Positions 1-64,000 of a stretch of DNA of 64,000 nt are shown one piece after another. Position 1 is the stretch's first letter. The number at the start of each line of letters is the position of its first letter. Made by a program: the position numbers and the translations under genes. Source of the stretch: an uncultured Burkholderiales bacterium (GTDB taxonomy: Bacteria; Pseudomonadota; Gammaproteobacteria; Burkholderiales; Burkholderiaceae_C); assembly GCA_945952065.1 (NCBI GenBank), contig CAMFGY010000011.1, positions 1 to 64,000 on the forward strand, given 5' to 3'. The notes under the pieces are model-generated. The model searched no databases, had not been told where the DNA came from, and saw only the letters and a list, made by a program, of their open reading frames with translations.

Positions 1-55
1 CAAAAGGGTCAGCACTTGCGTGCTGACCCTTTTTCAATTTGGTGCCCAGGAGAGG
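1..55. repeat. Direct repeat copy 1 (terminator plus tRNA-Leu 3' end)
   Basis: This 55-bp block is identical to 158-212. It contains a 14-bp hairpin terminator and, from about 40 onward, the last 16 bases of a tRNA-Leu 3' end read on the minus strand. After position 55 the match to the intact tRNA gene breaks down after a single-base indel, so copy 1 looks like a truncated duplicate of the tRNA tail. Confidence 0.9.
2..34 (-). terminator. Intrinsic terminator, copy 1
   Basis: Positions 2-15 pair perfectly with 20-33 (14 bp) around the loop TTGC. The stem ends in A and T runs on both sides, so it could stop transcription in either direction. It probably once followed a minus-strand tRNA-Leu copy that is now truncated. 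Confidence 0.75.
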
Positions 56-114
56 CTCGGTCACGTCCCGCGACCCCGGCGCCGCTTGCAAGCGGACGCC
101 CTTCTCGTCCTCAC

Positions 115-136
115 GCAAAGTCCGCAGGGACTTTGC
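115..136. repeat. Perfect inverted repeat between the two direct repeats
   Basis: GCAAAGTCC at 115-123 pairs with GGACTTTGC at 128-136 around a 4-base loop. There is no U tract, so it is not an obvious terminator. It lies in the 102-bp spacer between the 55-bp direct repeats. Confidence 0.6.
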
Positions 137-157
137 TTCCTGGGCGCTTCAGAATGA

Positions 158-196
158 CAAAAGGGTCAGCACTTGCGTGCTGACCCTTTTTCAATT

Positions 197-212
<16 letters not shown>
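158..212. repeat. Direct repeat copy 2 (terminator plus tRNA-Leu 3' end)
   Basis: Identical to 1-55. In this copy the tRNA portion continues into the intact tRNA-Leu gene (197-281), so this is the parental copy. The 157-bp offset between copies could reflect duplication of the tRNA end or a scar of an integration event at the tRNA 3' end. Confidence 0.9.
159..191 (-). terminator. Intrinsic terminator of tRNA-Leu
   Basis: Positions 159-172 pair with 177-190 (14 bp, loop TTGC) and the minus strand continues into a T run. It starts about 6 bases after the tRNA CCA end, as expected for the terminator of the tRNA gene. Confidence 0.85.
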
Positions 213-281
<69 letters not shown>

Positions 282-470
282 TTTTTCTTGTCTCTTCGCT
301 TGGTTGCGCCTTGCAGCTCGTTCAGCGAAGAGGCCGGACTATAGCATGGTTTTTCTTGTTTTGTAAAACATGTGGGGGCGACTGTGCATCAACGATTTGC
401 TTGGCCTTGATGGCACGGCACTTGCAATGGGTTTGGAGCACTGCGCATCTTTTTGAAAAAGGACCGCCCC

Positions 471-635
471 ATGACCAAGAACAAGCTCAGCATCAAGAGT
501 CCCCTGGCTCCGGCGCCTGCTCGCCGCGGCTTGGCTGCGCTCACCACCTTCAAGGCCTTGGCCTTGGTCACGCTGATTTGGGGCGTGGCCTACCCGGCCC
601 TGCTTTGGGGCATTGGCGCACTGATCCAGTTCTGA
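471..635 (+). CDS. Small single-span membrane protein
   Basis: This 54-residue protein has a basic, Pro/Ala-rich N-terminus and one long hydrophobic stretch over roughly residues 27-54, so it should be a single-pass inner-membrane peptide. The start is set by a clear AAAAAGGA ribosome site at 456-463, 7 bases before the ATG. It is convergent with ureG, 24 bp away. I do not recognise a family. Small size lowers certainty, but the ribosome site plus the clean membrane segment argue that it is real. Confidence 0.55.
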   Translation: MTKNKLSIKSPLAPAPARRGLAALTTFKALALVTLIWGVAYPALLWGIGALIQF

Positions 636-659
636 TCGGCCCCAAATCCGCGCCCAGGC

Positions 660-1316
660 TCAGCCGAGCAGCATGCCGCGCTGCTCGATGAAGGCCACCA
701 CCTCGGCCACGCCGGCCAGGGTCTTCAGATTGCTCATCACAAAAGGCTTGTGTGGGCCGCGCATGCGCAAGGTGTCGGCCGCCATCACGGCCAGATCCGC
801 GCCCACATGCGGGGCCAGATCGGTTTTGTTGATGACGAACAGATCACTCTTGGTGATGCCGGGGCCGCCCTTGCGCGGAATCTTTTCGCCGGCGGCCACA
901 TCAATCACATAAATCGTCAGGTCGCTCAACTCGGGGCTGAAGGTGGCCGCGAGGTTGTCACCGCCCGACTCCACAAACACCACGTCGGCATCGGGGAACT
1001 CGGCCAGCATGCGGTCGATGGCTTCCAGATTGATGGAACAGTCTTCACGGATCGCCGTGTGCGGGCAACCGCCCGTCTCCACCCCCAAGATGCGCTCGGC
1101 CGGCAGGGCGCCGCTGAGCGTCAACAAGCGCTGGTCTTCCTTGGTGTAGATGTCATTGGTGATGGCAATCAAGTCCCAGCGCTCGCGCATGGCTTTGCAC
1201 AGCATCTCCAGCAAGGTGGTCTTGCCCGAGCCGACCGGCCCACCGATGCCCACCCGCAAGGGCGGCAGCTTCTTGCTGCGTTGAGGGATGGGGTGAAGAG
1301 TTGTTGTGGCGCTCAT
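660..1316 (-). CDS. ureG: Urease accessory GTPase UreG
   Basis: UreG is the SIMIBI-class GTPase that delivers nickel with UreD, UreE and UreF into apo-urease. The 218-residue product has the P-loop [10 protein letters not shown] (25-34), the nickel-binding Cys-Pro-His motif (84-86), the VESGGDN segment (115-121) and the NKTD guanine-specificity motif (163-166), all at family positions. It is the last gene of the leftward ure operon, and its start overlaps the ureF stop by 4 bases, implying translational coupling. Confidence 0.97.
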
Positions 1317-1990
1317 GATCGAAACAGACGTGAGTATTGGGTTTCATGCCGCGCCGAAAGAATTGCGAGCATGGGCGAAAAGGCTTGGCGCTGGTCTTGC
1401 TCCGCCAGCGCCATGGCGCGCGCGACCGCAGCGGGCGTTTCAGCAACCAGTCGCGCCAAGATGCGCTGCCCGGCGCGCTGGCCCAGCGGCACGGACTTGA
1501 TGGCCGCGCCCACCATGTTCTCGGCCCAGCCAAAGCAATAGGCTTGCAAGGCATCGCCCAGCGTGGCGCCGCTGCTGGCCAGCGCCAGCGCCATCACCAG
1601 CGGGTAGGTCGGCTGACCCAAGGCCTGGCATTGCTGCATCTGCTCGGCGCTGGCGGTATGGTGGTTGCGCAGCCAGTCCAGCAGCGAACGCCCCATTTGC
1701 TCGGACTGCAAACGCAGCTCGGCGCTCTCGCGGGTTTGCAAGACCCAGTCATTCAAGACTTGCAGCCCCGGCAGATCGGCTGCGCGCCAGGCAGCGAAGG
1801 CGCGCGCGGCCAGGGCCAGATCGGCCCGCGTCTGCGTCAATGCCAGCTGTTGCGACAAGCACTCGGCCGCGCTGGCCTCGTCATGCACCCAGCCCTGTGC
1901 GACCGCTGCCTCCAAGCCCTCGGAGTATGAAAAGCCCCCGATCGGCAGCGCCGGCGAGGCCAGCCACATCAATTGCAGCAGCGCGCTCAT
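1313..1990 (-). CDS. ureF: Urease accessory protein UreF
   Basis: UreF (225 residues) is the all-helical factor that bridges UreD and UreG on apo-urease and gates GTP hydrolysis during nickel insertion. The N-terminal [18 protein letters not shown] stretch and the later [20 protein letters not shown] stretch are characteristic. It overlaps ureE upstream and ureG downstream by 4 bases each, so ureE-ureF-ureG form a tightly coupled translation unit. Length is normal. Confidence 0.97.
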
Positions 1991-2550
1991 GGGTGGGAAT
2001 GCAGATGCGAATGCGGATGTGGGTGCGGGTGCGGGTGCGCATGATCATGCGAGTGACCATGCCCATGACTATGACCATGCCCGCCGCCGCCATAAGCCCC
2101 ACCCTCGGGCTCAAAGGGCGCCGCCACCTCCTCCACCTGCAAATGAAACGCGCGCAGCATGTCCGCCAAGACATGGTCGGGTTCGATCTGCAGATACTCA
2201 GGCCGCAACTCCATCGGCACATGGCGGTTGCCCAGGTGATAGGCGGCGCGCAACAAATCGAAGGGCGAGCCCTGGGCTGGGCAGGCGCTGATGCGCAGCA
2301 GGGCTTGCGGCGCCGCACGCACCCGGACCAAGCTGCCATCTTCGGCGACCAAGACATCGCCGCCGCGCAAGACCGTGCCGCGCGGCAAGACCACGCCCAG
2401 GCTGCGCCCGAGGCTGTCCTGGGCCTGGAAGCGGCTCTTTTGCCGGCAGTCCCAGTCCAGCAGCAACTCGCTGGCGCGCTGCAGCAGCACGGCAGCCAAA
2501 CCCTGGCCGCCGGGCAAGCGCTTGGAGGCCATGATCAAAGAGGCTGGCAT
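1987..2550 (-). CDS. ureE: Nickel metallochaperone UreE with His-rich tail
   Basis: UreE binds nickel and hands it to UreG/UreD. The start is placed at the ATG at 2550 because an AAAGG ribosome site precedes it by 7 bases and the product then begins at the normal UreE N-terminus; the upstream in-frame extension has no support. The 187-residue protein ends in a 30-residue tail with His at every second position (15 His), encoded by near-repeats at about 1990-2080. Such tails bind several nickel ions in known UreE proteins. It lies 14 bp after a GNAT gene and overlaps ureF by 4 bases. Confidence 0.95.
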
Positions 2551-2564
2551 CGTGCTGCAGCCTT

Positions 2565-3056
2565 TCACAAGGCTTTGCTCATGAAGACGCTGTAAGGGTC
2601 TTCGCCATAGCTGCCAAAAGGCCCGCAAAAGGCAAAGCCCTCGCGCAGATACAAGCCGCGTGCGGCGGCAAAAAAGGGCTGCGGGCCGGTTTCCAGGCTC
2701 AGGCGCTTGAAGCCGCTGGCGCGTGCTTGGCTCAAGACATACGCCAGCAAAGTGCGCGCATAGCCTCGGCCGCGTAGAGCGGCGGCGGTGCGCATGGACT
2801 TCAATTCCGCATGCTGCGCATCCAAGGGCTTCAGCGCGGCGGTGCCGGCCAAGACTTCAGCACCCTGCGCATCCACGCACCAAGCCGACCAAAAGCGGAT
2901 GCCGGGCTGGCGCAAAGCCTCCAAGTCGAGCGCATGCACCGACTCCGGCGGTGAGACCGCATGCATGTCTTGCAAATGCGCCTCCAGAAAGGCCGCAATG
3001 CGCGGGTCGCTCAAATCATCCAGACGGATCAACAACTCAGGGGCGGGAACAGACAT
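2565..3056 (-). CDS. GNAT-family N-acetyltransferase inside the ure operon
   Basis: A 163-residue GNAT protein. The acetyl-CoA pyrophosphate-binding motif RGRGYA is at 95-100, followed by the helix RTLLAYVLSQA; the later LETGPQPFFAAARGLYLREGF strand-helix is also typical. The substrate cannot be told from sequence. It sits between ureC (15 bp) and ureE (14 bp) in the same direction, so it should be co-transcribed with urease. Similar acetyltransferases occur among ure genes in other betaproteobacteria, but no role in urease maturation is established that I know of. Confidence 0.85.
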   Translation of the reverse strand: MSVPAPELLIRLDDLSDPRIAAFLEAHLQDMHAVSPPESVHALDLEALRQPGIRFWSAWCVDAQGAEVLAGTAALKPLDAQHAELKSMRTAAALRGRGYARTLLAYVLSQARASGFKRLSLETGPQPFFAAARGLYLREGFAFCGPFGSYGEDPYSVFMSKAL

Positions 3057-3071
3057 GGGATCTCAAAGCCA

Positions 3072-4801
<1,730 letters not shown>

Positions 4802-4802
<1 letters not shown>

Positions 4803-5113
4803 CACAACGCTCCTTGCACCAGGCCACGGAAACCGTAGACGACGCGCTCGCCGGCCAGGTCCACCAACTCCACCGTGCGCTGCTGCCCGGGCTCAAAGCG
4901 CACCGCCAGGCCCGAGCCGATGTTCAGCCGCATGCCGCGCGCGGCGATGCGGTCGAAGCTCAGCGCCGCATTGGTCTCGGCAAAGTGGTAGTGCGAGCCC
5001 ACCTGGATGGGCCGGTCGCCGGTGTTGTGCACCGTCAAGCGCAGCGTGCGGCGGCCCGGGTTGAGCAGGTGCTCGCCCTCGTTCGTGAAGAGTTCGCCGG
5101 GGATCATGCTCAA
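4802..5113 (-). CDS. ureB: Urease beta subunit
   Basis: This 103-residue structural subunit packs with UreA and UreC to form the urease trimer. It begins MSMIPGE and contains the conserved [11 protein letters not shown] and GMRLNI segments. Its start overlaps the ureJ stop by 4 bases and its stop overlaps the ureC start, so ureJ-ureB-ureC are translationally coupled. Length and sequence are ordinary for the separate bacterial UreB. Confidence 0.97.
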
Positions 5114-5691
5114 GCCACCCGCATCAAGAGGCCCAGCCCCAGCAGGGCAATGCCGCCACCCAGGGCTCGGCTCAGGCCCAGATGCCAGCGGGTCTGGCGG
5201 CGCAAGAGCAGGCCCAGCATCAGACCCACCAGATGCAAGCCCCAGGTGGCCACCACCATGCCCATCAGCGCCAAGCTGCCGTCCAACTCACTGCCATGCG
5301 CCAGGCCATGAAAAAAGGCAAAAAAGCCCACCAGCCCCATGGCCAAAACCGGCCCCATGCGCTGGCGCAGCGCCGCCAGCAAACCCAGGCACAGCACCGA
5401 GCTGGCGATCATGGGCTCCACCCCCGGCAAGCCCAGCTCGGCCAAGCCGCCCAAGCCCGCCAGGGCCCCGGCCAGCAGCATCAAGGCGAAGGCCAGCGGC
5501 GCGCGCCAGGGGCGCTGCAAGGCCAGGCCGCTCCACAGCCCCACGGCCAGCATGGCGGCGAGATGATCGGCCCCGCTCAAAGGGTGGACCAAGCCGCTGA
5601 AGAAGTCATGGCTGTGCAAGGCATCGCCGGTGTGCGAGGCGGCCAAAACCGGCAAGAGCGCGGACAGTGCGGTGACGAAAAAACGCTTCAT
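5110..5691 (-). CDS. ureJ: HupE/UreJ-family membrane protein, probable nickel or urease-linked permease
   Basis: A 193-residue integral membrane protein with a cleavable-looking signal sequence and then a His/Asp-rich segment ([22 protein letters not shown]) typical of the HupE/UreJ family, followed by about six hydrophobic segments. Family members are implicated in nickel uptake; direct transport here is inferred. The start at 5691 is chosen because AGGAG lies 7 bases upstream and because it begins at the signal peptide; the longer in-frame form adds 38 atypical residues. It lies between ureA and ureB. Confidence 0.9.
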
Positions 5692-5731
5692 GCAAACACT
5701 CCTGAAGACTGAATCACTAGGGGCTTGGGCT

Positions 5732-6034
5732 TCACACAATGGGCTGGTGCACCGTGACCAGCTTGGTGCCATCGGGAAAGGTCGCTTCGACTTGGATGTC
5801 GGCAATCATCTCGGCCACACCGTCCATCACCTCGGCGCGGCTGAGCAGGCTGCGGCCCTCGCTCATCAGCTGAGCCACGGTCTTGCCTTCGCGTGCGCCT
5901 TCCATCACGGCGGCGCTGATGAAGGCCACCGCCTCCGGGTAGTTCAGCAGCAAGCCACGGGCGCGGCGCCGCTCGGCCAGCAAGGCGGCGGTGAAGATCA
6001 ACAGCTTGTCGCGCTCTCGGGGCGTCAATTCCAT
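5732..6034 (-). CDS. ureA: Urease gamma subunit
   Basis: The 100-residue product begins [23 protein letters not shown] and contains [11 protein letters not shown] and [14 protein letters not shown], all hallmark UreA sequence; it ends VTVHQPIV. It is the first gene of the leftward ure operon (ureA-ureJ-ureB-ureC-GNAT-ureE-ureF-ureG), 40 bp before ureJ. A near-consensus sigma-54 promoter lies at 6069-6085, so nitrogen-controlled expression through NtrC is likely; I saw no convincing NtrC operator. Confidence 0.98.
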
Positions 6035-6068
6035 GGCAGGGCCTGATTCACAGTGGTCTCAGGGTCTT

Positions 6069-6085
6069 AGCAAGCCCCGTGCCGC
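6069..6085 (-). promoter_or_regulatory. Sigma-54 promoter of the ure operon
   Basis: On the minus strand this reads GCGGCACGGGGCTTGCT. Against the consensus TGGCACG-N4-TTGCW only the first base differs, and the GG (-24) to GC (-12) distance is exactly 12. The predicted transcription start is near 6058, giving a leader of about 24 nt before the ureA ATG. This fits RpoN/NtrC control of urease, as known in other proteobacteria. Confidence 0.8.
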
Positions 6086-6135
6086 TTTTTTCACGCGGCC
6101 GCTGCGCGGGCACGAAACCTGCACGCGCTCTTGCC

Positions 6136-9100
6136 ATGAGCGATGCCGCCGCCACGCCCCCTCTTGAGAGCCCCGCGCCCCACAGCGCGCCGCAGCGCGT
6201 CATCAAGGTGCGCCGCGACTACAACGCCTGGGTGGCCCGCGAGACCCTGGAGGACTATGCGCTGCGCTACACGCCGCAGCGCTTTCGCCGCTGGTCCAAA
6301 TTCCGCGTTGCCAACACCGCCTTCGGCGCGGCCTCCTTCTTGATCCTGGAAGCGGTGGGCGCCACCTTGCTGCTGCAATACGGCTGGGCGAATGCCTGCT
6401 GGGCGATCTTGGCCACCGGCCTGATCATTTTTCTGGCGGGATGGCCCATCAGCGTTTACGCGGCCCGCTACGGCGTGGACATGGATTTGCTCACCCGCGG
6501 CGCCGGCTTTGGCTATATCGGCTCCACGCTGACCTCGCTGATCTACGCCAGCTTCACCTTCATCTTCTTCGCCCTCGAAGCCGCAGTCATGGCCTATGCG
6601 CTGGACCTGGCCCTGGACATCCCGCCGCGTTGGGGCTATCTCATTTGCGCGCTGGTGGTGATCCCCTGGGTGACGCATGGCGTGTCCTTGATCAGCCGCC
6701 TGCAATGGTTCACCCAGCCGCTGTGGCTCGTGATGTTGGTGCTGCCTTATGTCTTTGTGTGGCTGCGCGAGCCCGCCGCGTTTGCGGGCATCACGCACCA
6801 GATTGGCGCGCAATCGGGCAGCGCCGGTTTTGAGCTGCGTCACTTCGGTGCGGCGCTCACCGTTGGCATTGCCTTGATCACGCAAATGGGCGAGCAGGCC
6901 GACTATCTGCGCTTCATGCCGGCCCTGCCCGCTCAAGCCAGTGCCTCGCAAAAACGCCGCTGGTGGGCGGCCGTGCTGGTGGGCGGGCCGGGCTGGGTGC
7001 TCTTGGGCGTGTTGAAGATGTTGGGCGGCGCCTTGCTGGCCTTTTTGGCGCTCAGCCATGCGGTGCCGCCCGAGCGCGCGGTGGACCCGAACCAGATGTA
7101 TCTGGCTGCCTATGAATCGGTGTTCCCGCACTACGGCTGGGCGGTGGCCGCCACCGCGCTCTTTGTGGTGGTCTCGCAGCTGAAGATCAATGTCACCAAT
7201 GCCTATGCCGGCTCGCTGGCTTGGAGCAACTTCTTCTCGCGCCTGACGCACAGCCACCCCGGCCGGGTGGTGTGGGTTGTGTTCAACACCTTCATCGCTT
7301 TTTTGCTGATGGCCATGAATGTGTTTGAGGCGCTGGGCTGGGTGCTGGGGCTGTACGGCAATGTGGCCATCGCGTGGATGATGGCGGTGGTGGCCGACCT
7401 GCTGATCAACAAACCGCTGGGCTTATCGCCCCCGGGCATTGAATTCAAGCGCGCCCATTTGTACGACATCAATCCGGTGGGGGTGGGCGCCATGGCCCTG
7501 GCCTCGCTGCTTTCGGTCAGCGCGCATCTGGGCGCCTTCGGTGCCGCTGCGCAGGCCTTTTCGGCGCTGATCGCCATGGGCTGCGCCCTGCTGGCCTCGC
7601 CCCTGATCGCTTGGGCCACCGGCGGGCGCTACTACCTGGCGCGCAGCGCGCCGGCCGGCGCTACAGACGCTGACCCCGGCGACAGCCGCCTGCGCCTACG
7701 CCGCTGCGTGATCTGCGAACGCAGCTATGAAGGCCCCGATATGGCCCATTGCCCCGCCTATCAAGGCCCGATCTGCTCGCTGTGCTGCAGCCTGGACGCA
7801 CGATGCGGCGACTTGTGCAAGCCGCAAGCCAAGCTCGCCAGCCAATGGACGGGCGCTCTGCGCTGGCTCTTGCCGCGCAAGACCTGGCCCTTGTTGGACA
7901 AAGGCCTGAGTCACTACCTGCTCTTGATGAGCGTGGCGCTGCCGCTGCTCGCCGCTTTGTTTGCGCTGCTTTACAGCCAAGAATCGCGGGGCCTGCACGC
8001 CAGCACCGACGCCCTGGCTTTGCAAAGCCTGCGCGAAGGCTTCCTCAAGGCCTATGTGCTGCTGGGCGTGGTGAGCGGCATCGCCGCGTGGTGGTTGGTG
8101 CTCACCCATCAAAGCCGCGAGGTGGCCCAAGAAGAATCCAACCGCCAGACCCAAGCCTTGATGCGCGAGATTGCCTCGCACCAACGCACCGATGCGGCCC
8201 TGCAGGCCGCACGCGCCGTGGCCGAGCGCGCCCAGGCCGCCGCCGAGGCCGCCAACCAGGCCAAGAGCCGCTATGTCAGCGCCATCAGCCATGAGCTGCG
8301 CACCCCGCTCAACAGCATCTTGGGCTATGCCCAGCTGATGGCCGAAGACCCTGCGCAAGACCTGCCCCCCAGACGCCGCCAGGCGGTGCAAGTGATCAAG
8401 CGCAGCGGCGAGCATCTGCTGCAGCTGATCGACGGCACGCTGGACCTGGCACGCATCGAAGCCGGCAAGCTCAGCCTGGCCCTGGCCCCCATGCGCTTTG
8501 AAGATGGCCTGCATGAATTGGCCGAGATGTTTGAGCCCCAAGCGGCGGCCCGGGGCTTGCGCTTTTGCTTCGAGCCGCTGGGCGAGCTGCCGGTCTGGGT
8601 CCGGGCCGATGAGCGACGGCTGCGCCAGATCTTGATCAATCTGATTGGCAACGCCCTCAAATTCACCCAGCAGGGCGAAGTGCGCCTGCGGGTGCGCCAT
8701 GCGCAAGACATGGCCTGGATCGAGGTGCAAGACAGCGGCCCCGGCATCAGCGAGGCCGATCTGGCGCGCATCTTCGACCCCTTCACCCGCGCCAATAGCC
8801 GCGGCGAAACCGGTGCCGGTCTGGGCCTGAGCCTGGCCCAGATGCTGGTGGCGCTGATGGGGGGCGAGTTGACGGCTCGCAGCCGCCTGGGCGAAGGGTC
8901 TTGCTTCAGCGTCAAGCTCTTCCTGCCGGCTTTGGCGGAGGGCCCGGCCGCGCCCGGTGCGGCGGATGCGCGGCCGCGCTTGGGCTACGCGGGCGCGCGA
9001 CGCCGTGTGCTGCTGGTGGACAACGAAGAAGCCGACCGCCAGCTCTTGCAAGCGCTGCTGCAGCCCTTGGGCTTTGAGCTGCGCCTGGCCAGCAACGGCC

Positions 9101-9636
9101 ATGATGCGCTGGACTTGCTGGTCAGCGCCGGCTATCGGCCCGACGCGGTGCTGATGGACCTGGCCATGCCCGGCATGGATGGCTGGGAGACCCTGCGGCG
9201 CCTGCGCGCCCTGCCCTTGAGCCCACCCCCACGCGTGGCGATTGTGTCGGCCAATGCGTTTGAAAAAGGCCAGACCCATGCGCTGGGCATCGCAGCGGCC
9301 GACTTTATCACCAAGCCGGTGCGACACGCCGAACTGCTGGATTGGTTGGGCCAAGCCTTGCAACTGGAGTGGCTGACTGCATTGCCGCCCGCCGCCCAGG
9401 CCTTGGCCCCCAGCCGCAGCGCGGCGCCCCCCCGCCCGGCCTTGCCGGCTGAACCCCTGCCGGCTTTGCGCGAGGCGCTGCAGCTGGGCCATTACCGCGG
9501 CGTCTTGACCCAGCTCGACACCTTGGCGCGCTTGGCGCCCGATTGCCAGGCCTTCATCGAACAGCTGCGCGCCATGGCCGCGCAGTTTGAGTTTGAGGCC
9601 ATGGAACGCTTGTTGAACGGAGCCCCAGAGGCATGA
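6136..9636 (+). CDS. NCS1-permease/hybrid histidine kinase fusion
   Basis: A 1166-residue hybrid sensor. Residues about 20-500 form an NCS1 (purine/cytosine permease-like) transporter with about 12 membrane spans. A Cys-rich knuckle begins at Cys524 and Cys527 and contains nine Cys within about 40 residues. Two more membrane spans (about 585-670) and a coiled coil follow, then HisKA with His719 in SAISHELRTPLNS, an HATPase domain, a REC domain with Asp1008, and a helical C-terminal region that may be HPt-like. The 6136 ATG is favoured; an in-frame GTG at 6079 is possible and neither has a good ribosome site. It overlaps the next regulator by 4 bases. The permease part probably senses or transports a urea- or purine-related solute; that is inference from context. 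Confidence 0.9.
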   Translation: MSDAAATPPLESPAPHSAPQRVIKVRRDYNAWVARETLEDYALRYTPQRFRRWSKFRVANTAFGAASFLILEAVGATLLLQYGWANACWAILATGLIIFLAGWPISVYAARYGVDMDLLTRGAGFGYIGSTLTSLIYASFTFIFFALEAAVMAYALDLALDIPPRWGYLICALVVIPWVTHGVSLISRLQWFTQPLWLVMLVLPYVFVWLREPAAFAGITHQIGAQSGSAGFELRHFGAALTVGIALITQMGEQADYLRFMPALPAQASASQKRRWWAAVLVGGPGWVLLGVLKMLGGALLAFLALSHAVPPERAVDPNQMYLAAYESVFPHYGWAVAATALFVVVSQLKINVTNAYAGSLAWSNFFSRLTHSHPGRVVWVVFNTFIAFLLMAMNVFEALGWVLGLYGNVAIAWMMAVVADLLINKPLGLSPPGIEFKRAHLYDINPVGVGAMALASLLSVSAHLGAFGAAAQAFSALIAMGCALLASPLIAWATGGRYYLARSAPAGATDADPGDSRLRLRRCVICERSYEGPDMAHCPAYQGPICSLCCSLDARCGDLCKPQAKLASQWTGALRWLLPRKTWPLLDKGLSHYLLLMSVALPLLAALFALLYSQESRGLHASTDALALQSLREGFLKAYVLLGVVSGIAAWWLVLTHQSREVAQEESNRQTQALMREIASHQRTDAALQAARAVAERAQAAAEAANQAKSRYVSAISHELRTPLNSILGYAQLMAEDPAQDLPPRRRQAVQVIKRSGEHLLQLIDGTLDLARIEAGKLSLALAPMRFEDGLHELAEMFEPQAAARGLRFCFEPLGELPVWVRADERRLRQILINLIGNALKFTQQGEVRLRVRHAQDMAWIEVQDSGPGISEADLARIFDPFTRANSRGETGAGLGLSLAQMLVALMGGELTARSRLGEGSCFSVKLFLPALAEGPAAPGAADARPRLGYAGARRRVLLVDNEEADRQLLQALLQPLGFELRLASNGHDALDLLVSAGYRPDAVLMDLAMPGMDGWETLRRLRALPLSPPPRVAIVSANAFEKGQTHALGIAAADFITKPVRHAELLDWLGQALQLEWLTALPPAAQALAPSRSAAPPRPALPAEPLPALREALQLGHYRGVLTQLDTLARLAPDCQAFIEQLRAMAAQFEFEAMERLLNGAPEA

Positions 9637-10670
9637 ACCGCAACGCCCTTTTGCCCACAAGCCCCATCGGCAGCCCCAGCTACAGCCCGGCCTTCGCGCA
9701 GCAGCGCGGCGACCTGGTGCTGATCGTCGACGATGTGCCCGACAACCTGAACCTGCTGCATGACGCCTTGGAGGAGTCGGGCTACACCGTGCTGGTGGCC
9801 ACCAGTGGGGAGGCCGCCCTGAAACGCGCGCTGCAAGCCCAGCCCGACATCGTGCTTTTGGATGCAGTGATGCCGGGCCTGGACGGCTTTGAAGTGGCCC
9901 GCCGGCTGAAGGCCCAGGCTGCCACCGCACACATCCCCATCGTCTTCATGACCGGGCTGCGGGAGATCGAGCATTTGTTGGCCGCGCTCGAGGCGGGCGG
10001 GGTGGACTATGTGAGCAAACCCATACGCCCGAAAGAAGTGCTGGCACGCATGCAAGTGCATCTGCGCAGCGCTCGGCAAGCGCAAGGCGCGGTGCAAACC
10101 CGCCGTGCCTTGGATGCTTTTGGCTACGCCAGCATCACCGTGCGCGCCAGCGACGGCCGACTGATGTGGCAGACCCCTTTGGCGCGCGAACTGCTGCAAG
10201 CCTACTTTGGCAAGGTCGACACGCGGGCGCCGGAGCCGGTGCTCGACTGGCTGCAACGCCACGCGCCCGCTGCGCGTGAACAGCTGATCGAGCCGCCGCG
10301 ACTGCTGCTGGAGCGCGGCCCCCGGCGGCTGAGCTTTGCCCTGCATCAGCAACTGAGCGCCGAGAGCGCGGGCGACAGCGCCGAAGAAGCCGGCCATTGG
10401 TTGATCGTCATGCGCGAGCGCTCCGACGCCGCCATCATTGAAGCCATGGGCCTGAACTTTCGCCTCACCGCCCGCGAGGCCGAGGTCTTGTACTGGGTGA
10501 TCAAAGGCAAGATCAACCGCGACATTGCCGACATCTTGGGCGCCAGCCCCGCCACCGTCAAAAAACACCTGGAGCGTGTGTTTGCGAAGTTAGGCGTCGA
10601 AACCCGCACCGCCGCCGCCGCCATGGCCCTGGGCCGCATCCGCCAGCTGCATCCGCAGTGGGAGCTGTAA
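9633..10670 (+). CDS. REC-LuxR response regulator partner of the permease-kinase
   Basis: A 345-residue regulator. The receiver (28-150) has the acidic pocket DD at 33-34, phospho-acceptor Asp77 in IVLLDAVMPG and Lys129. A middle region of about 110 residues precedes a C-terminal LuxR/FixJ helix-turn-helix (LTAREAEVLYWVIKGKINRD onward). It is translationally coupled to the hybrid kinase (ATGA overlap), so the two form a pair. Likely targets are the neighbouring urt and perhaps ure genes; a TAC-N10-GTA dyad upstream of urtA is a candidate site. No direct evidence of targets. Confidence 0.9.
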   Translation: MNRNALLPTSPIGSPSYSPAFAQQRGDLVLIVDDVPDNLNLLHDALEESGYTVLVATSGEAALKRALQAQPDIVLLDAVMPGLDGFEVARRLKAQAATAHIPIVFMTGLREIEHLLAALEAGGVDYVSKPIRPKEVLARMQVHLRSARQAQGAVQTRRALDAFGYASITVRASDGRLMWQTPLARELLQAYFGKVDTRAPEPVLDWLQRHAPAAREQLIEPPRLLLERGPRRLSFALHQQLSAESAGDSAEEAGHWLIVMRERSDAAIIEAMGLNFRLTAREAEVLYWVIKGKINRDIADILGASPATVKKHLERVFAKLGVETRTAAAAMALGRIRQLHPQWEL

Positions 10671-10796
10671 TCGTCTGCGTTCAGAGACAGCCCAGGCAGT
10701 GCCCGCCTCGCCCCAGGCTGGTGCCCCAAGAAAAGGCGCTCGCCCCGCGCTGGGGCGCGCGCACAGGCCTGAGCGCCCTTGAAAAAGTTGCCGGCG

Positions 10797-10827
10797 AAAA
10801 AAAGCCCCAAGCTTTTGGCCTGGGGCT
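10797..10827 (-). terminator. Intrinsic terminator of the candidate sRNA / hydrolase
   Basis: AGCCCCA at 10803-10809 pairs with TGGGGCT at 10821-10827, with two further inner pairs past an A-C mismatch; the minus strand ends in seven T. Only the minus direction has the U tract. It would end both the candidate sRNA and any read-through from the alpha/beta hydrolase. Confidence 0.85.
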
Positions 10828-10869
10828 ATGAATCCACCGTGGGTACGGCGGAGGAGACAATCGATGACT
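10797..10869 (-). ncRNA. Candidate sigma-54-dependent small RNA (~73 nt)
   Basis: The predicted transcript starts at about 10869, 12 bases after the -12 element of the promoter at 10880-10896, and ends in the T run at 10797-10803. Within it, 10848-10841 pairs with 10836-10829 as an 8-bp stem with loop ACCC (UCCGCCGU/ACGGUGGA). Just 5' of this is an exposed UCUCCUC stretch complementary to Shine-Dalgarno sequences. The second hairpin is the terminator. No ORF of note. The arrangement matches NtrC/RpoN-driven regulatory RNAs such as NrsZ/NalA in Pseudomonas, but the sequence is not one I recognise. Confidence 0.6.
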
Positions 10870-10879
10870 TCTTGGCTTT

Positions 10880-10896
10880 AGCAGCATTCGTGCCAA
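10880..10896 (-). promoter_or_regulatory. Sigma-54 promoter in the regulator-hydrolase gap
   Basis: The minus strand reads TTGGCACGAATGCTGCT. It matches TGGCACG-N4-TTGCW at all but one base, with the required 12-base distance from -24 GG to -12 GC. It lies 20 bp beyond the stop of the leftward hydrolase and points away from that gene, into a short unit that ends in a terminator and contains no coding sequence. This is why I read it as an sRNA promoter. Confidence 0.7.
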
Positions 10897-10915
10897 CTTT
10901 TTGCAAAGCGCCGTA

Positions 10916-12064
10916 TCAGCGGCGCCGCAGCTGGGCCAGGGTCCATTCGGGCAGCAGCTGCAAATAGCCGGGCACAAAGGCGGCCTCGGCCTCCCAGAGG
11001 TAGCGGGCGCTCATGGCCCAGGTCCAGTCCTCGGGGCGCTGGGTCTGGTAGTGCGCGGCCCGCAAGAGCTGGTGATCGCCGCCGGCAAACACTTTGACCG
11101 CATGGTGTTGCTGCACCAACACTTGGTTGGATAAATCAACAGGCCCGGCATGCAAGAGCTGGGCATAACGTTGCGCCGCAGCGGCGGCGTCCACATTCAG
11201 GTCTTGCGCCCCCCAGACGGCCAAGAACGGCGCCGTCGCCACATGCAAGCCCGCACTGGCATCGGCCCCGCGGTTCAGCGCCACAAAACGATAGCGCTCG
11301 GCGGACAGCCGCGCCGTGTTCGCCCCCGCAGGCGGCGGCTTGCGGGCCTGATAGTCGGCCAGCGCTTGGGCATAGTCGGCATAGCTCAGCGCCGGGTCGG
11401 GCTGGGGCGCCGCCCGCTGCCAAGCCAGCACGGCCTGCACCGCGGCCTCCTGCGTCGCCAGGCCTTCGCGGCGCAAGCGCTGGCGGGTGTAGTACTCGCC
11501 CTGAGAGGCCCAATCGACCGCGCCGCCCACGGTGATCAAAAAGGCCGGCTGCTGCGCCGCAGGCCATTGGGCCGCCTCGGCCAGCACCCAAGCGCCCTGT
11601 GAGAAGCCCAGCAAGCCCAGCCCACGCGCATCCACCTCGGGGCGTTGGGCCAGTGCAGCCATGGCGGCCGCCACTTCGTCGGCTCTTTGCTTCATGGTCT
11701 GGCCCTGCCAGCCCAAGTCCTCGCGGCGCTTGTTCAAGGGCAATGAAAGCCCGGTGCCCGGCTTGTCCCAGCTGAAGCAGGCGATGCCTGCTTTGAGAAA
11801 CGCGTTCATCAACAGGGCGTAGCGATCCAGCCCCCGGTCCTGCGGGCCATCGCCGTGCACAAACAAGACCACCGGATGCGGGCCCGGCCCCTCCGGCAAG
11901 AGCAGGCTGCCCGAGAGCTGATAGCCGTCCTGGCTGAAATTCAAGCCGATTTGCTGCTGCGCCTTCAAGTCATGCGCCGACAAGCGCTGCAGCAAAAACA
12001 CCATCAACACCAGGCACAAGGCCGCCAGGCCCAGCCAAATACTGCGTCGTCTCACTCGGTCCAT
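10916..12064 (-). CDS. Membrane-anchored or secreted alpha/beta hydrolase
   Basis: A 382-residue serine hydrolase. Residues 7-27 form a signal anchor. The oxyanion-hole segment FVHGDGP is at 68-74 and the nucleophile elbow GFSQG centres on Ser155; an acid in GAQDLNVD and a His in GGDHQLL complete a plausible triad. It resembles peptidase S9/dienelactone-hydrolase-like proteins; the substrate is unknown. It lies alone between the permease-kinase module and urtA and is divergent from urtA with about 210 bp between starts. Confidence 0.85.
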   Translation of the reverse strand: MDRVRRRSIWLGLAALCLVLMVFLLQRLSAHDLKAQQQIGLNFSQDGYQLSGSLLLPEGPGPHPVVLFVHGDGPQDRGLDRYALLMNAFLKAGIACFSWDKPGTGLSLPLNKRREDLGWQGQTMKQRADEVAAAMAALAQRPEVDARGLGLLGFSQGAWVLAEAAQWPAAQQPAFLITVGGAVDWASQGEYYTRQRLRREGLATQEAAVQAVLAWQRAAPQPDPALSYADYAQALADYQARKPPPAGANTARLSAERYRFVALNRGADASAGLHVATAPFLAVWGAQDLNVDAAAAAQRYAQLLHAGPVDLSNQVLVQQHHAVKVFAGGDHQLLRAAHYQTQRPEDWTWAMSARYLWEAEAAFVPGYLQLLPEWTLAQLRRR

Positions 12065-12151
12065 GTGCTTTGCACGCCCTCACCCCAATTTCCCCAATTT
12101 CATGTGGCTCCTGCGGAGCCCGGGCAGGATAGCGGATCGCTGATAGCCCTG

Positions 12152-12167
12152 TACGCCATCTGCCGTA
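12152..12167. promoter_or_regulatory. TAC-N10-GTA dyad, candidate LuxR-type regulator site upstream of urtA
   Basis: The sequence TACGCCATCTGCCGTA has inverted ends of the type bound by NarL/FixJ-class regulators. It lies 108 bp upstream of the urtA ATG in the 210-bp divergent gap. The adjacent REC-LuxR regulator (9633-10670) is the obvious candidate ligand. This rests on pattern and position only; I could not define a confident -35/-10 pair next to it. Confidence 0.35.
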
Positions 12168-12274
12168 TATCGTTGGGGCCGGGGGATGCCTACATTGAGC
12201 CCGTCTGCCCGAAGCGCCTTGCGGCCTCGGGCCCCGGACTCAAGCACCGTCCACATCCTCACAGGAGCGAAACC

Positions 12275-13564
12275 ATGCATCAAGACCAGCCCCGCCGCCG
12301 TGCGCTGAAGACCTTCAAGACCCTGGCCTTGGCCAGCGCCCTGGCCAGCCTGGGCTTCAGCGGCTTGAACGCCCAAGCCGCCGACACCATCAAGGTCGGC
12401 GTGTTGCACAGCCTCTCGGGCACCATGGCCATCTCGGAAACCGTGCTCAAGGACACGGTGCTGATGGCCATCGACGAGATCAACGCCAAGGGCGGCGTGC
12501 TAGGCAAAAAGCTGGAACCGGTGGTGGTGGACCCTGCCTCCAACTGGCCGCTGTTTGCGGAAAAGACCAAGCAGTTGCTGACGCAAGACAAGGTCTCGGT
12601 GATCTTTGGCTGCTGGACCTCGGTGTCGCGCAAATCGGTGCTGCCGGTGGTGGAAGAACTCAACGGCCTGCTCTTCTACCCGGTGCAGTACGAGGGCGAA
12701 GAGCTCAGCAAAAACGTCTTCTACACCGGCGCCGCGCCGAACCAGCAGGCCATCCCGGCGGTGGACTATTTGATGAGCAAGGACGGCGGTGCCGCCAAGC
12801 GCTGGGTGCTTTTGGGCACCGACTATGTCTACCCCCGCACCACCAACAAAATCTTGCGCGCCTATCTCAAAACCAAGGGCGTGAAGGATACGGACATCGA
12901 CGAGAAGTACACGCCCTTCGGGCATAGCGACTACCAAACCATCGTGGCCGACATCAAGAAGTTCTCGGCCGGTGGCAAGACGGCGGTGGTCTCCACCATC
13001 AACGGCGACTCCAATGTGCCCTTCTACAAAGAACTGGGTAATGCGGGGCTGAAGGCCAAGGACGTGCCGGTGGTGGCCTTCTCGGTCGGCGAAGAAGAGC
13101 TGCGCGGCGTGGACACCAAACCGCTGGTCGGCCACTTGGCGGCCTGGAACTACTTCATGTCCATCAAGAACCCGGCCAATACCGAGTTCATCAAGAAGTG
13201 GAGCGACTACGCCAAGGCCAAGGGTCTGGCCGGCCACAAAGACAAGCCGCTGACCAATGACCCCATGGAGGCCACTTACATCGGCATCCAGATGTGGAAG
13301 CAGGCGGTGGAGAAGGCCAAGAGCACCGAGGTGGACAAGGTCATTGCCGCCATGGCCGGCCAGACCTACACCGCGCCCTCGGGCATCACCTCCAAGATGG
13401 ACGAGAAGAACCACCATCTGCACAAATCGGTGTTCATCGGTGAGATCAAGGCGGACGGCCAGTTCAATGTGGTCTGGAAGACCCCCGCCCCGGTCAAGGC
13501 CAAGCCATGGAGCCCCTACATCGAAGGCAATGACAAAAAGCCCGATGAGCCGGTGAAGAAGTAA
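12275..13564 (+). CDS. urtA: Urea ABC transporter substrate-binding protein
   Basis: UrtA is the periplasmic receptor of the high-affinity urea importer. The ATG at 12275 follows AGGAG by 7 bases and starts a 429-residue protein with an export signal (Arg-rich start, cleavage near AQAAD). The mature part begins TIKVGVLHSLSGTMAISE, typical of the UrtA branch of branched-chain amino-acid type binding proteins, with FGCWTSVSRKSVLPV and LLFYPVQYEG also diagnostic. It is the first gene of urtABCDE. Confidence 0.96.
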   Translation: MHQDQPRRRALKTFKTLALASALASLGFSGLNAQAADTIKVGVLHSLSGTMAISETVLKDTVLMAIDEINAKGGVLGKKLEPVVVDPASNWPLFAEKTKQLLTQDKVSVIFGCWTSVSRKSVLPVVEELNGLLFYPVQYEGEELSKNVFYTGAAPNQQAIPAVDYLMSKDGGAAKRWVLLGTDYVYPRTTNKILRAYLKTKGVKDTDIDEKYTPFGHSDYQTIVADIKKFSAGGKTAVVSTINGDSNVPFYKELGNAGLKAKDVPVVAFSVGEEELRGVDTKPLVGHLAAWNYFMSIKNPANTEFIKKWSDYAKAKGLAGHKDKPLTNDPMEATYIGIQMWKQAVEKAKSTEVDKVIAAMAGQTYTAPSGITSKMDEKNHHLHKSVFIGEIKADGQFNVVWKTPAPVKAKPWSPYIEGNDKKPDEPVKK

Positions 13565-13584
13565 GCGCTGTTCGCTTTTCTCCA

Positions 13585-13612
13585 TCCTTCTTCCTTCTTC
13601 CTTCTTCCTTCT
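13585..13612. repeat. Heptanucleotide tandem repeat in the urtA-urtB gap
   Basis: Four perfect copies of TCCTTCT run in tandem and continue as a partial fifth copy to about 13617. The tract lies in the 159-bp gap between urtA and urtB and is CT-rich on the coding strand, so slippage would change leader spacing rather than reading frame. Confidence 0.9.
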
Positions 13613-13723
13613 TCCTTTTTCATTGCCTGACCCTCGCCCCTCCCTCACGGCCCTTGGCCCGTGGGTGCGAGGAGGCTGGGGAGGGCGCCCTCGACCGCCA
13701 AGGCTTGAAACGGAGTTGTTGCC

Positions 13724-15370
13724 ATGATTTCCACCGGGCGCAAGGCCCTGCGTTCCATGCGATGGCGGCGCTGCCTGCAAGGGCTTCTCTTGATCCTCAG
13801 CGCTTGCTTGCTGGGCAGCCAGGCCTGGGCCCTGAGCCGCGAGCAGGCGCTGGCCATGGCCGCCAGCGAGGACAGCGAGGTGCGCATCGCCGCGATGAAC
13901 GCCGCCCTGGCCGCCGCTGCCCGCCAGCCCGACGCGCGGCTGCAGCCCTTTTTGCAAGCCCTGGCCAATGAAGAACTGAAGCAGGCCGGCGCGCAGCTGC
14001 TGATCGTGCCGGCCAGCGGCGCCGCGGTAGACGCGCTCAGCGGCCAGCCGGTGCCGAGCCTGCCGGCCGATCTGGACGATGTGCCGGTGAACAACCGCTT
14101 GCGCGGTGAACTGGATCTGGCCTTGGCCGCGCTCAAACTCTTCAATGGCACGGCCAAAGAGCGCTTGGACGCGGCCCAGGCCTTGCAGCAAGACGCCAGC
14201 GAGTCGCGGCTGCCGCTCTTGGAGCAAGCGCTGGCACAAGAGCCCGATGCCGCGGTGCGCAGCGAGTTGCAGTTGGCCCGCGCCGCCGTGTTGAGCGGCA
14301 GCCCCGAGGCCGCCAAGCGTCTGCGCGCGGCGCAGCAGCTGGGTGAGTCTGACAGCCCCGCCACCCTGCTTTTGCTGAACCAGCGCTTGGACGAAGAGCG
14401 CGACCCCGCCGTCAAGAGTGCACTGCAACTCGCGCTGCGCAAGGTGCAGGCTTCGCTGGCCTGGGGCGAGCGCCTGGGCGCGCTGTTCTCGGGCCTGAGC
14501 CTGGGCAGCCTCTTGCTGCTTGTGGCCTTGGGCCTGGCCATCACCTACGGCCTGATGGGCGTCATCAATATGGCGCATGGCGAGCTGATGATGATCGGCG
14601 CCTATGCCACCTATCTGGTGCACCTGGGCTTTCGCTTGTGGCTGCCGCCGAGCTGGTTCAACGCCTATCTGCTCTTGGCCGTGCCGGTGGCTTTTTTGAG
14701 CGCCGCGGCCGTGGGCCTCTTGATGGAGCGGCTGGTGTTGCGCTGGCTCTATGGCCGGCCTTTGGAGTCGCTCTTGGCCACCTGGGGCTTGAGCCTGGTG
14801 CTGATGCAAAGCGTGCGCAGCCTGTTTGGCGCGCAAAACGTCGGCGTTGAAAACCCCGCCTGGATGAGCGGGGCTTGGCAGGCCTTGCCCAATCTGAGCC
14901 TGCCCTACAACCGGCTGTGGATTCTGCTGTTTGCCGGCCTGGTCTTGGGCGGCATGAGCTGGCTGATCCAGCGCACCCGGCTGGGCCTGTTTGTGCGCGG
15001 CGTGACGCAAAACCGCCCCATGGCCGCTTGCATGGGCGTCAACACCGCCCGCATCGACAGCTACGCCTTCGCCCTGGGCTCGGGCATTGCCGGGCTGGCC
15101 GGCTGCGCGCTCAGCCAGGTGGGCAATGTGGGCCCGGACCTGGGGCAGAGCTATATCGTCGATGCCTTCATGGTGGTGGTGCTGGGCGGCGTGGGCCAGT
15201 TGGCCGGCACCGTCTACGCCGCCCTGGGCCTGGGGCTGCTGAACAAGCTGCTGGAAGGCGTGGTCGGCGCGGTGCTGGCCAAGATTGCCGTGCTGGTGTT
15301 CATCATCATCTTCATCCAAAAGCGCCCGCAAGGCCTGTTTGCGATGAAGGGTCGGGCGGTGGAGGCTTGA
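13724..15370 (+). CDS. urtB: Urea ABC transporter permease UrtB
   Basis: A 548-residue LivH-like permease. It has a signal-like hydrophobic segment at about 20-38, then a helical periplasmic domain of about 200 residues found specifically in UrtB, and from about residue 255 the permease proper (YGLMGVINMAHGELMMIGAYATY) with about eight membrane spans. It pairs with UrtC to form the urea channel. It follows urtA after a 159-bp gap, so some differential expression of the binding protein is possible. Confidence 0.95.
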   Translation: MISTGRKALRSMRWRRCLQGLLLILSACLLGSQAWALSREQALAMAASEDSEVRIAAMNAALAAAARQPDARLQPFLQALANEELKQAGAQLLIVPASGAAVDALSGQPVPSLPADLDDVPVNNRLRGELDLALAALKLFNGTAKERLDAAQALQQDASESRLPLLEQALAQEPDAAVRSELQLARAAVLSGSPEAAKRLRAAQQLGESDSPATLLLLNQRLDEERDPAVKSALQLALRKVQASLAWGERLGALFSGLSLGSLLLLVALGLAITYGLMGVINMAHGELMMIGAYATYLVHLGFRLWLPPSWFNAYLLLAVPVAFLSAAAVGLLMERLVLRWLYGRPLESLLATWGLSLVLMQSVRSLFGAQNVGVENPAWMSGAWQALPNLSLPYNRLWILLFAGLVLGGMSWLIQRTRLGLFVRGVTQNRPMAACMGVNTARIDSYAFALGSGIAGLAGCALSQVGNVGPDLGQSYIVDAFMVVVLGGVGQLAGTVYAALGLGLLNKLLEGVVGAVLAKIAVLVFIIIFIQKRPQGLFAMKGRAVEA

Positions 15371-15589
15371 ATGACACCCATTGAACTTGCCCTCGTGACC
15401 CAGCCCCTCGGGCGCCACTCATCGAAGCAGAGCCAAAGCGGCGCCATGGAAGGCTGGCCGGGTGCTTTGCGCAGCGAAGTAAAGGAGGAGGCACGGTCGG
15501 AGGCCGTGCCGGGGGACATGAGCGCAGTAAAGCGCCCGGTCAGCCTGACCATCGAGCAGGCACCACTTCTAAGGGCAGAACAGCCATGA
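15371..15589 (+). CDS. Small ORF filling the urtB-urtC gap (doubtful)
   Basis: A 72-residue frame begins with ATG directly after the urtB TGA and overlaps the urtC ATG by 4 bases, which would be perfect coupling. However, the product (Ser/Glu/Ala-rich, no hydrophobic or known motif) is unrecognisable, and the gap contains a 7-bp hairpin, GGCACGG/CCGTGCC, around 15492-15512. The frame may be an intergenic spacer that happens to be open. Confidence 0.2.
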   Translation: MTPIELALVTQPLGRHSSKQSQSGAMEGWPGALRSEVKEEARSEAVPGDMSAVKRPVSLTIEQAPLLRAEQP

Positions 15590-16671
15590 CGTCCAAACCG
15601 AAAGCACTCCTCAGCCCCCAAGCCTGGCTCGGCTTTGGCAGCGCGCTGCTGCTCATCACCGTGCTGGTTCCCGCCCTGAACCTGTGGATGCCCGAGGGTC
15701 AGGTCTTGCACATGAGCGACTATGCCGTGGGCCTGGTCGGCAAGATCATGTGCTACGCCATCTGTGCCCTGGCCATGGACTTGATCTGGGGCTTGGCCGG
15801 CATTTTGTCCTTGGGCCACGGCCTCTTTTTTGCGCTGGGCGGCTATGTGATGGGCATGTATTTGATGCGCCAGATCGGCAGCGACGGCCAGTACCAAAGC
15901 GCTCTGCCCGACTTCATGGTGTTTCTGGACTGGAAGGCCCTGCCCTGGCACTGGGCCTTGAGCGACAGCCTGGCCGCCACGCTGCTGCTGGTGCTCTTGG
16001 TGCCGGGCTTGGTGGCCTCGGTGTTCGGCTACTTTGCCTTTCGCTCGCGCATCAAAGGGGTGTATTTCTCCATCATCACCCAGGCCCTCACCTATGCGGC
16101 CATGCTGCTGTTCTTCCGCAATGAAACCGGCTTTGGCGGCAACAACGGCTTCACCGACTTCAAGCGCATCGCCGGCCATGCGATTGCCACGCCGGGCATG
16201 CGCATGCTGCTGTTTGTGCTCAGCGGCTTGGCCTTGCTGGGCTTTTATCTGCTGGCCCGCTGGATCAGCCAGAGCAAGTTCGGCCGCGTGCTGCTGGCGG
16301 TGCGTGACGCCGAATCTCGACTGATGTTTTGCGGCTATTCGCCGCTGCCCTACAAGCTGACGATCTGGACGCTGTCGGCCCTGATGTGCGGCGTGGCCGG
16401 GGCGCTGTATGTGCCGCAGGTCGGCATCATCAACCCCAGCGAGATGAGCGTGGCCAATTCCATCGAAATCGCCGTTTGGACGGCGGTCGGCGGGCGCGGC
16501 AGCCTGCTGGGCCCCGTGGTGGGCGCTTTTGCGGTCGGCGGGGCCAAGAGCTGGTTGACCGTCAGCGCCCCCGAAGTCTGGCTCTATGTGCTGGGCGCCC
16601 TGTTCATCGCCGTCACCCTGTTCTTGCCGCAGGGCTTGGCCGGCCTGTTCAAAGCCCGAGGCAAGACATGA
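15586..16671 (+). CDS. urtC: Urea ABC transporter permease UrtC
   Basis: A 361-residue LivM-like permease with about ten hydrophobic spans. Signature segments include ICALAMDLIWGLAGILSLGH, FRNETGFGGNNGFTDFK and WTAVGGRGSLLGPVVGAF, which separate UrtC from amino-acid LivM proteins. It forms the transmembrane channel with UrtB. Its stop overlaps the urtD ATG. Confidence 0.96.
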   Translation: MTSKPKALLSPQAWLGFGSALLLITVLVPALNLWMPEGQVLHMSDYAVGLVGKIMCYAICALAMDLIWGLAGILSLGHGLFFALGGYVMGMYLMRQIGSDGQYQSALPDFMVFLDWKALPWHWALSDSLAATLLLVLLVPGLVASVFGYFAFRSRIKGVYFSIITQALTYAAMLLFFRNETGFGGNNGFTDFKRIAGHAIATPGMRMLLFVLSGLALLGFYLLARWISQSKFGRVLLAVRDAESRLMFCGYSPLPYKLTIWTLSALMCGVAGALYVPQVGIINPSEMSVANSIEIAVWTAVGGRGSLLGPVVGAFAVGGAKSWLTVSAPEVWLYVLGALFIAVTLFLPQGLAGLFKARGKT

Positions 16672-17549
16672 CCCCCGAACTGATGAGCGCCGGGCGCGAG
16701 CGCCTGCAAGATCGCCGGGACCGCGAGGCGTCTGCGGCGGCCCTGGGCGGCTCCGGCGGGCGGCGGGCTGGCTATTCACGCCCCCACCAGCCGGGCACGC
16801 TGGACCTGACCCACGGCCGCATCCTGTACCTGGAAGACGTGAGCGTGTCGTTTGACGGCTTTCAGGCCCTCAAGCAACTCTCGCTGGACATTGCGCCTGG
16901 CGAGCTGCGCTGCATCATCGGGCCGAACGGCGCCGGCAAGACCACGCTGATGGACATCATCACCGGCAAGACCCGGCCCGACAGCGGACGCGTGTTCTTC
17001 GGCAGCACCATCGACCTGCTGCGCCACAGCGAGGCCGAAATTGCCAGCATGGGCCTGTGCCGCAAGTTCCAAAAGCCCACGGTCTTTGAAGCCCTGACGG
17101 TGTTTGAAAACCTCGAACTCGCCTTGAAGGCGCCGCGCGGCGTGGCCGCGGCCCTGTGGCATCGCCTGAGCGGCGAGCAGCGCGACCGGCTGGACGAGGT
17201 GCTGGGCCTGATTCAGCTGAGCGAGCACTGGCAGCGCCCCGCCGGCCTGCTCAGCCACGGCCAAAAGCAATGGCTGGAGATCGGCATGCTCTTGATGCAA
17301 GCGCCCAAGCTGCTGCTGCTGGACGAGCCGGTGGCCGGCATGACCGACCAAGAAACCGAGCGCACCGCCGAGTTGCTTTTGTCCTTGACGCCCCAGCATT
17401 CGCTGGTCGTGGTGGAGCACGACATGAGCTTCATCGCGCGCATCGCGCAAACCGTGAGCGTGCTCTGCGAAGGCGCGCTGCTGGCCCAAGGCACGCTGGC
17501 CCAGGTGCAGGCCGACGAGCGGGTCATTGAGGTCTATCTGGGGAGATGA
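16668..17549 (+). CDS. urtD: Urea ABC transporter ATPase UrtD
   Basis: A 293-residue LivG-like ATPase. The start is the ATG overlapping the urtC stop by 4 bases. Residues 1-48 are a charged, low-complexity extension; the P-loop GPNGAGKTT is at 85-93 and Walker B reads LLLLDEPVAGM. The ABC signature is the UrtD-type LSHGQKQWLEIG rather than LSGGQ. It acts with UrtE to power urea import and overlaps urtE by 4 bases. Confidence 0.95.
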   Translation: MTPELMSAGRERLQDRRDREASAAALGGSGGRRAGYSRPHQPGTLDLTHGRILYLEDVSVSFDGFQALKQLSLDIAPGELRCIIGPNGAGKTTLMDIITGKTRPDSGRVFFGSTIDLLRHSEAEIASMGLCRKFQKPTVFEALTVFENLELALKAPRGVAAALWHRLSGEQRDRLDEVLGLIQLSEHWQRPAGLLSHGQKQWLEIGMLLMQAPKLLLLDEPVAGMTDQETERTAELLLSLTPQHSLVVVEHDMSFIARIAQTVSVLCEGALLAQGTLAQVQADERVIEVYLGR

Positions 17550-18262
17550 GCGCCATGCTGCAAGCCGGGAACATCCAACAGTTTTACAGCGGCGGCTCGC
17601 ACATCCTGCGCGATGTGAGCCTCAGCGCCAGCGCCGGCCGGGTGACGGTGCTGCTGGGCCGCAATGGCGTGGGCAAGACCACGCTGCTGAAATGCCTGAT
17701 GGGCTTGCTGCCCATCAAAAGCGGCACGCTGCGATTTGAGGGCCAAGACCTGGCCCGGCTCAAACCCTTTGAGCGGGTGCGTGCCGGCATCGGCTATGTG
17801 CCGCAAGGCCGCGAGATTTTTGCGCGGCTGACGGTGCAAGAAAACCTGCAGATGGGCCTGGCCAGCCGGCCCAGTGGCACGGCCATTCCGCCGGTGCTGT
17901 TTGAGCTCTTCCCGGTGTTGCGGCAGATGCTGCACCGCCGCGGCGGCGACCTCTCCGGCGGCCAGCAACAGCAGTTGGCGATTGCGCGCGCCCTGGCCGC
18001 GGGTCCTAAGCTTTTGATCCTGGATGAGCCGACCGAGGGCATCCAGCCCAATATCATCAAAGACATCGGCCGCGTCATTCGCAAGCTGGCCAACGAGGGC
18101 CTGAACGGCCAGCCCATGGCGGTGCTGCTGTGCGAGCAGTACTACGACTTTGCCGAGGCCCTGGCCGACGACTATCTGGTGTTGGAGCGCGGCGCCGTCA
18201 TCTCGGCCGGCACGCGCAGTGAGATGCTGAGCCAAAACGTGCGCCAGATCGTCTCCATCTGA
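17546..18262 (+). CDS. urtE: Urea ABC transporter ATPase UrtE
   Basis: A 238-residue LivF-like ATPase and last gene of urtABCDE. The P-loop GRNGVGKTT is at 38-46; YVPQGREIFARLTV, LSGGQQQQLAIARAL and LLILDEPTEGIQPNII are all standard for UrtE. It is convergent with ureD, only 15 bp away, with no hairpin between, so read-through into antisense of ureD is possible. Confidence 0.96.
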   Translation: MSAMLQAGNIQQFYSGGSHILRDVSLSASAGRVTVLLGRNGVGKTTLLKCLMGLLPIKSGTLRFEGQDLARLKPFERVRAGIGYVPQGREIFARLTVQENLQMGLASRPSGTAIPPVLFELFPVLRQMLHRRGGDLSGGQQQQLAIARALAAGPKLLILDEPTEGIQPNIIKDIGRVIRKLANEGLNGQPMAVLLCEQYYDFAEALADDYLVLERGAVISAGTRSEMLSQNVRQIVSI

Positions 18263-18277
18263 AACCGGCACCGGGGC

Positions 18278-19180
18278 TCACATCGACCAGATGCGCGGCG
18301 GCGCGGCGCTCAAGCCCCAAAGCTCTTGGCGCCACAGCGCCCAGGCCTGGCGCAGCAGTTGCAAGCTGGGCTCGGTCACAGCGCTGAGCGCGCGCAGCAC
18401 CAAGACCTGCCCTTGCGCGGCGGTGGCGCCGGCCAGCAAGGCGCTCGCCGGCTCGGCCTCGCGCTCCTGCGCCTCGATCAGCGCGCGCACGGCGTCCAGC
18501 GCCTGCGCCTGCCGGGCCCGGCTGATCGCATGCCCCGCCGCAAACACCAAGGTGGCCATGCAGCGCCGCCCAGCCAGGCCCAGCGGGCCGTTCATCAAGA
18601 GCTCGTCCTGGGCGTCGATCAGCCCCCGCTCCAACCAAAGGCCGCAGACCTCCAGGTGTTGCGTCAAGCGCCCCTGCGCAAAGGGCGCTGAGGCCGCGGG
18701 CAGGCCCAGGGCAGTGATGTCCCAGGCCATCATCTCGGCCCCGGGCGCCAAGGTGAAGCGCGCTTCATTGAGCGCATGGCAGCCGGGATAGGCCAGCGCC
18801 TCCAGCGGCAGCCACTCCAGCCGCGCACCGCCGGCCAGCTCGGCCTGCAGGGATTGGGTGGCCAAGGCCCCGGCCTCGCTGCGATAAAAGCGCGTGGCGC
18901 CCGGCGTGGTGATGAGGCCATGCGCGCCTTCAGCGACGCGCAGTTGCACCTCCAAAGTGTCGCCCCCGACCAAGCCGCCGGGCGGATGCACCAGCACGTT
19001 GTGGCAGATGGCGTCGCCCTCTGGATACAGGCTTTTCAGAATGCGCAGCGGCCCATCATGGCGGTGGCGCATCACGCTGCGCCGGGCCTCCAGGGCGTAG
19101 TCCATGTCGAGCCGGGCGTGCCAGTGGGCCGCTGCGCCGGGGGGCGGGGTTTCGGTGGATCGGAGCTGGTCTGGATGCAT
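18278..19180 (-). CDS. ureD: Urease accessory protein UreD
   Basis: UreD (UreH) is the scaffold that recruits UreF-UreG to apo-urease. The 300-residue product shows the family segments YPEGDAICHNVLVHPPGGLV, TTPGATRFYRSE and LPLEALAYPGCHA. It is detached from the other ure genes by about 12 kb and lies on the same strand but in a different unit, 66 bp downstream of an M24 peptidase gene. It must act in trans for assembly; its separate location could set a different expression level. Confidence 0.95.
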   Translation of the reverse strand: MHPDQLRSTETPPPGAAAHWHARLDMDYALEARRSVMRHRHDGPLRILKSLYPEGDAICHNVLVHPPGGLVGGDTLEVQLRVAEGAHGLITTPGATRFYRSEAGALATQSLQAELAGGARLEWLPLEALAYPGCHALNEARFTLAPGAEMMAWDITALGLPAASAPFAQGRLTQHLEVCGLWLERGLIDAQDELLMNGPLGLAGRRCMATLVFAAGHAISRARQAQALDAVRALIEAQEREAEPASALLAGATAAQGQVLVLRALSAVTEPSLQLLRQAWALWRQELWGLSAAPPRIWSM

Positions 19181-19203
19181 GCAAACAGACTAGCAAGAAT
19201 CGG

Positions 19204-19226
19204 GCCCCGCGCTGTCCTTGCGGGGC
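19204..19226 (-). terminator. Hairpin between M24 peptidase and ureD
   Basis: GCCCCGC (19204-19210) pairs with GCGGGGC (19220-19226). No U tract follows on the minus strand, so it is a weak terminator or an mRNA-stability hairpin in a possible M24-ureD operon. Confidence 0.4.
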
Positions 19227-19246
19227 GCCGCCCTGGGTTCAGGCTT

Positions 19247-20464
19247 TCAAACCATCAAGCCAAAGGGGTCGTCCACCGAATGCGCCGGCTGGCTGAACCA
19301 GCGCGGGCCTTGCGCCGTCATGTAGACATGGTCCTCATGCCGGATGCCGAACTCGCCCGGCACACAAATCATCGGCTCATTGCTGAAGCACATGCCCACG
19401 TCCAACGGGGTCTCGTCGTTGTCGACCAGATAGGGCCACTCATGGATGTCCAAGCCGCAGCCATGGCCGGTGCGGTGCGGCAGGCCCGGCAGCTCGTAAC
19501 GCGGCCCCAGGCCTGCGGCGGCGATGACGCGGCGCGCCGCGCGGTCCACCTCGCGGCAGGGCACGCCCAGCTGCGCTGCTTCAAAGGCCGCCGCCTGAGC
19601 GGCCTTTTCCAGGTTCCAGATTTCGCGTTGGCGGGCATTGGCCTCGCCGAACACATAGGTGCGGGTGATGTCCGACATATAGCCGTGCACCAGGCAGCCG
19701 GTGTCGATCAACACCACATCGCCCTCTTTCAAACGCTGCGCCTCCTTGACCCCATGCGGGAAGGAGCTGGCCACGCCAAAAAGCACGATGCAAAAGTAGG
19801 AACCAGGGGCGCCCACTTTGCGGTGCGCGCTGGCAATGAAGGCCTCGACCTCAGTGCTGCTGATGCCCTCATGCAGCATGCTGGCCGTGGCGCGGTGCAC
19901 CGCCAGGGTCATGTCATGGGCGCGCTGCATCAGCGCGATCTCGGCGCTGGACTTGCGCATGCGCAAAGTGGCCGTCACGGGCTTGGCGTTCACCCAAGCG
20001 ATGCCCTCGCGCTGAAAACCATCCACCACGAAGAGCGGCGTGTCCTCGCTCACCGCGATGCGAGCACCGGCTGGCACACCCAAGTCGGCCAGCACCTGAC
20101 GGCACAGCGCATAGGGGCTCTCATGCTCATGCCAGAGGTGCAGCGCGCCCGGCAGCTGCATGTACTCACGCAGCGTGCCTTCTTCAAACGCCGGGGCGAT
20201 GTACTGCGGCTCGCCCTGGGCGGGGATGATCAGGCCCACCAAGCGCTCGCTGGGGTGCCAGACCGTGCCGCTGAAGTAACGCATATTCGTGCCGGCATGG
20301 GCATACAAGGCCGCGATGCCCTGGGCCTGCATCAGGCGCTGCGCGGCTTGCAAGCGCGCGCGGTATTCGTCCAGGCCGATGGGCTCGGCGCCCACCATCA
20401 TGTTGCTCAAGCTGTCCAGCGCCTGCTGGGCGCTCGCGCCCCCCACACCTACCGTTCTTGCCAT
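19247..20464 (-). CDS. M24-family metallopeptidase (Xaa-Pro aminopeptidase/prolidase type)
   Basis: A 405-residue pita-bread enzyme with a creatinase-type N-terminal domain (1-165) and a C-terminal catalytic domain. The five metal ligands Asp254, Asp265, His334, Glu363 and Glu377 are all present, so it should be a di-metal peptidase rather than creatinase, which lacks these ligands. The ribosome site is GAGGAG, 8-9 bases before the ATG. It lies upstream of ureD on the same strand; a dipeptide-derived nitrogen role is possible but inferred. Confidence 0.85.
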   Translation of the reverse strand: MARTVGVGGASAQQALDSLSNMMVGAEPIGLDEYRARLQAAQRLMQAQGIAALYAHAGTNMRYFSGTVWHPSERLVGLIIPAQGEPQYIAPAFEEGTLREYMQLPGALHLWHEHESPYALCRQVLADLGVPAGARIAVSEDTPLFVVDGFQREGIAWVNAKPVTATLRMRKSSAEIALMQRAHDMTLAVHRATASMLHEGISSTEVEAFIASAHRKVGAPGSYFCIVLFGVASSFPHGVKEAQRLKEGDVVLIDTGCLVHGYMSDITRTYVFGEANARQREIWNLEKAAQAAAFEAAQLGVPCREVDRAARRVIAAAGLGPRYELPGLPHRTGHGCGLDIHEWPYLVDNDETPLDVGMCFSNEPMICVPGEFGIRHEDHVYMTAQGPRWFSQPAHSVDDPFGLMV

Positions 20465-20716
20465 CTTTGTGTCTCCTCGCTTGGAACCCGCCCAAACGCT
20501 GATATCGCTTGCCGCGGATTAATAAATATATTTACAGCATTCTAAGCACTGCCGGCAGCGCCGACCCCGTGCAACTGACTTCAAGCCGTCACACACGCTG
20601 ACTAGACTGCCGGCCTCGCGCGCGCAAGGCGCACCTGCCCGCCCCGCCTCGCGCGACACATCATCCGCTCAAATGCGCCGTTACCGCACAACCCTCGTCT
20701 GACCGACTGCCCTCGC

Positions 20717-21694
20717 ATGCGCATCGAAACCCGCTTTGCCTGGATTCTCGCCTTTTGCTTTTGCCTGGGCGTGACCATTGCCGGCACCATCTCTTACCGC
20801 TTGGAGGCCCGCCAGGCCAGCGACGAGATCAAGCTCAAGGCCGACATCCTGCTCGAAACCGCCCTGGCCGTGCGCGCCTACACCGTGGACGAAGTGGCTC
20901 CGGTGATGCGCGCCATGCAAGGCAGCGAGCAGTTTCATGCGCCGCAAGTGCCCTCGTTTGCGGCGCAAAACGCCATGCGCCGCCTGACGCAAAAGTTCCC
21001 GGACTACAAATACCGCGAGAGCGCGCTCAACCCCACCAACCCCCAAGACCGCGCCAGCGATTGGGAGGTGGGCCTGTTGCGCGAATTCGAAGCCGACCCT
21101 AAGCGCAAGGAACTGGTCGGCGAGGTCGGCAGCGGCGCTGACCAACGCTTTTACGTCGCCCGCCCCATACGCATGAGCTCAGCAGCCTGCATGCAATGCC
21201 ACAGCACACCAGCCGCCGCCCCCACCGCCATGCTGGCCAAGTACGGCATGGCCAATGGCTTCGGCTGGAAGATGGGCGATGTGGTGGCCCTGCAAGTGGT
21301 GGAGGTGCCCACCGCACCCGCGCGCGAGAAGGCCTTCAACAGCGTGCAAGTGACCATTGGCTCGCTGAGTTGTGTGTTTGTCTTGTCGGCCGCCATCTTT
21401 TTGTTGCTGCTGCGCCGCCATGTCACCCACCCGCTGGAGCTCTTGACCCGCTCCGCCCATGCCAACAGCCTCAACAGCCAAGCCAGCGATGCCAGCCTGC
21501 CAATCGCCGTGGGGGGCCAGTTCGACGAGTTGAACCAAGCCATCGTGCGGCTGCGCGCCAGTGTGGACCGCGCCTTGCATTTGTTCGATCGGGCGCCGCA
21601 CGCGCCCACTGGGCCGGCCTCAGCGCAACCCAGCGGCGCTGTGAGCAAGCCCGCCACCGAAGCCGCAGCGCCAAGCAAGGCCGAGCGGAGCTGA
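20717..21694 (+). CDS. Tll0287-like heme sensor with HAMP, no output domain
   Basis: A 325-residue membrane protein: signal anchor (8-27), a periplasmic Tll0287-like/DUF3365 domain with a c-type heme motif Cys158-Met-Gln-Cys161-His162, a second membrane span (about 213-234), a short HAMP-like segment (235-290) and a disordered Ala/Pro tail. No kinase, cyclase or methyl-accepting domain follows, so it must signal by contact or act as a regulatory subunit. The next gene, an MscS-type channel, starts 5 bp after its stop. Confidence 0.85.
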   Translation: MRIETRFAWILAFCFCLGVTIAGTISYRLEARQASDEIKLKADILLETALAVRAYTVDEVAPVMRAMQGSEQFHAPQVPSFAAQNAMRRLTQKFPDYKYRESALNPTNPQDRASDWEVGLLREFEADPKRKELVGEVGSGADQRFYVARPIRMSSAACMQCHSTPAAAPTAMLAKYGMANGFGWKMGDVVALQVVEVPTAPAREKAFNSVQVTIGSLSCVFVLSAAIFLLLLRRHVTHPLELLTRSAHANSLNSQASDASLPIAVGGQFDELNQAIVRLRASVDRALHLFDRAPHAPTGPASAQPSGAVSKPATEAAAPSKAERS

Positions 21695-21699
21695 GCTCG

Positions 21700-23466
21700 A
21701 TGTGGACCTTGATCGTGCTGGCCCTGGCGGCCATGTTGTGGCTGCTGCAAGTGACCTTGGGCGAGGAAGCGGCCGGCGGCGGCCTGCTGCGCTCCCAGGT
21801 CTTGCATCACACCGCCCTGGGCTTCAGTGTTTTGGGCGCGGTGATGGTGCTGCAGCGGGGCTTGCAACACCTGCTGTTCAGCCAGCCCGGCAAGCGGCCC
21901 AGTGCCAGCTCCGACCTGCTGCGCGCGGTCATGAGCATCAGCCTGTATTTGCTCGCCGCCATGCTGTATTTGCGCTGGGGTCTGGGGCAAGACATCAGCA
22001 GCGTGCTGGCCACCTCGGCCATGCTCTCGGTCATCATCGGCCTGGCACTGCAGCCCACGCTGGGGCATTTGTTCGCCGGTGTTTCGATTGAGATCGAGCG
22101 GCCGCTGCGCGTGGGTGACCATGTGCGCCGCGATGACCTTGAAGGCCAGGTGGTCTCGCTGAATTGGCGCTCGGTGTATTTGCGCACCGAACGCGGCTCC
22201 ACGGTCTTGATGCCCAACAGCGAATTCACCAGCCGCACGGTCGAGGTGATACCCGCGGAGCGCCCGTTCCGGCATCAAGCGCAGTTCAATGTGGCCAGCA
22301 CCGTGCCGCCGGGCCAGGTGATCCGTGTGGCCATGCAAGTCTTGCGCAGCGGCTTGCCAGCTTTGTGCGAGCACCCCAGCCCCAGCGTCATCGTGCAAGG
22401 CAATGACCCCGTCACCGGCACCTTGCGCTATGTGGCGCGCTTCTACACCTTGCAGTTCTTGGACCGCGGCAGCCTGGCCTCGGCCTTTTTGGAGCGTTTC
22501 TGGTACGCGCTCTCACGCGAGGACCTGAGCCTGCCCACGCCCCCCAGCGCCTGGTGGCCCACCGAAGACGAAGGGCCGGGCCACAAGCGCGGCGAAGCGG
22601 GCAGCCGCGCCCGGCTCTTGCCCCTGTCCGTCGGCGAGTTCGACCCTGAGCTCGGCGCCCCCGCTGCGCTGAGCCAAAGCCAGTTCGCCGCAGCTGCGCC
22701 ACTCGAGGGCAGCGCGGAAGACCAGCCACCCAGCCCGGCCTTGCGCCCAAGCCCGCTGGGCTTCAAAGCGCCCCCCGGCTTGGCGCAACAGTGCCCAACG
22801 CTGTGGGCGGCGCTGCTGGCCTGCGCGCAGCCTTTGCGTTATGGCCGACTGGAGCGCTGCGAAGGGCCGCACCTGGCCTTGCTGCACAGCGGCCGGCTGC
22901 GCGAAGAACGGCCCCTGCCCGAGACACAAGTTCAGGCGCAATTGAAAGCCTTGCTCGAGCAATGGGAGGCTTTGGCGCTGCAGGCGGAAGCCCTCCCCGC
23001 CGTGAGCTTGCAAATGGGCCAAGAAGCCTATGAGAACCTGCTGAACCAAGCCACGCTGGCGATGGGCCCGCTGGCCTATCAAAGCTGCCGCCGCATTGCG
23101 GCGCTCACCGACGATTTGCATCTGGCCTACCACGCCCTGGCCCACCACCTGCCGCAGGGCGCTGCGCGCGAGCGATTCCTCGGCCATGCGCCGGCCCAAT
23201 CGCATCGGGTGCTGCATGCCGGCGAGTTCTTGGGCTGGCCCCAGCTGCTGGGCCTGGAGCCGCACCCGCTGCCCTGCCTGGCCACCCAAAGCAGCCTTTT
23301 GTTGATCTGGCCGGCCCAAGGCCTGCGTCAACTCTTGCGCCAAGCCTGCCCGCCGTCCGAGCGCCAAGCCCTGCTGCACCACTTGCGCGCCCAGATGCCG
23401 GGCTGCGAGGGCTTGGACGACGCCCGCTGGCAAGCCTGGCTCGGGCCACACGCCCCAGCCGCCTGA
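21700..23466 (+). CDS. MscS-like mechanosensitive channel with long C-terminal extension
   Basis: A 588-residue protein. Three to four membrane spans occupy about 1-130; the pore/beta region follows (IIGLALQPTLGHLFAGVSIEIERPLRVGDHV, then VVSLNWRSVYLRTERGSTVLMPNSEF), which is typical MscS. About 300 further residues after 285 are not recognised and are rich in Leu, Ala and Gln with scattered Cys and His. The start is the ATG 5 bp after the heme-sensor stop, suggesting coupled expression and a shared function. Confidence 0.85.
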   Translation: MWTLIVLALAAMLWLLQVTLGEEAAGGGLLRSQVLHHTALGFSVLGAVMVLQRGLQHLLFSQPGKRPSASSDLLRAVMSISLYLLAAMLYLRWGLGQDISSVLATSAMLSVIIGLALQPTLGHLFAGVSIEIERPLRVGDHVRRDDLEGQVVSLNWRSVYLRTERGSTVLMPNSEFTSRTVEVIPAERPFRHQAQFNVASTVPPGQVIRVAMQVLRSGLPALCEHPSPSVIVQGNDPVTGTLRYVARFYTLQFLDRGSLASAFLERFWYALSREDLSLPTPPSAWWPTEDEGPGHKRGEAGSRARLLPLSVGEFDPELGAPAALSQSQFAAAAPLEGSAEDQPPSPALRPSPLGFKAPPGLAQQCPTLWAALLACAQPLRYGRLERCEGPHLALLHSGRLREERPLPETQVQAQLKALLEQWEALALQAEALPAVSLQMGQEAYENLLNQATLAMGPLAYQSCRRIAALTDDLHLAYHALAHHLPQGAARERFLGHAPAQSHRVLHAGEFLGWPQLLGLEPHPLPCLATQSSLLLIWPAQGLRQLLRQACPPSERQALLHHLRAQMPGCEGLDDARWQAWLGPHAPAA

Positions 23467-23560
23467 GCCCAGCAAGGCCCGCCGAAATCGGGTACAAAGC
23501 CGGCTTCTTGCTTGAATATGCTGGCCGCCTGGCCGCGCAGCCCCCACCGGAGTTTGATCG

Positions 23561-24139
23561 ATGCTGGAATTGATTCTCGGACTGAGCCTTTTTCTGGGCG
23601 TGCACTCGGTGCGCATCGTGGCCGAGGGCTGGCGCAGCGCCCAGATTGCCAAACGCGGCGAGGCCGCTTGGAAGCTGAGTTACACCGCCCTGTCTTTGCT
23701 GGGCTTTGGCCTGATCCTCTGGGGCTATAGCCAAGCCCGCCTGAACCCCCAGGTCCTGTGGGCCACGCCCAAGGGTATGAACCATCTGGCCGCGCTGCTG
23801 ACGCTGCTGTCTTTTGTCCTGCTGGCTGCAGCCTATGTGCCGCGCAATGCGCTCAAAGCCAAGCTGGGGCACCCCATGGTGCTGAGCGTCAAGGTGTGGG
23901 CCCTGGCGCACCTGCTGGCCAACAACACCCTGGCCGATCTGTTCTTGTTTGGCGGCTTTTTGCTCTGGGCTGTGCTGTGCTTTCGCGCCGCCCGCCAGCG
24001 CGACCGCATCAATCCACCCGCCGCCATTGAAGCCCGCCCCCTGAACACCGCCCTCACCGTACTGATCGGCGCCCTGGCCTGGGCCGTGTTTGCGTTTGTG
24101 GGCCATGCGGCGCTGATCGGCGTGCGCCCCATGGGCTGA
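23561..24139 (+). CDS. NnrU-family membrane protein
   Basis: A 192-residue protein with about five membrane spans and the NnrU hallmarks GVHSVRIVAEGWR near the N-terminus and HPMVLSVKVWALAHLLANN in the middle. NnrU proteins are linked to nitrite/nitric-oxide reduction in some bacteria, and relatives include heme-interacting isomerases such as 15-cis-zeta-carotene isomerase. No denitrification genes are seen here. It follows the MscS gene and ends at a strong bidirectional terminator. Confidence 0.85.
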   Translation: MLELILGLSLFLGVHSVRIVAEGWRSAQIAKRGEAAWKLSYTALSLLGFGLILWGYSQARLNPQVLWATPKGMNHLAALLTLLSFVLLAAAYVPRNALKAKLGHPMVLSVKVWALAHLLANNTLADLFLFGGFLLWAVLCFRAARQRDRINPPAAIEARPLNTALTVLIGALAWAVFAFVGHAALIGVRPMG

Positions 24140-24163
24140 GCTTCGTTTTTTTCATCCATAACA

Positions 24164-24187
24164 AAAAGGGGCGGCGTGGCCCCTTTT
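24164..24187. terminator. Bidirectional terminator between nnrU and leuA
   Basis: AAAAGGGGC (24164-24172) pairs with GCCCCTTTT (24179-24187) around a 6-base loop. A and T runs flank both sides, so it serves the two convergent genes. Confidence 0.85.
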
Positions 24188-24241
24188 GCAATTCAGTCGG
24201 CGCGGCCAAGCAGCCGCTGGATCAACTGCCCTGCCCCCGAT

Positions 24242-25936
24242 TTACGCGGGCGAAGCCGCGCCGGACGCTTGGCTGGTTTGGCCTCGCGCGCGCGCACGCT
24301 TCACACCCGAAACGATGGCTTTCAGCGAGGCGCTGACGATGTCCGAATCCTGGCCGACGCCGTAGAGCACCTCTTCACCAACGCAAAGCTCCAGGTAGGC
24401 CACGGCCTGAGCCCTTGATCCATGGCCAATCGCGTGCTCGTGGAATGACAGCACACGAATGGCTTCTCCGCAGCCCCGTGCAAACCCGTCAACAAAGGCG
24501 TCCACAGGGCCATTGCCGCAGCCTTCAACCGTGATCGGCTCATCCTCTTCAATGAGGACTTGGGCGCTGAGTTGCACCTGGCCGCCATCCTCCACCTGGC
24601 GCATGCGGCAGTCGCGAGGGGATGGCGTTGAGCGCAGCCCGTACTCACGCTCGAAAATCGCAAAGATGTCGGCGGCGCTGAACTCTGTGCCCTGCGCGTC
24701 CATGGCAGCTTGCACGACGCGGCTGAATTCAATTTGCAGTCGCCGCGGCAATTCGAGTCCAAACTCGGTCGCCAACAAATAGGCCATGCCCCCTTTACCG
24801 GACTGGCTGTTGACGCGAATCACAGCCTCATAGGTCCGGCCGAGATCCCGTGGATCGATGGGCAAGTAGGGGATCGCCCAGAAGTCAGCATCGCGCCGCA
24901 GCGCGAAGGCTTTTTTGATCGCATCCTGATGAGTACCGGAGAAAGAGGTGTAGACAAGATCCCCTGCATAGGGATGGCGAGGCGGGACCGGCAACCGGTT
25001 GCACTGCTCTACAGTGCGCTTGACCCGATCGATGTCCGAAAAGTCCAGGCATGGATCCACGCCTTGCGTGTAGAGATTCAAGGCGACGTTGACGAGATCG
25101 AGGTTGCCCGTGCGTTCGCCGTTGCCGAACAGGCAGCCCTCAAGCCGATCGGCGCCGGCCATCAGCGCGAACTCAGCCGCCGCCGTACCGGTTCCCCGGT
25201 CATTGTGCGGGTGAACCGAGAGGATGATGTTGGCGTGCCGAGCGAGACGCCGACGCATCCACTCGACCTGGTCGGCAAAGACATTGGGCGTCGCGCTCTC
25301 AACCGTTGTCGGCAAATTGAGAATGATGGGGCGGCTTGCGCCCCAGGCCTCAATCGCGGTTTCACAGGCTTCGAGGGAGACTTCAAGCTCTGCGAGGCTG
25401 AAGGTCTCGGGCGAATATTGCAGGGTCCAATCAGTGCTGGGACGTGCATCGGTCAAGCGGCGCGCCAGCGCCACGCTCTCACGCACCAGCGTCATCACCT
25501 GCGGCACGGTCATCTGGAACACAAGTTCGCGCCAGAGCGGCGCGACCGCGTTGTAGATGTGGACGATCGCATGGCGCGCGCCGTCCAAGGATTCGACCGT
25601 GCGGGCAATGAGTTCAGGCCTCGCCGGCGTCATCACTTGAATCGTCACGTCGTCGGGAATGCGGCGCTCCTCGATCAAGCGGCGCAGGAAATCAAACTCG
25701 ATTTGCGAGGACGCCGGAAAGCCGACCTCAATCTCCTTGAAGCCGATGCGCACCAACTCGTCGAACATTTGCAGCTTGCGCGCAATGTCCATGGGCTCAA
25801 TCAGTGCCTGATTGCCGTCGCGCAAGTCGGTCGACAGCCAGATGGGGGCTTTTGTCAGCACAGCGTCGGGCCAACTGCGCTCAGGCAGCGCGATCGGTGG
25901 AAACGGTCGGTACTTGGTCCTGGGATTTTTCAACAT
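24242..25936 (-). CDS. leuA: 2-isopropylmalate synthase (long form)
   Basis: LeuA condenses acetyl-CoA with 2-ketoisovalerate, the first committed step of leucine synthesis. The 564-residue product has the catalytic STDLRDGNQALIEPMD segment (35-50), the metal-binding VHPHNDRGTG and GNGERTGN, and a C-terminal regulatory domain from about 430, characteristic of the long (type 2) LeuA family. The ribosome site AGAGGA lies about 12 bases upstream. Upstream is a leucine leader peptide and terminator, so leucyl-tRNA-dependent attenuation is predicted. Confidence 0.95.
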   Translation of the reverse strand: MLKNPRTKYRPFPPIALPERSWPDAVLTKAPIWLSTDLRDGNQALIEPMDIARKLQMFDELVRIGFKEIEVGFPASSQIEFDFLRRLIEERRIPDDVTIQVMTPARPELIARTVESLDGARHAIVHIYNAVAPLWRELVFQMTVPQVMTLVRESVALARRLTDARPSTDWTLQYSPETFSLAELEVSLEACETAIEAWGASRPIILNLPTTVESATPNVFADQVEWMRRRLARHANIILSVHPHNDRGTGTAAAEFALMAGADRLEGCLFGNGERTGNLDLVNVALNLYTQGVDPCLDFSDIDRVKRTVEQCNRLPVPPRHPYAGDLVYTSFSGTHQDAIKKAFALRRDADFWAIPYLPIDPRDLGRTYEAVIRVNSQSGKGGMAYLLATEFGLELPRRLQIEFSRVVQAAMDAQGTEFSAADIFAIFEREYGLRSTPSPRDCRMRQVEDGGQVQLSAQVLIEEDEPITVEGCGNGPVDAFVDGFARGCGEAIRVLSFHEHAIGHGSRAQAVAYLELCVGEEVLYGVGQDSDIVSASLKAIVSGVKRARARGQTSQASGAASPA

Positions 25937-25993
25937 GGCTGCAGTCAGTCCTCTTAGGGTTCGAAGGGGGTTTGGACCTGCAGCCCGGGTAGG

Positions 25994-26033
25994 GAGAAAG
26001 AAAAACGGCCCGCTGCAGGTGCATACGGGCCGT
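25994..26033 (-). promoter_or_regulatory. Attenuator terminator in the leuA leader
   Basis: ACGGCCCG (minus strand, 26033-26026) pairs with CGGGCCGT (26012-26005), 8 bp around a 13-base loop, followed by TTTTCTTTC. It lies 30 bp after the leader-peptide stop and about 60 bp before the leuA ATG. The leader codons 14-16 contain ACGGGC, which can pair with GCCCGT of the 5' arm, a plausible antiterminator when the ribosome stalls at Leu codons. Confidence 0.8.
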
Positions 26034-26062
26034 AGATCTGTGAAAGCTTTGCTGTGCGCGCG

Positions 26063-26119
26063 CTAACGCCTCTGCCCGTGGTGGGACAGTAGGGATAGCA
26101 GTTGGGCGAACTCACGCAT
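26063..26119 (-). CDS. leuL: leuA leader peptide
   Basis: An 18-residue ORF reading MREFAQLLSLLSHHGQRR. Four of the five codons at 7-11 are Leu (ctg cta tcc cta ctg), two of them CTA, which is rare in this GC-rich sequence. It precedes a terminator hairpin and leuA in the same direction. This is the textbook layout of an amino-acid biosynthetic attenuator: low leucyl-tRNA stalls the ribosome at the Leu run and prevents termination. It may be translated as a leaderless message, because the best -10 box ends 7 bases before its ATG. Confidence 0.75.
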   Translation of the reverse strand: MREFAQLLSLLSHHGQRR

Positions 26120-26126
26120 GGCCGGG

Positions 26127-26132
26127 TTTATA
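26127..26132 (-). promoter_or_regulatory. Probable -10 box of the leuL-leuA transcript
   Basis: TATAAA on the minus strand ends 7 bases before the leader ATG; transcription would start at or next to the A of that ATG. The region 16-18 bases upstream has no good -35 hexamer, so an activator may be needed. Confidence 0.45.
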
Positions 26133-26227
26133 GCACGCGCTGGGCAGGCTCAGCCTCGGCCGCCAATTTGTTCGTTTGCTTGATTTCATGAGAGGCTGTC
26201 TGAGCCTGCGTGATCAGGGGAACTTGA

Positions 26228-26244
26228 GGGTCAAGATCTGACCC
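26228..26244. repeat. Small palindrome GGGTCA-N5-TGACCC
   Basis: GGGTCA (26228-26233) pairs with TGACCC (26239-26244). It lies just downstream of the stop of the minus-strand gene at 26258. It could be a weak terminator or a remnant of a REP-like repeat; no second copy was noticed in the window. Confidence 0.45.
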
Positions 26245-26257
26245 CGAATTCACGACT

Positions 26258-26839
26258 TCAAATTTGACGCTTGGCGGGGCTGATTGCCCAAGCGGCACTG
26301 ACCCACAAAATGAGCCCGGCGCCAACGCAGCCCACCGAACTGCCAGGTCCAGCGGGTGCGAGCAGGGGGTAGCCCGCCGCGAGCAGCATCATGGCTGCAC
26401 CGGTAAGGAAGTGCGGCCGGTAGCTGAACAGGCGGGCAAGCGGGATGAAATGGGCGCCAATGATGAAGATGGCAGCAGGAATCGCCCACTGAGCCAAGCC
26501 CTGATTGGCCAGAACATTGGTAATGACGAGCAGCAGCACCCATTGCCCGACATTCACCATTCGAAACGAACGCCGTTGGCGACGCTTCTCCGGTGTTTCT
26601 GACACCGCCTTGAGCGCAGGCGCGTGAAATCGATAGGCTCGGTAGACGAGCCCGAGCAGGCCCAGTGTTGCAAAGCCAATCACCAAGCAGGGGACAAACG
26701 GCGCGACGAAGAATTTTTGCGCCCAAAGAATGAACCAAGCCCCACCAAAAAGGCTGAAGAACATGGCGCCTTTGGCACGGCTTGCTTGCGAGGCGACGGC
26801 ACCCGATGGTTGGAGATTGCTGTTGTTGTTGCTATTCAT
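26258..26839 (-). CDS. Multi-span membrane protein of unknown function
   Basis: A 193-residue protein with a polar Asn/Ser-rich N-terminus (1-25) and five or six hydrophobic segments; a basic loop EKRRQRRSFR is near 83-92. I do not recognise a family with confidence. Its base composition is slightly less GC-biased than neighbouring genes. It is upstream of, and in the same direction as, leuL-leuA, but the palindrome and promoter between them suggest separate transcription. Confidence 0.7.
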   Translation of the reverse strand: MNSNNNSNLQPSGAVASQASRAKGAMFFSLFGGAWFILWAQKFFVAPFVPCLVIGFATLGLLGLVYRAYRFHAPALKAVSETPEKRRQRRSFRMVNVGQWVLLLVITNVLANQGLAQWAIPAAIFIIGAHFIPLARLFSYRPHFLTGAAMMLLAAGYPLLAPAGPGSSVGCVGAGLILWVSAAWAISPAKRQI

Positions 26840-27316
26840 GTCGAGAGAAAGTCGAGTGAGCGGGGAAAGGCGAGCTCTGCCCTTGAACGAGGCTGGCCAG
26901 CAGCGCCCCGGTCCACCGCCACGATTGATTCAGCCGGCGCGCGGCGGAACTTTCATTTTTTGAGGCAGGGCGGAGTCGTCGGTGGATTGAATCGCTACGC
27001 CAGCGATTGCGCGGCGCCCGGGCGATTGTGCCGCTTGTTGATCCCGTGACTGGGCTCGCGTCTGTTCAAAGCCTGCGTTCTGCCTCGGGCGCAAGCAAGA
27101 AGATTCAGTCGGCTCAGACGCTTGTCGTGCCCGCGACTGGCAAACACCGGCTCCACGGTGGCCATGAGCCGGCGTATGCGTCAAGGCGGCCAAGGCCAAC
27201 GCCATCGCGCAATGCCCCCGCCCAAAACAAGACGCCGGCCCCCCGGTGCTTGACGCACCTGAGAGGCCGGCGCCGTGCTTGGCGCAGCTGAATTCAGTGC
27301 CGCACCAAGGCTCTCA
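26840..27316. other. Intergenic stretch, no firm gene
   Basis: This 477-bp region lies between the membrane protein and the glycerophosphodiesterase. It contains one doubtful minus-strand ORF (26930-27205) and, near 27232-27275, a nested hairpin (GCCGGCC/GGCCGGC outside, GGTGC/GCACC inside) that may end the minus-strand glycerophosphodiesterase transcript. No clear promoter elements were seen. Confidence 0.5.
26930..27205 (-). CDS. Doubtful ORF with short hydrophobic start
   Basis: A 91-residue frame beginning MALALAALTHTPAHG, then rich in Arg, Gln, Ser and Ala. The hydrophobic start is too short for a clear signal peptide, and no motif is recognised. It is the only sizeable frame in this gap on this strand. 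A GGGGG stretch some bases upstream could be a ribosome site. It may be non-coding. Confidence 0.2.
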   Translation of the reverse strand: MALALAALTHTPAHGHRGAGVCQSRARQASEPTESSCLRPRQNAGFEQTRAQSRDQQAAQSPGRRAIAGVAIQSTDDSALPQKMKVPPRAG

Positions 27317-28621
27317 TCAAACGGCTTGCACCGGCTTGCGGCGGCGCGCCACGGCCAGCACGCCGGCCAGGCCGCCCAGCATCAGGGCATAGGTCTGGGG
27401 CTCGGGCACGGCCAGGGCGGACACGGCAGCCACGCCCAGATCGGGTTGGTCGGTGAAGAAGCCGTCCATGCCCAGGTCCACAAAGGCCTTCACTTGGCCG
27501 GCCATATTGCCGAAGGCTGCGGGGTCGGCGCTGCTGTCGAACTCATTGGGCAGGAAGACGTTCTCGGCGCGGAAGGTCCAGCCATGCACCGCCAAGCCGC
27601 GCTTGTGCGCGTTGGCGATCAGTTGCGTGGGGCTGCCCAGCTTGCCGCCCACCAGGGTGATCATCAGATTGGTGTTGGCGCCCACGCCATCGGCATAGGC
27701 CTTGATGGCGTCCAGGCCGGCAGCGGAAGCCAGCTCAGCGTAGCTGCGGCTGTCGTCAAACGGCGTGCCGCTGCCGTTGAGCAATTGCACGATTTTGATG
27801 TCGGTCTTGCTGTTGATGTATTCGAGGTTGTGCACCTCGAAGGACTGGATGAAGACCGGCGCATTGCGGTCATTGCCGTAGTTGGCGTGCAGCACTTCCA
27901 CCAACTTGTCTTCCATGCGCTTCAGACCGTTGGCGTCGGTGAAGTTCTTGAAGTAGCTGGGGTGCTTGGTTTCGGGATAGATGCCGATGGTGCGGCCGGT
28001 CTCCAGCGACTTGGCCTTGGCCAGATCGATCACTTCTTGCAGGGTGGGGATCACCAGCTTGTCGTTGTAGGCGTTGTTGCCCACGCGCAGATCACGCAGA
28101 CGCTCTTGCGCACGGATGTCGGCGCGGATCTCGGCGGCGGTGAAGTCTTCGGCGAACCAGCCACCGACCTTTTGGCCGTCCACGGTCTTGACGGTCAAGC
28201 GGCCGGCGTACTTGTCGAGCTGCCAGACATTGGTGCTGCTGTCGGTGCGGTTCAGCACCGGCGCGCCGTTCACCATCTTGATGCTGCCATCGGCATTCAG
28301 GTCCACACGCGCCAACAGCGGCTCGTGGCGGGCGATCAGCTCGCCGTCCTTGGTCATGACCAAGTCGGGCTCGATGTAGTTGGCGCCTTGCGCAATGGCC
28401 AGCTCATACGAGGCCAGCGTGTGCTCGGGCCGATAGCCCGATGCACCGCGATGGCCGATGACGATGGGTGCATCGCCCGTCAGCGTGTTCCAGACCTTGG
28501 CGGGCAAGGCTTGCTGGCGCGAGCCGTAGATATCGCCTTGGGCCATGGCCAGGGTGCTGCTGCCGGCCAGGCCTGCGCAGATGGCCGCCACAGCGGCCAG
28601 ACGGTGAGAATGCTTGTTCAT
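27317..28621 (-). CDS. Secreted PEP-CTERM glycerophosphodiester phosphodiesterase
   Basis: A 434-residue enzyme of the GDPD family, expected to release glycerol-3-phosphate from deacylated phospholipids. It has a signal peptide (1-28) and the catalytic residues in VIGHRGASGYRPEHTL (His57, Arg58, Glu66), Glu84 and Asp86 in YIEPDLV, and His99. The last 30 residues are a PEP-CTERM sorting signal: VPEP, a hydrophobic span and ARRRKP. It should therefore be exported and processed by an exosortase. It is divergent from a PEP-CTERM phytase. Confidence 0.93.
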   Translation of the reverse strand: MNKHSHRLAAVAAICAGLAGSSTLAMAQGDIYGSRQQALPAKVWNTLTGDAPIVIGHRGASGYRPEHTLASYELAIAQGANYIEPDLVMTKDGELIARHEPLLARVDLNADGSIKMVNGAPVLNRTDSSTNVWQLDKYAGRLTVKTVDGQKVGGWFAEDFTAAEIRADIRAQERLRDLRVGNNAYNDKLVIPTLQEVIDLAKAKSLETGRTIGIYPETKHPSYFKNFTDANGLKRMEDKLVEVLHANYGNDRNAPVFIQSFEVHNLEYINSKTDIKIVQLLNGSGTPFDDSRSYAELASAAGLDAIKAYADGVGANTNLMITLVGGKLGSPTQLIANAHKRGLAVHGWTFRAENVFLPNEFDSSADPAAFGNMAGQVKAFVDLGMDGFFTDQPDLGVAAVSALAVPEPQTYALMLGGLAGVLAVARRRKPVQAV

Positions 28622-28930
28622 GAGCAGGGCTCCTTGGTTTGGACATGTTCAATGGGCTGAGCATCGAAGGAATCGATGACAAGGCCATGAAGCGGCAAAG
28701 CCCTTGTTCGATGCGCGCCCATGCGGCGGCAGGCCCGCGCCAAGGCCGCCCACATGCTCAGGGATTGCCCTTGAACTGTTTGGATCAAGCCCGCGACACG
28801 CCCAGGCCATGTGGGGGCGATAAGGTCGGCCCAGACGCATGGGCAATGCGGCCCACCCTCACTGCGCGCGCTCCGCCCTTTTTTCTTTCATCCATTCTCA
28901 ATCGTCCTTGCTCACCGGAGCTTTGAAGCC
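28622..28930. other. Divergent control region between GDPD and phytase
   Basis: This 309-bp gap separates two divergent phosphate-scavenging genes and should hold both promoters. A weak Pho-box-like sequence is noted at 28676-28693. A GGAG ribosome site at 28917-28920 serves the phytase. No convincing -35/-10 pairs were identified by eye. Confidence 0.5.
28676..28693 (-). promoter_or_regulatory. Weak Pho-box-like sequence
   Basis: The minus strand reads GCTTCATGGCCTTGTCAT. Compared with the PhoB direct repeat CTGTCAT-N4-CTGTCAT, the second half matches 6 of 7 and the first 4 of 7, with correct 4-base spacing. It lies 55-72 bp upstream of the GDPD start. The match is only suggestive; the function of both flanking genes is what makes it worth listing. 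Confidence 0.25.
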
Positions 28931-30241
28931 ATGACCACGCCTCTTCGCCTGCGCGCCCTCGCGCTTTGCACCGCCTTGTTGGCCGCCAGCCTGCAGGCCC
29001 AAGCCGCCTCGGCCGTGATTGAAACGCCCACGATCGACAGCAGCGGTGATGCCGATGACCCGGCTGTTTGGCTCAACCCCTTCGATGCTTCCAAAAGCCT
29101 GGTGATCACCTCGGTCAAAAACGCCGGCTTGCGCGTGTATGACCTGAACGGCCAGCAGCTGCAAAGCTTTTTGCCCCCCGGCAAGATCGATGGCGTGGCC
29201 AGCCGTCTGAACAATGTGGATGTGCAGTACAACTTCCGCATGGCCGATGGCAGCCGCGCCGACCTGGCCATCTACAGCGACCGCGGCCAAGACACGCTGC
29301 GCGTCTTCAAGATCAACGCCAGCGGCACACCGCTGAGCGAGGTGACCGGCTACAACCGCCTCTTCCCACAGCAGCCTTTGGCCAATCAAGCCACCGGCTA
29401 CGGCCTGACGCTGTGGCGCGACCAAGCCAATGACAAGCTCTACAGCCTGGTGGCCCAGCGCGGCGGCAGCGGCGCGGGCGGCGCCGTCAAGGGCCACAGC
29501 GTGGCCCAGTTCGAAATGATTGCCACCCCGGACGGCAAGGTCAGTTCGCAGCTGGTGCGCAGCTGGGACCTGCCCACCAGCTACAAAGGCCAAAGCCTGC
29601 TGAGCGGCATTGACAGCACCGGCTCCAGCTACTCGCCGCAGTCCGAAGGCATGGTGGTGGACCAACAAACCGGCATGCTTTACGTCGGCCAAGAAGACGT
29701 GGGCATTTGGGGCATTGACCTCAACAGCGGCACGCTGGGCGCCAAGCCCTTGATCGAAACCAAGAACTTCGACCCCAACAGCCCGCTGACTCCCGACGTG
29801 GAAGGCCTGACGATTCGCTATGCCAAGAATGGCGAAGGCGTGATCCTGGCCTCCAGCCAGGGCGACAGCAGCTTCGCCGCCTTCAACCGCAAGGGCTTTG
29901 GCTATTTGGGCAGCTTCAGCGTCGGCGCCGGCGCGCATGACGCGGTGGAGCACTCCGACGGTGCCGATGTCACCAGCTTTGCTCTGCCGGGTTTTGAAGA
30001 CGGCGTCTTCATCACCCAAGACGGCGAGAACCTCAACAACGGCGCCCTGGCCGGCACCAACTTCAAATACGTGAAATGGTCCGACCTGGCCAAGGACCAC
30101 GCCTTCTTGGCGCCTTACGCCAAGATCGACCCCGACTTTGACCCGCGCAATGTGGCTGCGGTGCCGGAGCCGAGCAGCGTCGCCCTGCTGATCGGCGGCC
30201 TCACCACGCTGGGCCTGATGGCTCGCCGCCGCCGGGCTTGA
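28931..30241 (+). CDS. Secreted PEP-CTERM beta-propeller phytase
   Basis: A 436-residue enzyme that would release phosphate from phytate in a calcium-dependent way. It has a signal peptide (1-27), then the phytase sequence SSGDADDPAVWLNP, SLVITSVKNAGLRVYDLNGQ, RADLAIYSDRG and QSEGMVVDQQTGMLYVGQED (Ca-binding acidic residues). The last 26 residues are VPEP, a hydrophobic span and ARRRRA: a PEP-CTERM anchor. The ATG at 28931 follows GGAG by 10 bases. It forms a divergent scavenging pair with the GDPD. Confidence 0.93.
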   Translation: MTTPLRLRALALCTALLAASLQAQAASAVIETPTIDSSGDADDPAVWLNPFDASKSLVITSVKNAGLRVYDLNGQQLQSFLPPGKIDGVASRLNNVDVQYNFRMADGSRADLAIYSDRGQDTLRVFKINASGTPLSEVTGYNRLFPQQPLANQATGYGLTLWRDQANDKLYSLVAQRGGSGAGGAVKGHSVAQFEMIATPDGKVSSQLVRSWDLPTSYKGQSLLSGIDSTGSSYSPQSEGMVVDQQTGMLYVGQEDVGIWGIDLNSGTLGAKPLIETKNFDPNSPLTPDVEGLTIRYAKNGEGVILASSQGDSSFAAFNRKGFGYLGSFSVGAGAHDAVEHSDGADVTSFALPGFEDGVFITQDGENLNNGALAGTNFKYVKWSDLAKDHAFLAPYAKIDPDFDPRNVAAVPEPSSVALLIGGLTTLGLMARRRRA

Positions 30242-30276
30242 TTGAAAGCTGGCTGAGGCCTGGCTGAGGCCTTCGG

Positions 30277-30298
30277 AGGGGCGTCAATGGTCGCCCCT
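30277..30298. terminator. Hairpin between phytase and GST genes
   Basis: AGGGGCG (30277-30283) pairs with CGCCCCT (30292-30298) around an 8-base loop. It lies between two convergent genes and probably serves as a terminator; the U tract is short. Just upstream, CTGGCTGAGGC occurs twice in tandem (about 30249-30270). Confidence 0.5.
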
Positions 30299-30312
30299 TC
30301 AAGCGCCTGCGG

Positions 30313-30933
30313 TCAGGCCGCAAATTTGGCGTAATAGGCCTGCACCGCCGGCAGCTGCTCAATGCGCTGCTGATGCGCGTTCAATGCCGGCGCCACCTGG
30401 GCCACCAAATCGCGCGGCACATGGTCGAGCCGGCCGGAGTTGAGCCCGCGCACATCGACAAACACCTTCAGGTCGGCCACCGTCAAGCGCTGGTCGGCAA
30501 AGTACTCGCCGCCATGGGCCAGGAGCTGCTTTTCCAGCCAGCGCAAATACACCGGCATAGAGCCGTTCACCAGCGCCAGCCGGGCCTGCTTTTGCTCCTC
30601 GCCCGTCATGCGGAAGGTGGGGCTGAGCCGGACGGAGGCCTCTTCCACCACATACATCACCTCGTCGCACAACAGAGCTTGAAAAGGGTCTTGCGGATAC
30701 AGCCCGGCCAGCTTGCCCGCATAACGCAGGATCGCATCGCACTGCGTCACCTGCACCCCGTCCACTTGCAACACAGGCACCTGCCCGAAGGGCGTGTTCT
30801 TGCGCACGGTTTCAAACTCGGGGAACTTGAAGCGGTGGTCTTCAAAGGGCACGCCGCCCAAATGGAAGGCCAAACGCACCGGCTCGGCGCGGCCCCCGTG
30901 AACATCGAAGTAGCTCAAATGGAGTTGGGCCAT
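30313..30933 (-). CDS. Glutathione S-transferase (sigma/prostaglandin-synthase-like)
   Basis: A 206-residue cytosolic GST. The thioredoxin-fold N-terminus begins QLHLSYFDVHGGRAEPVRLAF with the catalytic Tyr at 8, and FGQVPVLQVDGVQVTQCDAILRY is the glutathione-binding strand-helix. The helical C-domain follows (RLTVADLKVF). This is closer to sigma-class enzymes than to the usual bacterial beta class. The physiological substrate is unknown. Confidence 0.92.
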   Translation of the reverse strand: MAQLHLSYFDVHGGRAEPVRLAFHLGGVPFEDHRFKFPEFETVRKNTPFGQVPVLQVDGVQVTQCDAILRYAGKLAGLYPQDPFQALLCDEVMYVVEEASVRLSPTFRMTGEEQKQARLALVNGSMPVYLRWLEKQLLAHGGEYFADQRLTVADLKVFVDVRGLNSGRLDHVPRDLVAQVAPALNAHQQRIEQLPAVQAYYAKFAA

Positions 30934-31115
30934 GGTGAGAGGTCTCCTGCAAAACGTTGAAACAAAGCATTGGGGCGGGGCATCAGGAACGCCCGGCCGC
31001 CAGCGGTCATCCTAAGCCTTGACCCGCCGGCTTTGATACAGCACTTGTGCGCATGCGGGCCTTGGCAGCCGACCCGCCCCGTGCAGCGCCATCTTGCTGG
31101 GTTACCCTTCGCGCC

Positions 31116-32897
31116 ATGAGCACCTTGCACCCCTTCAAAAAACTGCTGGCCTATGCCCAGGGCCACCGGCGCGACATCCGTCTGGCCACGCTGTACTCCA
31201 TCCTCAACAAGTTCTTTGACATCCTGCCGGAGGTGCTGATCGGCGCTGCGGTGGATGTGGTGGTGCGCGGCGAACAGAGTTTTTTGGCCAAAAACATCTT
31301 GGTCAATGTCGGCATCACCGACACCTGGCAGCAGTTGCTGGTGCTGGGCGCGTTGAATGTGTTGGTGTGGATGGGCGAATCGGGCTTTGAGTATTTGCTG
31401 GAGCTGAAGTGGCGCGGGCTGGCGCAAAACATTCAGCACGAGTTGCGCCTGGACACCTACCGCCATGTGCAAAAGCTCGAGCTCAGTTACTTCGAAAACC
31501 AGCGCACCGGGGCGCTGATGTCGGTGCTGAATGACGACATCAACCAGTTGGAGCGCTTTTTGAACGGCGGCGCCAACCAAATCATCCAGGTGGTGTGCTC
31601 CTCGCTGATGGTGAGCGCGGTGTTTTTCGCGCTGCAGCCCGGGTTGGCGGTGATCGCCCTGCTGCCGGTGCCGGCGATTCTGTTCGGCACCTTCTGGTTC
31701 CAGAAACGCTTGGCGCCGCGCTATGCGGTGGTGCGCGAAGCAGCCGGCGATGTCTCGGCCCGGCTCAACAACAATCTGCTCGGCCTGCCCACCATCAAGG
31801 CCTTTGCCACCGAGAACTTGGAGGCCGCCCATATCGAGGAGGCCAGCCGCGGCTATTTGCAGTCCAACGCCAGCGCCATCCGCCTGAGCTCGGCCATCAC
31901 GCCGGTGATCCGCATGGGCATCTTGGCGGGCTTCACCGCCACCTTGATTTACGGCGGCTGGCTGACGATTCATGGCGACTTGGCCGTGGGCGCGTATTCG
32001 GTGCTGGTGTTTCTGACCCAGCGCCTGCTCTGGCCGCTGACCCGGCTGGCTGAGGTGGCCGATATGTACCAGCGCTCCATGGCCGCCGCACAGCGCGCCC
32101 TGGGGCTTTTGGACACGCCCATTCGCATCGCCTACGAGGGCGAGCATTTCCCGGTCAGCCAGGCGCGCGCGGCGCTGCGTTTTGAGGACGTCAGCTTCGC
32201 CTATGCCGATCAGCCCACCTTGCAAGGCCTGAACCTGGAAATACCCGCCGGCCAAACCATCGCCTTTGTGGGCAGCACCGGCTCAGGCAAGTCCACCCTG
32301 GTCAAGCTGCTGCTGCGCTTTTACGAGCCGCAGCAAGGGCGCATCTGGTTTGACGGCAAGCCCATCGCCGAGCTGAATTTGCAAGACCTGCGCCGCGCCA
32401 TCGGCTATGTGGCGCAAGACAGCTTTCTCACCGACGGCAGCATCGCCGAGAACATTGCCTACGGCATGGCCGAGGCCAGCGATGCGCAAATCCATGAAGC
32501 GGCGCGCTTGTCAGAGAGCCTGGAGTTCATCGAGCGTTTGCCGCTGGGCTTTGCCACCCGAGTGGGCGAGCGCGGCCAAAAGCTCAGCGGTGGCCAGCGT
32601 CAACGCCTGGCCCTGGCCCGTGCGATTTTGAAGAACCCGCCGCTGCTCATCTTGGACGAAGCCACCAGCGCGGTGGACAACGAAACCGAGGCCGCCATCC
32701 AGCGCTCACTGAATGTGGTGAGCCAGGGCCGCACCACGCTGGTGATCGCCCACCGCCTGTCCACCGTGCGCCAAGCCCATTGCATCCATCTGCTGGAACG
32801 CGGCCGCATTGTGGAAAGCGGCACCCACGAGGAGCTGCTGGCGCGCGGCGGCGCCTATGCGGCGCTGTGGCGGCTGCAGACCGGCGAGCTGGCCTGA
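31116..32897 (+). CDS. ABC exporter (fused membrane and ATPase domains)
   Basis: A 593-residue half-transporter. Residues 1-325 form the six-span exporter domain and 345-593 the ATPase with Walker A GSTGSGKST, signature LSGGQRQRLALARAI, Walker B LLILDEATS and the H-loop IAHRLST. It would act as a homodimer. The membrane domain resembles lipid/drug exporters of the MsbA/LmrA type. The start at 31116 is the first ATG that gives a normal exporter N-terminus. Substrate unknown. Confidence 0.92.
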   Translation: MSTLHPFKKLLAYAQGHRRDIRLATLYSILNKFFDILPEVLIGAAVDVVVRGEQSFLAKNILVNVGITDTWQQLLVLGALNVLVWMGESGFEYLLELKWRGLAQNIQHELRLDTYRHVQKLELSYFENQRTGALMSVLNDDINQLERFLNGGANQIIQVVCSSLMVSAVFFALQPGLAVIALLPVPAILFGTFWFQKRLAPRYAVVREAAGDVSARLNNNLLGLPTIKAFATENLEAAHIEEASRGYLQSNASAIRLSSAITPVIRMGILAGFTATLIYGGWLTIHGDLAVGAYSVLVFLTQRLLWPLTRLAEVADMYQRSMAAAQRALGLLDTPIRIAYEGEHFPVSQARAALRFEDVSFAYADQPTLQGLNLEIPAGQTIAFVGSTGSGKSTLVKLLLRFYEPQQGRIWFDGKPIAELNLQDLRRAIGYVAQDSFLTDGSIAENIAYGMAEASDAQIHEAARLSESLEFIERLPLGFATRVGERGQKLSGGQRQRLALARAILKNPPLLILDEATSAVDNETEAAIQRSLNVVSQGRTTLVIAHRLSTVRQAHCIHLLERGRIVESGTHEELLARGGAYAALWRLQTGELA

Positions 32898-32907
32898 GGC
32901 TTTTTTG

Positions 32908-33960
32908 ATGCCCATGCCCTGCTCCGGTCTGCGCCACGCGCTGCGACAATTTTTCCTTGGCAGCGAACACATCAGCGGCCCGCGCGCGCAAATCCACGCG
33001 GCGCAGCTGGACGGCGCTGAGGGGCCACGCCGCTATCAGCTGGCTTTGCCCAGCGCCCGGCCTGCGGATGCAGCGCATGGCATGCGTCCCTTGGTCCTCT
33101 TGTTGCATGGCTTTGGCGCCACCGGCGCGCAGCTGCTGGGCCAAGGCTTTCCGCCCTCGCCCTTGGCGCATTGGCTGGAAATTTCGGAGCGCGAAGGCTG
33201 TGTGCTGGCCGCACCGGAGGGTACGGGCAAGAGCTGGAACGACGGCTTCGCCGATGCCAGCGCCAGCGCCAAGACGGACGATGTCCGCTTCATCCAGCGT
33301 TTGATCGATCACTTGATCGCCACACAAGCGGTCGACCCCGCGCGGGTCTATGTGATGGGCGTCTCCAAGGGCGGCATGATGAGTTTGCGTCTGGCTGCGG
33401 AGTTAGGCCCCAAGCTGGGGGCGTTTTGTGCCGTGCTGGCCTCGATGCCGCGCCACAGCCGCTACGCACCGCCCCGCCACGCCCTGCCGGCCATGTTTAT
33501 CGCCAGCCGCCATGACCCGCTGGTGCGCTACGAGGGCGGCAGCTTTCGCAAGAACCGGCGGCAGGCCGGCGAGATGCTAGGCATCGAGGCCTCGGTGGCC
33601 GTTTGGCGCAATTTGGCCGGCCTGAGCGAACCGGCGCGGTGCACCCCGATCGCAACGCGAAACCTGCCGCAGGCCCTGCCCCCAACAACAGCGCTCAGGC
33701 AGGACTGGGGCGACGACGGTGTGCCAGGAAGTTTGCAGGTCAGCCTGATCACCGTTGAAGGCAGCGGCCACACCGAGCCCAGCCCCACCCGGCGCTACCC
33801 GCGCTGGATCACAAGGCTTGTCGGCGCACAGAGCGCGGACTTTGAAACCGCCGAGCTGGCCTGGGCTTTCTTCAAGGACAAGGTCGGAACTCGCCCGCCA
33901 GCTCAGACGTCACCCGTCCAAACCAACACCCGCGAACGCCCGGCCGCTTTGGCGCCATAA
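32908..33960 (+). CDS. PHB-depolymerase/LpqC-like esterase
   Basis: A 350-residue alpha/beta hydrolase of the LpqC/feruloyl-esterase/PHB-depolymerase group. HGFG (67-70) forms the oxyanion hole, the nucleophile is Ser153 in GVSKGG, the acid is likely in SRHDPLV and the His in EGSGHTEPS. No signal peptide is evident. Its last 58 bases overlap the 3' end of the convergent GGDEF gene, so the extreme C-terminus (Thr/Pro/Ala-rich) is weakly constrained. It starts 10 bp after the ABC exporter, probably in the same operon. Confidence 0.85.
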   Translation: MPMPCSGLRHALRQFFLGSEHISGPRAQIHAAQLDGAEGPRRYQLALPSARPADAAHGMRPLVLLLHGFGATGAQLLGQGFPPSPLAHWLEISEREGCVLAAPEGTGKSWNDGFADASASAKTDDVRFIQRLIDHLIATQAVDPARVYVMGVSKGGMMSLRLAAELGPKLGAFCAVLASMPRHSRYAPPRHALPAMFIASRHDPLVRYEGGSFRKNRRQAGEMLGIEASVAVWRNLAGLSEPARCTPIATRNLPQALPPTTALRQDWGDDGVPGSLQVSLITVEGSGHTEPSPTRRYPRWITRLVGAQSADFETAELAWAFFKDKVGTRPPAQTSPVQTNTRERPAALAP

Positions 33961-35669
33961 AGCGCCGAGTCGGCCCGTGACAAGAGCAGATCGAGCGAAT
34001 CGCCTGCGCTTGCGGAGTCCACCACACCGGCCGAGAAGCTGCAGCCAAAGCGGCCCGATGCGCCATCTTCAAACTGCAAAGCCGTGAACGCCCGCAACAA
34101 CTGCGCCACCCGCTCGAGCGCCTGAGGCGCATGCGCTTTGGGCAGCAACAAGACAAACTCCTCGCCGCCATAGCGGCAAACCAAGTCTTCGGCACGCATC
34201 ATGCGGCGCGCCAGTTCACCAAAAGCCCTCAAGACCTGGTCGCCGGCTTCATGGCCGTGTTGGTCATTGACCTCTTTGAAATGGTCCAGATCGATCACCG
34301 CCACCGACAAGACCTCGTGATTGCGAATCGCCAGCGTCAGCAAGGCATTGCCGGCTTCGATCAACTGGCGCCGGTTGCCCAGATGCGTCAATGGATCCTC
34401 CAGCGCCTGCGCTTGCAAGAGCTTTTGCTGCCGCGCAGTTTCCTCCACGCGGTGCTTCAGCGACTGGTTCAACTGCTGCACCTGAGCCGCGGTCTTGCGG
34501 GCCAGATCCCGCTCGCGCTCGGCCTCTCGCATGCGGTGCGCAAAGCGCAAGCTCATTTGCTGGGACTTGGCCGCAACCCCGAGCAACTGCTCATGCTTGG
34601 CGAATGCTTGCGCCAACAACTGATAGCCCAGGCCCGAATCGCCCTGGCAGGTGGCCGCTTGGGCCGCCACGCGCAGCAAATTCACCCGCTCGACCGGCAA
34701 GGTGTCGGCCACCGGTGCACGCTCCAGCACGCCTTGGCGCTTCAGGCACAGATCCAAAGCCTCGCGTGCCTTGCCTTGTGCCAACAAAATGCGCGCCCAC
34801 AAACTCGTTCGCAAAGTGAGCTTCTCATTGCTCATGGGGTCCGAGGTGGGGGGCGCATTGCGGAGCACATCGGCGGCTTCATCCACTTGGCCGCATTCCA
34901 GCAGGGCCATGGCGATCTCTTCCTGCCTTTGCAATGAAGGCGGAAGATCAGCATCGGTCTGGCTCATCAAATGCAGGCGCGCCACTTCCAGCGCCCGCTC
35001 CGCGCAACCCATTTGGCACAGGCAGGGCACCAGATTGCCAGCGGCAAAAATGATTTGTCGCCGCGAGCCCAATCGCAAGGCCTGGTTCAAACACTCGTGC
35101 AAATGACGGGCACCGGCTTCCAGATTCATGAGGTCTGACTCAAATGACCCGAGGTTGTTCAGCGCGTTGACCCAGACCGGCGCCAAGCCGGTCTCGCGCG
35201 CCATGTCCAGGGCCTGATAAAACAGATCCAGGGCTTTGACGTCATTCTTGGTCATCGTATAGACCGTGGCCAAGGCCGCCGCGCTCAGGTAAGCCTCGGT
35301 GCCACTGCGACGCGCCCGCTGTGCATGCAGATTCGACAGCAGCTGCCGCGCAGCCTCGAGCTTGCCAGCTCGCCTCAATCCTTGGGCTTCGACGTGGCGC
35401 ACCAGCAACTCCACCGCCTGGCAGTCCTCGCTTTCAGCCTGGGCAGCTTGATGCCGAGCGGCCTGCAAATGCAAAGCACCGCGGCCGGCATCACTGGCTC
35501 GGTAGTGGCACAAAGCGATGAGGGCCTGGGCCCGAGCCCGGTCCTGGGGCGCGGAAAACTGCGCCATCGAGCGCTCGGCCATGAGGATGGCTGCCGTCTC
35601 GCCCTCGCTGAACATGCAAGCGATCGTCTGATCACACCAATCGCGAACTTTGAGCGTGCTCTCGACCAT
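33903..35669 (-). CDS. TPR-GGDEF diguanylate cyclase
   Basis: A 588-residue soluble protein. Residues 1-370 are helical repeats of the TPR type; a coiled coil (about 370-420) leads into a GGDEF domain with the active site GGEEF at 501-505 and an RxxD inhibitory site (RAED) just upstream, so it should make cyclic di-GMP and be product-inhibited. No membrane span is seen, so the TPR part is the likely sensor/partner-binding module. AAGGAGG precedes the ATG. Its 3' end overlaps the convergent esterase by 58 bp. Confidence 0.93.
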   Translation of the reverse strand: MVESTLKVRDWCDQTIACMFSEGETAAILMAERSMAQFSAPQDRARAQALIALCHYRASDAGRGALHLQAARHQAAQAESEDCQAVELLVRHVEAQGLRRAGKLEAARQLLSNLHAQRARRSGTEAYLSAAALATVYTMTKNDVKALDLFYQALDMARETGLAPVWVNALNNLGSFESDLMNLEAGARHLHECLNQALRLGSRRQIIFAAGNLVPCLCQMGCAERALEVARLHLMSQTDADLPPSLQRQEEIAMALLECGQVDEAADVLRNAPPTSDPMSNEKLTLRTSLWARILLAQGKAREALDLCLKRQGVLERAPVADTLPVERVNLLRVAAQAATCQGDSGLGYQLLAQAFAKHEQLLGVAAKSQQMSLRFAHRMREAERERDLARKTAAQVQQLNQSLKHRVEETARQQKLLQAQALEDPLTHLGNRRQLIEAGNALLTLAIRNHEVLSVAVIDLDHFKEVNDQHGHEAGDQVLRAFGELARRMMRAEDLVCRYGGEEFVLLLPKAHAPQALERVAQLLRAFTALQFEDGASGRFGCSFSAGVVDSASAGDSLDLLLSRADSALYGAKAAGRSRVLVWTGDV

Positions 35670-35927
35670 GAGCCCTCCTTGCAGGCGGCAATGGGCCGAA
35701 CCTTGGACTCGTCCAGGCCCCGGATTCGACCATTCAGCCTAGCAGGACTCAGCCCCTTCCTTGAACCCCTTGTTTTAAGCTGCCACTTCCCAGCTTTCGG
35801 TGCTAGGCGTTGGCCGGTTTTTCTCCGTCTTGGTCGACCTTGCGGACTCTTACGCGCTCATGGTTGAATGCAGTCGCCCCCGCGGCAGGAGGAGCGATCA
35901 AGCCCCCCCCCTGAGACACTTTCACAC

Positions 35928-37094
35928 TCAAATCACGCCTGCGCCCTGCGACTCCCCCCGCTCATACACCACGTTAGCGCGGCCCACCAGCAGGGGGTCG
36001 AGCTGGCCGATCTTGCTGAGGTCTTTGTTGGCGTAGGGCAGTTGGTGCAAAACGTAGCGCATGGCGTTCAAGCGTGCGCGCTTTTTGCAGTCGGACTTGA
36101 CCACGGTCCAGGGCGCCTCGGCAATGTCGGTGTGGAAGAACATCGCCTCTTTGGCCTTGGTGTAGCTGTCCCATTTGTCCAGTGAGGCCAGGTCGATGGG
36201 CGAGAGCTTCCACTGCTTGAGCGGATGGGCTTCTCGCTCTTTGAAACGCCGGCGCTGCTCCTCGCGGCTCACCGAAAACCAGAGCTTGACCAGATGCACC
36301 CCGCTGCGCACCAGATTGCGCTCGAACTCAGGCGCCTGACGCATGAATTCGTTGTACTCGTCGTTGCTGCAAAAGCCCATCACCCGCTCAACGCCGGCGC
36401 GGTTGTACCAGCTGCGGTCGAACAAAACGATCTCGCCCGCTGTGGGCAGGTGTTGCACATAGCGCTGGAAGTACCACTGGCCGCGCTCCACCTCGCTGGG
36501 TTTTTCCAGTGCCACCACGCGCGCGCCCCGAGGATTGAGGTGCTCCATATAGCGCTTGATGGTGCCGCCCTTGCCCGCGGCGTCGCGGCCCTCAAACAAG
36601 ATGATGAGCTTTTGCCCGGTGCTCTTGACCCAGGCTTGCAGCTTCAGCAGCTCCACCTGCAGCTGGTACTTCTGCTGCTCATAGGTCTTGCGCGACATCA
36701 GGTTTTTATAAGGGTAGCCGCCGCGTCGCCAATCGGCGGCCAACTCTTCGTCGGGATGCAGGCCTTGCGGCTTGTGGCTGAGTTGCAGCTCTTGCAGCAA
36801 GGCTTCGCGCAAGGCCTGGGCATCGTCGGCCGAGGCGCCGGCCACCACCGCCCGCACCGATGAGGCCAAGGCCTGCACGCCGCCCTTGGCGACGATGTCT
36901 TCCAGCGCGGCCAGCTCGCGCGCCTGGGCGGCGGCCACCGCCTCTTTGACCACATGGCGCGCAATGCCGGGGGCGCTGCGGCTGCCGGCGGTATCGCCGC
37001 TGCGGCTGCGGCGGGCGCGGGTTTCGGAGGGCGCAGGGGCTGCGGCCGCTTTCTTGCGCTTGACGGCGGGCGACTTGCTCGGGGCTGGGCTCAT
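35928..37094 (-). CDS. ppk2: Polyphosphate kinase 2 (class I-like)
   Basis: A 388-residue PPK2, which transfers phosphate between polyphosphate and nucleotides. After a Lys/Ala/Ser-rich disordered N-terminus (1-45) and a helical region, the core shows Walker A FEGRDAAGKGG (167-177), Walker B FDRSWYNR (225-232) and the lid SREEQRRRFKER. The extended N-terminus is longer than in many single-domain PPK2 enzymes. The direction of the reaction in the cell cannot be told from sequence. A run of nine C lies at 35903-35911, downstream of its stop. Confidence 0.93.
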   Translation of the reverse strand: MSPAPSKSPAVKRKKAAAAPAPSETRARRSRSGDTAGSRSAPGIARHVVKEAVAAAQARELAALEDIVAKGGVQALASSVRAVVAGASADDAQALREALLQELQLSHKPQGLHPDEELAADWRRGGYPYKNLMSRKTYEQQKYQLQVELLKLQAWVKSTGQKLIILFEGRDAAGKGGTIKRYMEHLNPRGARVVALEKPSEVERGQWYFQRYVQHLPTAGEIVLFDRSWYNRAGVERVMGFCSNDEYNEFMRQAPEFERNLVRSGVHLVKLWFSVSREEQRRRFKEREAHPLKQWKLSPIDLASLDKWDSYTKAKEAMFFHTDIAEAPWTVVKSDCKKRARLNAMRYVLHQLPYANKDLSKIGQLDPLLVGRANVVYERGESQGAGVI

Positions 37095-37313
37095 GGTGCG
37101 TAGGCGAGAGTCACAAAACTGTCACCTTCGCACCATGGCGCACTTGGGGCTTTGATCTATCTCAAGAGCCAGCGGTTCTGAACCCCTGGGTTGACCGTCA
37201 CGCCCAGCGCCCGGAAGAGGGATCGCCGCCCCCGCCCGCCAAAGGCACAATGCGCCCAGCCTGCCAAGGCGGCACAAAAAAAAGAAACCTCACCCAGACC
37301 CGGAGACAAGCTT

Positions 37314-38057
37314 GTGAACCGATGGACCCTCGCTTTGAACCCTTTGCTGTTGAGTGCCGCGCTTTGGGGCATGGCCGCTCCGCTGGCGCAGGCCGCCAGC
37401 CTGGGCGAACAGGGCTACCGTGAGGACTTTGACAGCATGGGCGTGCTCGGCGTGAGCCCGCCAGACGGCTGGAGCCTGTGGGTGGGTGAGCCCGGCAGCT
37501 CGCGCAGCAGCTGGACGGAGAGCATCAGCGCCAACGGCCCCGGCCATAGCGTCGCCAATATGCGCCGCTCGCGCGACAACCTGCTGGCCAGCAACGCCCC
37601 TTATGCGCCCAGCCATGTGGGCTACAACGCCGCCTTTGCCGTCAACCAAACCAAAGACCGGGTGCTGGCCACCTCGCCCACCGTGTTTGCCGGCCTGGCC
37701 TGGCAGCTGGAACTGAGCAATGCCAGCGGCCAGGCGATTGAAACCATCAGCATCAGCTATGACACCCGCCGCTTCACCGTGGCGGCACATGAGAACGAGC
37801 TGCCCGGCTACCAGCTCTTTTTCAGCCTGGACGGGCGCAGCTGGCAGGGGGTGAAGGCCCTCATCCCCGATCTGAACAGCGTGCCCAACACGGTGGGCGT
37901 GACGCATGTCAAACAAGCCCGTGTGGACCTGGGCGGCAGCTGGGCCCCCAAGGCCGTGCTGCTGCTGCGCTGGGTCGACGACAACGCCGAGCAAAGCTCG
38001 CCGGACCAGATCATCGGCCTGAACAATGTGGAGATTCAGGCGCTGAGCAAGCCCTGA
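37314..38057 (+). CDS. Secreted beta-sandwich protein of unknown function
   Basis: A 247-residue exported protein. The GTG start at 37314 follows GGAG by 8 bases and gives a clean signal peptide (cleavage near AQAAS). The mature part has the pattern of choice-of-anchor/jelly-roll domains (YREDFDSMG, QLELSNASGQAIETISISYD, LLLRWVDDNAEQSSPDQIIGLNNVEI). No sorting tail is present. Its 3' end overlaps the convergent membrane-protein gene by 22 bp. Confidence 0.75.
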   Translation: MNRWTLALNPLLLSAALWGMAAPLAQAASLGEQGYREDFDSMGVLGVSPPDGWSLWVGEPGSSRSSWTESISANGPGHSVANMRRSRDNLLASNAPYAPSHVGYNAAFAVNQTKDRVLATSPTVFAGLAWQLELSNASGQAIETISISYDTRRFTVAAHENELPGYQLFFSLDGRSWQGVKALIPDLNSVPNTVGVTHVKQARVDLGGSWAPKAVLLLRWVDDNAEQSSPDQIIGLNNVEIQALSKP

Positions 38058-38668
38058 GCCTCGGCCTGAGTCGGCGCATGGGCCTGGGCCGCAGCCTGGG
38101 CCTGCCGCCAGCGGCGCTCCATCACCCAGATGGTGATCAAGTACACCGCGACCACCAGCGCCGGAATCAGCACAAAACGCTGCGCCGGGAAGGCATACCA
38201 AGCGCCCAGCACCAACACGCTGCGCATCAAGGCATGGAAGACGCCCACCCAGTGCTGGATGATCCAGCTGTAGGGCAACCACATCAGCCCGGCCAGCACC
38301 CCAAAGCTCAGCGGCAAGGATTGATAGTCTTGCGTGGCCCAGGGCAAGGCGATGGTAAAGATCAGCAAGCACATGGCCACGGCTGAGAGAAAGAGCCGGT
38401 CGAACTCGTTCTTGGCTTTGTTGCGGGCGAAGAAGTCCTCGCCGGTCCAGCGCGACAAGAATGCGCCCAAGTAAAAAATGCTGCCGGTGCCGGCATACAA
38501 GGCCATCACCGCCTGATACGGCGTGCCCAGCCAACCCACCAGGCCGATGCCCGCCCAAGCCAGGGTGCCCGCCAAGGGCATGGCCAGGCCGCGCCGCCGA
38601 GAGAATTCCTCGCGCTGGGCGTCGAGGCTGCGAGGGAGGTGAACTGCGGGGGCTTGCTGGCGGCTCAT
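38036..38668 (-). CDS. Multi-span membrane protein (possibly DUF7010)
   Basis: A 210-residue protein with an Arg-rich N-terminus (EFSRRRGLAMPLAG) and about six hydrophobic segments, ending in an Ala/Gln-rich cytoplasmic tail. The start and general pattern resemble the DUF7010 membrane family, but I hold that loosely. It is convergent with the preceding secreted protein and divergent from the CoA-transferase. No functional clue in the neighbourhood. Confidence 0.65.
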   Translation of the reverse strand: MSRQQAPAVHLPRSLDAQREEFSRRRGLAMPLAGTLAWAGIGLVGWLGTPYQAVMALYAGTGSIFYLGAFLSRWTGEDFFARNKAKNEFDRLFLSAVAMCLLIFTIALPWATQDYQSLPLSFGVLAGLMWLPYSWIIQHWVGVFHALMRSVLVLGAWYAFPAQRFVLIPALVVAVYLITIWVMERRWRQAQAAAQAHAPTQAEAQGLLSA

Positions 38669-38937
38669 GGCAATGAACTCCGGGTTGACTCAATCAAGGC
38701 GATATGCATTGACGGACTGAACTCTGCGCGCCCGGCCCGCCCCGGCCCAGGCACTTGCGATGGCTCGACAGCCCGGGCGACGAATCGACAGGCCCAGCGA
38801 CCGACGCCCAATGCGCGGCCCCGCGCCACCCCGCAGCAACCTCGCTCTGCGAGATACTCCCGAGGCCTCGCCTTTTTCCATCTGCAGTTCGGGCCACAGG
38901 CGCCCCTGCTGCACGCCACCCAGCCCCAATCCCCACG

Positions 38938-40179
38938 ATGAGTGCAACGCCCGCCAACGCCCAAAGTCCCGCCCCCGCCGTGAATGCCGCCCTGCCTCTG
39001 GCCGGCCTGCGCGTGATTGAGTTCACCCATATGGTGATGGGCCCCACCTGCGGCATGGTGCTGGCCGACTTGGGCGCCGAGGTCATCAAGGTCGAGCCGC
39101 TGAGCGGCGACAACACGCGGCAGCTGCTGGGCTCGGGCGCGGGCTTTTACCCCTTGTTCAACCGCAACAAGCTCAGCCTCAGCCTGAACGTGAAAGACCC
39201 GCGCGGGCTGGAGATCGTGCTCAAGCTGGTGGCCGGCGCCGATGTCTTCAGCGAGAACTTCAAGGCCGGCACCATGGACAAGCTGGGCCTGGGCTATGAG
39301 GCTTTGAGCCGCCTGAATGAGCGGCTGATTTACGTCTCGCACAAGGGCTTTTTGCCCGGGCCTTATGAGCACCGCACCGCGCTGGACGAGGTGGTGCAGA
39401 TGATGGGCGGCCTGGCCTATATGACCGGCCGGCCGGGCGACCCGCTGCGCGCCGGCAGCAGCGTCAACGACATCATGGGCGGCATGTTCGGTGCCATCGG
39501 CGTGCTGGCGGCGCTGCAGCAGCGCCACAGCAGCGGGCGCGGCCAGCAGGTGCAGTCGGCCCTGTTTGAGAACAATATCTTCCTGGTGGCCCAGCACATG
39601 ATGCAGTTCGCCGTCACCGGCAAGGCCGCCGCCCCCATGCCGGAGCGCATCTCGCCCTGGGGCATTTACGACGTCTTCAGCGTGGCCGGCGGCGAGCAGA
39701 TTTTTCTGGCCGTGGTCAGCGACACCCAATGGGCGGTGTTCTGCCAGGCCTTTGCCCTGGGCGACTTGCAAGCCGACGCTCGGCTGGCCAGCAACAATCT
39801 GCGGGTGCAAGCGCGCAGCTGGCTCTTGCCTGAGTTGCGCAGCCGCCTCAAAGACCGCTCGGCGCAAGACATTGGCGCGGTGTTTGAAGCCGCCGGCCTG
39901 CCTTTTGCACCGATCACCAAACCCGAGCAGCTGATGCAAGACCCGCACCTGCTGGCTACCGGCGGGCTGGCGCCCATGACCCTGCCCGATGGCCGCGCCA
40001 CCCAAGTGCCCCTGCTACCGCTGAGCCTCGACGGCGCCCGCCTGGGCCTGCGCCGCGACCCGCCGCGCCTGGGCCAACACAGCCGCGAGCTGCTGGCCGG
40101 CCTGGGCTATGCCGAAGGCCAAATCAATCAGCTGATTGCCGAGGGCGTGGTCGGCGCCGAAAACTCGGCAACATCTTGA
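38938..40179 (+). CDS. Class III CoA-transferase (CaiB/BaiF family)
   Basis: A 413-residue enzyme that would move CoA between carboxylic acids. LAGLRVIEFTHMVMGPTCGMVLADLGAEVIKVE (21-53) is the family N-terminal signature and Asp178 in SSVNDIMGG is the catalytic nucleophile position. The ATG at 38938 is chosen because it precedes the conserved start; no strong ribosome site. Substrates cannot be assigned, since no acyl-CoA pathway gene is adjacent. Confidence 0.92.
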   Translation: MSATPANAQSPAPAVNAALPLAGLRVIEFTHMVMGPTCGMVLADLGAEVIKVEPLSGDNTRQLLGSGAGFYPLFNRNKLSLSLNVKDPRGLEIVLKLVAGADVFSENFKAGTMDKLGLGYEALSRLNERLIYVSHKGFLPGPYEHRTALDEVVQMMGGLAYMTGRPGDPLRAGSSVNDIMGGMFGAIGVLAALQQRHSSGRGQQVQSALFENNIFLVAQHMMQFAVTGKAAAPMPERISPWGIYDVFSVAGGEQIFLAVVSDTQWAVFCQAFALGDLQADARLASNNLRVQARSWLLPELRSRLKDRSAQDIGAVFEAAGLPFAPITKPEQLMQDPHLLATGGLAPMTLPDGRATQVPLLPLSLDGARLGLRRDPPRLGQHSRELLAGLGYAEGQINQLIAEGVVGAENSATS

Positions 40180-40274
40180 GGCGAATCACGCCTTTGGGGG
40201 CGAATAGCGCTTGCGCCGGGGCGAGTGGGGCCCCGCGTGCGTTTCACCCGCGCCAAAGCGGCTACCCTAGGGCC

Positions 40275-41384
40275 ATGTCCAGCCTCACCGTGTCCACCGA
40301 ATCCCCCGCACTGCAGCGCTTGAGCCGCAATTTCGCCTGGGGCTTTGCCGCCGCCTTTTTGGCCATCGGCCTGCTGCAAAGCATCTCGGAGCTGCAGCAC
40401 TACCTGGCCCGGGGCGGACAAGACCCGTGGGAGCCTTTTCTTTGGGAGCTGAGCTCCACCACCTGCACCTCGCTGCTGGCGCCGCTGATATTCAGGCTGC
40501 ATCATCGCAGCCTGGCGCTGCAGGCCTGGCCGCAACGCCTGGGCCTGCACCTGGCCGGCGCCTTGCTCTACCCGCTGCTGCATGTGAGCAGCATGTTTGG
40601 CCTGCGTTTTGCCATCTACGCCTTGTTGGGCCAGAGCTACGAGCCCGGCAGCGCGGCCGACATCCTGGCCTATGAGCTGGGCAAAGACTTGGTGGGCTAT
40701 GCCGTCATCGTCGGCCTGTGCCACGCGGTGCTCTTGCACCACGCCCACCGCCAGCGCGAGCAAGACCTGCTGCGCCTGCAAGCCGAATTGGCCGAGGCGC
40801 GGCTGGCCCGTTTGGCCGAGCAAATCCAGCCGCATTTTTTGTTCAACACCTTGAACCTGATTTCATCGGTGATGTATGAAGACGTGGCGCAGGCCGACCG
40901 CATTCTGTGCGACCTGGCCACCCTGCTGCGCCAAGCCCTCAACGCCCAACAAAGCCCGCGTCACACCCTGGCCCAAGAACTGGCCCTGGTGCGGCCCTAT
41001 CTGTCCATCATGCAAGCACGCTTTGGCGAGCGACTGAGCGTCCACATCGAGCTGAGCGAACAAGCCCAAGCCTGCCTGCTGCCCAGCCTGCTGCTGATCG
41101 CCCCGGTTGAAAACGCCATCACCCACGATGTGGCGCAAAGCACCGGGCCCGTCAGCGTGCGCCTACAGGCCGAAGTGATCCAGGGGCAATTGCAGCTGCA
41201 GGTTCACAACAGCGGCACCGCCCCGCAGCGCCTGCACCGCGAGGGCGCCGTGGGCATGAGCAACACCCGCGAGCGGCTGCAAAGCCTTTATGGCGACCGC
41301 GCCCAAGTGACGCTGCAACCGCACCCGCAAGGCGGCACGCTCTTGAGCCTGCAGCTGCCCGCCGAAACCCAGCTTCCCGCATGA
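40275..41384 (+). CDS. LytS/AlgZ-type sensor histidine kinase
   Basis: A 369-residue kinase with four hydrophobic segments in residues 20-155, a coiled linker, then the His_kinase domain with His187 in QIQPHFLFNTLN and an HATPase domain (APVENAITHD, VGMSNTRERLQSLYG). There is no recognisable extracellular sensor domain. The ATG at 40275 is the first start matching the family. It overlaps the next LytTR regulator by 4 bases, so they form a two-component pair. Confidence 0.92.
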   Translation: MSSLTVSTESPALQRLSRNFAWGFAAAFLAIGLLQSISELQHYLARGGQDPWEPFLWELSSTTCTSLLAPLIFRLHHRSLALQAWPQRLGLHLAGALLYPLLHVSSMFGLRFAIYALLGQSYEPGSAADILAYELGKDLVGYAVIVGLCHAVLLHHAHRQREQDLLRLQAELAEARLARLAEQIQPHFLFNTLNLISSVMYEDVAQADRILCDLATLLRQALNAQQSPRHTLAQELALVRPYLSIMQARFGERLSVHIELSEQAQACLLPSLLLIAPVENAITHDVAQSTGPVSVRLQAEVIQGQLQLQVHNSGTAPQRLHREGAVGMSNTRERLQSLYGDRAQVTLQPHPQGGTLLSLQLPAETQLPA

Positions 41385-42247
41385 ACAGCCCCCCAGCCCA
41401 AGCCCCTGCACCAGCGCCCGCGGCCGCCGCCCCGCTGCGACTGCTGATCGCGGACGACGAACCGCCCGCCCGCGCCAAGCTGCGCCGGCTGTTGGCCGAT
41501 TTGCCCGGCGTTGAAGTGGTCGCCGAAGCCAGCCACGCCGACGAGGCCCAAAGCTTGGCCGAAGCCCTGCGGCCCGACGCCGCGCTGCTGGACATCCAAA
41601 TGCCAGGCCGTAGCGGCTTGGAGTTAGCCCTGAGCCTGCCTGAAGGCGTGCTCTGCGCTTTTTGCACCGCTTTTGACGCCCATGCGGTGCAGGCCTTTGA
41701 GCTCAATGCGGTGGACTATCTGCTCAAGCCCTACACCGCTGAACGGCTGGCGCAAACGGTGCAGCGCCTGCGGCAGCGCTTGCACGCCCAAGGGCAAGAC
41801 CCGACGCAGGCAGCGCTGCAAACGCCAGCAGCCACGCTCCCCGCCAAACCCCCAGCGGCGCGCAGCGTCTTGCTCAGCGCCTTGCAAAAAATCCAACCGG
41901 TGCCCGGCCATTGGCTGCTGCCGCAACGCGCCGGCGCGGGCGGGGGCTTGTTCAAATTGCCGCTGGCCACGGTGGAATGGGTGGCCGCGGCCGACAACTA
42001 CATCGAGCTGCACGCCCCACCCGCCCAGCATCTGGACCGCTGCACCTTGTCCGATTTTCTGGCTCATGCCAGCGTGCGCGAGAGCGGCTTCTTGCGGGTG
42101 CACCGCTCGCATGCGGTCAACCCCCGCCACATCCAGGCCATCAAAAGCCTGCCACGCGGCGAAGCCGAGCTGACCCTGAGCTCCGGCGCCAAGCTGCGCG
42201 TCTCGCGCGCCTATCGCCAGGCGTGGAATGCCGTGCCCGGCGACTAG
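41381..42247 (+). CDS. LytTR-family response regulator
   Basis: A 288-residue regulator. Receiver with acidic pair 25-26 and Asp71 (ALLDIQMPG), a Pro/Ala-rich linker of about 40 residues, and a C-terminal LytTR DNA-binding domain (VEWVAAADNYIELH, FLRVHRSHAVNPRHI, SRAYRQAW). It is translationally coupled to the upstream LytS-type kinase. Targets are unknown; LytTR sites are short direct repeats that I could not identify here. Confidence 0.92.
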   Translation: MNSPPAQAPAPAPAAAAPLRLLIADDEPPARAKLRRLLADLPGVEVVAEASHADEAQSLAEALRPDAALLDIQMPGRSGLELALSLPEGVLCAFCTAFDAHAVQAFELNAVDYLLKPYTAERLAQTVQRLRQRLHAQGQDPTQAALQTPAATLPAKPPAARSVLLSALQKIQPVPGHWLLPQRAGAGGGLFKLPLATVEWVAAADNYIELHAPPAQHLDRCTLSDFLAHASVRESGFLRVHRSHAVNPRHIQAIKSLPRGEAELTLSSGAKLRVSRAYRQAWNAVPGD

Positions 42248-42311
42248 GCGTTAAGCGTCTCAGCCTCAAGCCAAAGCCAGGCTGCGACGACATGGCAGGG
42301 CCCGGCCCGGC

Positions 42312-42794
42312 CTATTCGCGCTCGCCCGAAGACGCTTTTGTTTTCTTGCCTCGCGGTGGCGGAGCAAAGCTGCGTTTGAGCACGGCCACGCCGGCGCCGC
42401 TGCCGCTGTCCGGCGCCAGCGCATCCTCGGTGCTGAGCCGGCTGTCGGGAGCACAACGCAGCGAGGCAAAGGTCGCCGCAAGCTCGACCTTCAACTGCTG
42501 CAGCTGCGCGATGTGTGCGTCGATCTGCGCCATCTTGGCCTGCAATTGCTGCTCGATCTGCGCACGCCCCAGTCGCCCCTGCGACAGCAATGGCAGCACG
42601 GCGCGAATCTCCTGCAGCGAAAACCCCAGCGCCTGCGCGCCCCGAACAAAGCGCAGTTGCTCCACCTGCGCCGGCTCGTAGCTGCGGTAGCCGTTCTCCT
42701 GCCGCGCCGGCGCCGCAAGCAAACCTTGCTTCTCGTAGTAACGCACGGTATCGGTGGAGACTTGGCAGGCCCGAGCCAGCTGGCTGATGTTCAT
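42312..42794 (-). CDS. MerR-family transcriptional regulator
   Basis: A 160-residue regulator. The start at 42794 gives the canonical winged helix: MNISQLARACQVSTDTVRYYEKQGLL, then YRSYEPAQVEQLRFVRGAQALGFSLQEI. A coiled coil of about 50 residues and a basic Ser/Pro-rich tail follow. One Cys (RCAPDS) is near the end of the dimerisation helix, but the metal-binding loop of CueR/ZntR types is not present, so the ligand is unclear. No obvious target gene is divergent from it. Confidence 0.88.
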   Translation of the reverse strand: MNISQLARACQVSTDTVRYYEKQGLLAAPARQENGYRSYEPAQVEQLRFVRGAQALGFSLQEIRAVLPLLSQGRLGRAQIEQQLQAKMAQIDAHIAQLQQLKVELAATFASLRCAPDSRLSTEDALAPDSGSGAGVAVLKRSFAPPPRGKKTKASSGERE

Positions 42795-43169
42795 GGCAAG
42801 GGTGTAAGCGTGTGAGGTGAATCGATGATGAAGAAAAGAAACGTTCGCACCCTGCGGGGAAATCCCAAGCTCAACCGAGTCAGCACGGGTGCCGCAGCCG
42901 CGCCAAAGCTGGCAATATACCGAGCCCAACAAAGCCACCCCAGGCGATGCCCTGAATTTGTATCAGCCTCCGCTTTTGCCGGGGAAGTCAAAGAGGCTTG
43001 AAACGACACCGAACAAGCAGCAGAAAAAAATGCAGTCCCATCCACCACATGCCTCCGAGCTCACAGAGCCGATTGTTTCGGCACCGGCTTTGAGAAGCGG
43101 CGTGCTGCGTCGATACCCACCGTCGGAATCCATCCACTACCCAGGCAGCCGCACGCCAGAAAGCTGGCC
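42795..43169. other. Intergenic stretch, no gene seen
   Basis: This 375-bp gap between the merR-type gene and a GNAT gene contains no convincing ORF. Base composition is lower in GC than the surroundings, with an A run near 43022-43029. A MerR-type long-spacer promoter was looked for and not found. Confidence 0.5.
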
Positions 43170-43778
43170 GTGGTGGAAGCTGTGGTGAGCCTCTTGAACA
43201 ACCCTTCACTGCTGCCACGCGAATTCGACGGCGGCCGCCTGCGGCGGCTGCGAGTAAGCGACCTCGCGGCCTTCCAGGCCTATCGCTCGCTTCCCGAACT
43301 TGGGCGCTACCAGGGGTGGACCCCGATGTCTGAGGCCGAAGCACAGGGGTTCATCGAGGAGATGAGCCTGTGCCCTCTCTTCCAGCCGGGCCAGTGGGTT
43401 CAACTTGGCATCGCCGAGCCCAACGCTGACAGGCTTGTTGGGGACATTGGTCTGTATCTGTCTGACGATGGAAGCTGGGGTGAAGTCGGGTTCACGCTCC
43501 AGCCGGCTGCACAAGGGCATGGCGTCGCCGGTCGTGCGGTCCGAGAAGCGATCCTATTGCTGTTTGAAGCTTCCAACATCTCTCAAGTGCTGGGTATCAC
43601 GGATGCGCGGAATCTCCCAAGCATCCGCCTGCTGGAACGCCTGGGCTTCAAGGATGTCGAGAAGCGCGACATCGTGTTCCGAGGCGAACCCTGCACAGAG
43701 CGGGTTTATGCCTTGGCGCGAAATGAAGGCTCGCGTGAGCATGATCAACATCGTCATCACGCAGCACAATCGGTCTGA
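43170..43778 (+). CDS. GNAT acetyltransferase (RimJ/RimL type)
   Basis: A roughly 195-202-residue GNAT3-type enzyme: RLRRLRVSDLAAFQAYRS at the start, LVGDIGLYL in the middle, QGHGVAGRAVREAILLLF as the acetyl-CoA motif and RNLPSIRLLERLGF near the end. Such proteins acetylate ribosomal proteins or small molecules; no substrate is assigned. The start is uncertain: GTG at 43170, later GTG codons at 43182/43185 and a TTG are all possible, and no strong ribosome site is seen. Confidence 0.85.
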   Translation: MVEAVVSLLNNPSLLPREFDGGRLRRLRVSDLAAFQAYRSLPELGRYQGWTPMSEAEAQGFIEEMSLCPLFQPGQWVQLGIAEPNADRLVGDIGLYLSDDGSWGEVGFTLQPAAQGHGVAGRAVREAILLLFEASNISQVLGITDARNLPSIRLLERLGFKDVEKRDIVFRGEPCTERVYALARNEGSREHDQHRHHAAQSV

Positions 43779-43936
43779 TGGCCTTGGGACTGCGGCGCGC
43801 CACAGCTTCAAGGCACCGATGGGCCCAAGCCCCCATCTTCGCAAGTCAAGCGCCAACCTAGAGGATGCGGGTGACTGTGGAAGGGGGTCTGTCCAAGCAG
43901 GCTCTTTGTCCCGGATTGTTCACTCCTTCATACGCC

Positions 43937-44650
43937 ATGGTCGCCCCCGTCATCGTTGCTCTTGACTTCCCCAACCGAGCGTCAGCCCTGGCCCTGGTCG
44001 CGCAATTGGGCGAGGCCTGCTCTTCCTACAAGATCGGCATGCAGTTGCTCACCGCCGAAGGCCCGTCCGTCGTTCGAGCCTTGGTCTCAGCAGGCCACAG
44101 CGTTTTCTTGGATCTCAAACTGCACGAAATTCCCAACTCTGTGGCCAGTGCCATCAGTGCTGCAGGGCATCTCGGCGTTCACATGGTCTCGGTGCATGCA
44201 AGCGCCGGCTCCGCTGTCTTGCGTGCGGCGAGCCGGGCCGCATCTGCGTTCCCAGATCTCAAGGTCCTGGCGCTCACCGTCATCACCAGTCTCACGGACT
44301 CAGACCTCCCTGAAATCGGTCTTCAGCCTTCGGTTCGAGCGCAAGTCGAGCGCTTGGCGCGTCTGGCGATCTCGTGTGGCTGCCATGGGGTGGTGGCCTC
44401 GGCACACGAAGCGACCTACCTCGCCTCCATGCTGCCCAAGGGCACGCTCATCGTCACCCCTGGCATTCAGTTGGCGGGCGACGGCGCCAGCGATCAGGCC
44501 CGCGTTGCAAGCCCTGAAATGGCAAAGGCTGCCGGTGCCACCCACATCATCATCGGACGCTCCATCACGAACAGCCCCGACCCCAGCTTGGCCTTCGCCG
44601 CCGCCAAGGCTGCCATGGCTGACACAGGCGCTGGCAACCCCCTCACCTAA
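43937..44650 (+). CDS. pyrF: Divergent orotidine 5'-phosphate decarboxylase-like protein
   Basis: A 237-residue protein of the short PyrF family (UMP synthesis). Asp10, Lys32, Asp59 and Lys61 of the active site are present, but the last acidic residue of the DxKxxD motif is Glu64 (DLKLHEIPN) instead of Asp, and the phosphate-loop TPGIR reads TPGIQ. IIIGRSI near the C-terminus keeps the phosphate-binding Arg. Many betaproteobacteria use a longer PyrF, so this may be a second, transferred copy. Enzymatic function is therefore likely but not certain. The ATG has no good ribosome site. Confidence 0.8.
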   Translation: MVAPVIVALDFPNRASALALVAQLGEACSSYKIGMQLLTAEGPSVVRALVSAGHSVFLDLKLHEIPNSVASAISAAGHLGVHMVSVHASAGSAVLRAASRAASAFPDLKVLALTVITSLTDSDLPEIGLQPSVRAQVERLARLAISCGCHGVVASAHEATYLASMLPKGTLIVTPGIQLAGDGASDQARVASPEMAKAAGATHIIIGRSITNSPDPSLAFAAAKAAMADTGAGNPLT

Positions 44651-44963
44651 GATTGGCTTCCGGCCAATACGGCTCAGGTCCTGAGTTTCTAATCCTGTCG
44701 CCTCAATAGGCCAAAGTCTTGTTGCCGCTGTTACCCGCCCCGCAAGGTCGAGAAGATCTCAAGCGTAGATCTCGGGCAAACGAGAGGCCCGTCACACAGC
44801 CAACAGGCGGCACAATTGCTGCGACGACGCTGAACTGCGGCGCGCTGCAGAGTCAGTTCTCCGATGAACCCAAGCACTCGCCTTGCCAAACCATCGGCCG
44901 CCCTCCGCGTTGAGGGTGCCTGTGGATTTTGGGTTATTGAACAACTTTCTTAGGCCTCATGAG
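44651..44963. other. Intergenic stretch with a hairpin and a -10-like box
   Basis: A hairpin ATTGGC/GCCAAT (44652-44668, loop TTCCG) follows the pyrF-like stop directly and may be a weak terminator. CACAAT at 44811-44816, in a GGCGGCACAATTGC context like that before other genes in this window, is a possible -10 box; it would give a leader of about 140 nt to the next gene. Confidence 0.4.
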
Positions 44964-45428
44964 ATGAATCAGTGCCGCCTCTCTCACTTCCTCCTCTGCG
45001 CCGCTGTGGCGCTCGTCGGAGCTTTGCCTGTCTGCGCGGCGGCGCAATCTCAGACAACGCAGCTTCAGACACAGGTGTTCGCGGCCGAGCGCGCTTTTGC
45101 GAAGTCCATGGCAGAGCGAGATGAGAAGGCCTTTGCCGAGCACATCGCCGATGAAGCGGTTTTCTTTGGCCGGACTACTCTGCGCGGCAAAGCACAGGTG
45201 CTCGCCGGGTGGGCGCGCTTTTTCGTCGGCCATCAAGCACCTTTTTCTTGGGAGCCCGATCAAGTCGAAGTCCTTGAGTCGGGCTCACTTGCGCTGAGCA
45301 CGGGCCCAGTGAGGGATCCTTCTGGCAAAACCATCGCGCGATTCAACTCGATTTGGCGACTGGAGGCGCCGGGCGTGTGGCGCGTCATCTTCGACAAGGG
45401 CAGTCCTGCAGAGGCTGCTGCGCAGTGA
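44964..45428 (+). CDS. Secreted DUF4440/NTF2-fold protein
   Basis: A 154-residue protein with a signal peptide (cleavage near AAAQS) and one NTF2-like domain of the DUF4440 group: ERAFAKSMAERDEKAFAEHIADEAVFFG, then RFNSIWRLEAPGVWRVIFDKG. Such domains form small dimeric cones that bind or turn over small ligands; function is unknown. It is one of three NTF2-fold genes within 5 kb. Ribosome site is weak. Confidence 0.82.
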   Translation: MNQCRLSHFLLCAAVALVGALPVCAAAQSQTTQLQTQVFAAERAFAKSMAERDEKAFAEHIADEAVFFGRTTLRGKAQVLAGWARFFVGHQAPFSWEPDQVEVLESGSLALSTGPVRDPSGKTIARFNSIWRLEAPGVWRVIFDKGSPAEAAAQ

Positions 45429-45895
45429 AACCAAGCGGGGCTTTCATGTGGTCCCACAGCCTGGCGTTGCGAAGCCATGGCCATGTTTCTGGGCCCCAAA
45501 TTGTCAAAAGTATTTGAACGTCGGACTGCCAACAACGCTTCGCAACTTGAAGCACCTTGCCGAGGCGCGTGGTGCGGCATAACCGTTCACTCGAGCTGAA
45601 CCGCCGCGGCAGTTGATGAGATGGCGGCCAAGCGAGTCGCCGTGGTCCGCTTTGTGTCTGCCCAGAAAGCGCCGGACGCATTTGCCTCGCCGGCCTCCCG
45701 GATAGCCAGGAAGATTGGCGACCCCATAGCAAAGCCAAGGTCGACGCCATGGCTGCGTCCGACTGCTTGCGACTTGATGGGACTCCGCATAAAACGCATG
45801 ATCCATTGGGACTAGCTGAGCCCTGCCAGCTGAACGTAACGCCACAACCACGCGGCACAATCGCTGCTCGAGACCGATATCTTGAGGAGTCAGCG
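45429..45895. other. Intergenic stretch, no gene seen
   Basis: A 467-bp gap on the plus strand without a convincing ORF. It includes a low-complexity mixture and, at 45856-45861, CACAAT as a likely -10 box for the next gene (start about 28 bases further). A segment near 45578-45610 superficially resembles an integron attC arm but lacks the partner arm. Confidence 0.45.
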
Positions 45896-46366
45896 ATGCA
45901 CCGCTCTTCGTTGCCAGAAGACCTGCCGCACCTGTTAGTTCAAATTGGCTATCTGAGCGACGCCTTGAAGGCGGAGTTTGATCTGGTGGGCACGCGCATG
46001 ACTTGGCTGATCAGTTCGCAGGCCTTCTTGGTCGCCGCCTTCGCGGCCTCACTGGTCGGCATTGAGAGAACGCAAGCGGAGTACCAAGCCGCCGTGCGTG
46101 CCCTCATCTACGGCATCCCTTGTCTTGCCGCCTTCGTTTGCAGCCTGGTGGCGCTGGGCATCCAAGCAGCTCACTCGGTGGCGGATCGAATCAAAAATCA
46201 AAGAGACGAATTTATTGGGGCGCTGCCGTCCCACCTGCGCATTGAACTCGTGTCCACTCGCGACAAAGACCATCTCTTTGGCAACCTGCCCGCGCGCATC
46301 GTGCCTTGGACGATTGCCGGCGCCTGGCTGTTCATCATGAAAAGCTTGCCTTGGCCGCCGGTTTGA
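45896..46366 (+). CDS. Membrane protein of unknown function, 3 spans
   Basis: A 156-residue protein with a strong GAGGAG ribosome site 6 bases upstream. An N-terminal amphipathic segment (1-30) is followed by membrane spans near 34-56 and 65-90, a cytoplasmic helix (VADRIKNQRDEFIGALPSH) and a final span near 135-150. The two-spans-plus-coil pattern recalls SLATT-like membrane proteins, but I see no diagnostic motif and no neighbouring nucleotidyl-cyclase-type gene. Confidence 0.7.
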   Translation: MHRSSLPEDLPHLLVQIGYLSDALKAEFDLVGTRMTWLISSQAFLVAAFAASLVGIERTQAEYQAAVRALIYGIPCLAAFVCSLVALGIQAAHSVADRIKNQRDEFIGALPSHLRIELVSTRDKDHLFGNLPARIVPWTIAGAWLFIMKSLPWPPV

Positions 46367-46528
46367 CTGAGCCCCCAAGGCAAGACGACCCAAGCTCACC
46401 CCTCGCACTCGCCATCGAAGAAAAGCACAGCCGCGCGGCCCTCCTCATCTCCGAGGGCATGTCCGCTTGGGTGCAGGGATTTGATGGGTTATGGTTCCAG
46501 CACCTTGTTCACCCGCCTCTCCGTCCCC

Positions 46529-46981
46529 ATGAAGCCACAGGCCAATGAATTGATCCGGAGCGCCACCGATGCACTCTTTCATGAGGGACATGTCGAGGCC
46601 GTCCATGAGTACTTCGCCCCGGACTACCTCGTTCACACCACAGAACAAGACTGGCGCGGCGGCGCTCAGCTGATTCAATCGGTCATCGGCTTGTATCGGG
46701 GCGCCTTTCCTGACCTGAAGGTCGAGCTGCAGTTCTTTATGAGCTCGGCCGATACCGTGAGTTGGCAGCGCACGATGCGCGCCACACACACGGGTGCGTT
46801 CAAAGGGTTCCCGGCCACCGGTCTGCCGATGGTTTGGCGTGAAATGGTGGTGAGCCGCATCGAGAACTCGCGCATCACAGAGGAATGGGTTGTGACCGAT
46901 CTGGCGGAGCGACTGCTCTTTGCACGCAAATCCCTTTCGCCAAAACAGCCGCCCGCCAAGCGGCCGCCCGCCAAGCCCTGA
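46529..46981 (+). CDS. SnoaL-like ester cyclase (NTF2 fold)
   Basis: A 150-residue protein of the SnoaL/ester-cyclase family: NELIRSATDALFHEGHVEAVHEYFAPDYLVH, GLYRGAFPDLKVELQFF, and TGAFKGFPATGLPMVWREM. It has no signal peptide. The C-terminus is a Lys/Pro-rich tail. Members in polyketide pathways close rings, but most genomic relatives, including this one, have no known substrate. The start at 46529 matches the family; a 16-residue longer frame is possible. Confidence 0.85.
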   Translation: MKPQANELIRSATDALFHEGHVEAVHEYFAPDYLVHTTEQDWRGGAQLIQSVIGLYRGAFPDLKVELQFFMSSADTVSWQRTMRATHTGAFKGFPATGLPMVWREMVVSRIENSRITEEWVVTDLAERLLFARKSLSPKQPPAKRPPAKP

Positions 46982-47245
46982 GCTACCGCAAAGACCTGCG
47001 CTCGATCAAGGACTCAAGCCCAGGTCGACCGGCTCTTCCCATGCCCGTCTGCTCGGGCACCGCTTTTTTGAAACGGGCCAGGCTGCATCAGTGCTGGTCG
47101 CGCGGCGGCTTTCTCGCCACAATCTGTCCCCAAGGCAGCAGCTTCGGAACGTGGTTTCAGGGACGGGCGCGAGCGGCCACCCTCCCCTCGGGGTTCTTTG
47201 ACCCTGAGCTTCGCCGCTCATTCCGTGAGTCACAGGGAGTAGAAG

Positions 47246-48805
47246 ATGCAAGCATTGAAAGACCGCTCCATCGCCACACGCATGCGTTTGGGGTTTGCCT
47301 TGTTGATCGTGATGAGCATGGCCGTGGCGGCCTTCGGCCGCGCGGCGCTCAAAGAGGTGGGCCAACAAATGCATGAGCTGACCGACAAGCACATGGTGGT
47401 CGTGAGCCTGCTGGGGCAGCTCAAAGACAATGTCAACGTCACCGCTCGGGTGGCGCGCAATATTGCCCTGCTCACGGACTCGGCCGCCAAGCAGCAAGAG
47501 AAAGCCCGCATCGATGCCAATCGAAGCTCAACCCAGGACTTGCTCAAACAGCTGCAAGCCCAGTTGGCCGCCGAAGCGGGCAGCGAGCTCTTGCAAAAAG
47601 TCACCCGCACCCGTGAGGCCTATGTCAAGGTCATCAACCCGGCGATTCAGAAGGGCATGGCCGGCCAAAACGAGGCCGCGCGAGATGCTTTGGTGGGCGA
47701 GGTCAGCCGCGCCCAGGCCGAGTACTTTGGCGCCCTGGATGAGCTGATCGCCCTGCAGCGCAAGGAAATGGAAGACGCCGGCCGCGAGGCGGACCGCACC
47801 ATCCAGCGCGCGGGCTGGGCCATGCTGGGCTTGCTGAGCTTGTCCGCCTTGATGGGCTCAGGCGTTGCCGGTTGGATGGCGCGCAGCGTGACCCGCCCGC
47901 TGCTTGCGGCCATGAATGTCACACAGCGCATCGCCAAAGGGGATTTGAGCAGCCACATCGTGGCCGAATCGAAAGATGAGGTCGGGCAGCTGATGCATTC
48001 GCTGCACCAGATGCAAGAAGCCCTGCGTCAGCTGGTGGGCGTGGTGCGGGCCAGCAGCGATTCCGTGGCCACCGGTGCGGGGCAAATCGCCACCGGCAAC
48101 GGTGACCTTTCACAACGCACCGAACGGCAAGCCAGCAGCCTGCAGCAAACAGCGGCGTCGATGGAGCAACTCTCCGGCACCGTCACACAAAGCGCGGAAA
48201 CAGCCCGCCAGGCCACGGATTACGCCAATGCTGCGAACGGTGCCGCCGAACGGGGGGCTGAACTGATGGGTGAAGTCATCACCACCATGACGGGCATCAA
48301 TGAGGCCAGCAAACGCATCAGCGACATCGTCAGCGTGATCGATGGCATCGCCTTCCAGACCAATATCCTGGCCTTGAATGCCGCCGTCGAGGCGGCGCGG
48401 GCTGGCGAAGAAGGTCGCGGCTTTGCCGTGGTGGCGGCCGAGGTGCGCAATCTGGCCCAGCGCTCGGCCACCGCCGCGCGGGAGATCAAGGCCTTGATCA
48501 CCAGCAATGTGGAAAAGGTGGAAACCGGCTCTCGCCTGGTCGACACCGCCGGCAGCAGCATGCAAGACATCCGTCATCAGGTCGCCACCGTGGTGCAGCT
48601 GATCAATGATCTGGGCATGGCCTCGCAGGCGCAAAGCCGCGACATCGGGCAGATCAACTCTGCGGTGGCTCAGCTGGACGAGACCACCCAGCAAAACGCG
48701 GCCTTGGTCGAGCAGTCGGCTGCTGCGGCCGACAGCCTGAGCCAGCAAGCGCGCATCTTGGTGGATGCCGTCAGCGCCTTCAAGCTGGACACCGCGCCGG
48801 CCTGA
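47246..48805 (+). CDS. Methyl-accepting chemotaxis protein (Tar/Tsr type)
   Basis: A 519-residue transmembrane chemoreceptor. A first span (14-32), a four-helix-bundle periplasmic domain (33-190), a second span (191-212), HAMP (213-265), and a cytoplasmic signalling domain with the hairpin tip [33 protein letters not shown]. Methylation helices are Ala/Gln-rich. No C-terminal CheR pentapeptide. GGGAG precedes the ATG by 6 bases. The ligand is unknown and no che genes are nearby. Confidence 0.95.
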
Positions 48806-48990
48806 ACGCAGGAGTAGGCGCGAAGCGGCCGCCAGGCTGAAAAGAAAGACCCATAAAAAATTCGCGCGACTTGTCGATTTCAGCCGAACTCGGGCATTGA
48901 TCTCACGGACCTGGCCTCGCAACACGAGGCCGGGCCCGGCACGCCTGCGTTGCCGAATGCCTCACTGTTTTGTCAAACCTGGAGTTCGCC

Positions 48991-49695
48991 ATGGAATACC
49001 TGTTGATGGACCGGCAACCCGCCGAGATTGATGTGATGAAACGCGACCCGGTCAGAGGCCGGCCCAATTGGGCAGCCTGGCAGCGCTGCCTTGATGCGAT
49101 GCAAGGTTTGTTTTCAGCCTTCTTGATGGCCGGAGCGCTGGCCTTGACGGGCTGCGCCACGCCGACAAGCCCAAGCCCAAACTCCACTGCCGCCGCCGCG
49201 CCAGTTGAAGCGCCGAGGCCCGCTTTGCCCCCATCACAAGCAGGCGACGGCCTGGATGCGGGCCCCTTGTTCGACGCATTGGCACTCATGGACCAGGCCT
49301 TGTTTGACGCGTCGTTTGCGTCTTGCGATGCCGCCAAGGCCAATGCCATCTTTGCGGAGGATGTGGAGTTCTATCACGACAAAGACGGGCTCTCTGTGGG
49401 TGAGAAGGTCCGAGAGAACACCCGCCGGCTGACGGCATTCTGCCCGGGTGCGCATGGCGTGAAGCGAAGCATTGTGCCGGGCAGTTTGCGGGTGTACCCC
49501 ATTGCGGGCTATGGCGCGGCCCAGATCGGCGAGCACCGTTTCGATGAGCGCGGTGCGGCCACCAGCACCTTGGCCAAGTTCATCAGCGTGTGGCGGCTTC
49601 AAGACGGGCGCTGGCGGCTTGCGCGCGTGTTGAGCCTGGACCACCGTGCCGTCCCTGCACCCCAGGTCGAGGCGCAGCCTGCAAGCCGCCCTTGA
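48991..49695 (+). CDS. DUF4440-type lipoprotein
   Basis: A 234-residue protein with a long N-terminal segment (about 36 residues) before a hydrophobic stretch and a lipobox LTGC at about residue 54, then a Pro/Ser/Ala linker and an NTF2-like domain (LMDQALFDASF, FISVWRLQDGRWRLARVLSLDHR). The start is set by GGAG 6 bases before the ATG; a later ATG at 49036 would give a more usual signal length. It is predicted to be membrane-anchored in the periplasm. Function unknown. Confidence 0.75.
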   Translation: MEYLLMDRQPAEIDVMKRDPVRGRPNWAAWQRCLDAMQGLFSAFLMAGALALTGCATPTSPSPNSTAAAAPVEAPRPALPPSQAGDGLDAGPLFDALALMDQALFDASFASCDAAKANAIFAEDVEFYHDKDGLSVGEKVRENTRRLTAFCPGAHGVKRSIVPGSLRVYPIAGYGAAQIGEHRFDERGAATSTLAKFISVWRLQDGRWRLARVLSLDHRAVPAPQVEAQPASRP

Positions 49696-49755
49696 CCTTG
49701 GTCTATACACCCATCTTTAAGCTCGGCAGGCCTTTCAACAACGCCCTGCCCTGCC

Positions 49756-50694
49756 ATGCGATTGCGCGCCTTTTTTCTGAACTTGCCCCACTTGCTGATC
49801 TTGGGCTGGCTCAGCCTTCTGCTGCTGTCACCGCGGCCCGCCGCAGCCGCCGCAGGCGAACTGCCCGAGTTCGGCTTTGCCATCCTCAAAACCTCGCGGG
49901 TCGCGGTACGCGAGGCACTTTTGGTGCCGGGCGGCAGCTTGAGCAAGGAAATCGACTCCAACTTTTCAGCGTTTTTGATCAAGCACCGCGACGAATACTT
50001 GCTGTTTGACACCGGCATGGGCCGACAGATTGACGCCCAATACCACGCCGACATGCCGCGCCCCTGGCGCCCGTTTTTCAAGTACGAAGCGCCGGTGCGG
50101 CCGGCTCGGGACCAGTTGGAACAAGTGGGGTTTTTCGCACAGCACAAGACCATCAGCCGTGTGATCCTCAGCCACAGCCATTGGGACCACGCCGGGGGGC
50201 TGCTGGACTTTCCCGAGGCCAAGGTTTTGGTGTCGCCCGCAGAAATGGGCTTGGTGCGCCAGCCCACGCGCGGCCCAGGCGGCAGCTGGGCCTCGCAGAT
50301 TGGCAGCGCGGCCATCGCCTGGGAGGCTTTGCAGTTCAAAGATCAAGCCTACAAAGGCTATACACAAAGCCTGGATCTGTTTGGCGACGGGCGGGTGGTG
50401 CTGGTGCCCATGCCCGGGCACACGCCGGGCTCCATCGGCTTGTTTTTGACGGTGGACAGCGGGCAGGTGTACTTCTTTATTGGCGATGTGGCCTGGACGG
50501 TGGCGGCCGTCAAAGCGGGTGCCCCCAAGTTCTGGGCTGCCAGCGCTTTGGTGGATGCGCATGCCGAGCAAACCCAGCGCGCCGTGGCGCAGCTGCGCGA
50601 CTTGCTGCGGCAAGAGCCTGGCCTGGTCTTGGTGCCGGCCCACGACAGCGCAGTGCAAGATCCCCTGGGTTACTTCCCGAATTGGGTGCGATAG
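49756..50694 (+). CDS. Exported MBL-fold metallohydrolase
   Basis: A 312-residue protein with a signal peptide (1-33) and the metallo-beta-lactamase fold: His140, His142, Asp144 and His145 in SHSHWDHAGG, His in PGHTPGSIG, Asp in FIGDVAW, and His in PAHDSAV. This complete ligand set suggests a dinuclear enzyme of the lactonase/AHL-acylase-like branch. Real substrate unknown. It lies 60 bp after the DUF4440 lipoprotein gene and may share its transcript. Confidence 0.88.
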   Translation: MRLRAFFLNLPHLLILGWLSLLLLSPRPAAAAAGELPEFGFAILKTSRVAVREALLVPGGSLSKEIDSNFSAFLIKHRDEYLLFDTGMGRQIDAQYHADMPRPWRPFFKYEAPVRPARDQLEQVGFFAQHKTISRVILSHSHWDHAGGLLDFPEAKVLVSPAEMGLVRQPTRGPGGSWASQIGSAAIAWEALQFKDQAYKGYTQSLDLFGDGRVVLVPMPGHTPGSIGLFLTVDSGQVYFFIGDVAWTVAAVKAGAPKFWAASALVDAHAEQTQRAVAQLRDLLRQEPGLVLVPAHDSAVQDPLGYFPNWVR

Positions 50695-50836
50695 CCCCGC
50701 TGAATCGGCGGCCCGTACTTGTAAAAAATGGTGAAAAAACGGGCTTGGATTCGGTGCGTTCAGCGATAGACACGCCGATCAGCAGATAATCGCGCCCCCT
50801 TCTCGGGATTTTTTTGCGTACCCCACTGGATATCTG

Positions 50837-51118
50837 ATGAACAAAAGTGAACTGATCGAAAGCATCGCCACCAAGACTGGCTCGACCCGTGCTGTGGCTG
50901 GCGCCGCGCTGGATGCTGCTTTGAGCTCGATCACCGAAGCCCTGGTCGCTGGCGACTCCGTGGCCTTGGTGGGCTTTGGCACCTTCAAGGTTGGCGAGCG
51001 CGCTGCCCGCACCGGCAAGAACCCCTCCACCGGCGAAGCCCTGGAAATCGCAGCGGCCACCGTGCCCAAATTCACCGCTGGCAAGGCGCTGAAAGACGCG
51101 GTCAACGCCAAGAAGTAA
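50837..51118 (+). CDS. HU-family DNA-binding protein
   Basis: A 93-residue histone-like protein: [15 protein letters not shown], the dimer core [22 protein letters not shown] with the DNA-minor-groove beta arm, and a Lys-rich end. It should bend and compact DNA as a homo- or heterodimer. The gap upstream (50695-50836) is relatively AT-rich and probably holds its promoter. It could equally be called hupB; paralogue identity is not decidable here. Confidence 0.93.
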
Positions 51119-51175
51119 GTCTTCCCCCCGCGGAAGGCCGGGCGCCGTCCTTGGGACGAGCGCCTATTTTTTTGC

Positions 51176-51967
51176 TCAAACCTGCTTGCCTTCTGCGCCC
51201 AACAAAGCCTTGGCAGCCTCGATGCGCAAGGCCATGGGCTGCTGCGCGTCATTCATCACGCGCAGCAAAAACGCACGCGGGTCCTTGTGCTCCATCGGCA
51301 TGGGGTCGGCAGGGGCAACAGCAACCGGGGCCGTGGGCGCCGCCACTTCATTACAAGGCACTGGAGCTTCCTCCGGAAGCGCTGCGCTCGCTTGCTCCCG
51401 CAGTTGCGCCAGGGCGGCATGCAATTGCACAGCGCTGATGCACTTGAGCCGGGCCAGAACATCGGCTTGTGCATCCGGGCTGGGCTCGGTATCCAGCCAA
51501 GGCTCTTCGCTGAACACCGGCGCCAAATCGGGCGCCACAAAGGCCGACCACTGCTCCGGCGCCAGCCTTTGGGGTGGCGCTGAAGGAGGCGCTAATGGTT
51601 GCGCTAAAGGCGGCGCTGACGGTGACACTGAGGGCTGCAGCGCATCAGGGATGCTGCTGGCTGCCGTCCAAATCCTCAAGCGCGAGGTCTTCGGCTGCAG
51701 CGCTGAGAACTCACGCTGGCAAAGCCTTTGCAAAAGCTCTGCGGCAGCTGCCGCCAGACCCGGCTCGGCCAAGGCAAACCAAAGCTGAAACCCACTCGGG
51801 CCCGCAACCGCAATGGCCGGTGCGGGCAAACCCAACTCGGCTTGCACTGCACGCCACACCACGGCCAGCGATGACCAGTCGGGCGGCCGGGCGAGTTCAA
51901 GCAAGGCCAAGCGCGGGTGTTGGGCGTCGCCATAAAGGCGATGCAGTTCCTGTTGCAGTCGGTTCAT
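51176..51967 (-). CDS. Hypothetical protein with low-complexity centre
   Basis: A 263-residue protein starting at the ATG at 51967. It has a folded-looking N-terminal third (MNRLQQELHRLYGDAQHPRL, then ELGLPAPAIAVAGPSGFQLWFALAEP), a Pro/Ser/Ala/Gln-rich central linker (about 110-150), and a helical C-terminal part ending in a conserved-looking AFLLRVMNDAQQPMALRIEAAKALL. No family recognised. It is divergent from the DMT permease, convergent with HU. Confidence 0.7.
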   Translation of the reverse strand: MNRLQQELHRLYGDAQHPRLALLELARPPDWSSLAVVWRAVQAELGLPAPAIAVAGPSGFQLWFALAEPGLAAAAAELLQRLCQREFSALQPKTSRLRIWTAASSIPDALQPSVSPSAPPLAQPLAPPSAPPQRLAPEQWSAFVAPDLAPVFSEEPWLDTEPSPDAQADVLARLKCISAVQLHAALAQLREQASAALPEEAPVPCNEVAAPTAPVAVAPADPMPMEHKDPRAFLLRVMNDAQQPMALRIEAAKALLGAEGKQV

Positions 51968-52053
51968 AGGCGCTATTTTGCGTTGGCCTCGCAGCGCTTG
52001 TTGGCCGCACCGTGCACGGAGTTGCCTACGCCCACCGGCGATACTTGTCGCAC

Positions 52054-52947
52054 ATGAGTTCCAACGCCACCACAACAACTCAAGCCGCTACACGGCTCTA
52101 CCCCTGGCTCTTTGTCGCCCTTTGGAGCACCGGCTTCATCGGCGCCAAATATGGCCTGCCTGATGCCGAACCCTTGACCTTTTTGACGCTGCGCTATGCC
52201 CTGGTGCTGTTCTTGATGGGCGCCATCGTCTTGTGGAGCCGGGCACCCTGGCCACCGCGCGGCCGCGCCTGGGGGCATATCGCGGTCTCGGGCCTGCTGG
52301 TGCATGGGCTGTATCTGGGGGGCGTGTTCACCGCAATCGGCCACGGCTTGCCGGCCGGCATCACCGCCCTGGTGGTGGGCTTGCAACCGCTGCTGACTGC
52401 GCTGGGGGCGGGTCTTTTTCTGGGGGAGAGGGTGCGCCGAAGTCAATGGTTAGGCCTGGCCCTGGGCTTGCTGGGAGTGGGCCTGGTGCTGGCGCACAAA
52501 GTCGCCGCCGGGCACAGCAGCGCGGCCTTGCTGCAGATGCTGCTGCCCGCCATCTTGGCCTTGCTGGGCATCACCGCCGGCACGCTCTACCAAAAGCGCT
52601 TTTGCCCAGGCTTTGATCTGCGCACCGGCTCGCTGATCCAATTCCTGCCCTGCTTGTTGCTGACGGGCTTGGCGGCTTGGCTGGGCGGCGAGACGCTGCA
52701 CGTGCGCTGGAGCGGCGCCTTTGTGTTTGCTCTGGGCTGGTTGGTCTTGGTGCTCTCACTGGGTGCGGTGAGCTTGCTCAATGTGCTGATCCGCCAGGGC
52801 AGCGCCATCCATGTGGCCAGCTTGTTCTACTTGGTGCCGCCGACCACGGCCGTGTTTGCCTGGGCGCTGTTTGGCGAAACGCTCACCGGTCTGGCCTTGC
52901 TGGGCATGGCCATCACGGTGTTTGGGGTGTGGTTGGCGCGACGTTGA
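52054..52947 (+). CDS. EamA/DMT-family transporter
   Basis: A 297-residue protein with ten hydrophobic spans arranged as two EamA repeats. Signatures include WSTGFIGAKYGLPDAEPLTFLTLRYAL (first repeat) and LFYLVPPTTAVFAWALFGETLTGLALLGMAITVFGVWLARR (second). Such proteins export amino acids or metabolites. The ATG at 52054 gives the usual short N-terminus. Substrate unassigned. Confidence 0.92.
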   Translation: MSSNATTTTQAATRLYPWLFVALWSTGFIGAKYGLPDAEPLTFLTLRYALVLFLMGAIVLWSRAPWPPRGRAWGHIAVSGLLVHGLYLGGVFTAIGHGLPAGITALVVGLQPLLTALGAGLFLGERVRRSQWLGLALGLLGVGLVLAHKVAAGHSSAALLQMLLPAILALLGITAGTLYQKRFCPGFDLRTGSLIQFLPCLLLTGLAAWLGGETLHVRWSGAFVFALGWLVLVLSLGAVSLLNVLIRQGSAIHVASLFYLVPPTTAVFAWALFGETLTGLALLGMAITVFGVWLARR

Positions 52948-52992
52948 GGCCAGCGCCTGGGCGAGCAGATTCAGCTTGGCAGCAGCTTTCAC

Positions 52993-54222
52993 TCAAAAGA
53001 TCAGCACAAAAGCAGCACCCCCCTCCAAGGGGCGCACATGCCGAACCCGCCCGCCCATGCCATGCACCAACTGGCGCACCACGGTCAGGCCAATGCCCTG
53101 GCCGCCCTCGCGGGCGCTGAAGAAGGGCAAGAAGATCTTGCGCTCCAAGCCGGGCGGCACACCCGGGCCGTTGTCGCGCACGCTGATCTGCAAGCGCCCG
53201 CCACGTGTTTGGCGCGCGCTCAGCCACAGGCGCGGCGGCCCAGCTTGGCTGCGGCACATTTGTTCCGCGTTGTGGACCAAGGCCAGCAAGGCCTGCTCCA
53301 GCTGGGCGTCATCGGCCAGCAATCGCAAGCCGGGTTCGCTGATCTCCAGCACACACTGCCCGCCCGCCGCCTCCCATGCCGGGGCCACGGCCCGATGCAA
53401 GCGCTGCAACAGGGCCTGCACATCCACCGCGGCCAAGACGGGCGCGGGCCATTGGCTGACGCGCCGGTAGGTGCTCACAAAACGCGACAAGCCCTCGGCG
53501 CGCTGCGCAATGCCGTCGAGCGCGCTGCGCAAATCGGCCTCCATCAGCGGCGGCTCATCGAGCAGCATTTGAGCGGTCTGGCTCAGGCTTTTGATGGGCG
53601 TGAGCGAGTTCATGATTTCATGGGTGAGGATCTGCACCAGCTGTTGCCAAGCCTGGAGTGATTCGCTTTCCAGCTCGCGCTCCAAGGGCAGCAAGACGAG
53701 CAAGGTCTGCGCCTGTCCGTCGAACGACAGCGTTTGCATTTGCAAGTGCCAGCGCTCGCTGCCGCGCTCGGTGTCCAGGCTGAGTGGGCCGCTGTGCTCG
53801 GCGCTGCGCAGCAGGGCTTGCAGCGCCTGAGCATCGCGCACCCCCCCGGGCGCCGCCAAACGCCGAGCGCGGTTGCTCAGGGCGCGCAACTCGGCCTCAT
53901 GGTTGCGCACCCAGGCGGCCACCGGCAGATGTTCCAGCTGCGCCTGCAGCAGATGCAATCGCTGCAAATCCGCCGCGGTCGCGGGCTCGGCAGGCAGCGG
54001 CAGCCAAGGCTGCTTTTGGCGCTGATGCCAGGCCCGCGCCAAGGGCCAGGCCAACCCCATGCCTGCGGCCCACAAAAGCGGCACGGGCACAGCATCGCGC
54101 AAGGCCCAAGGGCTTTGCAGGGCGGCACGGTAGGCCAAGGCCCCTGCTGCGCCCCAGAGCAAGGTCAACAGCAGCAAGCGCAGGATCAGCGTCAGGGCCA
54201 TACGCAAGGCTTCAGAGCCCAT
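52993..54222 (-). CDS. NtrB/PilS-like sensor histidine kinase
   Basis: A 409-residue kinase with two N-terminal membrane spans, a PAS-like central part and the HisKA motif LTHEIMNSLTPIKSL, then HATPase with N box VHNAEQM and GQGIGLTVVRQL. It overlaps the upstream regulator gene (54212-54856) by 11 bp, so the two form a pair. The adjacent divergent ABC/FtsX operon is the likely regulated target. The start at 54222 is a choice; 54201 is also possible. Confidence 0.88.
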   Translation of the reverse strand: MGSEALRMALTLILRLLLLTLLWGAAGALAYRAALQSPWALRDAVPVPLLWAAGMGLAWPLARAWHQRQKQPWLPLPAEPATAADLQRLHLLQAQLEHLPVAAWVRNHEAELRALSNRARRLAAPGGVRDAQALQALLRSAEHSGPLSLDTERGSERWHLQMQTLSFDGQAQTLLVLLPLERELESESLQAWQQLVQILTHEIMNSLTPIKSLSQTAQMLLDEPPLMEADLRSALDGIAQRAEGLSRFVSTYRRVSQWPAPVLAAVDVQALLQRLHRAVAPAWEAAGGQCVLEISEPGLRLLADDAQLEQALLALVHNAEQMCRSQAGPPRLWLSARQTRGGRLQISVRDNGPGVPPGLERKIFLPFFSAREGGQGIGLTVVRQLVHGMGGRVRHVRPLEGGAAFVLIF

Positions 54223-54856
54223 GCTTGTCCAAGCGCCGGTACAGCGCTGCACGCGACAGGCCCAGGCTGCGCGCCGCCGCGCTCAAATTACCTTCGGCTG
54301 CGGCCATGGCGGCCAGCAAGGCGGCGCGCTCCTGAGCTGCCAAGGATCGGTCTGGCGTGTTGCTGGCCTCCACAGCACCCGACGCAGCAGCCGAAGCTGA
54401 AAGCGCAGCGCCCCCTGGCATTCGCCCCGGGTTTTGCGCCTCATAGCGCTGCAGGGCTTCACGGCAGGTGGCGAGCAGGCGCGGGTTGTCCCAGGGCTTG
54501 GTGATGAAGTCAAAAGCGCCGCGCCGCAGGGCCTGCACCGCGAGCTCTATGTCGGCATAGGCCGTCATCACCACCACCACGGGCGGCGCGACGCGGGCCT
54601 GCACCTGCGCCAACAGGCTCAAGCCTTGCTCACCGTCGGTACGGCCCGGGCCAAAGTTCAGGTCCAAAAGCAAAAGGCTGGGCTGCAGTTTGTCGAGCGC
54701 GGGCAGCAACTCCGCCGGGCGGCGCAAGCAAGTGATGGGCGCGACCCGACGCTGCAGCAAGAGCTGCGCCGCCAGGCCGACGCCGGGGTCGTCGTCCAAA
54801 AGCAGCACGCGGTGGCGCGCGGGGTTCAGCAGGGGATCAGCGGCAAGGTCTTCCAT
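54212..54856 (-). CDS. NtrC-lineage response regulator lacking the AAA+ domain
   Basis: A 214-residue regulator: receiver with Asp65 (LLLLDLNF), T/K switch residues (MTAYAD, TKPW), a short linker and a C-terminal Fis-type helix-turn-helix (NLSAAARSLGLSRAALYRRLDKHGL). There is no sigma-54-activating AAA+ domain, so it should act as an ordinary repressor/activator. It is divergent from the ABC-ATPase gene, 158 bp apart, and precedes its kinase. The start is uncertain: an in-frame ATG at 54937 would add 27 residues. Confidence 0.88.
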   Translation of the reverse strand: MEDLAADPLLNPARHRVLLLDDDPGVGLAAQLLLQRRVAPITCLRRPAELLPALDKLQPSLLLLDLNFGPGRTDGEQGLSLLAQVQARVAPPVVVVMTAYADIELAVQALRRGAFDFITKPWDNPRLLATCREALQRYEAQNPGRMPGGAALSASAAASGAVEASNTPDRSLAAQERAALLAAMAAAEGNLSAAARSLGLSRAALYRRLDKHGL

Positions 54857-55014
54857 CTCGACGCCCAGTGTCGCAGCAACACACGCGCGCGCGCCAGACG
54901 GGTGTTCGGAACCGGACAGGGGGCTTGGCCGGCTCAAAGCTTGCGGCCATGCTGCGAAGCCAAGACGCTAGTTTTTACTTTTTTTCACCGCCCCACTGTT
55001 TCGCAGAGAACCGC

Positions 55015-55697
<683 letters not shown>

Positions 55698-55701
<4 letters not shown>

Positions 55702-58157
55702 GGGCCCCGCGTTTGCCGTTGTTCAGCGAGGCCTGGGCGGGCTTGCGCCACCGTGCCTCGGCCACTTGGGTGTCTTGCGGCGGCATGATGCTGGCCATGG
55801 CTGCCTGTGCCTTGGTGGCGGTCTTGGCCCTGTCGCGCGCCGCCATCGACCCCGGCGTGCCCGAGCCCGAGCGGGTGGTGATGCTGGACTTCAAGCCTCA
55901 TCCCGTGGGCGAAGAAGCCCGTTGGCAACTGGCTTCCCCGGCGGGCTTGGTGCCTTGGCTCAAGACCCGCGGCTTGCCGCTGGACATAATCAGCCGCAGC
56001 AGCAGCGAGGGCTTCACCCTGCAGCTTCAGGCCGATGGGCAAAGCCGCCTGGCGGTGGTGCGCGTGCTGGCCGCCGACCCCGAGCTCGTGCCGCTGCTGG
56101 GCCTGCAAGCGCTGCACGGCGATCTGCAAGCCACCCTGCGGCGGCGCGACGCGATTGCTTTGACGCCGCTGCTGGTTCGCAAGCTCTGGGGCGAGCTGCC
56201 GCTGGCGCAAGCCTTGGGGCGCTCGGTTGAATGCCGCGGCAAAGCCTATCAAGTGACGGCGGTGATTCCAGCCTTTGACACGCGCAGCAGCTTGGATGCC
56301 GCGCATGAGGCCATGGCCAGCTTTGAGCTGGTGGGTACCGATTTTCGGGGCGGCCTCATCGACAGCCCGCAAGCGCTGGAAACCATCCACCAAGGCAATG
56401 CCCAGGTCTATGCCCGGCTGCGCCCCGGCACCCGGCCCGAGGCGCTGACGCCGCTTCTGGAGCAGGCTTTCCAGGCGCACCCGCTGTACGCCAAGCTGCC
56501 CGCCGAATGGGCCTCCAACAGCCCCAGCAAGAAGGCGGCCGAGTTCCGGGTGCTGACACTGGCGCAGCTGCCCTTGCAAGGCCAGCCGATGATTTGGGAG
56601 TTGTTGAGCGCCTTGGGCGCGGCCAGCGCCCTGCTCTTCTTGCTGGCTGCCATCAACAGCATGAATCTGCAAACCGCGCAGCTGCTGCAACGCCGGCGTG
56701 AAACCGCGCTGCGCCGCAGCCTGGGCGCCACCGATTCGAACTTGCTGGCGCTTTGGAGCTTGGAGCTCTTGCTGAGCCTCTTGATCAGCGCGGCGGGCGC
56801 GGCGCTGCTGGTGTGGTGGATGGCGCCGGCCGTGGCCGACGGGCTGGGCCTGAGCGCCGAGCGGCCCATTCAAGACGCCCTGCCTTGGCCCGTGCTGCAA
56901 GGGCTGGGCCTGGCGGTGCTGGTGCTGCTGCCCTTGTGCCTGGCCTTGCCGGCCGGCATGGCCTTGCGTCAAGTACCCGCCCCTGCCTTGCAAGGCCGCA
57001 GCGCCAGCGAAGGCCCCTGGGGCCGGCGCGTGCGGCAAGGCTTGCTCACGCTGCAGCTTTGCGGCGCCTTGCTGCTGTTGGCTTTGACGGGGGTGTTGAG
57101 CCAGCAGCATCGACATTTGCTGATGGCCGACCGCGGCATCCAGACGCAAAACCGCCTCATCCTCAGCGCCATTGTGGAGCGCGACTTCGTGCCCAAGATG
57201 GACGCCTTGGCCGAAGGCCTGCGCCAACACCCGGCCATCCGGCATTTCGCCTTCAGCTCGGCCCGCCCGGCCATGGACACCGACGGCCCCAGCGAACTGC
57301 ATGTCGGCCCCAAGGGTGACAAGCAAATGCTGCGCATGACCGTGGCCTCGCCCAGCTTTTTCGACACCTATGGCATCCGGGTCTTGGCCGGCGACCCCCG
57401 CAAGGGCTCGGGCGAAGGACGCCTGGTCATCGATGCCAAGGCCGCTCGCCTGCTCGGTTTTGCCACACCGCAAGCGGCGGTGGGCGCGGTGCTGCGGGGC
57501 GGTGGCGATCTGGCCCAGGAAGGCCAAGAGCAACGCCGGGTGCTGGCCGTGGTGAACGACATCAAACAGGAATCGGCCCGCGAGGCTGCCCGGCCGCAAG
57601 GCTTTTTGCTCAGCGATGAGCCGCAATGGGACCTGACCGTCTATGGCCCTGACCCCGTGGCGCTGCGCCTGGCGCTGGAATCGGTGTGGAGCAGCCATGG
57701 CCCCCCCCTGGCCCACTTGGTGTGGACGGCCGAGGAGCAGCGCGCCGGGGTGTACCGACTGGAAAAGCTGCTCAGCTGGCTGCTGGCGGCCGTGGCCTTG
57801 ATGGCGGTGGGCGTGGCCATGTTGGGCGCCTATGCCTTGGTGGCCGACACTTTGCGGCGCCGCCGCACCGAGCTGGTCTTGCGGCGTCTGCATGGCGCAG
57901 GGCACGGCGCGATTGCCCGCGAGGTGGCGGCCGAATTCGCCCTGCCCCTGACGCTGGCGGGCTTGATCGGTCTGCCGCTGGCTTGGATGCTGGGACAAGG
58001 CTATCTGAGCGACTTTGTGGACCGGGTGGACCTGGGCGCGGGCCTGCTGCTGCCGCTGCTCGTGGCCGCCGCATTGACCCTGCTGGTCACGGGCCTGGCG
58101 GCGCTGCGCCATGTGCGCTTGGCCCTGGCCTTGCAGCCGATTGAGGCCTTGCGTTGA
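55698..58157 (+). CDS. Double-FtsX MacB-like permease
   Basis: An 819-residue permease with two MacB-type halves: an N-terminal span, a large periplasmic domain (about 45-280), three spans (about 290-420), another span near 450, a second periplasmic domain (about 470-690), and three final spans to 819. It should form a mechanotransmission exporter with the coupled ATPase. No HlyD-type adaptor or outer-membrane channel is encoded nearby, so it may act on an envelope substrate or borrow partners. The upstream two-component pair is probably its regulator. Confidence 0.9.
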
Positions 58158-58264
58158 CCCCTGCGGCGGCAGCCATGGCGGCACGACAAAAAAGCCCCAG
58201 CCGCGCCGCCGCCCCTGACTCCCGCCACAATGGCCGCTGTTTCCACTGCTTTGGCACAGACCCC

Positions 58265-58711
58265 ATGAAATACCTGCACACCATGGTGCGCGTCACCGAC
58301 CTCGAGGCCTCGCTCAAGTTTTACCGCGACGCCCTCGGCATGCACGAAGTGCGCCGCAGCGAACACGAAGCCGGCCGCTTCACCCTGGTCTATCTGGCCG
58401 CGCCCGGCGACGAAGCCGGCAAATACCAACCCCAGGTGGAGTTGACCTACAACTGGCCCGACGCTGACGGCCAAGGCGAGGTCTACACCGGCGGCCGCAA
58501 TTTTGGCCATCTGGCCTTTGCCGTCCCCGACATCTATGCCGCCTGCCAGCGCTTGTTGGACCACGGCGTGGTGGTGGTGCGCCCACCGCGCGATGGCCGC
58601 ATGGCCTTTGTGCGCTCGCCCGACCTGATCTCGGTCGAACTGCTGCAAGACGGCCCGGCCCTGCCGCCCGCCGAGCCCTGGATCTCCATGCCCAATATCG
58701 GCAGCTGGTAA
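58265..58711 (+). CDS. gloA: Lactoylglutathione lyase (glyoxalase I)
   Basis: GloA converts the methylglyoxal-glutathione adduct to lactoylglutathione. The 148-residue protein begins MKYLHTMVRVTDLEASLKFY and has VELTYNW, FGHLAFAVPDIY and ISVELLQ, giving the His/Glu/His/Glu metal-ligand set. The Leu/Arg-rich middle (RRSEHEAGRFTLVYLAAPG) is typical of the nickel-type bacterial enzyme. It starts just downstream of the FtsX gene, with a CACAAT box at 58227-58232 suggesting its own promoter. Confidence 0.94.
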   Translation: MKYLHTMVRVTDLEASLKFYRDALGMHEVRRSEHEAGRFTLVYLAAPGDEAGKYQPQVELTYNWPDADGQGEVYTGGRNFGHLAFAVPDIYAACQRLLDHGVVVVRPPRDGRMAFVRSPDLISVELLQDGPALPPAEPWISMPNIGSW

Positions 58712-58728
58712 GCCGCACACCAAGAAAC

Positions 58729-58751
58729 CGGCCGGGGTGAGCGCCCGGCCG
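58729..58751. terminator. Hairpin after gloA
   Basis: CGGCCGGG (58729-58736) pairs with CCCGGCCG (58744-58751). No U tract follows, so termination strength is doubtful. Just downstream a 9-base unit, CCGCTCAGG-like, repeats about four times imperfectly (58761-58799), partly inside the end of the next gene. Confidence 0.4.
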
Positions 58752-58790
58752 CAAATCAGCGGCTCACGCCGCTCAAACCGCTCAGGCCGC

Positions 58791-58997
58791 TCAGGCCGCC
58801 TTGTGCGCGCTGCCGCTTTGCCGCGCCGTCCAGGCGCGCAGCTGCTGCCGGTACTGGTCCATGGCCAGATCATGCAGATCAAAAATACACGGCTCGCAGC
58901 CATTGCCGCAGCAAGCCTCCAGATCCGGCTGATGCGGCGGCTCCGGCTTGGGGTCCAAAGCCGAGAGGGCTGGAGCGGAATCAGCGTTGCTTTCCAT
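58791..58997 (-). CDS. Oxidoreductase-like domain protein (Cys-rich, PF09791 type)
   Basis: A 68-residue soluble protein with the motif CCGNGCEPCIFDLH (about 30-43) typical of the oxidoreductase-like N-terminal family, followed by a helix DLAMDQYRQQLRAW. The four Cys may bind an iron-sulphur cluster or metal. The start at 58997 is preferred; an in-frame start at 59078 lacks support and would run into the tRNA terminator region. Confidence 0.8.
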   Translation of the reverse strand: MESNADSAPALSALDPKPEPPHQPDLEACCGNGCEPCIFDLHDLAMDQYRQQLRAWTARQSGSAHKAA

Positions 58998-59069
58998 CGG
59001 CAGGCAGTTTCTTTGACAGCGGGGCGAGGATGTTACGTAGATTCGCCCTGACATCCTGAACGGACAAGA

Positions 59070-59106
59070 AAAAAGCACTTAGCGCCAGTAGCCCTAAGTG
59101 CTTTTT
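59070..59106. terminator. Bidirectional terminator between tRNA-Phe and the Cys-rich gene
   Basis: Positions 59070-59082 pair with 59094-59106 (13 bp) around an 11-base loop, with A and T runs on both sides. It ends the minus-strand tRNA-Phe transcript. Confidence 0.85.
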
Positions 59107-59120
59107 CGATTGCGTATTCT

Positions 59121-59196
59121 TGGTGGCCTGGGGCGGAATCGAACCACCGACACGCGGATTTTCAATCCGCTGCTCTACCAACTGAGCTACCAGGCC
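59121..59196 (-). tRNA. tRNA-Phe (GAA anticodon)
   Basis: The minus strand gives a 76-nt class I tRNA starting GGCCTGG and ending with encoded CCA. D-arm GCTCAGTTGGTAGAGC, anticodon stem GCGGA/TCCGC with loop TTGAAAA (anticodon GAA), and T-arm GTTCGATTC are all clear. It is followed by a strong terminator. Confidence 0.98.
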
Positions 59197-59269
59197 ATCT
59201 TGTTTGCTTGCTGATTTGCTTCAGACATCTGTTTCAAATCAGCGAAGACCATGACTATAGCACCTTTTT

Positions 59270-59968
59270 TTAGCTTCCGCGCTTATTTCTACTGAGATCC
59301 ACACCTAATTGTTTGAGCTTGCGGTACAGGTGGGTGCGTTCCAGGCCGGTTTTCTCGGCCACGCGGGTCATGGAACCGTTTTCTTTGGCCAGGTGGAACT
59401 CGAAGTAGCTCTTCTCGAACGCGTCGCGGGCTTCGCGCAATGGGCGGTCCAATTCGAAGCTCTGCTCTGAGGCCAAGCCCATGGACACGGGTTGCACCGA
59501 CTGCGGCATCATGCCCAGGCTGGGCGTTGAGGCATAAGGTGCGGGGGTTTCCGGGCGGATGTAGCTGATGGGCGCTTGGCCCACCGGGGGCACGGGCCGC
59601 GGCGCGGTTTTAACCAAGGATTGCTCCACGGCGCGCAGCAGTTTTTGCAGGGTGATGGGCTTTTCCAGAAAGGCCATGGCGCCGAACTTGGTGGCTTCCA
59701 CCGCCGTGTCGATGGTGCCGTGGCCGCTCATCATGATGACGGGCATGGTCAGCAAGCCCGCGCCGCCCCATTCTTTCAGCAGCGTGATGCCGTCCACATC
59801 GGGCATCCAGATGTCCAGCAACACCAGATCCGGGCGCATGCGTTCGCGCACGGCACGCGCCTGGGCTGCGTTTTCTGCCAGTTCGATCGTGTGCCCCTCA
59901 TCGCTGAGGATTTCGGACAAGAGGGCGCGAATGCCCAGTTCGTCGTCAACTACAAGAATTGTTGCCAT
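59270..59968 (-). CDS. NtrX-like response regulator lacking the AAA+ domain
   Basis: A 232-residue regulator: receiver with Asp52 (VLLDIWMPDVDG), Thr/Ser switch (MMSGHG), Lys (LEKPI), a Pro-rich linker (about 125-170) and a C-terminal Fis-type helix-turn-helix (SMTRVAEKTGLERTHLYRKLKQLG). The usual sigma-54 AAA+ domain of NtrX is absent. It is 12 bp downstream of ntrY. This short form with NtrY, DUF4390 and RsmB is a recurring Burkholderiales arrangement. Confidence 0.9.
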   Translation of the reverse strand: MATILVVDDELGIRALLSEILSDEGHTIELAENAAQARAVRERMRPDLVLLDIWMPDVDGITLLKEWGGAGLLTMPVIMMSGHGTIDTAVEATKFGAMAFLEKPITLQKLLRAVEQSLVKTAPRPVPPVGQAPISYIRPETPAPYASTPSLGMMPQSVQPVSMGLASEQSFELDRPLREARDAFEKSYFEFHLAKENGSMTRVAEKTGLERTHLYRKLKQLGVDLSRNKRGS

Positions 59969-59979
59969 GGAGTCCTAAT

Positions 59980-62256
59980 TCACGCCGGCTTGATTGCAGT
60001 GCCGGCCTCGGCTGCTGCAGTCGCGAGTTTTGAAAATGATAACGAAACTTGCGCACCCATCACCGGCTGGGCGTCGTCGCCCCCCGCATGTAGGTTGCTC
60101 AATCGAATGCGCGCGCCATGTTCGTCGGCAATTTTCTTGACCACGGCCAAGCCCAGACCGGTGCCCTTGGTCTTGGTCGTGACATAGGGCTCAAAAGCGC
60201 GTTTCAGCACCTTCTCGGCAAAGCCGGCGCCATTGTCGGTGATTTGCAAGCGCAAAGAACTGGGCTGCCCGCTTTCATTGAAGCTTTGCTGGGTGCGCAC
60301 CAGCACTTGACCATCGACGCGCTCTTGCACCGCGTCCAGCGCGTTCTGCACCAGGTTGTGAATGACTTGGCGCAGTTGCGTGGCATCACCGCGAATGCGG
60401 CAGGCGTCTTCGGCCAATTCGGCGCGCAGGCGCCCGGTTTCCTGCGCCTCGGCGTACAGGGTCAAGACCTCACTGACCAGCGCATTCAAATCCAGCGGCT
60501 TGAGTTGCGCCGAGGGCAGGCGCGCATAGTCGCGGAACTCATTGACCAGTTGCTTCATCGATTGCACCTGGTTGACGATGGTGGCTACCGAGCGCACCAG
60601 CATGGCTTGGTCACTGCCTTCAAGCTTGGTTTCGAGCTTGTGCTGCAGCCGCTCGGCCGAGAGCTGAATCGGCGTCAATGGATTTTTGATTTCATGTGCC
60701 AAGCGCCGCGCCACTTCGCTCCAGGCGGCCGAGCGCTGCGCCGAGACCACCTCGGAGATGTCATCAAACACCATCAAGCGGGCCTCATGCGGCAGCGGTG
60801 CGCCACGCACCAGCAGGGTCAACACATCGCCGTCGGCGTCGAGTTTGAGTTCAAACGCATCTTGCCAATGGTCACTCTCACCGCTGCCCTCATGAGCGGG
60901 GCTGTATTGCTCAAAGCGCTGCGCGATCTCCTGCGCAAAGGGCTGCAGCTCGGTGATCTCATCCAAGCGATGGCCCCGGAATGCGCTCGGCGGCAAACGC
61001 AGGATTCGGGTCGCACCGGGGTTGATGGTCTCGATTCTTTGCTGCGCATCGAACACGATCACGCCAGCCGTCAGATTGTCCAAAATGGTCTGCAAATGGG
61101 TGCGGGCGCTTTCCAGTTCGGCCACGCTGCGCTCGACCATGGCGCGGGCGTCGGACAGCTGCTCGGTCATGTCGGCGAAAGAACGGGTCAGCCCGCCCAA
61201 CTCGTCGCGCGAGCTGAGCATGGGCTTGCGGCTCAAATCGCCCTGCGCCACCTGGCGCACGCCATCGGCCAACAGCAGCAAGGGCCGGGCCAACTGGTTG
61301 CCCAGGGTCACCGCCAACAGCAAAGCAGCAAACACGGCCAGAATCAGCACCAGGGTCAGCGTGACCAAATACATGCGCCGCAAGCCATCACGCCCCAAGG
61401 CACGCTGCTGGTACTCGCTGCTGGCCGTCTGCACCGCCAAGGCGTTGGCCAAGACCGTTCGCGGCACCCGCTGCACCACCATCAAGAAGCGCTCCCCCAC
61501 CAGTGCGCCACTGCCCAGCCGCAGCTCGGTATTGGGCAACAGCGCCAGGGCGCGGATGCGGGCCTGGCCTTGCAAAGCCAGCGCCTCATCCTCCAGCCCT
61601 TCGAGCTGGCTGGCCACATTGGCATTGCGGGCCAGGCGCAACATGGCTTCGCTGGGGCGATCGGCGATCAAGGATGTGGTGTCCCCCCCGGAGGACATCA
61701 AAATTTGCCCGTGGCCGCTGACCAAGGCCACGGTACGCGCGCCCAGTTGTTCACGCAGGCGCTCCAGCGCCAGCGGCTGCGGCATGCCGCTGCCTTCCGC
61801 GAGTCGGACTGCCGCCGCCTGCGTCCGGCCGGCCAGATCGCTTTCCAGACCGACCAAGGTGCCGCGCCCCAAGTTGAGGCCGGCCTCCAGGGCGCTGGCC
61901 AAGCGCACATCAAACCAGCTTTCAATGCTGCGATTGACGAACTGGTACGACACACCGTAGATCAAGACCCCAGGCACCACGCCCACCAGGGCGAAGATGC
62001 CGGCCAGTTTCAACAGCAATTGGCTGCCGAACTTGCCCTTGCGCACGCGCAAGGTCAGCCGCACTGCTGCGGCGCCGATCACCAGCACCAGCAAAGTCGC
62101 GACCGTGGCATTCAGCCAGAACAGCCAGGGGTAATGGCGCTCGAAAAATCCTCGTTCCGAGCTGGCGCCAATGGACAGCAAAAAGGCCAGCACCCCGCAT
62201 ACGCTGGTGAAGATCACCATCGAGATGACCCAGGCCCAGCGCGCCCTTGTACTCAT
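59980..62256 (-). CDS. ntrY: NtrY-like sensor histidine kinase
   Basis: A 758-residue membrane kinase with three to four N-terminal spans, a periplasmic domain (about 100-280), a further span, HAMP, PAS (ILDNLTAGVIVFDAQQ), HisKA with AHEIKNPLTPIQLSAERL and an HATPase domain (NLVQNALDAV, KGTGLGLAVVKKI). It pairs with the short regulator 12 bp downstream. NtrYX systems respond to redox or nitrogen cues in other proteobacteria; the signal here is not known. Confidence 0.93.
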   Translation of the reverse strand: MSTRARWAWVISMVIFTSVCGVLAFLLSIGASSERGFFERHYPWLFWLNATVATLLVLVIGAAAVRLTLRVRKGKFGSQLLLKLAGIFALVGVVPGVLIYGVSYQFVNRSIESWFDVRLASALEAGLNLGRGTLVGLESDLAGRTQAAAVRLAEGSGMPQPLALERLREQLGARTVALVSGHGQILMSSGGDTTSLIADRPSEAMLRLARNANVASQLEGLEDEALALQGQARIRALALLPNTELRLGSGALVGERFLMVVQRVPRTVLANALAVQTASSEYQQRALGRDGLRRMYLVTLTLVLILAVFAALLLAVTLGNQLARPLLLLADGVRQVAQGDLSRKPMLSSRDELGGLTRSFADMTEQLSDARAMVERSVAELESARTHLQTILDNLTAGVIVFDAQQRIETINPGATRILRLPPSAFRGHRLDEITELQPFAQEIAQRFEQYSPAHEGSGESDHWQDAFELKLDADGDVLTLLVRGAPLPHEARLMVFDDISEVVSAQRSAAWSEVARRLAHEIKNPLTPIQLSAERLQHKLETKLEGSDQAMLVRSVATIVNQVQSMKQLVNEFRDYARLPSAQLKPLDLNALVSEVLTLYAEAQETGRLRAELAEDACRIRGDATQLRQVIHNLVQNALDAVQERVDGQVLVRTQQSFNESGQPSSLRLQITDNGAGFAEKVLKRAFEPYVTTKTKGTGLGLAVVKKIADEHGARIRLSNLHAGGDDAQPVMGAQVSLSFSKLATAAAEAGTAIKPA

Positions 62257-62266
62257 GCGCTTGGGC

Positions 62267-62929
62267 TCACTGGCTGGCCAGGCTGCGGATGCTGAAGTCG
62301 GGGTTCAGGGTCAGATTGCGTTCCAGCGCAAGCCCCCAGCCCTGCGGCGAACCCAGGCCGATTTGCATCGGGCGAGGCAGCTGGCTGGTGTCCAGCCGAT
62401 AACTGAATTCCACGTAGTAGCGACCTTCGTCCTCGATGTCTTTGAGTTCAGCAATGCGCCAGCCTGACACCCCACGCAGCGCCGTCAAGGCTTCGCTCAG
62501 GCTGGCATAGCCCTGGTTCAGGCCGCCCGTGCTGACCTTGAACTGCCGGGTCAGCGGCTGCCAAGCCAAGCGCCAGGTGCGATTGACCCGGGTGGCGCGC
62601 GCATCACGCCAGTACCAGCGGTAGCGCAGCACCGCAGCCTCGGCGGTGAAGTAAATGGGCACGCCTTTTTTCAAAGCTTCTTCGGCCGCGGGCGGCAGCT
62701 CAAAGCGGGTGCTGAAACTCAGCTCCAAGCCCTCTTCGGTTCGCGCTGTGCTAATTTGATTGAGCTCCACGCCTTCGGCGTGCGCCACACCCACCAGCGC
62801 CACCCACATCAGCAAGCCCAAGAGCAGGCCCAGCAAGCTCCGCACCCAAGGGCCGGACCGATGCTGGAACACGCCAGCCCCAGGGGCGGGACGGCCATGG
62901 CTTGCGGCGAAGACGAAGGGCGAAATCAA
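62267..62929 (-). CDS. DUF4390 protein
   Basis: A 220-residue protein with a signal sequence around residues 30-50 and a DUF4390 domain (LSFSTRFELPPAAEEALKKGVPIYFTAEAAV, RYRWYWRDARATRVNRTWRLAWQPLTRQFKVS). It is probably periplasmic. The true start may lie inside the frame, at the signal peptide. It is next to ntrY (10 bp) and downstream of rsmB in the usual order for this group. Function unknown. Confidence 0.88.
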   Translation of the reverse strand: MISPFVFAASHGRPAPGAGVFQHRSGPWVRSLLGLLLGLLMWVALVGVAHAEGVELNQISTARTEEGLELSFSTRFELPPAAEEALKKGVPIYFTAEAAVLRYRWYWRDARATRVNRTWRLAWQPLTRQFKVSTGGLNQGYASLSEALTALRGVSGWRIAELKDIEDEGRYYVEFSYRLDTSQLPRPMQIGLGSPQGWGLALERNLTLNPDFSIRSLASQ

Positions 62930-63012
62930 AATCGGCGAGGAACAAAAAAGTAGAACGGGCGCAAGGCTATCAAAGTTCTTCGACAGAACCAGACGTCTGC
63001 ACCGAAGCTTTC

Positions 63013-64000
63013 TTAAGGTTTCCCGGTGCTGCTGGGCGCCGCGGGGATTCCTTCTTTGAGCAACAGCGCATAGTAAAAGCCGTCAAGCACCGACGGCTCG
63101 GCCGCCGCTGCGTCTTCGCCATTGTGTGCGAGCGGTAGCAAGTGCCCTGTGACGCCCGCCACATCCAAGGCCTTCGCCCCCGTCTGGCGTTGCAAAAATG
63201 CGTCGATTTGCGCCTGCCCCTCCGCCTTGAAGATGGAACAAGTGGCGTAAACGAGACGCCCGCCGGGTTTCAGCGTGAGCCACAAGGCATCCAGCAAACC
63301 GGCCTGGATTTGCGCCAGATTGGCGATATCTCCGGGTCGGCGCAACCAACGCACATCGGGGTGACGCCGCACGATGCCCGAGGCGCTGCAAGGTGCGTCC
63401 AACAAAATCGCGTCGAAGAGGCGGCCATCCCACCAGCGGCCGGTGTCACGGGCGTCTGCGGCCAGGGTCTGGGCCTGCAGGCCCAAGCGCTGCAAATTGT
63501 CTTGCACCCGCTCAAGGCGGCTGGCGTCGCTGTCCAGGGCCAGCAGATCCAAATCGGCCAACTCCAGCAGATGGGCGGTCTTGCCTCCCGGCGCCGAGCA
63601 AGCGTCCAACACGCGGGCGCCTGCCGGCAAGCCCTGCTGCAGCAGCAAGGGCGCCGCCAACTGCGCCGCCGCGTCCTGAACCGACACATCGCCCTGGGCA
63701 AAACCAGGCAGGGCCTGCACCGGCACCGCGCGCTCCAAGACCAAGGCTTGTGGCGCCAAAGGCCCCAGCGCACGCGCCGCAATGCCGGCAGCCGCCAAAC
63801 GCTGCAAATAGGCTGCGGCCGCTGCTTGGGGGTCGCCGCGCCGTGCATTCACCCGCAAGGTCATCGGCGGGTGCTGGTTATTGGCTCGCAAAATCGCCGG
63901 CCACGCTTGCGGCCAATCGCCTTGCAAGCGCTCAATCCACCAAGCCGGATGGTTGAAGCGCGCCGGGGGCTGGGCCGACACGCTCAACACAATCGCCTCG
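63013..64000 (-). CDS. rsmB: 16S rRNA m5C967 methyltransferase RsmB (C-terminal part, cut by window edge)
   Basis: The visible part, about 329 residues, contains the methyltransferase domain: LDACSAPGGKTAHLLEL (SAM site), DAPCSASGIVRRHPDVRW and YATCSIFKAEG with the two Cys used in catalysis. The reading frame stays open to position 64000 and the first visible residues (PARFNHPAWWIERLQ) match the middle of RsmB, so the N-terminal NusB-like domain lies outside the window; the GTG at 63990 is not the true start. Confidence 0.93.
   Translation of the reverse strand, partial: EAIVLSVSAQPPARFNHPAWWIERLQGDWPQAWPAILRANNQHPPMTLRVNARRGDPQAAAAAYLQRLAAAGIAARALGPLAPQALVLERAVPVQALPGFAQGDVSVQDAAAQLAAPLLLQQGLPAGARVLDACSAPGGKTAHLLELADLDLLALDSDASRLERVQDNLQRLGLQAQTLAADARDTGRWWDGRLFDAILLDAPCSASGIVRRHPDVRWLRRPGDIANLAQIQAGLLDALWLTLKPGGRLVYATCSIFKAEGQAQIDAFLQRQTGAKALDVAGVTGHLLPLAHNGEDAAAAEPSVLDGFYYALLLKEGIPAAPSSTGKP

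Follow-up and report, generated by a model that had tools for sequence, protein, structure and literature searches.

A predicted sigma-54-dependent small RNA of the RF02278 family in the urea locus of a Burkholderiales bacterium

In the genome of an uncultured Burkholderiales bacterium, a stretch of 64,000 nucleotides (called the window in the following) contains, on the minus strand between positions 10896 and 10797, a sigma-54-type promoter followed by an RNA that is predicted to comprise 73 nt, to form two hairpins and to end in a terminator with U7. We consider it quite probable that this element is a paralogue of the "double-hairpin" sRNAs (RF02278) whose transcription depends on sigma-54, and that it would be driven by NtrC, respond to nitrogen and act as an anti-ribosome-site RNA. 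Observed in the sequences are the element itself, its fit to the family, an invariant promoter, an enrichment of half-sites downstream of the gene, a match to the promoter of the P-II operon and a recurring position in the urea locus. The original prediction for this segment did not recognize the RF02278 family and overlooked both the other copy in this genome and the downstream half-sites. All features are listed in Table 1.

Table 1. Features of the window that are discussed in the text (positions refer to the window).
Feature	Position	Strand	Remarks
Sigma-54-type promoter TTGGCACGAATGCTGC	10881..10896	-	-24 TGGCACG, -12 CTGC; exact match
Predicted 73-nt sRNA	10797..10869	-	RF02278 match over 10797-10859; fold z -4.9
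Anti-Shine-Dalgarno segment UGUCUCCUCC	10850..10859	-	UGUCUCC unpaired, last UCC within stem 1
Hairpin 1, 8-bp stem, loop ACCC	10833..10852	-	Fold; 2/6 consensus pairs changed on both sides
Intrinsic terminator, 10-bp stem and U7	10797..10827	-	Fold; 5/8 consensus pairs changed on both sides
Weak candidate NtrC site GGCACCAGCCTGGGGCG	10709..10725	-	Downstream of terminator; 9/12 letters, shuffle P 0.27
Hybrid histidine kinase	6079..9636	+	Orthologue adjoins the regulator in the same 5/20 regions
Response regulator with LuxR-type HTH	9633..10670	+	Convergent with sRNA; orthologue downstream of sRNA in 5/20 regions
S33-type hydrolase	10916..12064	-	Just upstream of sRNA, same strand; ORF, Pfam Hydrolase_4
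urtA-like periplasmic binding protein	12275..13564	+	urtBCDE-like ORFs then follow
M24 peptidase	19247..20464	-	Ribosome site 20470-20478; lies upstream of ureD

A double-hairpin RNA and its family

The promoter reads TTGGCACG-AATG-CTGC (10896-10881, minus strand) and differs, with correct spacing, by one mismatch (C for T) from YTGGCACGNNNNTTGC, which we take to be the sigma-54 consensus, just as had been claimed. Counting 12 nt from the C of the -12 element places the inferred +1 near 10869, from where 73 nt extend to the end of the U7 tract. Folding of this RNA resulted in -31.4 kcal/mol (z -4.9) compared with a mean of -17.4 for 200 dinucleotide shuffles, none of which was as low (0/200), and the predicted fold confirmed the earlier description of a unit of about 73 nt with an 8-bp stem, an ACCC loop and a strong U7 terminator. 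The proposed exposure of a UCUCCUC stretch has to be narrowed: UUGUCUCC is unpaired in the predicted fold, but the adjoining UCC sits in the first stem. With regard to coding potential, the ATG behind GGAGGAGACA on the plus strand opens only 5 codons; on the minus strand a frame exists behind the stop of the hydrolase gene, and the leaders diverge among the copies.

A comparison with the Rfam family RF02278 ("Betaproteobacteria toxic sRNA") yielded 49.8 bits (E 2.5e-9) for positions 10859-10797 over the full length of the model (1-64). As this score is 0.2 bits under the curated cut-off of 50 bits, the window copy is absent from the gathering-threshold listing. All parts of the family are present, namely the UGUCUCCUCC 5' segment, hairpin 1, the GGAUUC spacer and the terminator hairpin with the U tract, and the window RNA is treated as a putative member in a working sense; the fit supports the proposal that the segment would encode an sRNA. 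Of the copies in the genus, 10/14 of the sigma-54 type and 28/37 overall pass the cut-off; the window copy is among the four of the sigma-54 type below it. Members of the family are present in 18/18 genomes of the genus and in 0/14 control genomes, and across the order they were found at E <= 0.001 in 40 of 60 sampled genomes, our own included (24/60 over the cut-off).

The same genome contains a second copy (G000:C18:24083-24145, L114) with 61.3 bits and without a sigma-54 motif; copies of this kind are referred to as copy B. In relatives, several copies without the motif show TTGCAG-N18-TAAAAT-like strings farther upstream, which suggests that these copies may be made from a longer precursor, by analogy to the sRNA S17 discussed below. 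Five genomes of the genus (L109-L113) contain a third, weaker match of 41-45 bits, in which UUGUCUCCUC is present and hairpin 1 differs, and two genomes of one other family (G041 and G465) contain nine and eight matches, some of them a few hundred bases apart, which corresponds to a large expansion.

Covariation was analyzed in an alignment of 34 of the 36 distinct RNAs (24 of the sigma-54 type and 10 others; the copy-B rows L019 and L040 were omitted). In this alignment 95.8% of the cells are paired and 56 cells are changed on both sides compared with 15.4 in shuffles, and neither value was reached by any of 500 shuffles. Changes on both sides affect 7/14 pairs, a value attained by 97/500 shuffles, the value for further pair types was attained by 18/500, and sliding the pairing partners lowers every covariation measure. 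The UGUCUCCUCC segment is invariant in 34/34 aligned copies, which had been collected with a pattern close to the same segment.

The promoter string on its own is at chance level in the window, with 27 matches to the motif with at most one mismatch compared with 28.1 expected, and was ruled out as stand-alone evidence. Only two of the matches are exact, and the other one, TGGCACGGCACTTGC at 411-425 on the plus strand near a tRNA (200-281), may be a chance occurrence. Such numbers would also fit a terminator that happens to lie behind a random sigma-54-like string, but the family match, the covariation and the conservation have already refuted this explanation, the probability of which we regard as virtually nil. 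We take the element as real despite the chance-level motif because the promoter is conserved and both hairpins covary.

The sigma-54 promoter and the urea locus in related genomes

Promoter and both hairpins are kept in relatives, as the original prediction had expected. The 11 positions of the motif TGGCACG-N4-CTGC are invariant in 23/23 non-redundant copies, compared with a mean of 0.17 bits per column over the 55 columns between -60 and -6. TGGCAC and GTCTCCTCC have a spacing of 35-37 in 22 copies and of 42 in one, and the predicted RNA has a length of 70-73 nt in 22/23 copies and of 81 nt in the remaining one. This set consists of 21 of the 23 copies of a pattern scan of contigs, the window copy and L004; the scan copies L088 and L090 duplicate the first 60 nt of other copies. 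The scan itself returned 34 stretches, 23 of them with a full sRNA and titled Burkholderiales, Burkholderiaceae, Roseateles, Paucibacter, Methylibium or Rubrivivax. The other 11 stretches (Halomonas, Prolixibacteraceae, Ratteibacteria, Kiritimatiellales, Nitrosomonadales, Melghirimyces, Gemmatimonadetes, Actinacidiphila, Parabacteroides, Myxococcales and Algoriphagus) revealed no two-hairpin sRNA on reading and were dropped as chance matches; the Kiritimatiellales stretch (L089) has a terminator-like hairpin, but no first hairpin.

For the scan copies the invariance is partly built in because the search pattern held most of the motif. The copies found by BLAST without the pattern show the same motif wherever the upstream region aligned, and the G at the seventh position and the C before TGC are also invariant, though the pattern did not demand them. 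A copy of the sigma-54 type is present in 14/18 genomes of the genus; the four genomes without it are G014, which is 79% complete, and G013, G016 and G017, which are 91-99% complete. In the family, the pattern was found in 14/399 genomes and 6/141 genera, and a reversed control pattern in none.

Outside the family, the 60-genome sample of the order was searched for a sigma-54 motif within 90 nt upstream of the RF02278 copies, and none of the 43 copies of other families had one. The sample comprised 71 matches, 69 of them outside our own genome, and 49 loci or stretches were read with the weaker matches mostly excluded; 43 of these fit the core pattern, and the six that did not, including the one from another genus of the same family, were not counted. 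Therefore, judged from the sequences at hand, the Roseateles/Paucibacter lineage seems to have acquired the sigma-54 promoter. RpoN is encoded in our own genome (one PF04552 match, 215.2 bits).

The original prediction had placed the sRNA between a kinase/regulator pair and urtABCDE. The names urtC, urtD and urtE are probable assignments by gene position; Pfam covered the first two urt genes. To compare the gene context, proteins of the window were searched by tblastn in 20 regions, of which 19 were about 20 kb long and one 9.8 kb. An orthologue of urtA is located within 10 kb of the sRNA and oriented away from it in 8/20 regions (L308, L311, L312 and L314-L318, of which L318 belongs to another genus), and in five of these eight (L311, L314, L316-L318) the kinase and regulator genes are located on the other side of the sRNA, so that the described arrangement recurs in 5/20 other genomes. 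In four others of the 20 (L306, L307, L309 and L310) an M24 orthologue is located directly upstream of the sRNA on the same strand. Neither urtA nor M24 was found near the sRNA in L313 and in seven regions of other genera (L319-L325). As urtA or M24 is near the copy in 12/20 regions, the sRNA is located in the urea locus more often than anywhere else within the genus. An apparent absence of shared gene context, which resulted from clustering of flanks by mechanical ORFs, was overturned by the tblastn comparison.

Since the sRNA gene follows the S33-type hydrolase gene on the same strand and the -24 element lies about 20 nt past the stop, one could also think of the RNA as only the 3' untranslated end of the hydrolase mRNA with its terminator, possibly a 3'-UTR-derived RNA without a promoter of its own; the short S17 is cut by RNase E from a longer RNA according to passages of PMC11722255. 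However, the upstream neighbor varies (M24 in four regions, and in L316 the hydrolase orthologue is 7.6 kb away), whereas promoter and RNA stay, and we regard this origin as very improbable.

A further Rfam match in the window, to 5_ureB_sRNA (RF02514, 108.6 bits), is located at 4340-4641 on the plus strand and antisense to the urease alpha gene (3072-4805, minus strand). This model may just track conserved coding sequence.

NtrC-type half-sites beyond the terminator

Directly behind the terminator, in a zone that extends from 105 to 205 nt downstream of the -24 element, GCACC/GGTGC ranks first in enrichment among 512 5-mer pairs. We take this pair to be the NtrC half-site, with TGCACC-N5-GGTGCA as the full site. 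The zone contains 40 half-sites in 23 loci compared with 11.9 expected (P about 1e-10, which like all P values for these half-sites is descriptive because the zone was picked after seeing the marked sequences), with at least two in 14/23 loci (2.05 expected), one in three and none in six. Reduced to 21 non-homologous downstream flanks, one per group, 33 half-sites were counted compared with 10.7 expected, and the maximum in 20,000 random placements was 24. In the 200 nt upstream of the sRNA promoter there is no enrichment of half-sites. Copy B and the P-II operon, used for comparison, serve as firmer controls than the P values of the zone. At copy B, which has no sigma-54 motif, the half-sites are near background (11 in 22 loci).

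Full-site matches with a shuffle P <= 0.05 are present in 8/23 downstream windows, 2/23 upstream windows and 1/22 and 1/23 far windows. The best ones, with 12/12 and 11/12 letters, were found in L092 and L105, the flanks of which are related and count as one. Among 13 facing pairs (GGTGC then GCACC), eight are spaced 10-11 or 21-22 nt and the rest 3, 31, 31, 42 and 49 nt; this spacing, which was noticed afterwards, suggests helical phasing.

The window copy has one half-site in the zone, at +171, and its closest relative (L104) has none. GGCACCAGCCTGGGGCG is kept as a weak candidate site only because of its location in the zone that is enriched in the relatives. Searches for single NtrC sites were rejected as evidence, as the window contains 75 matches with up to three mismatches compared with 72.6 expected by chance. 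In our own genome, 29 places with at most one mismatch to the NtrC site were found compared with six for the reversed pattern, and NtrC itself is encoded there (678.8 bits, cut-off 558.6).

The comparison with the P-II operon comprised 13 loci from 13 genomes (L152-L164), which are probably glnK operons. The promoter TGGCACGRAA[GT]CTGC is located 820-905 nt upstream of the P-II gene in 13/13 of them, with 40 half-sites in the 200 nt before the promoter and few after it. Thus, sRNA and P-II operon have the same promoter motif and half-site, with the half-sites on opposite sides. The lineage-invariant promoter and its identity with that of the P-II (glnK-type) operon of the genus strengthen the proposal that the sRNA would be sigma-54-driven and linked to nitrogen. 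At 17 other P-II loci (L135-L151, another P-II type) the promoter was not seen, but those on the minus strand were left unturned and these loci are not a control.

It is conceivable that a sigma-54-driven RF02278 sRNA responds to an activator other than NtrC and consequently to a signal other than nitrogen. Our own genome contains eight strong matches to the NtrC model, one over the cut-off and seven more with 301-378 bits, and therefore other activators exist; the own copy is without a convincing NtrC site, and another activator with a similar site could be involved. On the other hand, the promoter of the P-II (glnK-type) operon has the same motif together with the half-sites, the related flanks of L092 and L105 (together one case) match TGCACC-N5-GGTGCA with 12/12 and 11/12 letters downstream of the sRNA, and the position in the urea locus also points to nitrogen. 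A different activator thus seems unlikely to us. Quite unlikely is also that the downstream half-sites serve the promoter of a neighboring gene and that the activator of the sRNA binds elsewhere. Urea and glutamine genes are frequently controlled through NtrC sites, and the annotation covered only some of the neighboring genes. However, the enrichment appears in 21 mutually non-homologous flanks, all pooled, no other sigma-54 motif of the searched forms is located within about 500 nt downstream on either strand in the 23 loci, and the 200 nt upstream are unenriched. We prefer the reading that NtrC would act on the sRNA promoter from the downstream half-sites.

Known relatives, predicted targets and a possible nitrogen switch

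Intergenic sRNAs that depend on RpoN and NtrC are known from Pseudomonas, namely NrsZ and NalA. The comparison with these two, which the original prediction had drawn, holds as an analogy only; no sequence relationship is claimed.

The closest known systems belong to RF02278 itself. In Burkholderia cenocepacia, NcS03, NcS05, NcS27 and NcS62 are members of this family (PMC5688073, PMC4603805, PMC10987360) and consist, like the window RNA, of two hairpins, a CU-rich 5' segment and a terminator; they are predicted to cover ribosome sites. Overexpression of NcS27 slows growth, and this sRNA has been linked to carbon and amino-acid use (PMC5688073). The NcS sRNAs accumulate in starvation and in glucose medium, and the passages of PMC5688073, PMC4603805 and PMC10987360 on this subject state no nitrogen switch. 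Three of the four share an upstream motif (PMC5688073, Fig. S3), but, in contrast to the case described here, neither "sigma-54" nor "RpoN" appears in the main text of PMC5688073. In Herbaspirillum seropedicae, the family is represented by four expressed copies (Hsnc059, 063, 086 and 107; PMC7011215), and the main text of this source is, in contrast to the case described here, without "sigma 54", "RpoN" or "NtrC".

S17 of Bordetella pertussis shares the 5' anti-ribosome-site segment (Site 1 of S17) with the window RNA (PMC11722255). According to passages of this source, S17 represses a target directly, as base changes on both partners demonstrated, 70 of the genes that rise without S17 have complementary sites, and in E. 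coli S17 was not toxic to the same degree. Unlike the window RNA, S17 has a housekeeping-sigma promoter and is cut from a 190-nt precursor by RNase E (PMC11722255). The link to sigma-54 also runs the other way: an activator of sigma-54 is repressed by S17, but the window sRNA would itself be driven by sigma-54. By analogy to such members, which act at ribosome sites (PMC11722255; PMC5688073), the pairing proposed by the original prediction gains support. In Enterobacteriaceae, an sRNA from the 3' UTR of the glutamine synthetase mRNA is described that adjusts carbon versus nitrogen metabolism under nitrogen limitation (PMC9731577); compared by its description, it differs from the window RNA in being released from an mRNA 3' end and in its target sucA.

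In our own genome, AGGAGACA occurs 22 times at a distance of 3-11 nt before an ATG, with one match being the complement of the sRNA and one place counted twice. The original prediction had singled out the M24-peptidase gene upstream of ureD, and GAGGAGACA indeed precedes its start codon (20464) at 20478-20470, but with 22 matches and no recurrence it is no special target: the site is present in our own genome, and the gene was not found as a recurring target in a partial comparison with other genomes. This comparison comprised 94 proteins and 80 stretches from up to five other genomes at a time, to which the own-genome matches were added. All matches of G003 (19/19), G007 (24/24, 23 stretches) and G010 (27/27) were used, a part of those of G012 (7 of 28, 8 listed), G004 (2 of 40) and G009 (2 of 32), and none of G015 (0 of 30).

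Within this partial comparison, NAD-glutamate dehydrogenase and a TctC receptor recur as predicted targets in four genomes each, and CstA, a TonB-type receptor, a lysine-aminomutase-like protein and a TetR regulator in three each, where counts with G004, G009 and some of G012 are biased because these stretches were picked for string resemblance or nearness to copy B, and the grouping of the proteins at more than 40% identity may lump paralogues (TctC, TonB). A porin also recurs in four genomes, two of them hand-picked and our own not among them. The recurrence may reflect strong ribosome sites, because AGGAGACA itself is simply one. Both kinds of copies share the anti-ribosome-site segment and therefore would differ in when they are made.

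Taken together, we suppose that under nitrogen limitation phosphorylated NtrC would bind to the arrays of half-sites downstream of the sRNA gene, which are found about 100 bp behind the transcription start in most relatives, and that the bound NtrC would loop back and open the sigma-54 polymerase. The resulting RNA of about 73 nt is predicted to end at its own terminator, and its 5' UGUCUCC would pair, probably with Hfq, with AGGAGACA-type ribosome sites and lower translation in the way that others have demonstrated for a family member. Repression of NAD-glutamate dehydrogenase, CstA and the TctC-type receptor would damp the use of carbon and glutamate, and less glutamate breakdown and carbon import would make sense in nitrogen shortage. 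We lean towards the broader view that in Roseateles/Paucibacter one RF02278 paralogue has been captured by NtrC and sigma-54 and has settled in the urea locus with a natural enhancer beyond its own terminator, so that the gene would lie between promoter and enhancer, in a compact arrangement by which nitrogen would switch the catabolism of carbon and glutamate. To our knowledge, a natural enhancer downstream of a sigma-54 gene is unusual.

The family and its action on ribosome sites are known, and the lineage-specific sigma-54 copy appears to be new. No report of a sigma-54-driven RF02278 member was found in the literature searched, which was largely open-access and did not extend to Fig. S3 of PMC5688073. 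The control of RF02278 sRNAs is described as largely open in passages on B. cenocepacia (PMC5688073); the sigma-54 copy would supply a defined signal, and its lineage would allow an internal comparison, as the other copy is present in the same genome. Finally, a porin gene with an identical AGGAGACATCGATATG start is located about 2.8 kb from copy B in four relatives (L250, L283, L287 and L290; Pfam for L250 only), which places a predicted target beside the sRNA.
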